Translations under genes and position numbers: made by a program
From: Muribaculaceae bacterium
GTDB taxonomy: Bacteria; Bacteroidota; Bacteroidia; Bacteroidales; Muribaculaceae
DNA length: 39,973 nt
Assembly (NCBI GenBank): GCA_017935045.1
Contig: JAGBIJ010000054.1
Location: 1-39,973, forward strand
Direction: 5' to 3'
Notes under the pieces: generated by a model
The model's input: only the letters and a program-made list of their open reading frames with translations
Databases searched by the model: none
What the model was told of the DNA's origin: nothing
In this document: piece by piece, positions 1-39,973 of the stretch
How positions within the stretch are numbered: the first letter of the stretch is position 1
How the letters are laid out: the number at the start of each line of letters is the position of its first letter

Positions 1-142
1 AGCTACTGCTCACTAAACCTCGCCAAGATACAATCATCAACATTTATTCGCTCTTATAATTTTGTTATTCAATAAATTATGTAACTCGACATATCATTCC
101 TAATATTTAAGACAATTCATCTTCATTCATATTTATTGTTCC
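1..142. other. AT-rich non-coding left edge
   Basis: No gene is visible. A -7-like TAATTTTG sits at 57-64 without a convincing -33 element at the right distance. It could start a short transcript running rightwards into the repeat and terminator at 143-213. The short open frames here lack family resemblance. Confidence 0.4.
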
Positions 143-275
143 CTCCGGGGTCACAATGGTATCCGGCAAAACGGAGAAGAACGCTGAAATCGCTTGATTT
201 TCAGCGTTCTTTCTTTTTGTCTTCATGGCTGAATGATGCATTCCGTGCGGTACTGCCGTGTGCAATTCGTGGACA
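143..275. repeat. left flanking repeat (copy A) of the accessory island
   Basis: Bases 143-168 are identical to 3747-3772. They are followed by the same hairpin-terminator (180-213 versus 3783-3817) and, at the same general distance, by the motif CGTGTGCAATTCGTGGACA (257-275; compare 3862-3880). The two copies form an imperfect direct repeat of about 135 bp on either side of the ATPase, HEPN and HicAB genes. This resembles the ends of a cassette or integrative element, but no recombinase is encoded here. Confidence 0.65.
180..213 (+). terminator. intrinsic terminator in repeat copy A
   Basis: AACGCTGAAA (180-189) pairs with TTTCAGCGTT (199-208), followed by a T-rich tail. The same hairpin recurs in copy B. 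Confidence 0.6.
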
Positions 276-637
276 TCGCTTTCCGGGTGCTTTTTGCACA
301 CGATTGATGGGATGCCCTCGTTAAACGCTAATAATCAGAGCTTTCAACCGATAGGAAACGTACAAAAGTGGGGTTATGAACCTAAAACGGGGCAAAAACA
401 GCGATTGGAGAGCCAATCGTTTCAATGATATTCATAACGTAACACCGCATTTTGTTTTGACGAAAATCTGGTAAATTGGAACGATGAAACCAAAATGCGT
501 GCTGATTATGCTATGCACAAGCATAGCGTGCAGTCACGTTTTTCCTACTAAGGCAATACCAGAGCCGTCACTGAGAAGCGTGAATTACACGCTTTTTTTA
601 TCAATACCTTATGTTTTACTGAACAAAATAAGTTCTA
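276..637. other. non-coding stretch with several hairpins
   Basis: No convincing gene. Perfect small inverted repeats are present: CGATTGG/CCAATCG (402-419), GCATTTTG/CAAAATGC (about 452-498), and GCTATGC/GCATAGC (510-527). It ends in an intrinsic terminator at 577-600. It may be the decayed end of a mobile element or the body of an untranslated transcript. Confidence 0.35.
577..600 (+). terminator. intrinsic terminator upstream of the ATPase
   Basis: AGCGTG, a 5-base loop, CACGCT, then seven T residues. It would stop transcription entering from the left before the ATPase promoter. Confidence 0.6.
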
Positions 638-683
638 TTTTATTCAATACAACGGTTTGATTGAATAAAAATCGCTATATTTG
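638..683 (+). promoter_or_regulatory. operator-promoter of the DUF4143 ATPase
   Basis: A perfect 11-bp inverted repeat, TTTTATTCAAT (638-648) and ATTGAATAAAA (660-670) with an 11-base spacer, lies just upstream of the -7 box TATATTTG (676-683). The -33 element is poor (TTTG 656-659, 16 bases away), so a protein bound to the inverted repeat may control initiation. A copy with the same spacing occurs on the minus strand at 17639-17684. Confidence 0.65.
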
Positions 684-702
684 CAGTCTAAAACAGACTG
701 TA

Positions 703-1941
703 ATGAAAACAACTATATTCAATCAGCGGGCCGAGCGAGACGAATTGTTGTCGCGCCCTTATCAGAAACGGCGTACTAAGTATGACGCTGATGAACTTTT
801 GCAGAATCCGCTTATAAAACTTATAACCGGGCCTCGTCGCGTAGGTAAATCCGTTTTTGCCCTGTTGATGTTGCAAGGCAAGAATTTTGCCTACCTCAAT
901 TTTGACGATAATCAGTTGCTTGAAAAATGGGACGAGGATTTGGCAATGTCAGCACTTGATGATGTCTATCCCGATTATGACTTCATGCTGCTCGATGAAA
1001 TTCAGAATCTGCCGGATTGGGATTTGTGGGTAAGCAAACTATACCGTCGTGGAAAGAATCTGATAATAACCGGCAGTAATGCCAAGATGTTGAGCAGTGA
1101 AATGGCGACTGTCCTGACGGGGCGTTATCTCCAGATTGAGATGTTGCCTTTCAGCCTTGACGAAACCATGAGCTGGAAAAACATCAGCCCTGACCGAAAG
1201 GAACAGGCGGCACAGGCAATAATGCTGGCTGATGACTATATGCGAAACGGCGGGTATCCTGAAACAATCGCTGCCCGTAGCATAACCAAAAGCTATCTTT
1301 CCACACTGTTTGATTCAATCCTGCTGAAAGATGTCGCACAACGTCATAAAGTAAGGAACACTACTGACCTATACAACCTTGCCACATATCTGTTGTCAAA
1401 CTTCTGTAATCCGATTTCTGCCAATGAACTTGCCGGAGAACTGGGTTTGTCAAGTGTGGCAACTACAAAAAAATTCTGCGACTATCTCAACGAGCCTTAC
1501 CTGTTCTTCTATTTGCCACGCTTCAACAACAAGTTGAAACTGATGAACAAGGCTCCGAAAAAGGTATATGTCGTTGACAACGGTTTTGTGCAAAGCACAG
1601 CGTTCAATCTAAGCGAAAACCTCGGCAGACTGCTGGAAAACCAAGTCTTTGTGGAACTCCTAAGACGTGGCTACATCCCCGGTAAAACGCTGTTCTATTA
1701 CCGCACCCGCAACGATAAAGAGATAGATTTTGTCACCCGTAAAGGCGCAAAAGTAGAGCAACTGATACAGGTCTGCTACGATATGACCTCCGAGAAAACC
1801 CGCAAACGAGAACTCGACGCCCTTACCGAAGCTGCTGAAGAACTTCATTGCGACAATCTCCTTATCATCACTAACTCGCAAGAAGAAAAAATCGAGTGGA
1901 AACGAACCGCAATATTGGTGACATCAATACAAAAATTCTGA
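703..1941 (+). CDS. AAA_14/DUF4143 family ATPase
   Basis: A 412-residue P-loop ATPase of the type common in Bacteroidales accessory DNA. Walker A is GPRRVGKS (about residues 43-50) and Walker B is in DFMLLDEI (about 93-100). A sensor-like ITGSNAKML follows, and the second half matches DUF4143, with a late EIDFV motif reminiscent of restriction-fold nucleases. The physiological role of this family is not settled. An upstream TTG (661) would add 14 residues, but it lies before the -7 box TATATTTG (676-683), so the ATG at 703 is the start, with a leader of roughly 15 bases. The HEPN gene follows after 23 bases and may be co-transcribed. Family call is firm; function is not. Confidence 0.9.
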   Translation: MKTTIFNQRAERDELLSRPYQKRRTKYDADELLQNPLIKLITGPRRVGKSVFALLMLQGKNFAYLNFDDNQLLEKWDEDLAMSALDDVYPDYDFMLLDEIQNLPDWDLWVSKLYRRGKNLIITGSNAKMLSSEMATVLTGRYLQIEMLPFSLDETMSWKNISPDRKEQAAQAIMLADDYMRNGGYPETIAARSITKSYLSTLFDSILLKDVAQRHKVRNTTDLYNLATYLLSNFCNPISANELAGELGLSSVATTKKFCDYLNEPYLFFYLPRFNNKLKLMNKAPKKVYVVDNGFVQSTAFNLSENLGRLLENQVFVELLRRGYIPGKTLFYYRTRNDKEIDFVTRKGAKVEQLIQVCYDMTSEKTRKRELDALTEAAEELHCDNLLIITNSQEEKIEWKRTAILVTSIQKF

Positions 1942-1964
1942 TAATAAACTAATTGAAATAGAAT

Positions 1965-2810
1965 ATGAATAGTTTTACATACGAGATTCCAAATGAAGAT
2001 GGATTCTTTAATGCAGTTATGACAGTGTTATGCAACGATCCTAAATATAGTAATAACAATTACTATAATATCTTACGAGATGGATATTGCGAGATTTCTG
2101 CGACAAGTAGTTACTCTCAAAGAAGATGGGATGCTATGTACACTATTGTGAATTTCTATATTCCTCAAGATAAATTTGGTGCAATTGCTTCCAATATTGC
2201 TGATATTAAAGAAGTTTTACTAAAAGTGAGCAGGTCAGTAATGCCTCCAAATGCAGGCTATGATGTTATGGAGATTAACATTTCTCCTAATTTAAACACC
2301 ACAAGAAATAACATTTTAGACGAAGTTATTATTGCTACAGACCAAGCTAAATTGGATATTCTTTCGGACGAAATTAAGCAGAAAGGTAAAGAAATGTCCG
2401 AATTATATGTGACGCTTTATTGTATCGAAAATTCATTGCGTAACTTTATTGATACTACCCTCTCAAACGCACTTGGAGAAAATTATTTTCCTCTTATAGC
2501 TGTTCCATCAGATATTGCAAAAGGAATTAGTACAAGGAAAAAAGAAGAGAAACAAAATAAGTGGTTACCACTTCGTGGTGATAAAGACATTTATTACTTA
2601 GATTTTATAGATTTGGCCAAGTTAATTCAAAATAACTGGGAGTATTTTAAAACGTATTTCCCAAGTCAAGGGTGGATATCAACAAAGATAGATGAGCTTT
2701 ACAAGGTTCGATGCTTAATTGCACATAATAGCTATGCTGGAGACGATGAGAAAGATATGGTTGCCCTGTATTACAAACAGATTGTTAAACAAATAGGAAA
2801 CCATAAATAG
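1965..2810 (+). CDS. HEPN-domain protein, possible RNase (Swt1-like C-terminus)
   Basis: 281 residues, noticeably more AT-rich than the genes around it, which suggests recent acquisition. The C-terminal half is helical and carries RCLIAH (R-x4-H), the metal-independent RNase motif of HEPN domains, in the setting ELYKVRCLIAHNS. The segment starting SELYVTLYCIENSLRNFI resembles the Swt1-type HEPN fold. The N-terminal 130 residues match nothing I recognise. HEPN proteins are usually toxins or defence effectors acting on RNA. Its position just downstream of the ATPase and upstream of HicAB, inside repeat-bounded DNA, fits that. Activity is inferred from the motif only. Confidence 0.55.
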   Translation: MNSFTYEIPNEDGFFNAVMTVLCNDPKYSNNNYYNILRDGYCEISATSSYSQRRWDAMYTIVNFYIPQDKFGAIASNIADIKEVLLKVSRSVMPPNAGYDVMEINISPNLNTTRNNILDEVIIATDQAKLDILSDEIKQKGKEMSELYVTLYCIENSLRNFIDTTLSNALGENYFPLIAVPSDIAKGISTRKKEEKQNKWLPLRGDKDIYYLDFIDLAKLIQNNWEYFKTYFPSQGWISTKIDELYKVRCLIAHNSYAGDDEKDMVALYYKQIVKQIGNHK

Positions 2811-2974
2811 GAATAATTACGGCTTAACAAACTTTTATGGTTTAAATCCTTGCTGCCGACTGCCACATCGTTATTCCGAAAAACGCTCTTTCCCCGCACC
2901 ATCACGAACTTTCCTATTCACAGATTTGGTTTGCAACTAAAATTTAGTTACTTTTGTGCCAAGATTAGAACAGC
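2811..2974. promoter_or_regulatory. hicA promoter region
   Basis: TTTG (2925-2928), a 20-base spacer and TACTTTTG (2949-2956) form a Bacteroidota promoter, giving a leader of about 14 bases before the hicA ATG. The toxin-antitoxin pair can therefore be transcribed independently of the HEPN gene. Confidence 0.6.
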
Positions 2975-3229
2975 ATGGGAACAAAAGAAAAACTGATAGC
3001 CCGGTTCTCGACTCTCCCCAATGACTTCACATGGGAGGAAATGAGGCGTCTGCTTGTTGCTTTGGGATACATTCCGGGCAACAAGGGTAAAACATCCGGC
3101 TCTCGCGTGATATTCAAGGGAGAAGGCAAGAAGCCGATAATGCTTCACAAACCTCATCCGGGAAATATCATCAAGGGGTACGTTATGAAACAGGTTTATG
3201 ATTATCTTAAAAACGAAGGACTGATATGA
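2975..3229 (+). CDS. hicA: HicA family toxin (mRNA interferase)
   Basis: 84 residues, normal length for HicA, a small dsRBD-fold RNase that cleaves mRNA when not bound by HicB. The typical pattern is visible: an N-terminal helix, TWEEMRRLLVALGY, then GKTSGSRVIFKG, and the conserved IMLHKPHPG with its histidines before the closing helix IIKGYVMKQVYDYLKNEG. The position usually occupied by the catalytic histidine in the strand after the glycine loop reads SGSR, so the LHKPH histidines should be examined. The stop overlaps the hicB start by 4 bases (ATGA), a normal toxin-first arrangement. Confidence 0.85.
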   Translation: MGTKEKLIARFSTLPNDFTWEEMRRLLVALGYIPGNKGKTSGSRVIFKGEGKKPIMLHKPHPGNIIKGYVMKQVYDYLKNEGLI

Positions 3230-3564
3230 ATACATTAAAATATAAAGATTTTATCGGCTCGGTGGCATTCAGCGAGGCTGACGGCGTATTCTTCGGTAAA
3301 ATCGAGGGTATTGACGGACTTGTGAACTTTGAAGGAGAAAGCGTAGCCGAGCTTACCAACGCCTTTCACGAGGCGGTGGATGATTACCTTGCCTATTGCG
3401 CCGAGGAAGGCATCGAACCCCACAAAAGCTATTCCGGCTCACTTAACGTGCGCCTTACTCCTGACATACACAGCCGCGTGGCATATCTTGCCAAACAAGC
3501 AGGAGTATCAATAAATTCTTTCATTCGTACTGCCGTCGAAAAACAAATTGCAGCCATGCTCTGA
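3226..3564 (+). CDS. hicB: HicB family antitoxin
   Basis: 112 residues. The N-terminal half has the degraded RNase-H-like HicB fold (YKDFIGSVAFSEADGVFFGKIEGIDGLVNFEG, then AFHEAVDDYLAYC). The C-terminal segment LNVRLTPDIHSRVAYLAKQAGVSINSFIRTAVEKQI is a ribbon-helix-helix DNA-binding domain. Such proteins neutralise HicA and repress their own operon. It overlaps hicA by 4 bases. A good promoter for a separate transcript begins 29 bases downstream at 3593. Confidence 0.88.
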   Translation: MNTLKYKDFIGSVAFSEADGVFFGKIEGIDGLVNFEGESVAELTNAFHEAVDDYLAYCAEEGIEPHKSYSGSLNVRLTPDIHSRVAYLAKQAGVSINSFIRTAVEKQIAAML

Positions 3565-3592
3565 TGATATGATATTTTAACGCCATACATGC

Positions 3593-3622
3593 TTGGTAAT
3601 CGGCGAAAAAGCATTAACTTTG
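3593..3622 (+). promoter_or_regulatory. strong promoter with no following gene
   Basis: TTG (3593-3595), a 19-base spacer and TAACTTTG (3615-3622) match the Bacteroidota consensus closely. No coding region follows on the plus strand. The next clear signal is the terminator at 3783-3817. Confidence 0.6.
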
Positions 3623-3627
3623 CAATA

Positions 3628-3817
3628 CCCCGATGGAATAATGGGGAAGAACATTGAAATAGTGTCGTGTGCAATTCGTGAACAACGGATATGACGGCAT
3701 TGCAATATTCTGAAAACCACTTAGTTACAACGATATATCCCGACTCCTCCGGGGTCACAATGGTATCCGGCAGGATAATGCGAAACGCTGAAATCACTTG
3801 ATTTTCAGCGTTTTTTT
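3628..3817 (+). ncRNA. candidate small RNA, about 190 nt, in repeat copy B
   Basis: Bounded by the promoter at 3593-3622 and an intrinsic terminator. The 5' end can form a CCCC/GGGG hairpin (about 3628-3645). The RNA contains the attachment-like motif at 3666-3684 and the module at 3747-3772, which is identical to 143-168. No open frame on this strand looks real. On the minus strand both copies encode a matching peptide pattern (LPDTIVTPE), so a short coding tail is an alternative reading. Confidence 0.4.
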
Positions 3818-3880
3818 ATTTGTGTCAGGATGGATGAAAAGTGCATGGAGTGCAGGTGTGCCGTGTGCAAATCGTGAACA
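3665..3880. repeat. right flanking repeat (copy B) with two attachment-like motifs
   Basis: CGTGTGCAATTCGTGAACA occurs at 3666-3684, and a one-base variant with A for T occurs at 3862-3880. The motif at 257-275 in copy A is the third. Between the two lies the shared module (3747-3772) and the hairpin terminator. A perfect inverted repeat, AATCGTGGACA and TGTCCACGATT (about 3886-3911), follows immediately. Confidence 0.6.
3783..3817 (+). terminator. intrinsic terminator in repeat copy B
   Basis: AAACGCTGAAA (3783-3793) pairs with TTTCAGCGTTT (3803-3813) and runs into a T tract. It is homologous to the terminator at 180-213. Confidence 0.65.
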
Positions 3881-4199
3881 CTCCGAATCGTGGACATTTT
3901 TGTCCACGATTGGATTCTGGAGGCTGTATAGAGTTGTATATCAGGCTAAAGCTCTTCCATCAGGTCTTAAAAAGCCGGTATCCTGAACCTAAAAATACGT
4001 CTCTGAGGCGCGAAGTTTCCGCAAATCAGCGATAATTTAATGTTACCACCTATCGGAAAAACATAAGCTCCAAGCTGAACATCCATTCTATTGCCGGGCT
4101 TGTGATTTATGCAATACTGCATCATTATATCGAAATTGACAGCGCCATACTGCCCGACTGAACGGGCAGCAGACACTTGGCAAGCTCTCATGCGAGGTG
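3881..4199. other. non-coding stretch after the island
   Basis: No gene recognised. It contains the inverted repeat at about 3886-3911 and a hairpin CTGCCCG/CGGGCAG at 4150-4169 just beyond the end of the acetyltransferase gene on the minus strand. The hairpin could help end that transcript but lacks a clear T tract. Confidence 0.4.
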
Positions 4200-4796
4200 T
4201 CATTTACCGGAGCGGAACCGCCGGAGTACTCTGGCCGGCACGCCGCCTATCAGGCAGTCGCCGGTAAATGACTTAGTGACAACCGCGCCGGCGGCCACTG
4301 TCACATTGTCGCCGAGTGTCACACCCCCTAAGATTATAGCGCCGGCGCCTATCCAGCAGTTGTCGCCTATCACTACGGGTCTGGCGTATGTCTTGCAGAA
4401 ATAGGATGCCGGATTACTGTCGAAGTCAGGATTGCGTCTATCCTCCCAGTCGGCCGGGTGGGACGCAGTGTTGATCTGCACACCCGGCGCGATCAGCACA
4501 TTGCTGCCGATACGGATTGTATTGCAGTCAATAAGCGTACAGCGGTAATTGACCGACACATTGTTACCCAGATAGATATTGCAACCGAAACCGCAGATGA
4601 AGCCATCGCCCACCGAGCAGTTGGAACCGACATGTCCGAACAGCTCCTGAAGCATGGCATAGCGTTGCGCCCGCTGGTCGTAGGGTAGCGTATTGTACCG
4701 CAGCATCCAACGCGTGGCGACAGCTTTCATCTCCAGGAAAACGCTGTCATGGCAATCATACGCCTCCCCCGCCATACATTTCTCAAGTTCATTCAT
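4200..4796 (-). CDS. maltose/galactoside O-acetyltransferase-like enzyme
   Basis: A left-handed beta-helix acetyltransferase that would move an acetyl group from acetyl-CoA to a sugar; the true acceptor is unknown. From MNELEKCMAGEAYDCHD the 198 residues match the Maa/LacA/NodL layout. An N-terminal Mac domain (MAGEAYDC, then RYNTLPYDQRAQRYAMLQELFG) is followed by hexapeptide repeats (VGDGFICGFGCNIYLGNN to VVIGDNCWIGAGAIILGG). INTASHPADWEDR contains the likely catalytic histidine. The open frame continues 20 codons upstream to an ATG at 4856, but that segment is the tail of a different acetyltransferase, so I start at 4796. Confidence 0.85.
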   Translation of the reverse strand: MNELEKCMAGEAYDCHDSVFLEMKAVATRWMLRYNTLPYDQRAQRYAMLQELFGHVGSNCSVGDGFICGFGCNIYLGNNVSVNYRCTLIDCNTIRIGSNVLIAPGVQINTASHPADWEDRRNPDFDSNPASYFCKTYARPVVIGDNCWIGAGAIILGGVTLGDNVTVAAGAVVTKSFTGDCLIGGVPARVLRRFRSGK

Positions 4797-4889
4797 AACG
4801 TTGTATTTATCTATTTTCCTGATGACGCGTGCCGGATTTCCGGCCACTATGGCCATCGGCGGGATTTGGCTTTGTATGCAGCCTCTTAG
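4797..4889 (-). pseudogene. C-terminal remnant of a second acetyltransferase, in frame with the next gene
   Basis: Translating upstream of 4796 gives IPPMAIVAGNPARVIRKI, the standard C-terminus of hexapeptide acetyltransferases, yet here it stands at an N-terminus. There is no stop between it and the Maa-like gene. It is cut off on its own N-terminal side at the 5-bp duplication flanking the mobile element. It is most simply the end of a gene lost by deletion or insertion. Confidence 0.7.
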
Positions 4890-5207
4890 AGGGTGTTTAA
4901 TAATAAACGTTAATTATGGGCGACGGATTTTCAGCTAGAATCCGGTTAAGTCGAAAGAGCATAGCGGGCTATGCGACTGAGACGCGGCCGGATTATGGCG
5001 AAAATCCGGCGGACATTAACTATTGTTTTTATATTCAACCCTCATTTATTAATCTTCTTAACTGTATCAAAGTTACTTCCGGACTCGGAATCGCAAATGT
5101 ATTTCGCCCTTTGTCTCAGTCGCATAGCCCGCTATGCTCCCTCGCCTGCATGGCAAAATCCAAGTTGCGATTCCGACCCATAATTAACTTTTATTATTAA
5201 ACACCCT
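4890..5207. mobile_element. MITE-like element, 318 bp, with terminal inverted repeats and target duplication
   Basis: The ends are inverted repeats: AGGGTGTTTAATAATAAA starts at 4890 and its complement ends at 5207. Similarity extends about 31 bases with one mismatch. CTTAG flanks both sides (4885-4889 and 5208-5212), a 5-bp target duplication. No transposase is encoded. Inside each terminal repeat sits a long hairpin with the same core, GCATAGCGGGCTATGC (4959-4974; 5122-5137 in reverse orientation), next to GACTGAGAC. The hairpin stems differ in sequence but each pairs with itself: CGGATTTTC 4924-4932 with 5000-5008, and TCGGAATCGCAA 5085-5096 with 5165-5176. The right end supplies part of the araC-type gene's stop codon. 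Confidence 0.75.
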
Positions 5208-5208
5208 C

Positions 5209-6108
5209 TTAGTTTACCGATAGTGTTCTGTATTCTTTTGGCGTGCGGCCCGTACGCCGCTTGAAGAAGCGGACGAAATGCTGAGGATAGTCAAATCCGA
5301 GCATGTCGCCCACCTGCGTTACCGAGAGGGTAAGGTCGTTGAGAAGTTCCCTTGCCGCGTTTACGAGCCGGTCGGCTATCATATCCTTAGCAGTCGTACC
5401 CGTGCTTGTCTTGACAAGCTCGCCGAAATAGCCGGCCGACAGATTCAGTTGGTCAGCGAAATACGCTACTGTCGGCAGACCCCGCTCTCTGATTTCTTTG
5501 GCAAAATACCGGTCCATCAGAGCGTGAAACCGCTCCATGACTGTACTGTTGATGACCTCGCGGGAGTAAAACTGACGTTCGTAAAAACGCAGACAATAAT
5601 CCAGAAAGACCTCCAGATGCGAGATTATGATAGAGCGTGAGTGACGGTCTATGCTGTGGCTTATCTCCCTTTCTATCAGTGAAAGCACTGCTTCAAGCAA
5701 CTCTACTTCTTCAGCCGACAGATGCAGCGCCTCGTTGCTGCTGTAAGAAAAATAGCCGTATGCCGACATTCTGCCCCCTAAAGCCGTGCGAACCAGAAAA
5801 TCCGGATGAAAGGCAAGCACAGTCCAGCGGGGCTGAATCTGACCCTCCGCCACTACAGTAGTTACCTTTTGGCCCGGAGCAAACGCAGTTACCGACATTT
5901 CATCGAAATCATACTTTGTAAGTCCATAATTCAGCTCGCAGCCCTTGGTCTCCTTAATATAGATGGCGTATACTCCGAACTCGTATGTAGTGGCGCCGGG
6001 TTCCGGCTCGCCGGCATAATGCCCTACGGAAATCATCGGGTGCAGATGTCTGAATCCGTAATAGTCATTGAACCGGTGTATCGTATCGAATTTAACTTCA
6101 TTTGCCAT
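5209..6108 (-). CDS. AraC family transcriptional regulator
   Basis: 299 residues. An N-terminal sensing domain of about 190 residues (MANEVKFDTIHRFNDYYG, then HPMISVGHY) precedes a C-terminal double helix-turn-helix: TVAYFADQLNLSAGYFGELVKTSTG, then LSVTQVGDMLGFDYPQHFVRFFKRRTGRTPKEYR. It is divergent from the exported flavodoxin gene, a common arrangement for a regulator and its target. The -7 box TAATTTTG (6113-6120, minus strand) is only 4 bases before the ATG, so the mRNA is probably leaderless or nearly so. The stop codon lies in the CTTAG duplication of the mobile element. Confidence 0.92.
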   Translation of the reverse strand: MANEVKFDTIHRFNDYYGFRHLHPMISVGHYAGEPEPGATTYEFGVYAIYIKETKGCELNYGLTKYDFDEMSVTAFAPGQKVTTVVAEGQIQPRWTVLAFHPDFLVRTALGGRMSAYGYFSYSSNEALHLSAEEVELLEAVLSLIEREISHSIDRHSRSIIISHLEVFLDYCLRFYERQFYSREVINSTVMERFHALMDRYFAKEIRERGLPTVAYFADQLNLSAGYFGELVKTSTGTTAKDMIADRLVNAARELLNDLTLSVTQVGDMLGFDYPQHFVRFFKRRTGRTPKEYRTLSVN

Positions 6109-6112
6109 GCTG

Positions 6113-6268
6113 CAAAATTACAAATAATCCGCGGTTATGAAAAAATCTGCCTTCAGGATTATATGACCTATTTTTCGGATTTAAGAGACTGTTGCCTTCG
6201 GCCTGAAAAAATGGTCATAACACCCCGAAACAGGGTTTATCTACACATAAAAATCCATACTAATTTTG
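6113..6268. promoter_or_regulatory. divergent promoter region, araC-type regulator and flavodoxin
   Basis: The minus-strand -7 box TAATTTTG at 6113-6120 serves the regulator. The plus-strand -7 box TAATTTTG at 6261-6268 serves the flavodoxin, with only a weak TTTA at 6236-6239 as -33, consistent with a need for an activator. The 140 bases between could hold the regulator's binding sites; I could not identify a specific one. Confidence 0.5.
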
Positions 6269-6312
6269 CATCATCATAACTCCAACTAAGAGACTACTAA
6301 AAAATATAACAG

Positions 6313-7035
6313 ATGAAAAGACTATTATTTGCCGTCGTACTGACGCTGACCGTAATGACACTCCCGGCACGCACACTGATAGTATATTACAGCTATACCA
6401 ACAATGTGGAGCGCATAGTCCGTGAACTCAGCACCCGCATAGAGGCCGACGTGGTAAAAATCGAACCTGCTGAGAAAGGACTGGATTACGCCGCCGACAA
6501 CTACGCCATCGGCAGCGCACAGATAGCGGCCATTCGCGCCAATCCCGACAACGCAGACTCCTATCCACCTATTGATTCTGTGAATATAGATTTCACGCAG
6601 TATTCTACAGTCATTGTCGGCGCGCCCCTCTGGTGGGGCAATATGGCGGCTCCACTGCAGACATTCCTGTTTCAGCACGGTCAGGAAATGGCTGACAAAA
6701 ACATAGGTCTGATAGTATCGAGCGCAAGCAGCGGCATCAGCGGAGTGGAGAGCGATGCGAGAAGGCTTATACCCGAAGGCCGCTTCCTCTCCCCGAGCCT
6801 CTGGATACGCAGTTCGCAGACCTCCGGGGCCGGACCGATGATTGACAACTGGCTTCAGGCCATTGATTACAAGAATCTGACCACAGGTATCGCCAGCCTC
6901 AGCCCGGAGACGTCAGCCGGCTATACCATCTATACCCTTTCCGGAGTCAGACTGATGTCCGGAGTCAGTGAGCTTCCTGCGCTATCCGCCGGCCTCTACA
7001 TCATAAACGGCAAAAAATCAGCGGTATCCAGATGA
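6313..7035 (+). CDS. exported flavodoxin-family protein
   Basis: 240 residues. A signal peptide (MKRLLFAVVLTLTVMTLPA) is followed directly by a flavodoxin fold: TLIVYYSYTNNVERIV is the FMN-phosphate loop, and VIVGAPLWWGNMAAPLQTFL is the second flavin-contact segment. SSASSGISGVESDARRLIP and a closing helix complete the domain. From about residue 195, TAGYTIYTLSGVRLM to LPALSAGLYIING resembles the short C-terminal tail of Bacteroidota secreted proteins. A flavodoxin outside the cytoplasm is unusual but occurs in this phylum; its redox partner is not evident here. The divergent AraC-type protein is the likely regulator. Confidence 0.82.
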   Translation: MKRLLFAVVLTLTVMTLPARTLIVYYSYTNNVERIVRELSTRIEADVVKIEPAEKGLDYAADNYAIGSAQIAAIRANPDNADSYPPIDSVNIDFTQYSTVIVGAPLWWGNMAAPLQTFLFQHGQEMADKNIGLIVSSASSGISGVESDARRLIPEGRFLSPSLWIRSSQTSGAGPMIDNWLQAIDYKNLTTGIASLSPETSAGYTIYTLSGVRLMSGVSELPALSAGLYIINGKKSAVSR

Positions 7036-7103
7036 CAGGAGCTATGCCCAGACTATCATAAAGTCAAAATAAATAATACAGAGTCTGACTCTATATTCTC
7101 TTT

Positions 7104-7481
7104 TTACCGGTCTGCCGCAGCTTCGTAGCGCTTGCGGTAAGCCATCACTTTTTTCATATTGGCCAGCGCCCACTCGGTAAGCTGCCTGATGAGCGGCAGA
7201 AGTGATTGCCCGGTATCAGTCAGCCGGTACTCTACCTTGGGCGGCGCTACGGCATACACTTTGCGGTCAATCAGTCCGTCGGACTCCAGCGTGCGAAGCG
7301 TAGACGAAAGCACCCGTGACGATATATCCGGTATCAGTCTTCCGAGTTCGCTGAACCTTACTACTTTCTGCTTACCGATAATCAGCAGGGTCAGTATGGC
7401 CCACTTGCTGCCGAACCGGGCGATTACGTTCCTGACCGGACACATCTCCATTATCGAATCCGAAGCCTCTTTCTTATTCAT
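7104..7481 (-). CDS. HxlR family transcriptional regulator
   Basis: 125 residues, the usual size for this winged-helix family. The conserved opening is MCPVRNVIARFGSKWAILTLLIIG, with a cysteine at the position that senses oxidants or aldehydes in some members. FSELGRLIPDISSRVLSSTLRTLESDGLI is the recognition region and VEYRLTDTGQSLLPLI the wing. It is divergent from the cupin gene at 7692. A -7 box TAACTTTG (7507-7514, minus strand) gives a leader of about 20 bases. It probably controls the cupin gene and itself. Confidence 0.9.
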   Translation of the reverse strand: MNKKEASDSIMEMCPVRNVIARFGSKWAILTLLIIGKQKVVRFSELGRLIPDISSRVLSSTLRTLESDGLIDRKVYAVAPPKVEYRLTDTGQSLLPLIRQLTEWALANMKKVMAYRKRYEAAADR

Positions 7482-7630
7482 AATCGTGTACAGTTACTTT
7501 TATTTGCAAAGTTAATAATAATAATCCACATATCGCCACATCAAAAAAATCAGTTGCCACTAAAAATTTTTTCTTCCTGAAAATCAGCAAAACCGACAAA
7601 AAGGTTACTATGGGAGAAATATGTAAGTAC

Positions 7631-7661
7631 TTGACAACCCGATGTTTTAGTTGTAATTTTG
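7631..7661 (+). promoter_or_regulatory. cupin gene promoter
   Basis: TTG (7631-7633), a 20-base spacer and TAATTTTG (7654-7661). The start point would fall near 7667, which rules out the in-frame TTG at 7659 as start codon and supports the ATG at 7692. Confidence 0.65.
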
Positions 7662-7691
7662 CAACATGGAAACAATGATAAATATACGGTT

Positions 7692-8141
7692 ATGAAACAG
7701 ATTCAGACAATCGAAAAAGCAGAAAATTTCAGCGCTGCCAATTTCGGCAGACTCGCTGGCATCAAGGATTACGTACTTGAGCTTGGACCCGGCATCCGTA
7801 TTCCCGGGAAAGTATTCGGCGGTAAGGCCGTGGGAGCCACCGGCGGCGAATTCTCGCTTCAGGTATTCGCTCCGGGACAGGAGACCGGCTTCCTGCATAC
7901 TCACAAAAACCATGAAGAGCTGTACTTCTTTCTCGCCGGCAACGGAGAGTTTCAGGTAGACGGAAAGGTATTTCCCGTAGAGGAAGGCTCCGTCGTACGC
8001 GTCTCTCCCGCGGGACGCCGCAGTGTACGCAACAACGGCACAGAGCCGCTCGTCATGCTCTGTGTGCAGTATAGGGGCGACACCTTCACAGCCGAAGACG
8101 CCGCCGACGGCGACATTCTGGCCGAACCCGTAAAATGGTAA
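7692..8141 (+). CDS. cupin-domain protein
   Basis: 149 residues, a single small cupin barrel. The first metal motif is visible as TGFLHTHKNHEELYFFLAG (histidines and glutamate) and the second as VEEGSVVRVSPAGRRSVRN, where the usual histidine is replaced by arginine. The substrate cannot be deduced; such proteins act as isomerases, dioxygenases or binding proteins. The start was chosen downstream of the promoter at 7631-7661. The divergent HxlR gene suggests induction by a reactive compound. Confidence 0.85.
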   Translation: MKQIQTIEKAENFSAANFGRLAGIKDYVLELGPGIRIPGKVFGGKAVGATGGEFSLQVFAPGQETGFLHTHKNHEELYFFLAGNGEFQVDGKVFPVEEGSVVRVSPAGRRSVRNNGTEPLVMLCVQYRGDTFTAEDAADGDILAEPVKW

Positions 8142-8162
8142 TCCGCGCCTGACTGAACATGT

Positions 8163-8198
8163 CTATAAGGTCTTTAAAGACCATTAAAGACCTTATAG
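8163..8198. terminator. bidirectional hairpin between convergent genes
   Basis: A perfect 15-bp stem (8163-8177 with 8184-8198) and a 6-base loop lie between the cupin gene and the nucleoside kinase gene. There is no long T tract, so it may act with other factors. Confidence 0.5.
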
Positions 8199-8206
8199 AT
8201 AAACTA

Positions 8207-9880
8207 TCAATAGTGAAATGACGAACCGCCGAGGAACTCGCGCAGCAACGATGTGGAGGGAATCTGATCAGGTGGCAGAGGCAGGAAGTAGCTCAGGAAA
8301 GAGAGCAGCCGGTAAGCCTCGGAATACTCCTGACAGTCATGCGGTACCAGACGCAGCAACGGTTCGGCATAGCTTTTCATCACAGCCGGCTCAAACAGAA
8401 GCGATGAATTGAAAGTGGCGTCCGCGTTTTCCTGAAACGGAAATATCCAGCGCTCCTCCCCCTTGCGTACCGAGGCCCAGCGGCGCAGCGTGTCGACCGC
8501 CGCAGTATTGCGGTACTTATGGTCGCGTACCAGACGCCGCAGCAGACGGGTGTCGGTCGTAGGAATCCAGTTGTGGTCATCTATCTTGAGCGTAGTCAAA
8601 GCCGACACATACACCTTATATATATTGTCGGCGCTTACCTGCGGCGTAAGCTCCGGATTGAGACCGTGGATACCCTCAAGCAGCAGCACGTCATCTTTCT
8701 CCAGCTTCAGCGGACGCGGCTTCTCTATGCGCCTGCCCAGCTCAAAACTGTAGGTCGGCACATTTATCTTCTCCCCGTTTAACAGACGGTTCAGATGCTC
8801 GTTGAGCAGCTCGAGGTCGAGAGCATGGATCGACTCATAGTCAAAGTCGCCTGTCTCCGGGTCGCGCGGCGTAAGATGGCGGTCTACGAAGTAATCGTCA
8901 AGCGAGATCATCTTCGGACGCAACAGATTGGTCATAAGATGTATGGAGAGACGCTTGCATGTAGTGGTCTTGCCTGAGGACGAGGGTCCGGCCAGAAGCA
9001 CCACACGGGCTCCCTTTTCCGATATGGCGTCCGCTATATGCCCCAGCATTTTGGAGTGAAGCGTCTCGGAGAGATTGATAAGCGTGGCCGAACGCTTGTC
9101 AGCTATAGCGCGGTTCAGGCCGCCCACGCTGCTTACCCCGACTATATGATTGAAGCGCAGATGCTCAGTGAAAGCGTCAAACATCTTCTTCTGCTCCACA
9201 GGTTCGGCCGGCGCATTTATGTCAGCGGCCGAAGGAGGCATGAGCAACATTCCCTCGTCATCGGCCACCAGCGAGAAGACCGACAGACATCCCGTGGAGG
9301 GAGCCAGAGGACCATAATATGAGTCGGCCGTGTCTCCCAACGTGTAGTAAGTGGTATAGAGCTGATGGATAGTCTCGAGCAGCTCCACCTTGTCAAGCAA
9401 TCCCTGACTGCGGAACAGCTCTATTACATCGCGCGTAAGTCTCTCGTGACGCACAAAAGGCAGATTCTCACGCACCAGAGCCTGCATCTCGGACTCTATG
9501 GCCTGTACCTGAGGTCGCACACTGCGCCCTTTGCCGTCGAGCAGACGGCAATAATAGCCGCGGCTTACCGAATGTTCCATACGCAGCCTGACACCGGGCT
9601 GCACTTTGCTGACAGCCTTATACAGCATCATGCACAACGAACGGGTATAGACGCGACGCGACGACGGATGGCCCGGAGCGAGGAATTCTATCTGCTTGGG
9701 CATGAAAACCTGAAAAGACATAGGTTCCGTGCGGTTGTTGACGCGCGCGCAGATAGGGTTGAAACCCAAATTGAAACCCAACGTGCCGACCCGGGTCAGA
9801 ATATCGTCCAGGGAGTCTCCGCCACAGATGTCGACATACTCGCTTATATTCACGCAATATACTTTGATAGGTTTTGTCAT
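8207..9880 (-). CDS. nucleoside (uridine-type) kinase with N-terminal tRNA-synthetase-like domain
   Basis: 557 residues from MTKPIKVYCVNISEYVD. The N-terminal 250 residues resemble the TGS and second additional domains of threonyl-tRNA synthetase (LAPGHPSSRRVYTRSLCMML). The C-terminal half is a uridine kinase/phosphoribulokinase-type P-loop domain with Walker A GPSSSGKTTT (about 298-307), then ISLDDYFVDR and VLLLEGIHGLNPEL. This fused form is common in Bacteroidota and Firmicutes and is presumed to phosphorylate a nucleoside with a nucleoside triphosphate. A longer frame begins at 9976, but the promoter -7 box TATCTTTG (9946-9953) lies within it. The ATG at 9880 also has a clear ribosome site, AAAGGAG. 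Confidence 0.88.
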   Translation of the reverse strand: MTKPIKVYCVNISEYVDICGGDSLDDILTRVGTLGFNLGFNPICARVNNRTEPMSFQVFMPKQIEFLAPGHPSSRRVYTRSLCMMLYKAVSKVQPGVRLRMEHSVSRGYYCRLLDGKGRSVRPQVQAIESEMQALVRENLPFVRHERLTRDVIELFRSQGLLDKVELLETIHQLYTTYYTLGDTADSYYGPLAPSTGCLSVFSLVADDEGMLLMPPSAADINAPAEPVEQKKMFDAFTEHLRFNHIVGVSSVGGLNRAIADKRSATLINLSETLHSKMLGHIADAISEKGARVVLLAGPSSSGKTTTCKRLSIHLMTNLLRPKMISLDDYFVDRHLTPRDPETGDFDYESIHALDLELLNEHLNRLLNGEKINVPTYSFELGRRIEKPRPLKLEKDDVLLLEGIHGLNPELTPQVSADNIYKVYVSALTTLKIDDHNWIPTTDTRLLRRLVRDHKYRNTAAVDTLRRWASVRKGEERWIFPFQENADATFNSSLLFEPAVMKSYAEPLLRLVPHDCQEYSEAYRLLSFLSYFLPLPPDQIPSTSLLREFLGGSSFHY

Positions 9881-9945
9881 GGCTCTCCTTTTTAGTAAAT
9901 AGCTCTTGAAATGACTGACTGTCACAAGTGAGACTTTTTCAAAAG

Positions 9946-9977
9946 CAAAGATAGACAATATTTCTGAGCCAGCCAAA
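9946..9977 (-). promoter_or_regulatory. nucleoside kinase promoter
   Basis: Read on the minus strand: TTTG (9974-9977), a 20-base spacer and TATCTTTG (9946-9953). It fixes the kinase start at 9880 rather than 9976, with a leader of about 60 bases. Confidence 0.6.
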
Positions 9978-10120
9978 AAAATACTCCTGCGCCTTACTAT
10001 GCGAATCTTCAGTCATGCATAGCTTTGCAACGAGAGTACGGTGTATGAAATCAAGACAATGTAATAGGTAAAGTCCGGGGATTTTTTCGCGGGAGAAGCA
10101 ATTATTATTAATTTTGCTGT

Positions 10121-11023
10121 GTGAAACCGGTTAATATACAGATTAAGGATTTTTTGCGGTCATCGCTGCTGGAGGCTGGCGCGGCAGCCGTAGGGTTCGC
10201 AAGGGCGGAGGAGGTGGATGCGCCGACTATCGAGCGATTCGCCGGATGGCTGGCGCGAGGAGATAGCGGACCACTGGGATATATGGACAATTATCCGGAG
10301 CTTCGCCGCGATCCGCGCGGTCTGCTGGAAGGGTGCCGCACCGTAATCAGCACGGCATGGGTCTACAATCCTTCCCGGCTGCGCGCCCCTGAACTGCCGC
10401 GCATAGCCCGCTACGCATATTGCGAGGATTACCATAAAGCACTCAGGCGTGTGCTCAAGCCGCTGTGCCGGGCCTGGGAGGAACACGTCGATGGGCTGAA
10501 GTGGCGTATCTGCATAGACTCCGCACCGGTCATGGAGCGCTATTGGGCCGTGAAGGCAGGAGTAGGCTTCTGCGGTCGCAACGGATGTCTTATTGTACCG
10601 GGCATTGGCTCATGGGTGTTCTTGGCCGAGATTCTTATAAATGCAGATGTCGAGCCGGACATTCCATGCGCCGACTGTTGCAAGGGATGCGGACTGTGTG
10701 TAGACCGCTGTCCTGCCGGTGCTTTAAGAGAGGATGGAACTATAGACTGCCGCAAATGCCGCTCGGCTCTGACGGTAGAGGCGCCGGGAGGCGCCGGTCC
10801 GGGCGCGCCATTGGCCGGCTGCGATGTCTGTCAGGAGTGTTGCCCGCACAATGCCGGAGCGCCCGTGGCCACGGTGCCGCAGTTAGCCGTGCTGGAGCAG
10901 GTCTTTGGTCTGGACGAGCGGCAAATCAGAGAGATGGATGAGGAGAGTTTCAAAGCCGGATTCTCGCGCAGCGCCCTCTCGCGCATCGGCCTGAAGGGAC
11001 TCCGGGCAAATCTTGATGCTTAG
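10121..11023 (+). CDS. queG: epoxyqueuosine reductase
   Basis: 300 residues. QueG performs the last step of queuosine synthesis, reducing epoxyqueuosine in tRNA with cobalamin and two [4Fe-4S] clusters. The motif CIDSAPVMER (Asp about 133) holds the proposed proton donor, followed by GVGFCGRNGCLI. The cluster ligands are in CCKGCGLCVDRCPAGAL (about 186-202) and CDVCQECCPHN (about 234-244). The usual CISYLTIE segment reads CRSALTVE, a mild divergence. The start is a GTG only 4 bases after the -7 box TAATTTTG (10109-10116), so the mRNA is probably leaderless; no later start fits the family N-terminus. Confidence 0.93.
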   Translation: MKPVNIQIKDFLRSSLLEAGAAAVGFARAEEVDAPTIERFAGWLARGDSGPLGYMDNYPELRRDPRGLLEGCRTVISTAWVYNPSRLRAPELPRIARYAYCEDYHKALRRVLKPLCRAWEEHVDGLKWRICIDSAPVMERYWAVKAGVGFCGRNGCLIVPGIGSWVFLAEILINADVEPDIPCADCCKGCGLCVDRCPAGALREDGTIDCRKCRSALTVEAPGGAGPGAPLAGCDVCQECCPHNAGAPVATVPQLAVLEQVFGLDERQIREMDEESFKAGFSRSALSRIGLKGLRANLDA

Positions 11024-11087
11024 GCTGTTTAAACTCTTTGCCGAACGGAGGCGTTGTTATAGAGAACCCCTTTATTAAAACCAGATT

Positions 11088-11447
11088 ATGAAAACTACAG
11101 AAAACACACGCCTTTATATCATCAGCTTCGGCGACAGCCGCAAGTACCGCCTGCTTTATAACCCCGAATCCGGCATTGCTGAAAGCGCCCTTCTACCATT
11201 CGTGAAATACGAAAAAGAGCTAAACGAGTACTTGTCACAACAGTTTCCCGGCGACACATTCGCCTATTATACTACTCCGCGTATTACCGAAGTAGAGATT
11301 TCCCATGCTGACCAATACGCTTCCTATCCCGAATTCAACGACGATGTCATGGATGACGTGAAGAAAGAACTCGTCAGAGAGATAAATGTAATGAATGCCA
11401 ACCGACTGAACAACGACAATGCCCCCTGGGCCGACATCCAGAAGTAA
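11088..11447 (+). CDS. conserved-looking small protein of unknown function
   Basis: 119 residues, not recognised. No signal peptide or membrane segment. It starts MKTTENTRLYIISFGDSRKYRLLYN, has acidic patches (EFNDDVMDDVKKELVREINVMNANRLNND) and ends AWADIQK-like (APWADIQK). Its good codon use and isolated position, 64 bases after queG and before a strong hairpin, make it a real gene. It may be read through from queG or have its own promoter; I see no clear -7 box. Confidence 0.7.
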   Translation: MKTTENTRLYIISFGDSRKYRLLYNPESGIAESALLPFVKYEKELNEYLSQQFPGDTFAYYTTPRITEVEISHADQYASYPEFNDDVMDDVKKELVREINVMNANRLNNDNAPWADIQK

Positions 11448-11482
11448 ACGAGCCGCATAAGCCGCGCTGATCCACAACTATA

Positions 11483-11524
11483 CCGCCGCGAGAATGTATC
11501 AGACATTATACATTCTCGCGGCGG
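11483..11524. terminator. bidirectional terminator hairpin
   Basis: A perfect 17-bp stem (11483-11499 with 11508-11524) with an 8-base loop sits between the convergent small unknown gene and mrp. There is no T tract, but the GC-rich stem is strong. Confidence 0.55.
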
Positions 11525-11543
11525 CTGTCTGTCTGAATCAAAG

Positions 11544-12662
11544 TCAGTGGGTGGCGACGCGGGAGGTGGGAGGCAGCGTGGCGTTACGGCGTATGACAGC
11601 AGCGTCTACGGCAGTGGCCATACGCAGGAACGCGTGGGCGCGCGGGTCGGAAGCAGCGCTGTCATCAGTGCGGAGCGCCGCAGGTATGCCGCTGTCGGCA
11701 CGGCTGCATATATCGGCTACAAGAGGTATTTCGGCCAAAAGCGGCACGTCGAATTCGGCAGCCAGACGCGAAGCGCCTCCCTGGCCGAAGATATAATATT
11801 TCTCGTCGGGATGGGGCGCGGGAGTAAACCAGGCCATATTCTCCACTATGCCGAGTACCGGGACATTTATCTTGTCATCACGGAACATAGCTATGCCTTT
11901 GCGTGCATCGGCCAGAGCCACCTCCTGCGGAGTGCTGACCACAATCACGCCGGTCATACCCAAGGTCTGCACCAGCGTCAGGTGTATGTCTGAGGTGCCG
12001 GGAGGCATGTCAATAAGGAAGTAGTCAAGCTCTCCCCAGTTAGCGTCGGCTATGAGCTGACGCAGGGCATTGGAAGCCATGGAGCCGCGCCATAACACCG
12101 GCTTGTCGCGCGCCACCATGAATCCGATGGAGAGCAGCTTGACGCCGTATTTCTCTATCGGGACTATAAGATCGCGTCCGTCTATTTTTTCTATATACAG
12201 CTGCTCGTCTTCCACTCCGAACATCTTAGGCATCGAAGGTCCGAAAATATCGGCATCAAGCAGGCCGACCTTATAGCCCATCTGGGCGAGCGAGACGGCC
12301 AGATTGGCTGCTATGGTGCTTTTGCCCACTCCCCCTTTGCCGGAGCTTACGCCTATGATATTCTTCACTCCAGGCAACAGCGGAGCTGCCTTGGGTGCAG
12401 CCGGCTGACGCGTCTTTACGGCTATGTTGCCCTTGATATCCACCTCGCCGGGCAAAGCATGCTCGATAGCTGTCTCGGCCGAACGTACCACCGACTTGAT
12501 GAAGGGGTCGGTAGGCTTGTCGAAAATCAGGGAAAAAGATACTTTCTTTCCATCTATGCGCATGTCGTCCTCCACCATGCCGGCTTCGACAAGGTTCTTG
12601 CCGTTGCCGGGATAGCGCACCGTGCGCAATATGTCTGTGATCAAAGCTGGATACAGTGCCAT
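11544..12662 (-). CDS. mrp: Mrp/NBP35-type iron-sulfur cluster carrier ATPase
   Basis: 372 residues. The first 90 residues are a MIP18/DUF59 domain (LRTVRYPGNGKNLVEAGMV). The rest is a MinD-like P-loop ATPase with the deviant Walker A GKGGVGKS (about 108-115), LLDADIFGPSMPKMFG, and DMPPGTSDIHLTL. Family members bind and transfer Fe-S clusters to apoproteins. The CxxC usually found after ENM is absent: the segment reads NMAWFTPAPHPDEKYYIFG. It follows trmB by 11 bases and closes a four-gene minus-strand run. Confidence 0.92.
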   Translation of the reverse strand: MALYPALITDILRTVRYPGNGKNLVEAGMVEDDMRIDGKKVSFSLIFDKPTDPFIKSVVRSAETAIEHALPGEVDIKGNIAVKTRQPAAPKAAPLLPGVKNIIGVSSGKGGVGKSTIAANLAVSLAQMGYKVGLLDADIFGPSMPKMFGVEDEQLYIEKIDGRDLIVPIEKYGVKLLSIGFMVARDKPVLWRGSMASNALRQLIADANWGELDYFLIDMPPGTSDIHLTLVQTLGMTGVIVVSTPQEVALADARKGIAMFRDDKINVPVLGIVENMAWFTPAPHPDEKYYIFGQGGASRLAAEFDVPLLAEIPLVADICSRADSGIPAALRTDDSAASDPRAHAFLRMATAVDAAVIRRNATLPPTSRVATH

Positions 12663-12673
12663 GTCAATTATTT

Positions 12674-13447
12674 CTATTGCTTGTTACGCGCGGCTGCCCA
12701 GTCGGGATTCTCGCTGCGCTGATATGAATGATAGTCGTCGTGTTCTATATCTTCCTCCTCAGGGTTCTCCAGGGGCTTTGCGCCGGGGCGGAACGCAAGG
12801 TATTTTATGCTCTTGCGGCGGGCGAGCCATTGCTGCTCATAGAAGGTACGTATGCCCGTAACGTATTCGGGTATGCCGGCGCTGCCGGCATACAGGTCGG
12901 CTGTGTCGGCCAGCAGTTCAAGGCCGTTATGCTCTATCAGCCGGCGCGTGAAAGCATAGAGAAAAGGAGAATCCGTCTTTAGATGGATTGTCCCTCCCGG
13001 CTTCAGCACATGCTGATAATGAGTCAGAAAGCGTGCAGCGGTCAGACGCCTGCGCGGATACTTCATCTGCGGATCTGGAAAAGTAATCCATATTTCGTCC
13101 ACTTCGCCGGGAGCAAAGACGCTCTCAAGATTCTCTATGCCTGTACGCAGAAATGCGGCGTTGTCCATGGCTTGTTGTTCCACCTGCGTGGCTCCGGTAT
13201 AGATACGGGCGCCCTTTATGTCGATACCCACGAAGTTGCGGTCAGGAAAACGACCGGCAAGTCCTACGGTGTATTCTCCCTTGCCGCAGCCCAGCTCCAG
13301 TACCAATGGACGCGGGGTGGCGAAAAAGCCCCCGTTCCAGTAGCCACGGTGTGGAAATCCTTCATCACGCAGCCGGGCATAGGTGTATTGCAGCACACAA
13401 CGGAAACTCTCCATCTCTGCGAACTTGCGGAGTTTGTTTTTTCCCAT
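12674..13447 (-). CDS. trmB: tRNA (guanine-N7-)-methyltransferase
   Basis: 257 residues. It makes m7G46 in the tRNA variable loop using S-adenosylmethionine. The methyl-donor site is LVLELGCGKGEYTVGLA (about 48-64), followed by FVGIDIKGARI. The signature ITFPDPQMKYPRRRL and LKTDSPFLYAFT are the catalytic and tRNA-contact segments. The start ATG overlaps the stop of the LRR gene by one base (TGATG), so translation is probably coupled. Confidence 0.95.
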   Translation of the reverse strand: MGKNKLRKFAEMESFRCVLQYTYARLRDEGFPHRGYWNGGFFATPRPLVLELGCGKGEYTVGLAGRFPDRNFVGIDIKGARIYTGATQVEQQAMDNAAFLRTGIENLESVFAPGEVDEIWITFPDPQMKYPRRRLTAARFLTHYQHVLKPGGTIHLKTDSPFLYAFTRRLIEHNGLELLADTADLYAGSAGIPEYVTGIRTFYEQQWLARRKSIKYLAFRPGAKPLENPEEEDIEHDDYHSYQRSENPDWAAARNKQ

Positions 13448-14946
13448 CAGCGTGTCAGTTTGAAGGTTGCGGTAAGACCGGAGCGCAGATTTACGCGAAC
13501 CACATATATTCTGTCGGCAAGCGCTGACACATCGGCCTGCACGCTCTCCGATGCGGGACGCAACGACATGACGGCGCGCCCGGCCGTATCATATATTTCC
13601 ACGCTCTGAATCTCTGCAGGAGCAATCACGTTGAGTATGCCGGGGGTAAACCAGGCTTTCACGCCGGTGTCGGCAGAGCTGAGAGTCTCGTCAAGACCGA
13701 CTACAGGAGAGATTTTGAACTCACACCACTGGTCGGCCGCACGCCATGCGTCGCCTGTATTCTCAGCTACGGTCATAACAACCGTCTTCTGGTCGATACC
13801 GGCAAATACTTCGCTGCCGAGCTCCGGAATCCTGTCGCCCAATGCCTGGGCATCTACGGAATTGAGAGCCGTCATTCCCTCCATGGCTCCATCGCCGAGG
13901 AATACGAGACTGCCGCCGAGACGAAGTTGCTCAGCACTGTTGTCTTTCAGGGCATAGGCGCCTATGCTCTCCAGATTTTCAAAACCTTCGGGCATAGCGA
14001 GAGCCGCGTCTCCTGCGAAAAGATAATCGGGATATGCCGAGATACCTGATGCGGTAAAAGATACAAAAGCCGGACAGTAAAAGAAAAGTCCTTTGCCAAG
14101 CACTGCATTGCCATTGGCCAGGGTAGCCGCAGACAAAGCCGGACAAAGCGCAAAAGCGTAATCTCCTATTTCAGTCACACTCTTAGGCAAATCCACCGTC
14201 TTGAGTCCGGCGCCGGTAAAAGCATGCTTGCCTATTACGGCAACCGAGGCAGGAAGGCTTACTGACTCCAGCGCCGTACAGCCTGCGAAGCTCCCTTGAC
14301 CTATTGTTTTAATACCTGCCGGAAATTTCACTGTCTCGAGCGCAGTGTCCTCCGAAAAAAGGCGGTCAGGAATTGATGTGACGGACATAGACGACAGGTC
14401 AGCTTCGCCAAGCGCGGTGCAACGCGCCAGGGCATATTCGCCCAATTCGTTTACGGATGCAGGTATGACGATGCTGCGCAGGGCGGCGTTATCGTAAAAA
14501 GCGCCTACGCCGATACTCGTCACTGTCTGAGGTATCTCAATGACAGCGAAAGAGTTGCCGGCCAAAGCTCCCTGACCTATGGTCTTCAGTCCGGCAGGGA
14601 GGCGCAGCGAAGTCAGCTTCTTGCCCAAAAGAGCGCCGGCTGGCAGAGCGTCGGCGGCAAACTCTGCTTCGCCGATGCTTACCTTCTTATCCGCCGCGGG
14701 GCGGTAGAACTCTATTTTCACATCCGTCAGGTCCAGCTCTCTCAGCGACTTCATGCGGTCGGCTATGGTAACAAAGTCACGCACATCCATGGTACCGCTG
14801 AGTCGCAAGACGGTCTCTGACATTATCGACTCGTCGAGCATTCCTTCCAGACCGCCGGCCTCCACCTTGAGGTCAGCGGCCATAGCCGGAAGTGTAATCA
14901 AAGCGGCTCCAGCGAGTAAATATCTATAAATCATTTTATTAATCAT
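13447..14946 (-). CDS. secreted leucine-rich-repeat protein (BspA-like, LRR_5)
   Basis: 499 residues. A signal peptide (MIYRYLLAGAALITLPAMA) is followed from about residue 110 by ten or so BspA-type repeats of about 23 residues, for example LPAGLKTIGQGALAGNSFAV and IPASVNELGEYALARCTAL. After about residue 415, a C-terminal domain (GILNVIAPAEIQSVEIYDTAGRAVMSL, then ADRIYVVRVNLRSGLTATFKLTR) resembles the sorting domain of Bacteroidota secreted proteins. It is likely outside the outer membrane in binding or adhesion. The ATG at 14934 is an equally good start. It lies 35 bases after the GH31 gene. Confidence 0.85.
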   Translation of the reverse strand: MINKMIYRYLLAGAALITLPAMAADLKVEAGGLEGMLDESIMSETVLRLSGTMDVRDFVTIADRMKSLRELDLTDVKIEFYRPAADKKVSIGEAEFAADALPAGALLGKKLTSLRLPAGLKTIGQGALAGNSFAVIEIPQTVTSIGVGAFYDNAALRSIVIPASVNELGEYALARCTALGEADLSSMSVTSIPDRLFSEDTALETVKFPAGIKTIGQGSFAGCTALESVSLPASVAVIGKHAFTGAGLKTVDLPKSVTEIGDYAFALCPALSAATLANGNAVLGKGLFFYCPAFVSFTASGISAYPDYLFAGDAALAMPEGFENLESIGAYALKDNSAEQLRLGGSLVFLGDGAMEGMTALNSVDAQALGDRIPELGSEVFAGIDQKTVVMTVAENTGDAWRAADQWCEFKISPVVGLDETLSSADTGVKAWFTPGILNVIAPAEIQSVEIYDTAGRAVMSLRPASESVQADVSALADRIYVVRVNLRSGLTATFKLTR

Positions 14947-14981
14947 TCTTTCACACTAATCATTTGGCCTCATGCCGGTAA

Positions 14982-17447
14982 TCAGAGATTAATTTTCAGC
15001 TCGGCATTACCCTCAAAACGCATCGGGACAGTCAGGGTACGGGCAGACGCATTGTATTTCCAGTCTCCTTTGGCCATTTTAGTACCGTTGACGCTTACCT
15101 GACGGGGAGCGCGGTTCAGGCCCACTATCTCCATGTCGATGACCCTTACATTAGGCATCCAGTCATATACACCGGGATTCTTGTCTGTGGCGATGTCTAT
15201 TTCTATGGTGTTGCCGGTCTTCTGTCCCTCAAATACAGTAAGGACATAATTGCCGTCGGCCAGCGAACTTACGCTCTTGCGATCATCGTCGAAAAGTGTA
15301 TAAGTGGTCTTCTCAGCCGAAGGAAAATACCTGACGGTCAGATGGGACAGATCATACTGGGTCACATTCTCTATAGGCAGACGATACAGAGGTATGAAGC
15401 TGCCCTGACGTACAAACAGAGGCAGCTCGTCGAGCGGAGCCTTGACTACAGCCGTCGAGCCTCCCCGGTAAGTAAGCGCGGGATGATTATAGTTTACCCA
15501 GGTTCCGGCCGGAAACACCACCTTGCGGCTGCGTGCCTTAGGTTGCATTACGGGAGCCACCAGCACATTGTCGCCCCACATGTATTCATCGGTAAGATCA
15601 GCGTACTTGCTGCCGGGATTCTCGCCGTGGAAATCGAGCGGACGAGCCAGCGGCCAGCCCAGCGATGCGTTTTCATAGGCGAGGGTATAGTTGTAAGGAA
15701 GCCACTCATAGCGCATCTTGATGAAGCGTCGGGATATCTCCTCTTGCTCCGGATAATGGTAAGGCTCGGGCTTCAGCTGCGCGTGAGTGCGGAGAGTGGG
15801 GGTAAAGGTTCCCATCTGAAGCCAGCGCACATACAGCTCCGGGTCAGTGGGTTTGGCCGGATCGACAGCGAATCCGCCTATGTCGGAGCTCATGTAGCCC
15901 AGACCGGAGAGACCCGAATTGAGCATAATCTTGACCTGCGGCTGAAATCCACCCCACGAGCGTGACACATCGGTACTCCATGGAAAAACGTTGTAACGCT
16001 GCAGTCCGGCAGTGCCGCCACGCATAAGGAGCATAAGGCGTTCATTAGGAAATTCCTTCTTGAATCCATCGTAGATTATGCGGCTCCACTCGTTTCCGTA
16101 GACATTATGATATTGTTCGGCTGTCAGACCGTTGGCGTGGCGAATAGTGGCGGGATGCACTTCCGGCTCACCCAGGTCGCCCCACCATCCGGCTATGCCG
16201 TCCTGAGTCAGAGCCTTATAGCGGCTCCAATACCAGTCTCGAGTCCGGGGATTGCTGACATCTATCATGCCGGCATCGCCTACCCAGGTAGTGACATCGT
16301 GGTTGTTGCCCTCCTCGTCGCGTACAGTCATCTTGTTCTCCACAAGATAATTGTAATTGTCTATAGCGCCCTTCTTGTTGACATACGGCTGGGTTATGGC
16401 CACTAAGTTCACACCCTGCTTCTTGAGATCAGCAAGCATACCCTTGGGGTCGGGCCACTTTTTCTTGTCCCAGTCCAGACGACCCATATCTGTCTCCACA
16501 CCATACCAGTACAGGTCGAGTACTATGCCGTCCACCGGATATCCGCGTGTCTTGAGCGAATCTATCGCTCCTAAAGTCTCCCTCTGGTCATGGTAGCCAT
16601 ACTTCGATGTAATATAGCCGAGCGACCAGAAAGGCGGCAGCTCCTGTCGGCCTGTCAACTCCATGTAGCGGCCTGTGGCGCCGGCTATAGTGCCTTCGCC
16701 ATTGATGAAGTAATAAGAAAGGGGACCGGCTGTCTCAGGCGAAGTGTAGACTATGGTGTCGCCTAATACAAGCTGGCTCTTGGTAAAATCGTCGAACAGC
16801 ACTCCGTAGCCCTTGGAGGACACGAAGTACGGTACCGTGATGCCCATCTGCGAAATACGCGGATCACCCTCGGTATAGCCGTAGTTCTGACGGTTGTACA
16901 TTACCAGAGTGTCGCCATTGAGCATCAGCGAGTGTCCTCGCTCGCCAGCGCCGTAATACAGCTCACCGCCGCCATTGGCCTTGAAAGAAATTTCGCCGTC
17001 ATTCTTGCGGTTTACCACACCGCCCTGTTCCGAGAGCAACAGAGCGCCCTTGGCGTCATAGAAAGATATTTTGCCCGAATTGCGGTCTACGCGAAGCCGC
17101 GTGGTAGGTGTCGATATGTCCACACCCTCCTTGCCGGCGCTTACAGACAGTTTGCCATCAAGATTTATCGGCTCAAGCACGGCGCTCTGCGAATGAGCAT
17201 AGGTCTGCGTGGCATCAGAAGGAAGCACCGTCACACGGAAAATATTCTCAGTGACAGGAGTGACACACAGAGTGCCCCCTCCGGCTATATCTATCTTTAT
17301 CTGTTTGCCGCAACTGCCGGGAGCGGCATCGCGGGCACACACGGGAACCATATTGACAGACCCTATGCGGGCACCGGCCAGCGCTGGCCAAAGACCGAGG
17401 CCACACCCTACGGCAGCCGTCAGCAAGAAACCACGAAATACTTTCAT
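14982..17447 (-). CDS. glycoside hydrolase family 31 enzyme (alpha-glucosidase or transglucosylase)
   Basis: 821 residues with a signal peptide (MKVFRGFLLTAAVGCGLGLW, cleaved near AGA), so periplasmic or exported. It has an N-terminal mutarotase-like domain, a catalytic barrel from about 270, and a C-terminal DUF5110-type sheet domain. The nucleophile is Asp424 in WWGDLGEPE and the acid/base Asp493 in STDVSRSWGG; KYGYHDQRE and DLYWYG line the site. The WGDLGEPE form is shared with oligosaccharide 4-alpha-glucosyltransferases, so transglucosylation of alpha-glucans is as likely as hydrolysis. It heads a run with the LRR protein, trmB and mrp. Confidence 0.9.
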   Translation of the reverse strand: MKVFRGFLLTAAVGCGLGLWPALAGARIGSVNMVPVCARDAAPGSCGKQIKIDIAGGGTLCVTPVTENIFRVTVLPSDATQTYAHSQSAVLEPINLDGKLSVSAGKEGVDISTPTTRLRVDRNSGKISFYDAKGALLLSEQGGVVNRKNDGEISFKANGGGELYYGAGERGHSLMLNGDTLVMYNRQNYGYTEGDPRISQMGITVPYFVSSKGYGVLFDDFTKSQLVLGDTIVYTSPETAGPLSYYFINGEGTIAGATGRYMELTGRQELPPFWSLGYITSKYGYHDQRETLGAIDSLKTRGYPVDGIVLDLYWYGVETDMGRLDWDKKKWPDPKGMLADLKKQGVNLVAITQPYVNKKGAIDNYNYLVENKMTVRDEEGNNHDVTTWVGDAGMIDVSNPRTRDWYWSRYKALTQDGIAGWWGDLGEPEVHPATIRHANGLTAEQYHNVYGNEWSRIIYDGFKKEFPNERLMLLMRGGTAGLQRYNVFPWSTDVSRSWGGFQPQVKIMLNSGLSGLGYMSSDIGGFAVDPAKPTDPELYVRWLQMGTFTPTLRTHAQLKPEPYHYPEQEEISRRFIKMRYEWLPYNYTLAYENASLGWPLARPLDFHGENPGSKYADLTDEYMWGDNVLVAPVMQPKARSRKVVFPAGTWVNYNHPALTYRGGSTAVVKAPLDELPLFVRQGSFIPLYRLPIENVTQYDLSHLTVRYFPSAEKTTYTLFDDDRKSVSSLADGNYVLTVFEGQKTGNTIEIDIATDKNPGVYDWMPNVRVIDMEIVGLNRAPRQVSVNGTKMAKGDWKYNASARTLTVPMRFEGNAELKINL

Positions 17448-17552
17448 TATCCTGATATATCTATGAAGTAAGTTTATCTATAAGCTATAAGTTTTCCAAG
17501 GCATACCGCCCCTGATTCCGGAAGGCACATCGCCCTTAATCCCATAATCCCA

Positions 17553-17584
17553 CAAAATTACAAAAAAACCTGCAAATCCGCAAA
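17553..17584 (-). promoter_or_regulatory. probable GH31 promoter
   Basis: On the minus strand, TTTG (17581-17584), a 20-base spacer and TAATTTTG (17553-17560) match the consensus. The leader to the GH31 ATG would be about 100 bases. Confidence 0.6.
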
Positions 17585-17638
17585 ACCTTCTCCCCTTTCT
17601 CACTATTTTTAAGACTTTTACAATTCTATTTCAGGCTG

Positions 17639-17684
17639 CAAATATAGCGATGTTTATTCAATATAATCACTATACTGAATAAAA
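17639..17684 (-). promoter_or_regulatory. orphan copy of the DUF4143 operator-promoter
   Basis: Read on the minus strand, TTTTATTCAGT (17684-17674), an 11-base spacer, ATTGAATAAAC (17662-17652), ATCGC and TATATTTG (17646-17639) align without gaps to 638-683. About 49 of 60 bases match once the next 14 bases downstream are included. Here no ATPase follows, only the GH31 leader with its own promoter. It may be a second GH31 promoter or the scar of a deleted ATPase gene. Confidence 0.65.
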
Positions 17685-17762
17685 CAGAGAGAAATAAGGA
17701 GGAAGAACCACCCAAAATAACAAGCTTAATATATGTTTTGCAAAAGAAGTATAATAATTGTG

Positions 17763-17791
17763 TTGATATTGAAAAATTTTTCTTAACTTTG
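17763..17791 (+). promoter_or_regulatory. orphan promoter in the 0.9-kb gap
   Basis: TTG (17763-17765), an 18-base spacer and TAACTTTG (17784-17791), a near-perfect Bacteroidota promoter. The next coding region on this strand is far away (18338, or a 21-codon frame at 18230). Confidence 0.55.
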
Positions 17792-17793
17792 CT

Positions 17794-17850
17794 GTCGCTG
17801 AGATTTTATCCTGATTCATACATTTTCCCGGAAAAACTCTCAGGCTGACA
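17794..17850 (+). ncRNA. candidate structured RNA at the start of an orphan transcript
   Basis: Directly after the promoter at 17763-17791, CTGAGA (17798-17803) pairs with TCTCAG (17838-17843). The outer bases TGTC/GACA extend the stem, and TTTTC/GAAAA (17823-17835) forms an inner hairpin. It is either a small RNA or a long 5' leader of the outer-membrane protein gene. It does not match a riboswitch class known to me; the 3' end is undefined. Confidence 0.3.
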
Positions 17851-18229
17851 TAATGAAAAGCGTATTTACTTGACGCTCTTTCTTGACTTATCGGAATCTG
17901 ACAGTTTCGCATCTTAATTGGAGTCAGGAATGTGGCAGACGGTGGATGCCGGCGCTATGTATGGTCTGCGGTCTGCGGTCAGAGGTGTGCGAACGTCTGT
18001 GACCGGTATTACCATATTAATATAGATATTACCATATATATAGGTATTATTATATAATAGGTGTTCGGCTTATTCCAACCATTTGCTCCTCCGGCTGCGA
18101 CGGACTATACCTAAATTTCCGATAAGGGGAACGGGCTGCGGTATGGCTCTCTCGCTTTTTTATATTAACCTTAACACATTAACCTTAACATAGGCGTCTA
18201 AGTGAGCCGGACGTTCTATATACATCATT
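17851..18229. other. gap with simple and dispersed repeats
   Basis: No gene recognised. It contains a short tandem GGTCTGC repeat (about 17969-17984), two near-identical TATTACCATAT blocks in a very AT-rich patch (about 18006-18055), a T tract at 18152-18157, and a direct repeat of ATTAACCTTAACA around 18164-18191. Confidence 0.4.
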
Positions 18230-18295
18230 ATGCTGTTGAATATTCTTAGATTACTGTTCGGTCTGGTAGCCGTAGCTACGGCTATCCACTATTAA
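18230..18295 (+). CDS. possible 21-residue hydrophobic peptide
   Basis: An ATG at 18230 opens a 21-codon frame ending TAA, giving a peptide that starts MLLNILRLLFGLVAVA and is almost wholly hydrophobic, like a single membrane helix. There is no clear ribosome site. The DNA includes the 18-base palindrome TAGCCGTAGCTACGGCTA (about 18267-18284), which could instead be the reason for the sequence. Weak candidate. Confidence 0.25.
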   Translation: MLLNILRLLFGLVAVATAIHY

Positions 18296-18337
18296 TTCAG
18301 TTTACAATTTTTAGTAACTTATTAAAAACATAATTAC

Positions 18338-19189
18338 ATGAGACACTTGATTCTATCCGTTATCCTGCTGTTCGGCGCCGCCTTTTCCTCGTTGCACGCC
18401 GAAAGCACAATGACCTTTATTGTCGGAGATGATGTATGCACCCCTATAACTGTGACTGTCGGAGGAAACTCTTACATTGTATACGGCTCTCTGACCATAG
18501 CGCAGACCGACGGCACCGTCACAGCCACGGATTGCAGCGGCTATAAGCTGAAATATGACTATGCCTCCCGTGGGAGCGTGGGCAACAGCAGCAACACCTA
18601 TACTTTTCATAACACTTACGATGTAAACCGCGATTCTAACTCCGATTCATACGACAACTCTAATAACTCCGACAATTACGACAGCGCCAGCCGCGCCGCT
18701 GACGGGATAAGGTCACTTATATTCGGCGGCACCGGAGGCTATGGAGATGCCTACCCGGCTCTGTCAATAATGCCGGGAGCCTCGTATGCCTACGGCGAGA
18801 ACATCAGGCTGCGCTATGCGGGTCATAGCTTCCTCGCATACGCCAGCATAGGCAAAGACTGGCTCTTTGACAGCGATTATAAAGATAAGATACTCTGGAA
18901 CGTAGGCATGGGTTCATACTACGGATTCGGCGGCAACGGCAACCCCAATATGGATGTGAGCTTCGGTCTTTCCATAGGCCAGCACTCCCGATGGGAAAAA
19001 CTCTCGCTAATGATAGACGCCGATTATATATGCTGGTTCGGCCGATGGAGGCGTGTCGGTTTCTTCGCCGGCGGAGGCCTGGGATGGGGCAGCTTTACCG
19101 AAGTATTCAATACGGACAACTACGACTCTACCGGCGGATTCGCATGGAACCTGGAGTTAGGATTCATAATACGCATTGCCTCTTTCTGA
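18338..19189 (+). CDS. predicted outer-membrane beta-barrel protein, function unknown
   Basis: 283 residues. A signal peptide (MRHLILSVILLFGAAFSSLHA) and a small beta domain (STMTFIVGDDVCTPITVTV) come first. A Ser/Asn/Asp/Tyr-rich low-complexity linker occupies about 85-120 (DSNSDSYDNSNNSDNYDSAS). The rest alternates in strands with aromatic girdles (ALSIMPGASYAYGENIRLRY, FLAYASIGKDWLF, WNLELGFIIRIASF), and the final Phe is typical of barrel proteins inserted by BamA. The N-terminal domain may be a periplasmic or surface plug. Not assignable to a named family by eye. Confidence 0.65.
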   Translation: MRHLILSVILLFGAAFSSLHAESTMTFIVGDDVCTPITVTVGGNSYIVYGSLTIAQTDGTVTATDCSGYKLKYDYASRGSVGNSSNTYTFHNTYDVNRDSNSDSYDNSNNSDNYDSASRAADGIRSLIFGGTGGYGDAYPALSIMPGASYAYGENIRLRYAGHSFLAYASIGKDWLFDSDYKDKILWNVGMGSYYGFGGNGNPNMDVSFGLSIGQHSRWEKLSLMIDADYICWFGRWRRVGFFAGGGLGWGSFTEVFNTDNYDSTGGFAWNLELGFIIRIASF

Positions 19190-19265
19190 CAAATGAATAC
19201 ACTATCTACATTTCTTCCGGCCATAACTTACACAATCACATATCATAAACTAAAAAACAACTGAG

Positions 19266-19817
19266 ATGACAAAACTGATGAAATTATTCTACGCCCTGCT
19301 TATCGGCGTAATGAGTGTATCTTTCGCTGCCTGCGGCGACGATGACGACGACCAGCCCGCGAACCCTGCCGAGGGAACAGTGACCAATTATGGTCTGGTC
19401 AAGGATACCGGTGTGCAGACCATCTCCTTATTCCTCTCGGCAAGCAACGGAGAAAGCGCACTGAACATTCCGGGCTTCGCTACCATAAGAGAATCCGGCC
19501 ATTACAATGTATACACACGTGTAATCGACAGCATATCACTATATTCAGAAGGAGACTGCGAGTTCGCGGAATGGAAACCGGGTACGCCTTTACCCTCCGT
19601 TTTCTCAGAAGAAGGCAGCTATTATAATAATATGAATCTATTGGTTCGTACAAAAATAAAGAATTCCTCTGAATATGTATACGCATATATAGAGAAAACA
19701 CGAAGTCTGGCGGAAGCCACTGGAGAAATGAAAGAAAGTCTTATGGGTTTGGTATTGAAATATCAATCGCCTATTGATCCCGCCACTTTCAAAGGATTCA
19801 ACAATAATCTGAAATAA
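19266..19817 (+). CDS. lipoprotein of unknown function (first of a pair)
   Basis: 183 residues. A lipoprotein signal with lipobox SFAAC is followed by an acidic run (CGDDDDDQP), which resembles the +2 acidic signal that sends Bacteroidota lipoproteins to the cell surface. The mature part (LFLSASNGESALNIPGFATIRESGHYNVYTRV, later YVYAYIEK) is a beta-rich domain that loosely resembles DUF5036-type proteins. The first 110 bases are almost identical to those of the next gene, but the mature domains are unrelated. Confidence 0.75.
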   Translation: MTKLMKLFYALLIGVMSVSFAACGDDDDDQPANPAEGTVTNYGLVKDTGVQTISLFLSASNGESALNIPGFATIRESGHYNVYTRVIDSISLYSEGDCEFAEWKPGTPLPSVFSEEGSYYNNMNLLVRTKIKNSSEYVYAYIEKTRSLAEATGEMKESLMGLVLKYQSPIDPATFKGFNNNLK

Positions 19818-19829
19818 CAATATACTGAG

Positions 19830-20246
19830 ATGACAAAACTGATGAAATTCTTCTACGCCCTGCTTATCGGCGTAATGAGTGTATCGTTCGCTGCATGCGG
19901 AGATGATGACGACGACCAGCCCGCGAATCCCGCAGACAGCAAGAACATTGTAGGAACATGGAAGGGATACAACGAGCTTCAGAAACCTTCCGACGACCCC
20001 ATGACCGCCCGCTTCTACGAAGACGGCACCTGCGAAATCTGGTGGTATCAGAATCCCCTTATCACTACCTACTATTTCCGCGGCGAGTACACTGTCTCCA
20101 AGGGCAAACTCCACCTGAAAGGAAAATACGGCGACAACGGCGACACGCCGCATATCGAGTATGACAAGACAGTAGGTTACTCTGTCAAGGACAATACGCT
20201 GAAATTCAAATTCCACAATACCAACTGGACTCTGACAAAAAAATAA
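19830..20246 (+). CDS. lipoprotein with lipocalin-like domain (second of a pair)
   Basis: 138 residues. It has the same leader and lipobox as the preceding gene (SFAAC, then GDDDDDQPANPA). The mature domain starts NIVGTWKGYNELQKP and continues ARFYEDGTCEIWWYQ, YYFRGEYTVSKGKLHLKG, and LKFKFHNTNWTLTKK. This is the layout of the small lipocalin-like domains common in Bacteroidales lipoproteins. Twelve bases separate it from the upstream gene, so they share a transcript. Ligand unknown. Confidence 0.75.
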   Translation: MTKLMKFFYALLIGVMSVSFAACGDDDDDQPANPADSKNIVGTWKGYNELQKPSDDPMTARFYEDGTCEIWWYQNPLITTYYFRGEYTVSKGKLHLKGKYGDNGDTPHIEYDKTVGYSVKDNTLKFKFHNTNWTLTKK

Positions 20247-20257
20247 TATAGTCAACA

Positions 20258-20320
20258 CTTCTATTTACAATGACAGCCGATGATTAAAAAAAAGTCATCG
20301 GCTGTCATTGTAAATAGAAG
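20258..20320. terminator. 26-bp perfect hairpin after the lipoprotein pair
   Basis: Bases 20258-20283 pair with 20295-20320 without mismatch around an A-rich 11-base loop. It is longer than a standard terminator, and no T tract follows. It probably ends the lipoprotein transcript, but processing of a long duplex RNA is possible. Confidence 0.55.
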
Positions 20321-20380
20321 CTTAAAATTTCCATTATTCCGCATTTTTAAAATTTATATTATTTTTTTATTCCTAAAATT

Positions 20381-20440
20381 TTGACTTTAAAATTTTTTTC
20401 TTAACTTTGCTCCGGTAAAACATACTGTCTTATGTTTTAC
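20381..20440 (+). promoter_or_regulatory. promoter and 5'-leader hairpin of the two-repeat secreted protein
   Basis: TTG (20381-20383), an 18-base spacer and TAACTTTG (20402-20409). The transcript would begin just before a perfect 10-bp hairpin, GTAAAACATA (20415-20424) with TATGTTTTAC (20431-20440), placed at the very 5' end. Such a hairpin could protect the mRNA or respond to a regulator. Confidence 0.6.
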
Positions 20441-20464
20441 TCTAAACTATAATCCATATATTAT

Positions 20465-22081
20465 ATGAAACATTACTACTCACTTTTATTGCTCTTATTT
20501 GCCGGAAGCATGCTGTCTTCAGCTTACGGTAGCAGTCAAAAGCTATCGCTCGAAATCGGCAAACAAACCAAGCTGGCCAATATTGACAAAAAAATCAAGA
20601 CCGGTCTAAAGAAAGCGCCTGCGACTGAAACGTCAGAGGAAGAATGGACTCTGCTCGGTACCGGCAAATACACCGACGACATTATGACAAATTCGGGTTT
20701 GGAATCCAAGACATGGGACGTGGAAATCTACGAAAGCAAGTCCACTCCCGGATTTTATCGCGTAGAAAACCCTTACGGCAATGGCAACTGCCCTTATTTC
20801 GAAACTCCCTTTGAAAGCTGCGACTTTCTCCTTCATGCTGAAAACCCCGACGCGGTATGGATGGAGTATGTGGAACTGAAAAATATAGATTTCGGACTTG
20901 GAGAGGGAGAATACTGTCCGGCTTATACGGGCGACTACGCGGGATATTACATCAAAGAAGGATATTTTGATGTAGAAACAGCCATATCCATGGGTATGGC
21001 TTCTGGAAAAATGCTCGGCGGCAACATTACTTTTGAAGCCGAAACTCTGATTCTTGACTTTCCTCTATTCGGAGATGAAGGACTATCGCTGGCCGCAAAT
21101 GTCGATGGATTGTTCTGTGTCTCGCTGCCAGGAGCGTCAGATTTCAAGTTCAATATCGAACAGCCCGACATCTGTACATCATCTGACATCAATGTCAAAT
21201 ACATTGCCGGCAAAGATATAAAGGAGGTAAAGTATGATATTTTCCCTGGTTTACTGAGTTTCGAAAGCACAGATGAAGAGCTTTTTGACAAGGTTAAAAA
21301 CGAAGGTAAGACGGCGAACGACGGAAGCTTTACCGTAGCTCCGCAATTCGGTATCAATACAGTAGCCTTAGCAGCCATATCTTCCGAAGGAGAAACAGTA
21401 GGTAAAAAAATATTCTACTGCTTCGGACAACAAGAAAACGCCGACCAATGGAAATCCATAGGAAAAGCCGAATACTCTGAAGATTTGCTTTCCAGTATCT
21501 ATCCCGATGACCTCGATAATGTCGTATATCAGGTAGATATTCAGGAAAGTGTCGTCACTCCCGGACGCTACCGACTAATAGATCTTTACGGTCCTGAATA
21601 TCCTTACTATAATGATTTGGTAAAAGACGGTAACATTCTTACAGATCACGACCACCATCATTACACAGTGGTAGATACCACCAATCCCGATATGGTATAT
21701 ATCGAAGCTGCTCCTCTCGCCGCCGATTTCGGATACGGCCAGACCATGATGTTTTCTGAAGGATGGCTCTATATGCAGAAAGGCGCCGACCTTACCGATC
21801 CTGAAGTGCTTGAAGGCTTTGGAAAAATGGAAAACGGTAAAATAACATTCCTCGGAGGTGCATTGTTCATGTATATGCCGGAATTCGGCATGCCACGCGG
21901 AAACATCAATCACAAGTTCTATATCAAACTGCCGGATCCCGGCTCCGTGGCTGGCATCCCGACAGAGTCTGAAACTCACACTTTCTATAACCTTTCCGGA
22001 ATTAAGGTTGCATCTCCATCGACACCGGGAATCTACATCAAAGTATCTGCAGACAAAATAGAAAAAACAGTCGTGAAATAA
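20465..22081 (+). CDS. secreted two-repeat protein with sorting-like C-terminus, function unknown
   Basis: 538 residues with a signal peptide (MKHYYSLLLLLFAGSMLSSAYG). Two copies of one domain are visible: about 60-225 (WTLLGTGKYTDDIMTN, TPGFYRVENPYG) and about 325-500 (WKSIGKAEYSEDLLSS, TPGRYRLIDLYGPEYPYY). Between them lies a linker with a possible Ig-like strand pattern. The last 35 residues (HTFYNLSGIKVASPSTPGIY) resemble the short C-terminal domain of Bacteroidota secreted proteins. A His cluster (TDHDHHHYT) sits in the second repeat. It is probably displayed or released, possibly binding a glycan or protein; not assigned. Confidence 0.7.
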   Translation: MKHYYSLLLLLFAGSMLSSAYGSSQKLSLEIGKQTKLANIDKKIKTGLKKAPATETSEEEWTLLGTGKYTDDIMTNSGLESKTWDVEIYESKSTPGFYRVENPYGNGNCPYFETPFESCDFLLHAENPDAVWMEYVELKNIDFGLGEGEYCPAYTGDYAGYYIKEGYFDVETAISMGMASGKMLGGNITFEAETLILDFPLFGDEGLSLAANVDGLFCVSLPGASDFKFNIEQPDICTSSDINVKYIAGKDIKEVKYDIFPGLLSFESTDEELFDKVKNEGKTANDGSFTVAPQFGINTVALAAISSEGETVGKKIFYCFGQQENADQWKSIGKAEYSEDLLSSIYPDDLDNVVYQVDIQESVVTPGRYRLIDLYGPEYPYYNDLVKDGNILTDHDHHHYTVVDTTNPDMVYIEAAPLAADFGYGQTMMFSEGWLYMQKGADLTDPEVLEGFGKMENGKITFLGGALFMYMPEFGMPRGNINHKFYIKLPDPGSVAGIPTESETHTFYNLSGIKVASPSTPGIYIKVSADKIEKTVVK

Positions 22082-22107
22082 CGAATAGGGAAGTGCTATA
22101 AACAATA

Positions 22108-22140
22108 ATAAGCCGGACTATACTTGTCAGTCCGGCTTAT
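22108..22140. terminator. terminator between convergent genes
   Basis: ATAAGCCGGACT (22108-22119) pairs with AGTCCGGCTTAT (22129-22140), followed on the plus strand by ATTGTTTT. The hairpin overlaps the stop codon of the minus-strand acyltransferase. Confidence 0.65.
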
Positions 22141-22736
22141 ATTGTTTTGACAGGTCTGCAGGGATTGCCGTAAGCCACCGTATTGTCCGGTATATCGCTT
22201 ACTACCACGGAGCCAGCGCCTATAATGCAGTTCCTGCCTATGGTTATTCCGTCTATTATCACAGACCCGGCGCCTATGAAAGCGCCTTCTCCTATGCGCG
22301 TATTTCCACATACGGCTACATGAGGAGCTATATGCACAAAATCTGAAATCACACAATCGTGGTCTACGGATGCCGATGTATTGATGATGCAATGCCTTCC
22401 TAATCTTGTATCTACATTCACTATAGCTCCAGCCATCACCACGCTGCCGTCATCTATCAGAACCGAAGGAGAAATGATGGCGGATGGATGTATGACACGT
22501 CTGTACTCCAAATCATAAAGTCCGGAGATTCTTTTTCTGGCCTCGTTGAGACCTATTGCAATTACCATGGGTCCTCGCGGAGTCACATTAGATACATTGG
22601 CAGGAAGCACGCCATCTATATATTGCATGGGAGGTATATCGTAATATACCTCTCCTACCCGGTCGCCACACGACCTGATGATTTCGGCCACCACCTTGGC
22701 GTGGCCTCCCGCACCATATATATTGATTACCGACAT
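22137..22736 (-). CDS. NeuD/PglD-type sugar O-acyltransferase
   Basis: 199 residues. The N-terminal Rossmann-like domain opens INIYGAGGHAKVVAEII, the hallmark of this family. It is followed by hexapeptide repeats (IHPSAIISPSVLIDDGSVVM to IGEGAFIGAGSVIIDG), with the catalytic-base candidate in SVDHDCVIS and the closing VAYGNPCRPVK. Members acetylate nucleotide-sugar amines or sialic acid precursors for surface polysaccharides. No other polysaccharide gene lies nearby. The promoter is TTG (22778-22780) with TAATTTTG (22753-22760) on the minus strand. Confidence 0.88.
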   Translation of the reverse strand: MSVINIYGAGGHAKVVAEIIRSCGDRVGEVYYDIPPMQYIDGVLPANVSNVTPRGPMVIAIGLNEARKRISGLYDLEYRRVIHPSAIISPSVLIDDGSVVMAGAIVNVDTRLGRHCIINTSASVDHDCVISDFVHIAPHVAVCGNTRIGEGAFIGAGSVIIDGITIGRNCIIGAGSVVVSDIPDNTVAYGNPCRPVKTI

Positions 22737-22780
22737 GATGTACTTGTTTATGCAAAATTAATAAAAATTGCCGGAATCAA

Positions 22781-22967
22781 GTGTAGAAAAGCTGTAGATA
22801 AGGGGTAGAAAAGCCGTAAAACCGCAATAATATCTTTATTTGCATGTATGGAGAATTTATGCAGGCAGAAGGCCTGCGACATGGCCAAACATAGTTATTT
22901 GTTTCTGTCTACCCTGTTTTCTACCGATTTCGACCCGGTTTTATACACCCTTTCGGAAACTTTTTAT
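22781..22967. other. non-coding stretch between the acyltransferase and nadA leader
   Basis: No gene. It contains a small hairpin GCAGGC/GCCTGC (22861-22877) and several similar GTAGAAAAG-type words (about 22788-22816), whose complement TTTTCTACC recurs near 22918. Confidence 0.35.
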
Positions 22968-23106
22968 TAACTTTGCGTCACTGTTTACAGCTGTAGAGAG
23001 TCTTCACAACAATCTGAACCTCAGTCCTCCGGATTGTAGACATATTGTAGGCAACCGGGGCTGAAACAACGATAACCTAAAAATGCAAATTTTCAGCCGC
23101 TTTTTT
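22968..23106 (+). ncRNA. nadA leader RNA or small RNA ending in an intrinsic terminator
   Basis: A -7 box TAACTTTG (22968-22975), with a poor -33, starts a transcript of about 125 bases. It ends in GGCTGAAA (23059-23066) paired with TTTCAGCC (23091-23098), then GC and six T residues. The nadA ATG lies 72 bases further on. The CTCAGTCC segment near 23021-23028 could pair with GGGGCTGA instead and free the terminator, as in an attenuator. It matches no riboswitch I know; a free-standing small RNA is equally possible. Confidence 0.4.
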
Positions 23107-23178
23107 ATCTTCGCTATCTACAGGGATAATAGTATTAGTAGACCTTTTATAAATTTAAAATTTTAACCTTATATAAAG

Positions 23179-24144
23179 ATGGGTACGTACGAACCTAACC
23201 TTTCCGCTGAGATGTCAGACCAGGAATTGAGCCGGGCCATAGAGCAACTGAAGAAGGAGAAGAACGCTGTGATAATGGCTCACTATTACCAGCGTGACGA
23301 AGTGCAGCGGATTGCCGACCGCATAGGCGATTCGCTGGCGTTGGCGCAGTATGCGGCCACTACGGACGCGGACGTCATAGTGATGTGCGGTGTCCACTTC
23401 ATGGGGGAGACGGCCAAGATACTCTGCCCCGACAAGACCGTGCTTATTCCCGACGCTGATGCCGGCTGCTCGCTGGCCGACAGTTGCGATGCCGATGAGT
23501 TCGCACGTTTCGTCAAGGCCCATCCCGGACATACAGTCATCAGTTATGTCAACACTTCGGCTGCGGTCAAGGCCGTTACCGACATTGTAGTGACGTCAGG
23601 CAACGCGCGTAAGATAGTGGACTCGCTCCCTGCTGACGAAAAAATAATTTTCGGTCCGGACCGCAACTTAGGCGGATATATCAATTCGGTTACGGGCCGA
23701 GATATGGTATTGTGGCCGGGAGCATGCCACGTGCATGACCGGTTTTCGCTTGAAGGTATAGCGGAACTGCGCAGGATGCATCCCGACGCCAAGGTGCTTG
23801 TGCATCCTGAGTGTCGCAAACCGCTGCAGCTTATTGCCGATAAAGTGGGCTCTACGGCGGCTCTGCTCGAATATGCGCGTACCTCTGAAGCCTCTGAATT
23901 CATTGTAGTGACGGAGAGCGGTATTCTTTATGAAATGCAGAATAAGTGTCCTGACAAGACCTTCATACCTGCTCCGGCGCAGGATGCGGAGTGCCAGTGC
24001 AACCAGTGTGAATACATGAAGCTCGGCACGCTGCGCAAGATATATGAGGCTCTGAAGACGGGCAAACCCGAAGTAACGGTAGACCCCGAAATAGCTCAGA
24101 AAGCGCTCAGACCCATCCGCCGGATGCTGGAACTGTCTAAATGA
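23179..24144 (+). CDS. nadA: quinolinate synthase
   Basis: 321 residues. NadA condenses iminoaspartate with dihydroxyacetone phosphate to quinolinate, the first committed ring of NAD. It binds one [4Fe-4S] cluster through three cysteines: Cys70 in VMCGVHFMGETAK, Cys212 in HPECRKP, and one of those in CQCNQCEYMK (272-277). AHYYQRDEVQ, PDADAGCSLADSC and YVNTSAAVKA are conserved substrate segments. The partner nadB is not in this window. The gene overlaps the next by 4 bases, and a terminator-bearing leader lies upstream. Confidence 0.96.
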   Translation: MGTYEPNLSAEMSDQELSRAIEQLKKEKNAVIMAHYYQRDEVQRIADRIGDSLALAQYAATTDADVIVMCGVHFMGETAKILCPDKTVLIPDADAGCSLADSCDADEFARFVKAHPGHTVISYVNTSAAVKAVTDIVVTSGNARKIVDSLPADEKIIFGPDRNLGGYINSVTGRDMVLWPGACHVHDRFSLEGIAELRRMHPDAKVLVHPECRKPLQLIADKVGSTAALLEYARTSEASEFIVVTESGILYEMQNKCPDKTFIPAPAQDAECQCNQCEYMKLGTLRKIYEALKTGKPEVTVDPEIAQKALRPIRRMLELSK

Positions 24145-25892
24145 TGGGCTCCAGGCGCTTCAGCCTTTGCATGTATGCCGTCGTATGGATTGGCGTGGCG
24201 CTGCTCTTAGCCGCTGCCGGGCTCTATATGGACGACTACCATTATCTGCATGAATTCATAGGAAGCCATCACTACGACGTATCTTTCGATTTTTGCGAAG
24301 GCGCGCCGATAACTTCCGTAAGCCAGGCGGTCCGCTCCTCGTGGCTCCATTACTTCTATTGGGGCAACGGACGGCTGGGCAGCGCCATTATGTTTTTTCT
24401 CAATCTGCTGCCCCGCTGGCTCTGGCCGCCGCTTCATGCCACTGCGTTTACCTGCATGTTGTGGCTGCTCATACGCCTTATAGCCGGGGAATCCATGCGG
24501 CCGCTCCTATGGATTGGCATACTCGCCTCCGTATGGATAGTCTTCCCCTGGCATGAGAACATGGTGGCCTCCACCTACTTTATCAACTACGTCTGGACGG
24601 CTTGCCTCAACCTCTGGCTGCTATACCTGCTCATTCCCCTTTCAGGGCGGCATATACGGCGTCCTGTCGGCGCCCTTCGCGCCACAGCCCTTATGCTGCT
24701 TGCTCTGTGTGCCGCCACCATGCACGAGGGCCTGAGCGTAGTGACGGACATGTACCTGTTTCTGCTTTGGCTGAGGCTGATAAGATTGTGGAGGCGCGTA
24801 TCCGCCTTCGACCGCCGTACCGTACGCCGCAACATACTCCTGCTTTCAGCTGTTTTTCTGGTCTATGCCGTAGGTTCGCTGGCAGTCATATTCGCCCCTT
24901 CCGTGATAGGACGCGGCTCCTCGCTCATCAGTCTCGTAAGATTTACCTATCTGCCCGGACTGATTTACTTCATATTAGTACAGAACTGGCTTCTGACGTC
25001 AGTCCTTCTACTTTTGATTCTCATTCGTTTTACCGCCGGACGCCGGGCATTGCGCAGAGTGCTGAAGCGCGACGGAGCCCTCATCCTGTCGGCGATTGCC
25101 GGCATACTGCTGATGTTTTACGTAGACAGCGGGTGCCTGCGTTCCTGCTGGATGGCAGCCGCCTTTCTGCTCATATCTTTCTGGCGCATACTGAGCCGAT
25201 ATTCGCTTCCTTTCTCCATGCGTTGCAAGAATACTCTCGCCTGGTCCGGACTCGCCTGCTATATGCTGTGGATGGCAGCCGTAGACTGCATGCAGTACAC
25301 TTACGGACGCAATATGCGCGCTATGGAGCGGCTTGTGGCCGAAAGCGGCTCAAACCTCATATACTGTGATACCTATTGTTATGACAGCAACCCCTGGTGG
25401 ACGCTTGGTGTGCCGCGCATGCCTTTTCAGGCTTTGTGGAACATGTATATGCACCTGCTTCCCCGTCATCCTGACGGAAGTCCTCTTTATTGCGGGACGG
25501 ACAAAGAGCTGATAGTGCTGCCCGCCTCCATGCGTGGCGTTTCTTTCGACTCCTTGCCCCAGGTTCCCGGCTCCGCCGCTGTGCGCGGCATCTTTCCCAA
25601 CTTCATCGCCACAGACAGTGTACCCCAATACCTTTCCTTCACATTTCGCGGAACAGTGCCGCGTCCCTGGCATACTCCCGGTCATATTCTTCCCCAGTAC
25701 AACCTTGGCAAGAACAAAAGCACTGTCATATTGCGTACGCGCGACGTTCAGGTTATGACGCGACGTATTCCCGGTTACCCCGGCCGCCCCGACACCCTTG
25801 ACTTCTTTTTCCCCGACTATCCGCCCCGATCTGTCTATGGTCTCACACTGGTCAGCATCGACACCATACAAGCGCCTAAGCCTGCCGAATAA
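24141..25892 (+). CDS. multi-spanning membrane protein, DUF6056-like
   Basis: 583 residues with roughly 10 hydrophobic helices in the first 400 and a soluble C-terminal part. An early DDYHYLHEF acidic motif after the first helix, the segment YFYWGNGRLGSAIMFF, and TMHEGLSVVTD are the pattern of DUF6056/GtrII-like membrane proteins, which resemble GT-C glycosyltransferases. A lipid-linked sugar transfer role is therefore plausible but unproven. The start overlaps nadA by 4 bases (ATGA), so the two are translationally coupled although no functional link is obvious. Confidence 0.7.
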   Translation: MMGSRRFSLCMYAVVWIGVALLLAAAGLYMDDYHYLHEFIGSHHYDVSFDFCEGAPITSVSQAVRSSWLHYFYWGNGRLGSAIMFFLNLLPRWLWPPLHATAFTCMLWLLIRLIAGESMRPLLWIGILASVWIVFPWHENMVASTYFINYVWTACLNLWLLYLLIPLSGRHIRRPVGALRATALMLLALCAATMHEGLSVVTDMYLFLLWLRLIRLWRRVSAFDRRTVRRNILLLSAVFLVYAVGSLAVIFAPSVIGRGSSLISLVRFTYLPGLIYFILVQNWLLTSVLLLLILIRFTAGRRALRRVLKRDGALILSAIAGILLMFYVDSGCLRSCWMAAAFLLISFWRILSRYSLPFSMRCKNTLAWSGLACYMLWMAAVDCMQYTYGRNMRAMERLVAESGSNLIYCDTYCYDSNPWWTLGVPRMPFQALWNMYMHLLPRHPDGSPLYCGTDKELIVLPASMRGVSFDSLPQVPGSAAVRGIFPNFIATDSVPQYLSFTFRGTVPRPWHTPGHILPQYNLGKNKSTVILRTRDVQVMTRRIPGYPGRPDTLDFFFPDYPPRSVYGLTLVSIDTIQAPKPAE

Positions 25893-25926
25893 GAGCATTT
25901 ATAATGGCTGATTCGCAGAAAATCAC

Positions 25927-25934
25927 TAACTTTG
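25927..25934 (+). promoter_or_regulatory. leuS -7 promoter box
   Basis: TAACTTTG 19 bases before the leuS ATG; the -33 position has no clear TTG. The leader would be about 14 bases. Confidence 0.5.
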
Positions 25935-25952
25935 CAAAAAATACAGTTATAG

Positions 25953-28718
25953 ATGGAATACAATCATAAGGAGATAGAGTCCAGATGGCAGAAGTTCTGG
26001 AAAGAAAATGAAACTTACAAGACCCGCGAAGACACGTCGCGTCCTAAATATTACGTACTCGACATGTTCCCTTATCCTTCGGGAGCCGGCCTGCACGTAG
26101 GCCATCCTCTCGGATACATAGCTTCCGACATTTTCTCCCGTTACAAGCGGCAGAACGGTTTCAATGTACTCCATCCCATGGGCTACGACGCCTATGGTCT
26201 GCCGGCCGAGCAGTACGCCATACAGACCGGACAGCACCCATGTGTCACTACGGAGCAGAACATAGCCCGCTATCGTGAGCAGCTCGACAAGATAGGTTTC
26301 AGCTACGACTGGAGCCGCGAGGTGCGTACCTGCGACCCTGCTTACTACAAGTGGACCCAGTGGGCTTTCATGCAGATGTTCAATCACTGGTACGATCGTG
26401 CAGCCGGCAAGGCGCGTCCCATAAGCGAGCTTGTGGCCGCTTTCGCTGCCTCAGGCACCGAGGGCATCGACGCCGCCTGCGGCAAGGATATGACCTTCAC
26501 TGCCGACGAATGGAACGCCATGGGCGAGAAGCGGCAGCGCGAGGCGCTGATGAATTACCGCATCGCCTATCAGGGACAGACCATGGTAAACTGGTGTCCG
26601 AAGCTCGGCACCGTCCTGGCCAACGACGAGGTCAGCGAGGGCATAAGCGTGCGTGGCGGCTACCCGGTGGAGCAGCGTATGATGACGCAGTGGTGTCTGC
26701 GTGTCAGCGCCTACGCCCAGCGTCTGCTCGACGGTCTCGACACTCTCGGCTGGACCGACTCGCTCAAGGAGACACAGCGCAACTGGATAGGCCGCAGCGA
26801 GGGAGCCGAGATGCGTTTCCCCGTGGCCGACAGCGATATAGAACTGGAAATATTTACCACACGCGCCGACACGGTGTTTGGCGTTACCTTCATGGTACTC
26901 GCCCCGGAGAGCAAATATGTGGCCATGCTGACGACTCCCGACCGCAAGCTGGAGGTGGACCGCTATCTCTGCGAGGTCAGCCGCAAGACCGAGCGCGAAC
27001 GCCAGATAGATAAGAAGGTCAGCGGCGTCTTTACCGGCTCTTATGCCATCAATCCCCTTACGGGCAAGAAGATACCTGTCTGGGTGTCTGACTACGTGCT
27101 CGCCGGCTACGGTACGGGCGCCATCATGGCAGTACCGGCCCACGACTCGCGCGACTACGCCTTTGCCCGTCATTTCGACCTCCCCATAGTGCCGCTTATC
27201 GAGGGAGCCGACGTCTCAGAGGAGTCATTCGACGCCAAGGAGGGCATTATGATCAATTCCGAAGGCCCGGAGCTGAACCTCAACGGCATGACTGTAAAGC
27301 AGGCTATAGCCGCTGCCAAGAGTTTCATTGAGAGCAAGGGACTGGGCCGTGTCAAGGTCAACTACCGCCTGCGCGACGCCATATTCTCGCGCCAGCGTTA
27401 TTGGGGAGAGCCTTTCCCCGTCTACTATAAGGAAGGTACCCCGTATCTGATGGACGAATCCGTCCTGCCCCTCTGCTTGCCCGAGGTGCCCTCTTATCTG
27501 CCCACCGAGCAGGGCGAGCCGCCTCTGGGCCGCGCCGCCGGATGGCATACACCCGCCGGTTGCCCCATAGAGAAATGCACTATGCCCGGTTTCGCCGGTT
27601 CCTCGGCCTATTACCTGCGCTATATGGATCCTCACAATGACAAGGCTCTTGTGGGACGCGAGGCTGACGAATACTGGCAGGATGTAGACCTCTACATAGG
27701 CGGCACGGAGCATGCCACCGGCCACCTTATCTATTCCCGATTCTGGAACAAATTCCTTTACGACCTCGGCCTCGTGGTAAAGGACGAGCCTTTCCGCCGC
27801 CTCGTAAATCAAGGCATGATTCAGGGCCGCAGCAACTTCGTCTACAGAATCAAGGACACCAACACTTTCGTCTCCGCCACCCTTAAAGATAAGTACGACA
27901 CCACCCCCATCCACGTGGATGTCAACATAGTGAAGGCCGACCGCCTCGACCTCGACGCCTTCCGCAAATGGCGTCCGGAATACGCCGACGCGGAATTTAT
28001 ACTCGACGACGGCGAGTATGTATGCGGCTACGCTGTGGAGAAGATGAGTAAATCCATGTTCAATGTAGTTAATCCCGACGACATAGTGGAGCGCTACGGC
28101 GCCGACACTCTGCGCCTCTACGAGATGTTCCTCGGCCCACTCGAAGCAAGCAAGCCCTGGGACACCAACGGCATAGACGGCGTGAGCCGTTTCCTCAAGA
28201 AGCTCTGGAACTATGCCGAGAAGGCTCTTGCCCCCGGCGCTCCTGAAAAGGCGTCCGGCCCGCAGCTCAAAGCCATGCACAAGCTCATAAAGAAAGTTAC
28301 CGCCGACATCGAGGCTTTCTCGTTCAATACCTCGGTGGCCGCCTTTATGATAGCTTTGGGCGAACTCCAGTCTGCCGGAGCCCCCTCGCGCGAGGCCATA
28401 GAGTTGTTTGTCAGGGTGCTGGCTCCCTTCGCTCCCCACGTAAGCGAGGAGATATGGCACCGTCTCGGCAACGATACCACCGTTACCGACGCTCCCTGGC
28501 CCGCTTACGACGAGAAATATCTGGTGGAGAACACTGTCAAGTATCCCGTCAGCTTCAACGGCAAGGTGCGCTTTACCATCGAGCTGCCCGCCGACACGCC
28601 GCGCGAGAAGGTGCAGGAGCTGGCTCTCGCCCACGAGTCAGCCGCCCGCTGGCTCGACGGACGTCAGCCCAAGAAAGTGATAGTGGTTCCCGGTCGCATA
28701 GTAAATGTAGTGATATGA
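25953..28718 (+). CDS. leuS: leucyl-tRNA synthetase
   Basis: 921 residues, the usual bacterial length. A class I synthetase with the HIGH signature as HVGH (48-51), the KMSKS loop at about 697-701 (KMSKSMFN), and the connective-peptide editing domain between them ([19 protein letters not shown] and [19 protein letters not shown]). [14 protein letters not shown] and the anticodon-binding helical domain follow. The stop overlaps the start of rdgB (ATGA). Confidence 0.98.
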
Positions 28719-29290
28719 AGGAACTTGTATTTGCTACCAACAACGCCCACAAGCTCGAGGAAGTGCGCCGCATGGTAGGCGACCGCTTTCTTATCCGTTC
28801 GCTGGCCGATATAGGCTGCTATGACGACATACCGGAGACGGCCGACACTCTGGCCGGAAATGCGCTGATTAAGGCGCGCTGGGTCAAGGAGAAATACGGC
28901 TACGACTGCTTTGCCGACGACACCGGCCTTATGGTCGACGCTCTCGGCGGCGCTCCGGGGGTTTACACCGCTCGCTTTGCCGGCGAACACTGCACCCCCG
29001 ACGACAATGTGACCCGTCTGCTTCAGGTCATGGAGGGCAAGACCGACCGCCGTGCCCGTTTCAGCACCGTGATTGCCCTTATACTCGATGGCCGGGAGCA
29101 AATCATGGAGGGCACCGTCGAAGGAGAGATAAGCGACAGCCGGCGCGGCGACGACGGATTCGGATACGACCCGGTATTCATTCCCGAAGACACCGGCCTG
29201 ACATTCGCCCAGATGGGTCCCGACGCCAAAAACGCCATCTCACACCGTGGTCGCGCCATAGCCCGTCTGCTCCAGGCCCTTTCCCGCTGA
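28715..29290 (+). CDS. rdgB: XTP/dITP (non-canonical purine NTP) pyrophosphatase
   Basis: 191 residues of the HAM1/RdgB family, which removes ITP, dITP and XTP from the nucleotide pool. The opening [17 protein letters not shown] binds the phosphates, [25 protein letters not shown] carries the acidic metal ligands, and the end has GYDPVFIP and the signature SHRGRA. An in-frame extension back to 28454 exists, but it lies inside leuS; the ATG at 28715 overlapping the leuS stop is the natural start. Confidence 0.95.
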
Positions 29291-29296
29291 CCCCGA

Positions 29297-29328
29297 TTTG
29301 CATAACACACTATTTTTCATTAACTTTG
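29297..29328 (+). promoter_or_regulatory. lysS promoter
   Basis: TTTG (29297-29300), a 20-base spacer and TAACTTTG (29321-29328). The leader to the lysS ATG is about 28 bases. Confidence 0.65.
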
Positions 29329-29360
29329 CGATTTAATTATCATTCATATTTACCGATATA

Positions 29361-30911
29361 ATGGAAGAGCTTTCAGAACAGCAGCAGGTGCGCCGCAACT
29401 CTCTGGCCGCATTGCGTGAGCGAGGCATAGAGCCATATCCCGCCGCGCTCTACCCTGTAGACGCTTATACCGACGAAATACGCGACAGTTTCGACGACAA
29501 CCTCCAGCCTCCGCGCGAAGTATGCGTGGCCGGACGCATCATGAGCCGCCGCATCATGGGAAAAGCTTCATTTATGGAGCTGCAGGACTCCCGTGGCCGA
29601 ATCCAGGTCTACGTCAGCCGAGACGACATCTGTCCCGGCGAAGACAAGGACTTGTACAACGTAGTTTTCAAGAAACTCCTTGATATAGGCGACTTCATCG
29701 GAGTACGCGGTTTCGTATTCCGGACCCGTACCGGCGAGATTTCTGTCCACGCACGCGAGATTACGCTCCTGAGCAAGAGCCTGCGTCCTCTCCCCATCGT
29801 AAAGATGAAAGACGGCAAGGCTTACGATGCCTTTACTGATCCTGAGCTGCGTTACCGCCAGCGCTACGTTGACCTCGTGGTCAACAAAGGCGTGAAAGAG
29901 ATATTCCTCAAGCGCACCCGCATGTTCCAGTCCATGCGCGAATACTTCAACTCCCACGGCTACGTCGAGGTCGAGACACCCATACTTCAGTCCATCCCAG
30001 GCGGAGCCTCGGCTCGTCCCTTCATTACCCACCACAACACCCTCGACATTCCCCTTTACCTCCGCATCGCCGACGAGCTTTACCTCAAGCGTCTCATAGT
30101 AGGCGGATTCGAAGGGGTCTACGAGTTCTCCAAGAATTTCCGCAACGAGGGCATGGACCGCACCCACAACCCTGAGTTTACCTGCATGGAGATATACGTC
30201 TCCTACAAGGACTACAACTGGATGATGGACTTTACCGAGAAGATGCTCGAGAAGATAGCCCTCGACGTCAACGGTACCACAGAGGTGCAGGTAGGCGACA
30301 ACACCATCAGCTTCAAGGGTCCCTTTCGCCGCGTTACCATGGCTCAGGCCATCAAGGAGCATACCGGCATCGACATAGAGGGCATGGACGAGGCCGCTCT
30401 CCGTCAGGTCTGCAAGGACCTCGGCATCGAGACTGACCCCTCTATGGGCAAGGGCAAGCTTATAGACGAGATATTCGGCGAGAAATGCGAGGCCAAGTAC
30501 ATACAGCCCACATTCATCATCGACTATCCCATCGAGATGTCGCCCCTTACCAAGCGCCACCGCGACAATCCTGAGCTTACGGAGCGCTTTGAGCTGATGG
30601 TCAACGGCAAGGAGCTGGCCAACGCCTATTCCGAGCTCAACGACCCCATCGATCAGTACGAGCGCTTCGTAGACCAGATGCGCCTTGCCGACAAAGGCGA
30701 TGACGAAGCCATGATTATAGACCACGACTTCATCCGCGCCCTTGAGTACGGCATGCCCCCCACATCAGGCATGGGCATAGGCATGGACCGCCTGGCCATG
30801 CTCCTCACAGGCCAGACCACCATACAGGAAGTACTCCTCTTCCCCCAGATGCGTCCCCAGAAAGCAACCCCTGCCTCCGCAGAGGAAAACACCGAAAACA
30901 CTGATAAGTAA
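29361..30911 (+). CDS. lysS: lysyl-tRNA synthetase, class II
   Basis: 516 residues. The N-terminal OB-fold binds the anticodon ([20 protein letters not shown]). The class II core follows: motif 1 near [16 protein letters not shown], motif 2 [20 protein letters not shown], and motif 3 [13 protein letters not shown]. The last 20 residues are a polar tail ([11 protein letters not shown]). It has its own promoter, and gpsA follows after 9 bases. Confidence 0.97.
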
Positions 30912-30920
30912 TTTTCCGCC

Positions 30921-31916
30921 ATGCCTGATATAGGACACATAGCGGTACTCGGCGGCGGCTCCTGGGCCACTGCCCTGGCCAAGCTCCTGCTGCGCAATGC
31001 CGGCTCCATCAGCTGGTATATGCGCCGGCAGGACCGTATCGACGACTTCGTCAAGACTGGCCATAACCCGGTCTATCTCAGTGACGTACATTTTCATACC
31101 GACCGTATTCGCTTCTCAGCCGACATAAACGAGGTATGCTCCCGGGCCGACACCCTGGTCATAGCCGTGCCCAGTCCCTACCTCAAGTCCCATCTTGAGC
31201 GCATATCCGTCCCCCTGGCCGGCAAGCTCATAGCCTCCGCAGTCAAGGGCATAGTCCCGGACGAGAATATGATTGTGACCCGCTACATGATGAAGCGTTA
31301 CGGATGCGCCGACTCCGACATGCTCGTCATCGGCGGCCCCTGCCATGCCGAGGAAGTGGCTCTTGAGCGACTCAGCTACCTGACCATAGGCTGCCACGAC
31401 ACAGGTAAAGCCGCCCTCTTCGCCTCGGCACTGGCCGGACGCAACCTCAAGACCATCGTCTCCTCCGATGTCGACGGTATAGAGTACGGCGCAGTGCTGA
31501 AGAACGTCTACGCCATAGCGGCCGGCATAATCCACGGCATGAAATTCGGCGACAACTTCCAGGCGATGCTTACCTGCAACGCCCTCCGCGAGATGCGCCG
31601 ATTCATCGACACCGCTTCCCCGCGAAGCCGCGACGTAGCTGACTCTGCCTACCTCGGAGACCTGCTTGTCACGGCCTACTCCCGATTCTCTCGCAACCAC
31701 AACTTCGGCTCCATGATAGGCCGCGGTTCCAGCGTAAAGGCCGCCATGATGGAGATGGAGATGGTAGCCGAAGGCTACTACGGCACCAAATGCATCCACG
31801 AGATCAACCGCACCCTCGGCGTCGACATGCCCATAGCCGAATGTGTCTACTCCATCCTCTACGACGCCGTCCCGCCGCGTCGCGCCATAGAGTCCATAAC
31901 CGACACCTTCATCTGA
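30921..31916 (+). CDS. gpsA: NAD(P)-dependent glycerol-3-phosphate dehydrogenase
   Basis: 331 residues. It supplies glycerol-3-phosphate for phospholipid synthesis. The Rossmann motif is AVLGGGSWATALAKLL (about 8-23), with VIAVPSPYLKSHL following. The catalytic lysine lies in GAVLKNVYAIAAGIIHGMKFGDN, and DLLVTAYSRFSRNHNFG is conserved. It is co-directional with lysS with a 9-base gap, and with pgi downstream, an order seen in other Bacteroidales. Confidence 0.96.
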   Translation: MPDIGHIAVLGGGSWATALAKLLLRNAGSISWYMRRQDRIDDFVKTGHNPVYLSDVHFHTDRIRFSADINEVCSRADTLVIAVPSPYLKSHLERISVPLAGKLIASAVKGIVPDENMIVTRYMMKRYGCADSDMLVIGGPCHAEEVALERLSYLTIGCHDTGKAALFASALAGRNLKTIVSSDVDGIEYGAVLKNVYAIAAGIIHGMKFGDNFQAMLTCNALREMRRFIDTASPRSRDVADSAYLGDLLVTAYSRFSRNHNFGSMIGRGSSVKAAMMEMEMVAEGYYGTKCIHEINRTLGVDMPIAECVYSILYDAVPPRRAIESITDTFI

Positions 31917-31963
31917 CCCCCGCCCGGCCTCTGGTTCTCCGACCCGGACGCGCCAGCCATCGT

Positions 31964-32016
31964 CGAAGACGATGAATTTCGTTAACCCCACGATGGAACG
32001 CAGCTACTTCGTGGGG
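31964..32016. terminator. paired hairpins between gpsA and pgi
   Basis: The palindrome ATCGTCGAAGACGAT (about 31959-31973) is followed by CCCCACGA (31986-31993) pairing with TCGTGGGG (32009-32016). The second could end the gpsA transcript. The compact double-hairpin design looks like a dispersed repeat, but only one copy is present in this window. Confidence 0.4.
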
Positions 32017-32087
32017 ACGCGCACACCCCTCTCTCCCCGAACTTATATAACCCTGAATTTGTTTCTAAATAAATACACACTTAGATT

Positions 32088-33425
32088 ATGAAAACTATAG
32101 AAATCGACATTCAGCACGCTCTTTACTTCGCAGGTAAAGAGAAATACGACGCTCTCCGCCCTGAGGCTGTAAAAGCCATGGAGAACCTGACCGAAAACAA
32201 AGGCGCAGGCTCCGATTTTCAGGGATGGGTAAAGCTCCCCTCCGAGACACCCCAGTCTCTGCTCGACGACATCAAGGCCACAGCGGCCTCACTCCAGCAG
32301 AAATGCGACTACGTAGTCTGCGTCGGCATCGGCGGCTCCTACCTCGGCGCAAAAGCCGTCATCGAAGCCCTCTCTGACTCCTTCCTCCCCTTCATCCCTG
32401 CCCCCAAGTTTCCCAAAGTCCTCTTTGCCGGACAGAACATCGGCGAAGACTACCTTTCCGAGCTTACAGCTTTCCTCAAAGACAAGAAATTCGGCATCAT
32501 AGTCATATCCAAGTCCGGCACCACCACCGAGCCGGCCATCGCCTTCCGCATCCTCAAAGAGCAGCTTGAGGCACAGGCCGGCAAGCAGGCAGCCAAAGAC
32601 CTCATCGTAGCCATTACCGACGAGCACAAGGGAGCCCTCCGCACCCTCGCCACCCAGGAAGGCTACAAGACCTTCATCATCGCCGACAACGTAGGCGGAC
32701 GCTTCTCCGTACTCACTCCCGTAGGCCTGCTCCCCATCGCCGTAGCCGGATTCGACATCGACAAACTCATAGCCGGAGCCCGCTTCATGGAGGAGAAGAC
32801 CCGTCTTGAGTCCCCCGAAAACCCCTCCGAAGTCTACGCAATGATGCGCAACGCCCTCTACCGCGCCGGCAAGAAGACCGAGATTCTGGTAAACTACAAC
32901 CCCAAGCTCCACTTCTTCGGCGAATGGTGGAAGCAGCTCTACGGCGAGAGCGAAGGCAAAGACAACAAAGGCATCTTCCCCGCAGCCGTAGACCTGACCA
33001 CAGACCTCCACTCCATGGGCCAGTGGATACAGGAAGGCGAACGCACCATATTTGAGACCGTCATCAGCGTAGAGACCTCCAACTGCGAGCTCCGCATACC
33101 CGTAGACCCCGCCAACCTTGACGGCATCAACTACCTGGCCGGCAAGCGCGTAGACGAAGTCAACAAGATGGCCGAGCTCGGCACACGCATCGCCCACAAC
33201 GAAGGCGGCGTACCCGTCATGCGCATTACCATTCCCCAGCTCTGCGAGCACACCCTCGGCGAACTCATCTACTTCTTCGAGAAAGCCTGCGGCATCAGCG
33301 GCTACCTGCTTGGCGTCAACCCCTTCAACCAGCCCGGCGTAGAAGCCTACAAGCGCAACATGTTTGCCCTGCTCGGAAAGCCCGGCTACGAAGCCGAAAC
33401 CCAAGCCATCCAGTCCAAGCTCTGA
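32088..33425 (+). CDS. pgi: glucose-6-phosphate isomerase
   Basis: 445 residues, the shorter bacterial/archaeal-like form found in Bacteroidota and Firmicutes. It interconverts glucose-6-phosphate and fructose-6-phosphate. [16 protein letters not shown] and [16 protein letters not shown] bind the sugar phosphate, [20 protein letters not shown] is the family signature, and the catalytic Glu and His lie in [21 protein letters not shown] and GGVPVMRI to [13 protein letters not shown]. Upstream spacing of 171 bases with a possible weak -7 (TGAATTTG near 32055) suggests its own promoter. Confidence 0.97.
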
Positions 33426-33432
33426 TTCGCAC

Positions 33433-33518
33433 AATAAGACTAATTAGTCCAATTAGTCTTATTGGTCTAATTAGACTAATCAACACCAGCCCTCCGACCC
33501 CATGCGGCCCGGAGGGCT
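33433..33518 (+). terminator. tandem hairpins after pgi
   Basis: AATAAGACTAATT (33433-33445) pairs with AATTAGTCTTATT (33451-33463). A second, GC-rich hairpin, AGCCCTCCG (33488-33496) with CGGAGGGCT (33510-33518), precedes CATTTTATC and is the better terminator. The AT-rich one repeats the word TCTAATTAG/TAATTAGAC several times. Confidence 0.6.
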
Positions 33519-33664
33519 GCCATTTTATCCGACCCGATTACTGCCCCGCACATACATCACATAACTACACCCTGGCGACCGGGAGCCCCCGGCTGACAGC
33601 GATTTTCCCGGCGCAGCCTGAAATTTTTCGGTCGCCGGATGAAGGGCGGGTCGGATTTTTTTCG

Positions 33665-33672
33665 TAATTTTG
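33665..33672 (+). promoter_or_regulatory. mgtE -7 promoter box
   Basis: TAATTTTG ends 10 bases before the mgtE ATG, so the leader is only a few bases and cannot hold a magnesium riboswitch. No -33 TTG is evident. Confidence 0.5.
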
Positions 33673-33682
33673 TATTTCGACC

Positions 33683-35047
33683 ATGAAGGAGTTTACCGAC
33701 CAGGACATAGAACGCATCGAGCAGGCCATTGAGGCCGGCGATGAGACCACGGCGCGCAATGAGATAGCGGAGCTGCACCCGGCGGACATAGCCGAGCTGT
33801 TCCGCACGCTCAACCTGCGCCAGGCTGAGTGGCTCTTCAACCTTATCTCGGACAACGAGACGAAGGCCGATGTGCTCATGGAGCTGGACGAGGATGACCG
33901 CCGCAAGCTCCTGGAGGGCATGAACCCCGAGGAAATCGGCCACTTCATCGACCTGCTGGACACGGACGACGCTGTCGACCTTATCCAGGAGCTGGACAAG
34001 GACGAGCGCCAGGAGGTAATCTCGCACATCGACGACATGGAGCAGGCCGGCAATATCGTGGACCTGCTGCAGTATGACGAGGACACGGCCGGCGGCCTGA
34101 TGGGCACGGAGATGATAGTGGTCAACGAGAACTGGAGCATGCCGCAGTGCATCAAGGAGATGCGTGCGCAGGCCGAGGAGCTGGACGACATATACAACAT
34201 CTACGTGGTCGACGACGAGGAGCGTCTGGTGGGCATCCTGCCGCTCAAGAAGATGATTACCGACCCGTCGGTAAGCAAGATAAAGCGCGTCATGGACCCG
34301 GAGCCGCGCTCGGTGGGCACAGACACACCTGTCGACGAGCTGTCGCTCGACTTCGAGAAATATGACCTTGTGGCCATGCCCGTGGTCGACACCATAGGGC
34401 GCCTCGTCGGACAGATTACGGTCGACGACGTCATGGACGAGGTCCGCGAGCAGAGCGAACGCGACTACCAGCTGGCTTCCGGTCTCGCCACCGACGTGGA
34501 TGCCGACGACTCCATCCTGGCCCAGACCAAAGCCCGCATACCCTGGCTGCTGATAGGTATAGTGTCAGGCATACTCGCCTCACTGATTCTGGCGGGATTC
34601 GAGTCGCAGCTCGCTGCTGTCACGGCATTGGCGCTGTTTATCCCCATCATCGGCGGCACGGGCGGCAACGTAGGCGTCCAGGCCTCGGCCATCGTGGTGC
34701 AGGGTCTGGCTAACGGCTCGCTGGAGATCAAGGAGTTCGGCAAGCAGTTAGGCAAGGAGGTGCTTATCGGCCTGCTCAACGCTACGGTCATAGCCTCAGT
34801 GATATTCATTTATAATCTCATAACGCTTCCGGGGGACTTCGCCGTTACCCTGTCGGTGGCCGTATCGCTGTTCTTAGTCGTGATGTTCGCCACATTGTGC
34901 GGCACCATCGTACCTCTCACACTGGAGAAACTGCATATAAACCCTGCGCTCGCCACCGGCCCTTTCATACAGATTTCCAACGATATAGTAGGTCTGGTAA
35001 TATACGTGTTCATCTCCAAGTGGTGTCTGGGCATATTCGGAGCGTAA
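33683..35047 (+). CDS. mgtE: magnesium transporter MgtE
   Basis: 454 residues. The acidic N-terminal superhelical domain (about 1-125; DLLDTDDAVDLIQELDKDERQEVI) and two CBS domains (about 130-255; ITVDDVMDEV) form the cytosolic Mg2+ sensor. They are followed by five membrane helices from about 275. The pore signature appears in ALFIPIIGGTGGNVGVQAS and LHINPALATGPFIQ. It imports Mg2+ down the membrane potential and closes when cytosolic Mg2+ is high. The N-terminal coding DNA has a distinct GAG/GAC-rich composition compared with its neighbours. Confidence 0.96.
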   Translation: MKEFTDQDIERIEQAIEAGDETTARNEIAELHPADIAELFRTLNLRQAEWLFNLISDNETKADVLMELDEDDRRKLLEGMNPEEIGHFIDLLDTDDAVDLIQELDKDERQEVISHIDDMEQAGNIVDLLQYDEDTAGGLMGTEMIVVNENWSMPQCIKEMRAQAEELDDIYNIYVVDDEERLVGILPLKKMITDPSVSKIKRVMDPEPRSVGTDTPVDELSLDFEKYDLVAMPVVDTIGRLVGQITVDDVMDEVREQSERDYQLASGLATDVDADDSILAQTKARIPWLLIGIVSGILASLILAGFESQLAAVTALALFIPIIGGTGGNVGVQASAIVVQGLANGSLEIKEFGKQLGKEVLIGLLNATVIASVIFIYNLITLPGDFAVTLSVAVSLFLVVMFATLCGTIVPLTLEKLHINPALATGPFIQISNDIVGLVIYVFISKWCLGIFGA

Positions 35048-35093
35048 ACATAAATTAACATATATGTGCATGAATACGGCACACATCTGCCGT

Positions 35094-35101
35094 TAACTTT
35101 G
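35094..35101 (+). promoter_or_regulatory. recA -7 promoter box
   Basis: TAACTTTG ends 34 bases before the recA ATG. No -33 TTG and no LexA-type palindrome was recognised in the 88-base gap. Confidence 0.5.
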
Positions 35102-35135
35102 TAACAGAAAACAAAACTCAAACCAGATACATACA

Positions 35136-36272
35136 ATGGCAAAAAAAGCAAAAGATAGCGCGCCTCAGAAGCGCATAGAAGACAGAAATATGAAGCTCGC
35201 GGCTCTGACCACAGCCATGGAGCATATACACAAAGACTTCGGCGCAGGCGCCATCATGCGCCTGGGCGACGATTCGGTGGAGGATGTGGAGGTTATCTCC
35301 TCCGGCTCCATCGCTCTCGATGCCGCCCTGGGTGTCGGAGGCTTCCCGCGCGGCCGCATCATCGAGATTTACGGTCCCGAGTCGTCGGGCAAGACCACTC
35401 TGGCCATCCACGCCATAGCCGAGGCTCAGAAGCAGGGCGGCATAGCGGCCATAATCGACGCCGAACATGCCTTCGACCGCACCTACGCCGAGAACTTAGG
35501 CGTAGACACGACCAATCTGTGGATAGCTCAGCCGGACAATGGCGAGCAGGCTCTGGACATCGCCGAGCAGCTGATTAACTCGGGAGCCATCGACATACTC
35601 GTAGTCGACTCTGTGGCAGCCCTTACACCTAAGGCCGAAATCGAGGGCGAGATGGGCGACAAGAACATGGGTCTGCACGCACGCCTTATGAGCCAGGCCA
35701 TGCGCAAACTGACCGGCGCCATCTCCCGTACCCGTACCACCTGCATCTTCATCAACCAGCTGCGCGAGAAGATAGGCGTGGTCTTCGGCAACCCCGAAGT
35801 GACTACAGGCGGCAACGCCCTGAAGTTCTATGCCTCCGTACGCGTCGACATACGCCCGGCAGCCGTAATCAAGGACAACAACGACGAGATGATAGGCCGC
35901 ACCGTCAAAGTAAAAATTGTGAAAAACAAGGTGGCGCCACCCTTCCGTCGCGCACAGTTTGACATCATGTTCGGCAAAGGCATCTCCAAAGAGGGCGAAA
36001 TCATAGACCTTGCCGTAGACCTGGGCATAATGAAGAAGAGCGGCGCATGGTTCAGCTACGACGGCCAGAAAGTGGGCCAGGGACGCGAAGCCGCCAAGAA
36101 GAATCTGGCGGAGAACCAAGTCCTCGCCGACGAAATCAGCGGCAAGATACGCGAAGCCCTGTCCCTGAATCCCGCAGCCGCCGCGCCACGCGCTGAAGAG
36201 GAACCGGTAGCCACTCCGGAGGAGATGGACGAAATCGAAGGTCTCGATTTCGACACCGAGCTCGACCTCTGA
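35136..36272 (+). CDS. recA: recombinase RecA
   Basis: 378 residues. It forms ATP-dependent filaments on single-stranded DNA for homologous recombination and the SOS response. Walker A is GPESSGKTT (80-88) and Walker B is in [21 protein letters not shown]. The DNA-binding loops are visible as [20 protein letters not shown] and [20 protein letters not shown]. The C-terminal 40 residues are acidic ([24 protein letters not shown]), as in other RecA proteins. It ends in a strong terminator. Confidence 0.98.
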
Positions 36273-36298
36273 TTCCCCAACACAGCATAACACATAGA

Positions 36299-36332
36299 TT
36301 CAGGCCACTGCGTTTTTTAGCAGTGGCCTGAA
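36299..36332. terminator. bidirectional terminator after recA
   Basis: TTCAGGCCACTGC (36299-36311) pairs perfectly with GCAGTGGCCTGAA (36320-36332) around a T-rich loop, between the convergent recA and DUF4294 genes. Confidence 0.65.
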
Positions 36333-36360
36333 CCGTTCTGTATTCCATGAAAGCCGGGGG

Positions 36361-36981
36361 TCAGAGGGCGCCTTGCTCTATGAGGGTGGCTATGCGTTCG
36401 ATGATGGCGTCCTCGCGGTTTTTGTCGGGCTTCCAGCTCTGCTTCATATTCATGCCGAAGAAGCGGCCGAAAGTCTGCCAGAAGCCGGCGCGGAAACTGC
36501 CTAAAAAGGCTTTGATGATATTGAAACTGCTTTGCGCCGTCTCGCGGTTTATCAGCTTCAGAAGCACTTTGCCCTGACCTTTCGTGAAGTTTTTAATTAC
36601 CGGCTTGTATTGATTGAAGATGTCTTTCTCCAGTCTGTTCAGGTGCTGCTCACGCTGCTTGGGATCGGGGATAGTCTGGATATATTCGTAGGTCTCGCAG
36701 AGGGTAGCGAAAGCCAACTTTGCGTAGGGCAGCGCTTTGCGTACATCGCGCACGGTGCGCCAATAGAAGTCCTCCTCCTTCTTGTTCTTGAATTTCATGG
36801 GAGGATAGACCGTGATGTCGTTGAAGACGGTCAGACGGCAGCGGTCGCCATACTCGTCGATTATATGATAATAGCCGCGGAATACGGGGCGTTCCACCTG
36901 CATGGGTGGCTCCTGACCCGCAGCGGCAAGCGCGGCGGTCAGCAGCATGGATATGGCTATATGCTGACGGAACGAAGTCAT
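36361..36981 (-). CDS. DUF4294 domain protein
   Basis: 206 residues with a signal peptide (ISMLLTAALAAAGQ), so periplasmic. The central part is the DUF4294 pattern: VYPPMKFKNKKEEDFYWRTVRDVRKALPYAKLA, then LEKDIFNQYKPVIKNFTKGQGKVLLKLINRETAQSSF. The family is restricted to Bacteroidota and has no known function. It is the last gene of the dapB-lepB-wbqC run, 55 bases after the WbqC-like gene. Confidence 0.85.
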   Translation of the reverse strand: MTSFRQHIAISMLLTAALAAAGQEPPMQVERPVFRGYYHIIDEYGDRCRLTVFNDITVYPPMKFKNKKEEDFYWRTVRDVRKALPYAKLAFATLCETYEYIQTIPDPKQREQHLNRLEKDIFNQYKPVIKNFTKGQGKVLLKLINRETAQSSFNIIKAFLGSFRAGFWQTFGRFFGMNMKQSWKPDKNREDAIIERIATLIEQGAL

Positions 36982-37036
36982 TTCCCTTTAAACGGACAGC
37001 GGCAGCGTTATGGTATCGCGCAAATGATAAAAAAAC

Positions 37037-37564
37037 TTACACAAGGTAAAATATGCTTTCAGGACCGAAGCGAAACAGCAGATCGAGCGCGCATATATGC
37101 CCCGGCAGATCAGTGGGTAAAGGCCGTCCTGTCGGGACGGCATCAGGATGGACGGCGAGCCAACGCAATATCCCGTCAATGCCGGAGCAATCGGCAAACA
37201 GCTCGTGACTGAGCCGTCCGAGCGAGGCCAGCGATGTGTGGCGCACCGCATAGAGCGCCTCCAGAGCGTCACGGAAATAGGGAAAATAGGGGTAAGCGCC
37301 GTAAGCGCTGGTCAGGGCATGGCAGTGGGTATGCCTCCAGTTGCCATGTTCGGAGACACCTAACTGCCAGAACGGAAGCTGCTGCAATCTGCGCCGTCCG
37401 CCCTCTATCGGCACGGTCAGCGTCTGCTCGCCCCATGCGCCGAGTATCGCCGTACGGTTCGGCGCTTCGCCGGCGTCAGGGTAAGGTGCGCCATGCAGCG
37501 CGGCCCGTACCCACGCCCTGTACCAGTCGATACAGGGCAGGTATGGTGTCTCCATACAGTTCAT
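37037..37564 (-). CDS. WbqC-like family protein
   Basis: 175 residues. WbqC-family proteins typically open with a YLPPIEY-like segment, here YLPCIDWYRAW, then NRTAILGAWGEQTLTVPIEGG, WRHTHCHALTSAYGAYPYFPYFRDALEALY. In some bacteria the gene is found in O-antigen clusters; in Bacteroidales it commonly sits next to lepB, as here, with a 4-base overlap. Biochemical role unknown. The sequence is on the short and divergent side for the family. Confidence 0.8.
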   Translation of the reverse strand: MNCMETPYLPCIDWYRAWVRAALHGAPYPDAGEAPNRTAILGAWGEQTLTVPIEGGRRRLQQLPFWQLGVSEHGNWRHTHCHALTSAYGAYPYFPYFRDALEALYAVRHTSLASLGRLSHELFADCSGIDGILRWLAVHPDAVPTGRPLPTDLPGHICALDLLFRFGPESIFYLV

Positions 37565-38985
37565 TTGTCGGGATTGGGAGTAGAGAATACCCTTTCCCAG
37601 CGGATATTGGAGGGGAAACTCTTTTCATCATCGAAGGAGATAAGCACTGTCATCGGCGTGCCCACAATATGGTCTTCGGGCACGAATCCCCAGTAGCGGG
37701 AGTCAGACGAATTGTCGCGGTTGTCGCCCATCATCCAGTAATAGTCGAGCTTGAAGGTATAGTAATCCGCAGGCTTGTCGTTGATGAAAATCTTGCCGTC
37801 GCGCACATCCACCTTGTTGCCCTCGTAAGCCTCGATAATGCGGCGGTACACAGGCAGATTGGCCAAAGTGAGATGCAGCGTGGAGCCCTGCTTCGGTATC
37901 CAGAACTCTCCCATATTCTGCAGCGTCCAGCCTGGATTGCCCCAGAGAGGGTAAATGCCTTCGGTTGTGGGCTGCATGTAGGCGCTGCGGCGCTTGATCT
38001 CGCCTATTACCTCCGGCCAGGTCTTGACCTGTGCCAGAGCCTCGGCAGTAAGAGGCACGTCATAGAATGGCGTAGGCATGCCGGGTATGGAAATGGGCTC
38101 GCCGGCGTCCTTGAGGGCTACGTCCACGCTCTGCCATCGGTCGGCGCCTATCATGCCGTTGACCGGCACGACATAATTATGCTGCACATATTTCGGCTCT
38201 TTCAGAGGCTTGCCGTTGATGTAGACTATGTCGTCTATTATCTTGAAGCGCTCGCCGGGCAGACCCACTGCTCGCTTCACGAAATTCTCGCGGCGGTCCA
38301 CAGGACGCACCACCACCTTGCCGAACTGGTCGGGATTGTCATATATGTACTTACGTCCGTCGGCAGCTACGCCACTCGTCTCCAAAGCGTTGACTATATG
38401 ATAGAAGTCCGGTTCCGGAGTCAGCAGAGGCACCGTGTCGCCACACGGCGCGTTGAAGACCACGATGTCGTAGCGCTCCACATTGCGCAGACCGGGCAGA
38501 CGGTGGTAATCCAGCTGTATGGCGTCGATATAGCTCTTACTGTTCACGCCGGGCAGCGTATGCTGAGCCAGCGGGAAATGGACAGGAGTCTGCGGCACGC
38601 GAGGCCCGTAGACAGCCTTGTTTACCCACAGATAGTCGCCTATCAGCAAAGTCTTCTCAAGCGATGAAGAAGGTATCTTGTAATTCTGGCCTACAAACGC
38701 GAAAATAAAGTAGACCAGAATAAGCGCGTAGACGATGGCATCCACCCAGCCCATGACCGTGCGCACGCCCTTGTTCTTGGATTTCTTCCACCACGTGAAA
38801 GGGATATAACCCGTAATATATATGTCGAACAGCAGGAACCAGAGCAATCCCACCCAGGGATTGCCCAGCCATATTACCCACAAAAAGAAAACTATCGAGA
38901 CTATGCCGAACCTTATCCAGCGCGAGCGGGGATTCTCCTTGACGCGGCGCATGAATCCGGCTTTGAATGAATTGAAATCAGCCAT
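37561..38985 (-). CDS. lepB: signal peptidase I
   Basis: 474 residues, longer than the enterobacterial enzyme as usual in Bacteroidota. Two or three N-terminal hydrophobic helices (IVSIVFFLWVIWLG, WVDAIVYALILVYFIFAFVG) anchor it in the inner membrane. The catalytic Ser is probably Ser108 in IPSSSLEKTL (canonical PSGSMxPTL), the Lys base Lys237 in ENFVKRAVGLPGERF, and the C-terminal box is YWMMGDNRDNSSDSRYWGFVP. An insertion of about 100 residues separates the middle boxes. It cleaves signal peptides of exported proteins such as the GH31 enzyme. It lies 14 bases after dapB. Confidence 0.95.
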   Translation of the reverse strand: MADFNSFKAGFMRRVKENPRSRWIRFGIVSIVFFLWVIWLGNPWVGLLWFLLFDIYITGYIPFTWWKKSKNKGVRTVMGWVDAIVYALILVYFIFAFVGQNYKIPSSSLEKTLLIGDYLWVNKAVYGPRVPQTPVHFPLAQHTLPGVNSKSYIDAIQLDYHRLPGLRNVERYDIVVFNAPCGDTVPLLTPEPDFYHIVNALETSGVAADGRKYIYDNPDQFGKVVVRPVDRRENFVKRAVGLPGERFKIIDDIVYINGKPLKEPKYVQHNYVVPVNGMIGADRWQSVDVALKDAGEPISIPGMPTPFYDVPLTAEALAQVKTWPEVIGEIKRRSAYMQPTTEGIYPLWGNPGWTLQNMGEFWIPKQGSTLHLTLANLPVYRRIIEAYEGNKVDVRDGKIFINDKPADYYTFKLDYYWMMGDNRDNSSDSRYWGFVPEDHIVGTPMTVLISFDDEKSFPSNIRWERVFSTPNPDK

Positions 38986-38999
38986 ATCTGTAACCTCTA

Positions 39000-39740
39000 T
39001 TATTCGTGAATATGAGCCAGCACATCAAGCATAGTGTAATGCCCCGGTGTCTGCTGCGAGGCGAGCCACTCGGCGGCCACCAGAGCGCCGATGGCGAAAC
39101 CGTCGCGCGACTTGGCGTCGTGGCGCAATGTCAGCGTGCAGATAGGGGAGTCCCACTCCACCACGTGTATACCCTTTACATCCTCCTCGCGCTCATGGGT
39201 AATCGGTATATCGCGCTCTGCGGGGGCAGTCTCCTCAGGCTCGACCCAGCCGTCATAGCGGCTGTTTTCCGCCATTATATCCTCGGCCAAAGTTATGGCC
39301 GTGCCGCTGGGGTGGTCCTTCTTGTTGACGTGATGCACCTCATGGATATTTACCGAATAATTGTCGTAGCCATCAAACAAGCGGGCCATCAGGCGGTTGG
39401 CGGCGAACATCACATTTACCCCGAGCGAAAAGTTAGAGGCCGTGACCAGACGGTTGCGCCCCCCGACATGCTCATCTATCCACTTGCGACTGCCGGCATT
39501 GAGCCAACCGGTAGAGCCGCATACGACGGGGACACCCTGTTCCCAGCTCTTCAGTATATTTTCCTGTGCCGTAGCGCCGGAAGTAAACTCTATGGCCACG
39601 TCGGCCTGACGGAAAGCATCGCTGTCGAAATCGGCGGTATTGTCCTGATCTATGATGCATACCACCTTATGGCCGCGGCTTATGGCCGCCTTCTCTATCT
39701 CATGGCCCATACGGCCATATCCTATTATCGCTATCTTCAT
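39000..39740 (-). CDS. dapB: 4-hydroxy-tetrahydrodipicolinate reductase
   Basis: 246 residues. It reduces the dipicolinate intermediate with NAD(P)H in lysine and diaminopimelate synthesis. The Rossmann start is KIAIIGYGRMGHEIEKAA. EFTSGATAQENI and CGSTGW follow, then the signature VHHVNKKDHPSGTAITLAEDI with the catalytic His and Lys. The frame can be extended to 39779, but the promoter -7 box ends at 39784, which would leave no transcribed leader; the ATG at 39740 fits the family N-terminus. It heads the dapB-lepB-wbqC-DUF4294 run. Confidence 0.95.
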   Translation of the reverse strand: MKIAIIGYGRMGHEIEKAAISRGHKVVCIIDQDNTADFDSDAFRQADVAIEFTSGATAQENILKSWEQGVPVVCGSTGWLNAGSRKWIDEHVGGRNRLVTASNFSLGVNVMFAANRLMARLFDGYDNYSVNIHEVHHVNKKDHPSGTAITLAEDIMAENSRYDGWVEPEETAPAERDIPITHEREEDVKGIHVVEWDSPICTLTLRHDAKSRDGFAIGALVAAEWLASQQTPGHYTMLDVLAHIHE

Positions 39741-39783
39741 CTGTTCTGCTGTTATCCGGAACCTGCGGGGCTCCATCAAACTG

Positions 39784-39814
39784 CAAATTTAAGAAAAACT
39801 TTCCGTTCACACAA
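39784..39814 (-). promoter_or_regulatory. dapB promoter
   Basis: On the minus strand: TTG (39812-39814), a 20-base spacer and TAAATTTG (39784-39791). The start point falls near 39777, giving a leader of about 37 bases and likely driving the whole four-gene run. Confidence 0.65.
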
Positions 39815-39973
39815 TACCCGGTTTTCCGTCCGACACGGCTGACGCATCTTAATTTTTTACAACATCAAAACTTTTTAAGGCATACAAAAGGTAATCATTG
39901 TCCCAGCCGGCTTTCTTCCGATGCCCTTTAACCCCCATTGACGACACCTTTGCATTCTTGATGATGTTTAATC

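Follow-up and report, generated by a model that had tools for sequence, protein, structure and literature searches.

Here, we describe a unit of 3.6 kb (about 141-3758) at the left edge of a stretch of 39,973 nucleotides from a Muribaculaceae bacterium, referred to as the window, which is probably an integrase-less derivative of a tRNA-Lys-targeting integrative element and resembles cis-mobilizable elements (CIMEs). The unit is possibly movable in trans, and for its present state a relic and a movable element appear about equally likely. Elements of this kind are known, and a name for the arrangement, which a preliminary description of this DNA had not recognised as any named element, exists (CIME; accessible part of PMC5704250). 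This island family and its likely helper enzyme are apparently new, at least to us. None of the titles and abstracts listed by literature searches was recognisable as this tRNA-Lys island family, which is no proof of its absence.

The features of the unit and its flanks are compiled in Table 1. Position 1 of the window is position 1 of contig C7 and thus the very end of a contig, which leaves 140 bp to the left of the unit. At this edge, a segment of 48 bp (103-150) matches G310a (58600-58647) with 87.5% identity (E 9e-11); its last 10 bp are part of the tRNA end, and in G310a it is located between a gene for a tyrosine-integrase-like protein of 449 aa and the next tRNA-Lys att. In the own genome assembly (62 contigs, 89.9% complete) no tRNA-Lys(CTT) gene was found, and the contig harboring the gene next to which tRNA-Lys(CTT) lies in relatives stops 284 bp beyond this gene, with no tRNA-Lys(CTT) in between. 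Contigs of several relatives likewise stop near the tRNA site.

Table 1. Features of the integrase-less unit and of the adjoining element ends in the window
Feature	Position	Strand	Evidence
Probable right-terminal end of an upstream neighbour element X, cut by the contig end	1..140	+	match of 103-150 to G310a
att A, tRNA-Lys(CTT) 3′ end CCCTCCGGGGTCAC	141..154	+	0 mismatches; intact tRNA-Lys(CTT) genes of relatives end in it
Left end of the unit, terminator hairpin (about 180-210) and arm-like words	155..390	+	alignment of ~250 bp to integrase-bearing left ends; repeats
Arm-like word pair CGTGTGCAA/TTCGTGGACA of the left end	257..275	+	motif count; left-end alignment
Structured non-coding RNA candidate, without the regulator gene preceding most copies	392..600	+	nhmmer E 1e-52
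AAA_14 + DUF4143 ATPase	703..1941 (ORF opens 661; ATG 703)	+	Pfam E 9e-31, 2e-22; PADLOC candidate PDC-S01 E 6e-105
HEPN_Swt1-like protein	1965..2810	+	Pfam E 4e-8; PADLOC candidate PDC-M34B E 7e-37
HicA toxin	2975..3229	+	Pfam PF07927 E 4e-8
HicB antitoxin	3226..3564	+	Pfam PF05534 E 4e-19
Conserved right end RE (model R1)	3645..3742	+	11/111 genus genomes, 39/397 family genomes (strict filters; some matches partial or weak)
Arm-like pair within RE (third motif of the preliminary description)	3666..3684	+	motif search
att B, second tRNA-Lys(CTT) 3′ end copy TCCTCCGGGGTCAC	3745..3758	+	homology with L137, L059, L067 and L074 stops at 3760
Left-end remnant of next element Z	3759..4010	+	alignment with integrase-bearing left ends; repeats
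Features of element Z: terminator; arm-like words; inverted arm-like word	about 3784-3815; 3862-3880, 3888-3896; near 3901	+	

The two blocks in direct orientation reported at 143-275 and 3747-3880 are present and consist of 27 identical bp (142-168 and 3746-3772), 38 bp of 89% identity (180-217 and 3784-3821) and 69 bp of 72% identity (207-275 and 3812-3880). The 19-bp motif at their ends occurs three times in the window (257, 3666 and 3862) versus 0.04 times expected at up to three mismatches, which includes the third copy described earlier, and three copies were reached in none of 100 shuffles. Counted on both strands, TCGTGRACA is found five times in the window, always within these ends. 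Each block starts with a tRNA-Lys(CTT) 3′ end, which is followed by a terminator and by integrase-arm-like words (CGTGNNCA). An alignment of 26 places, 24 of them hand-picked from fetched relatives and two from the window itself, identified the block as a tRNA gene 3′ end with its terminator. At 20 loci of relatives, ARAGORN found tRNA-Lys(CTT) in 10 cases, tRNA-Lys(TTT) and tRNA-Arg(TCT) in one case each, and no gene in eight. Relatives of the cargo adjoin tRNA-Lys(CTT) (L068), tRNA-Lys(TTT) (L060) or tRNA-Arg(TCT) (L065, L077). As judged from these alignments, each block represents a tRNA-Lys 3′ end followed by a terminator and arm-like words, and not a repeat specific to a cassette. The exact 26-mer of the block had no match in genome_contigs or viral_contigs, where near relatives may be missing, and at up to three mismatches it was found among 149 family genomes in the own genome only. 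A comparison of window 1-4200 with 111 genomes of the genus yielded some match in 59, many of them limited to about 141-219.

Where the unit ends was deduced from the extent of homology between elements. In addition to the four relatives given for att B in Table 1, whose homology stops just past the tRNA end and which include tails of both types, homology with L060, L061, L063, L064, L066, L128 and L139 stops at 3736-3747, where the conserved right end runs out, and homology with L062 continues to 3821. These data bear on the boundary drawn in the preliminary description, which had defined a discrete block of 3.4 kb from the first motif to the inner one. Such a gene cassette, with a dedicated recombinase and crossover at the 19-bp motif, would account for the threefold occurrence of the motif and its bounding of 3.4 kb. 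However, homology between elements does not break off at the motif but extends as far as the tRNA end or close to it, the motif lies inside this boundary by about 100 bp at the left end and by about 60 bp at the right end, and the words vary by integrase group while the tRNA end is constant, so that we consider crossover at the motif highly improbable. Read from the sequence, the discrete unit is the 3.6-kb segment from att to att (about 141-3758), not from motif to motif, and the inner motif is located within its right end.

This right end is widespread in the family. The window stretch 3613-3740 was found by itself in relatives, and a model without structure (R1; 99 positions, ten sequences) detected it in 11 of the 111 genus genomes and, under strict filters and with some matches partial or weak, in 39 of 397 family genomes from 10 of 30 genera. 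Since these right ends bear the motif, its restriction to this locus, which would have spoken against a mobile unit, is excluded. The weak matches G058, G090, G261, G338 and G343 were left out of a sample of 44 copies in 43 stretches. Within 22 nt after 36 of the 44 right ends, a tRNA-Lys 3′ end was present at up to two mismatches (CTT 17, TTT 19), compared with 17 of 20000 random 28-mers from the same loci as a control. The eight right ends without it are those of L062, L063, L129, L136, L143, L147 and L149 and one of two in L064; L062 and L136 apparently have one base inserted or missing, and in L147 and L149 the copy is incomplete. The arm-like pair occurs at up to two mismatches in 41 of 44 right ends; in the other three (L074, L147, L148) the match begins beyond or within the pair. 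Strains labelled Barnesiella sp. WM24 and Bacteroides muris NM69_E16B also carry the right end, in the latter preceded by FRG and AbiJ_NTD4 genes. It had no match in plasmids, and its exact pattern was absent from viral_contigs.

The four genes between the blocks, described earlier as stress- or defence-like, are confirmed as an AAA_14/DUF4143 ATPase, a HEPN_Swt1-like protein, HicA and HicB, and would be putative defence or addiction genes. The HEPN_Swt1-like protein contains the sequence RCLIAH, which we take to be the R-x4-H motif. In agreement with the earlier statement that the cassette lacks its own recombinase, Pfam searches of the four genes detected no integrase, relaxase, conjugation or mobilization gene, and an integrase profile built from five seeds had no match among the ORFs of at least 60 aa in the unit. 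Two known classes of element were rejected: an autonomous IME or ICE, as there is no integrase or relaxase between 141 and 3758; and a phage satellite (PICI or P4-like), as Pfam found no phage packaging or regulatory genes among the four. An integron gene cassette was considered and appears improbable, the boundaries being tRNA 3′ ends instead.

About 250 bp past att A and past att B align with integrase-bearing left ends and show arm-like words at the same places; by this alignment, a second left end follows att B of the unit. In the unit, the left end is joined to a candidate structured RNA, for which 36 base pairs were predicted, 16 of them preserved through double-sided changes among 14 sequences including the window (a count made without shuffle control). 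Rfam had no match at 392-600 or at the L119 and L062 copies. In 12 of 15 distinct copies (18 of 23 rows before the removal of overlapping loci and one antisense partial row), the RNA is preceded by a gene resembling that of the L128 sigma-54 activator, the exceptions being the window, L076 and one copy in L128. The response-regulator domain scores below the Pfam cut-off in the L128 protein and above it in the L131 protein. As the RNA lacks its usual regulator and is fused to the left end, deletion is the best explanation, and the fusion suggests a deletion product.

We propose that the ancestral element would have carried an integrase at its left end and the regulator, the structured RNA and defence cargo at its right end, and would have integrated by recombination in the tRNA 3′ end. 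The incoming element would have supplied its own replacement 3′ end and terminator and would thereby have left the tRNA intact. A deletion of the interior, which would have removed everything from the integrase up to and including the regulator, would then have fused the left end to the RNA at a junction near 385-392. As CGTGNNCA words are left at both ends, a co-resident integrase of the clade associated with TCGTGRACA could still excise and insert the unit in trans; alternatively, it may move in cis with a neighbour. The predicted circle junction would connect right end to left end through CTCCGGGGTCAC.

To date, the clade of the predicted helper is defined by at least 75% identity to the query integrase. 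At an E-value of 1e-100, the protein search gave a match in 37 of 397 family genomes. Among the matches listed, 30 integrase loci were considered, of which 26 had a readable integrase and upstream DNA (620 bp, shorter in two); left out were L210 (79% identity), L211 (72%), which lacked upstream DNA, and both L220 and L223, in which the rule applied gave no integrase segment. In these 26 loci among the matches listed, TCGTGRACA is located upstream of all five clade integrases, the locus of the query included, with four to five copies each, and upstream of none of the 21 others, and on this basis the helper is predicted. The looser word CGTGNNCA also occurs, one to seven times, upstream of eight of the 21 non-clade integrases and has by itself no clade specificity. 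We infer the arm function of these words from their position and repetition. L196 and L198 encode full-length clade integrases (411 aa); that of L195 has an internal stop, that of L197 reaches the contig end and the query is cut short. All five are located at tRNA-Lys(TTT), three of them beside intact genes, while the window is of the CTT type; at tRNA-Lys(CTT), no clade integrase was found among the integrase loci listed. Beside the predicted helper integrase, a putative relaxase-like ORF was noted on reading L225.

Arm words close to those of the window are GTGTGCAATTCGTGAACA in G310b and ATGTGCAATTCGTGAACA in L074, both with integrases that are cut short. In G310, an interval of 57 kb between two tRNA-Lys(TTT) 3′ ends, which is preceded by an intact tRNA-Lys(TTT) gene and by another interval of 16 kb, combines a left end bearing such arm words and a clade integrase (domains Arm-DNA-bind_5, SAM_5 and Phage_integrase) with HicAB, HEPN, the ATPase as two ORFs, and the right end. 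The G310b interval may be composite, since it harbors four further integrase-like ORFs and, on reading, repeated putative transposase-like ORFs. GTGAGT arm words were found in G310a, L039 and L071; in G310a, this right end lies in one att interval together with an integrase whose arms are GTGAGT, so that the pairing of arms and integrase does not hold in every case. The own genome has six Phage_integrase matches, none of them in the window. As helpers these were set aside: in a comparison with the proteins of G310, the three located at contig edges did not match the integrase of its neighbour element. From the earlier suggestion of a mobile cassette moved in trans by a tyrosine recombinase, the discrete unit stands and a recombinase clade whose arm words match is present in other members of the family, but the blocks are tRNA-Lys 3′ ends and the boundary was misplaced.

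Window 620-3760 is 91.7% identical over 3142 bp, with equal gene order, to L137 from another genus of the same family; tyrS, the one core gene compared between both genomes, is 72.8% identical over 1147 bp. The preliminary description had held that the same cargo in the same places in relatives, without empty sites, would argue against mobility. On this point the outcome is divided: in L137, too, tRNA-Lys(CTT) ends bound this cargo, and the search for an empty site found none, but in G310 the genes have another order and lie at a tRNA-Lys(TTT) site. The right flank of L121 was matched in 11 of 49 genomes of that genus, and the stretches L161 and L162 contained neither a tRNA nor an empty site.

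Integrase-less by the five-seed profile are six segments from two genera, namely the window (3.6 kb), L121 (2.6 kb), L137 (3.3 kb), L060 (4.5 kb), L063 (2.5 kb) and L064 (about 1 kb). Four of the six have tRNA-Lys ends on both sides at up to two mismatches; the right-hand end is more degenerate in L063 and L064. The left-end arm pair is absent from the other five at up to three mismatches (two for L137), as expected of relics. The unit may be an immobile relic of the same ancestry, with vestigial ends and without present mobility, a reading that shares the origin with our best explanation, differs from it in function and in our estimate falls just short of an even chance. Further in its favour, the search at E 1e-100 detected no integrase of the clade in the own assembly, which is 89.9% complete, and the two blocks have diverged outside their core (72-89%). 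However, the window unit retains arm-like words at both ends, and the cross-genus identity of its cargo and right end points to a fairly recent movement of that block, perhaps within a larger element.

Short size in all six segments (about 1-4.5 kb in two genera), together with a right end that is conserved while the cargo exchanges, could also indicate a naturally minimal satellite, that is, a short integrase-less lineage selected to travel on helper integrases instead of a deletion product. Yet the left junctions differ from unit to unit, with only the tRNA terminator in L121 and arm words followed by the structured RNA in the window, and no common integrase-less left end was found. The regulator-less RNA of the window and an IS-end-like scar in L137 resemble deletions, so we regard a satellite lineage as unlikely and prefer derivation from an integrase-bearing element. 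On reading, the terminator of L137 runs into the IS-end-like stretch.

The exchange of cargo was surveyed with genes hand-picked near right ends, which is not a census. Pfam families found there comprise Fic (L121), FRG and AbiJ_NTD4 (L180), GmrSD and an SMC-like ATPase (L132), SIR2 (L122), SocA/Panacea (L061), HD-CE and HATPase (L144) and AAA_14/DUF4143 (L131), and past the right end Fic (L059) as well as AAA_21 and RloB (L066). No Pfam family was assigned to the second gene of L121 or to the L134 protein. Reading of L145 revealed a polysaccharide-utilisation-like cluster ahead of the right end.

CIMEs keep attL and attR, lack integration and transfer genes and form tandem arrays by accretion (Pavlovic 2004; Bellanger 2011; both cited in the accessible part of PMC5704250). 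As far as described there, the unit is alike in having attL and attR, here tRNA-Lys 3′ ends at 141 and 3745 with ends homologous to related elements, in the absence of integration and transfer genes and in its location at the 3′ end of a target gene, and it probably adjoins other elements of the same site. It differs in that its mobility is a prediction and its helper integrase is predicted from arm words, and in belonging to a gut Bacteroidales family of elements in which the right end is strongly conserved and the cargo is of the defence type. The ssrA islands of Dehalococcoides are arranged in tandem and bounded by copies of the RNA gene 3′ end, and 15 of them lack an integration module and are considered by their authors as possibly cis-mobilizable elements (accessible part of PMC3146451). 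The islands described in that part resemble the unit in these bounds and in the lack of an integrase, but use a serine recombinase and ssrA, in contrast to the tyrosine integrase with arm-binding domain and the tRNA-Lys found here. NBU1-type elements are reportedly helped by CTnDOT. For these integrative mobilizable elements of Bacteroides (accessible part of PMC5704250), the likeness lies in the predicted helper, which is located at a tRNA 3′ end and has the domains Arm-DNA-bind_5, SAM_5 and Phage_integrase; the unit differs in having no integrase or relaxase gene and its own tRNA target and arm words.

A broader and rather doubtful extension, which we put forward tentatively, is a family-wide guild of integrase-less defence cassettes that would share one conserved right end and use helper integrases at tRNA-Lys, with the arm word as an address for the integrase clade; the structured RNA behind the regulator gene may belong to its control. 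The conserved right end provides a handle for finding further such islands, and the correspondence of arm words with integrase clades suggests that the helper of an orphan island may be predictable from sequence. A puzzling repeat thereby becomes a testable case in which defence genes may spread in gut Bacteroidales without a recombinase of their own.

Directly 5′ of the structured RNA candidate, 12 of the 15 distinct copies carry a sigma-54-activator-like gene, and a comparison with Rfam gave no match for the copy in the window or for those in L119 and L062, two loci of relatives. Inside the 36-bp inverted repeats of the MITE-like stretch lies an inner 35-bp pair (91%); the neighbours of the stretch on its two sides are genes that we read as acetyltransferase-like and AraC-like.

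Coordinates of non-coding features
Feature	Position	Characteristics
Structured RNA candidate	window 392-600; L128:10996-11212; L142:7793-8008; others	covarying stems
MITE-like stretch	window 4885-5212	36-bp inverted repeats, 94% complementary
Terminator hairpins behind two tRNA-Lys 3′ ends	L121:3587-3640; L121:6168-6220	stem identical, loop inverted (TTTC vs GAAA)

Between the tRNA terminator and the integrase, the repeated words GTGAGT, GTGAAT, GGGTACA and CGTGGGCA vary by integrase group, as compared at four tRNA-Lys loci (L039, L046, L054 and L125) and at L199, which lies at a different tRNA end. It is as if the putative arm word and the integrase switched jointly across groups.

Among the cargo genes, the ATPase copy in the 57-kb att-to-att interval of genome G310 (L128:12102-13339) consists of two ORFs of 120 and 284 aa. 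Outside the window, the genome from which the window comes holds a second stretch resembling the hicB end (G000:C3:61608-61730, 76% identity). In L145 (4588-14268, flipped), a gene cluster that we read as SusC/SusD-like is followed by the right end seen in the window unit, and hence the cargo ahead of this end may not be restricted to defence genes.
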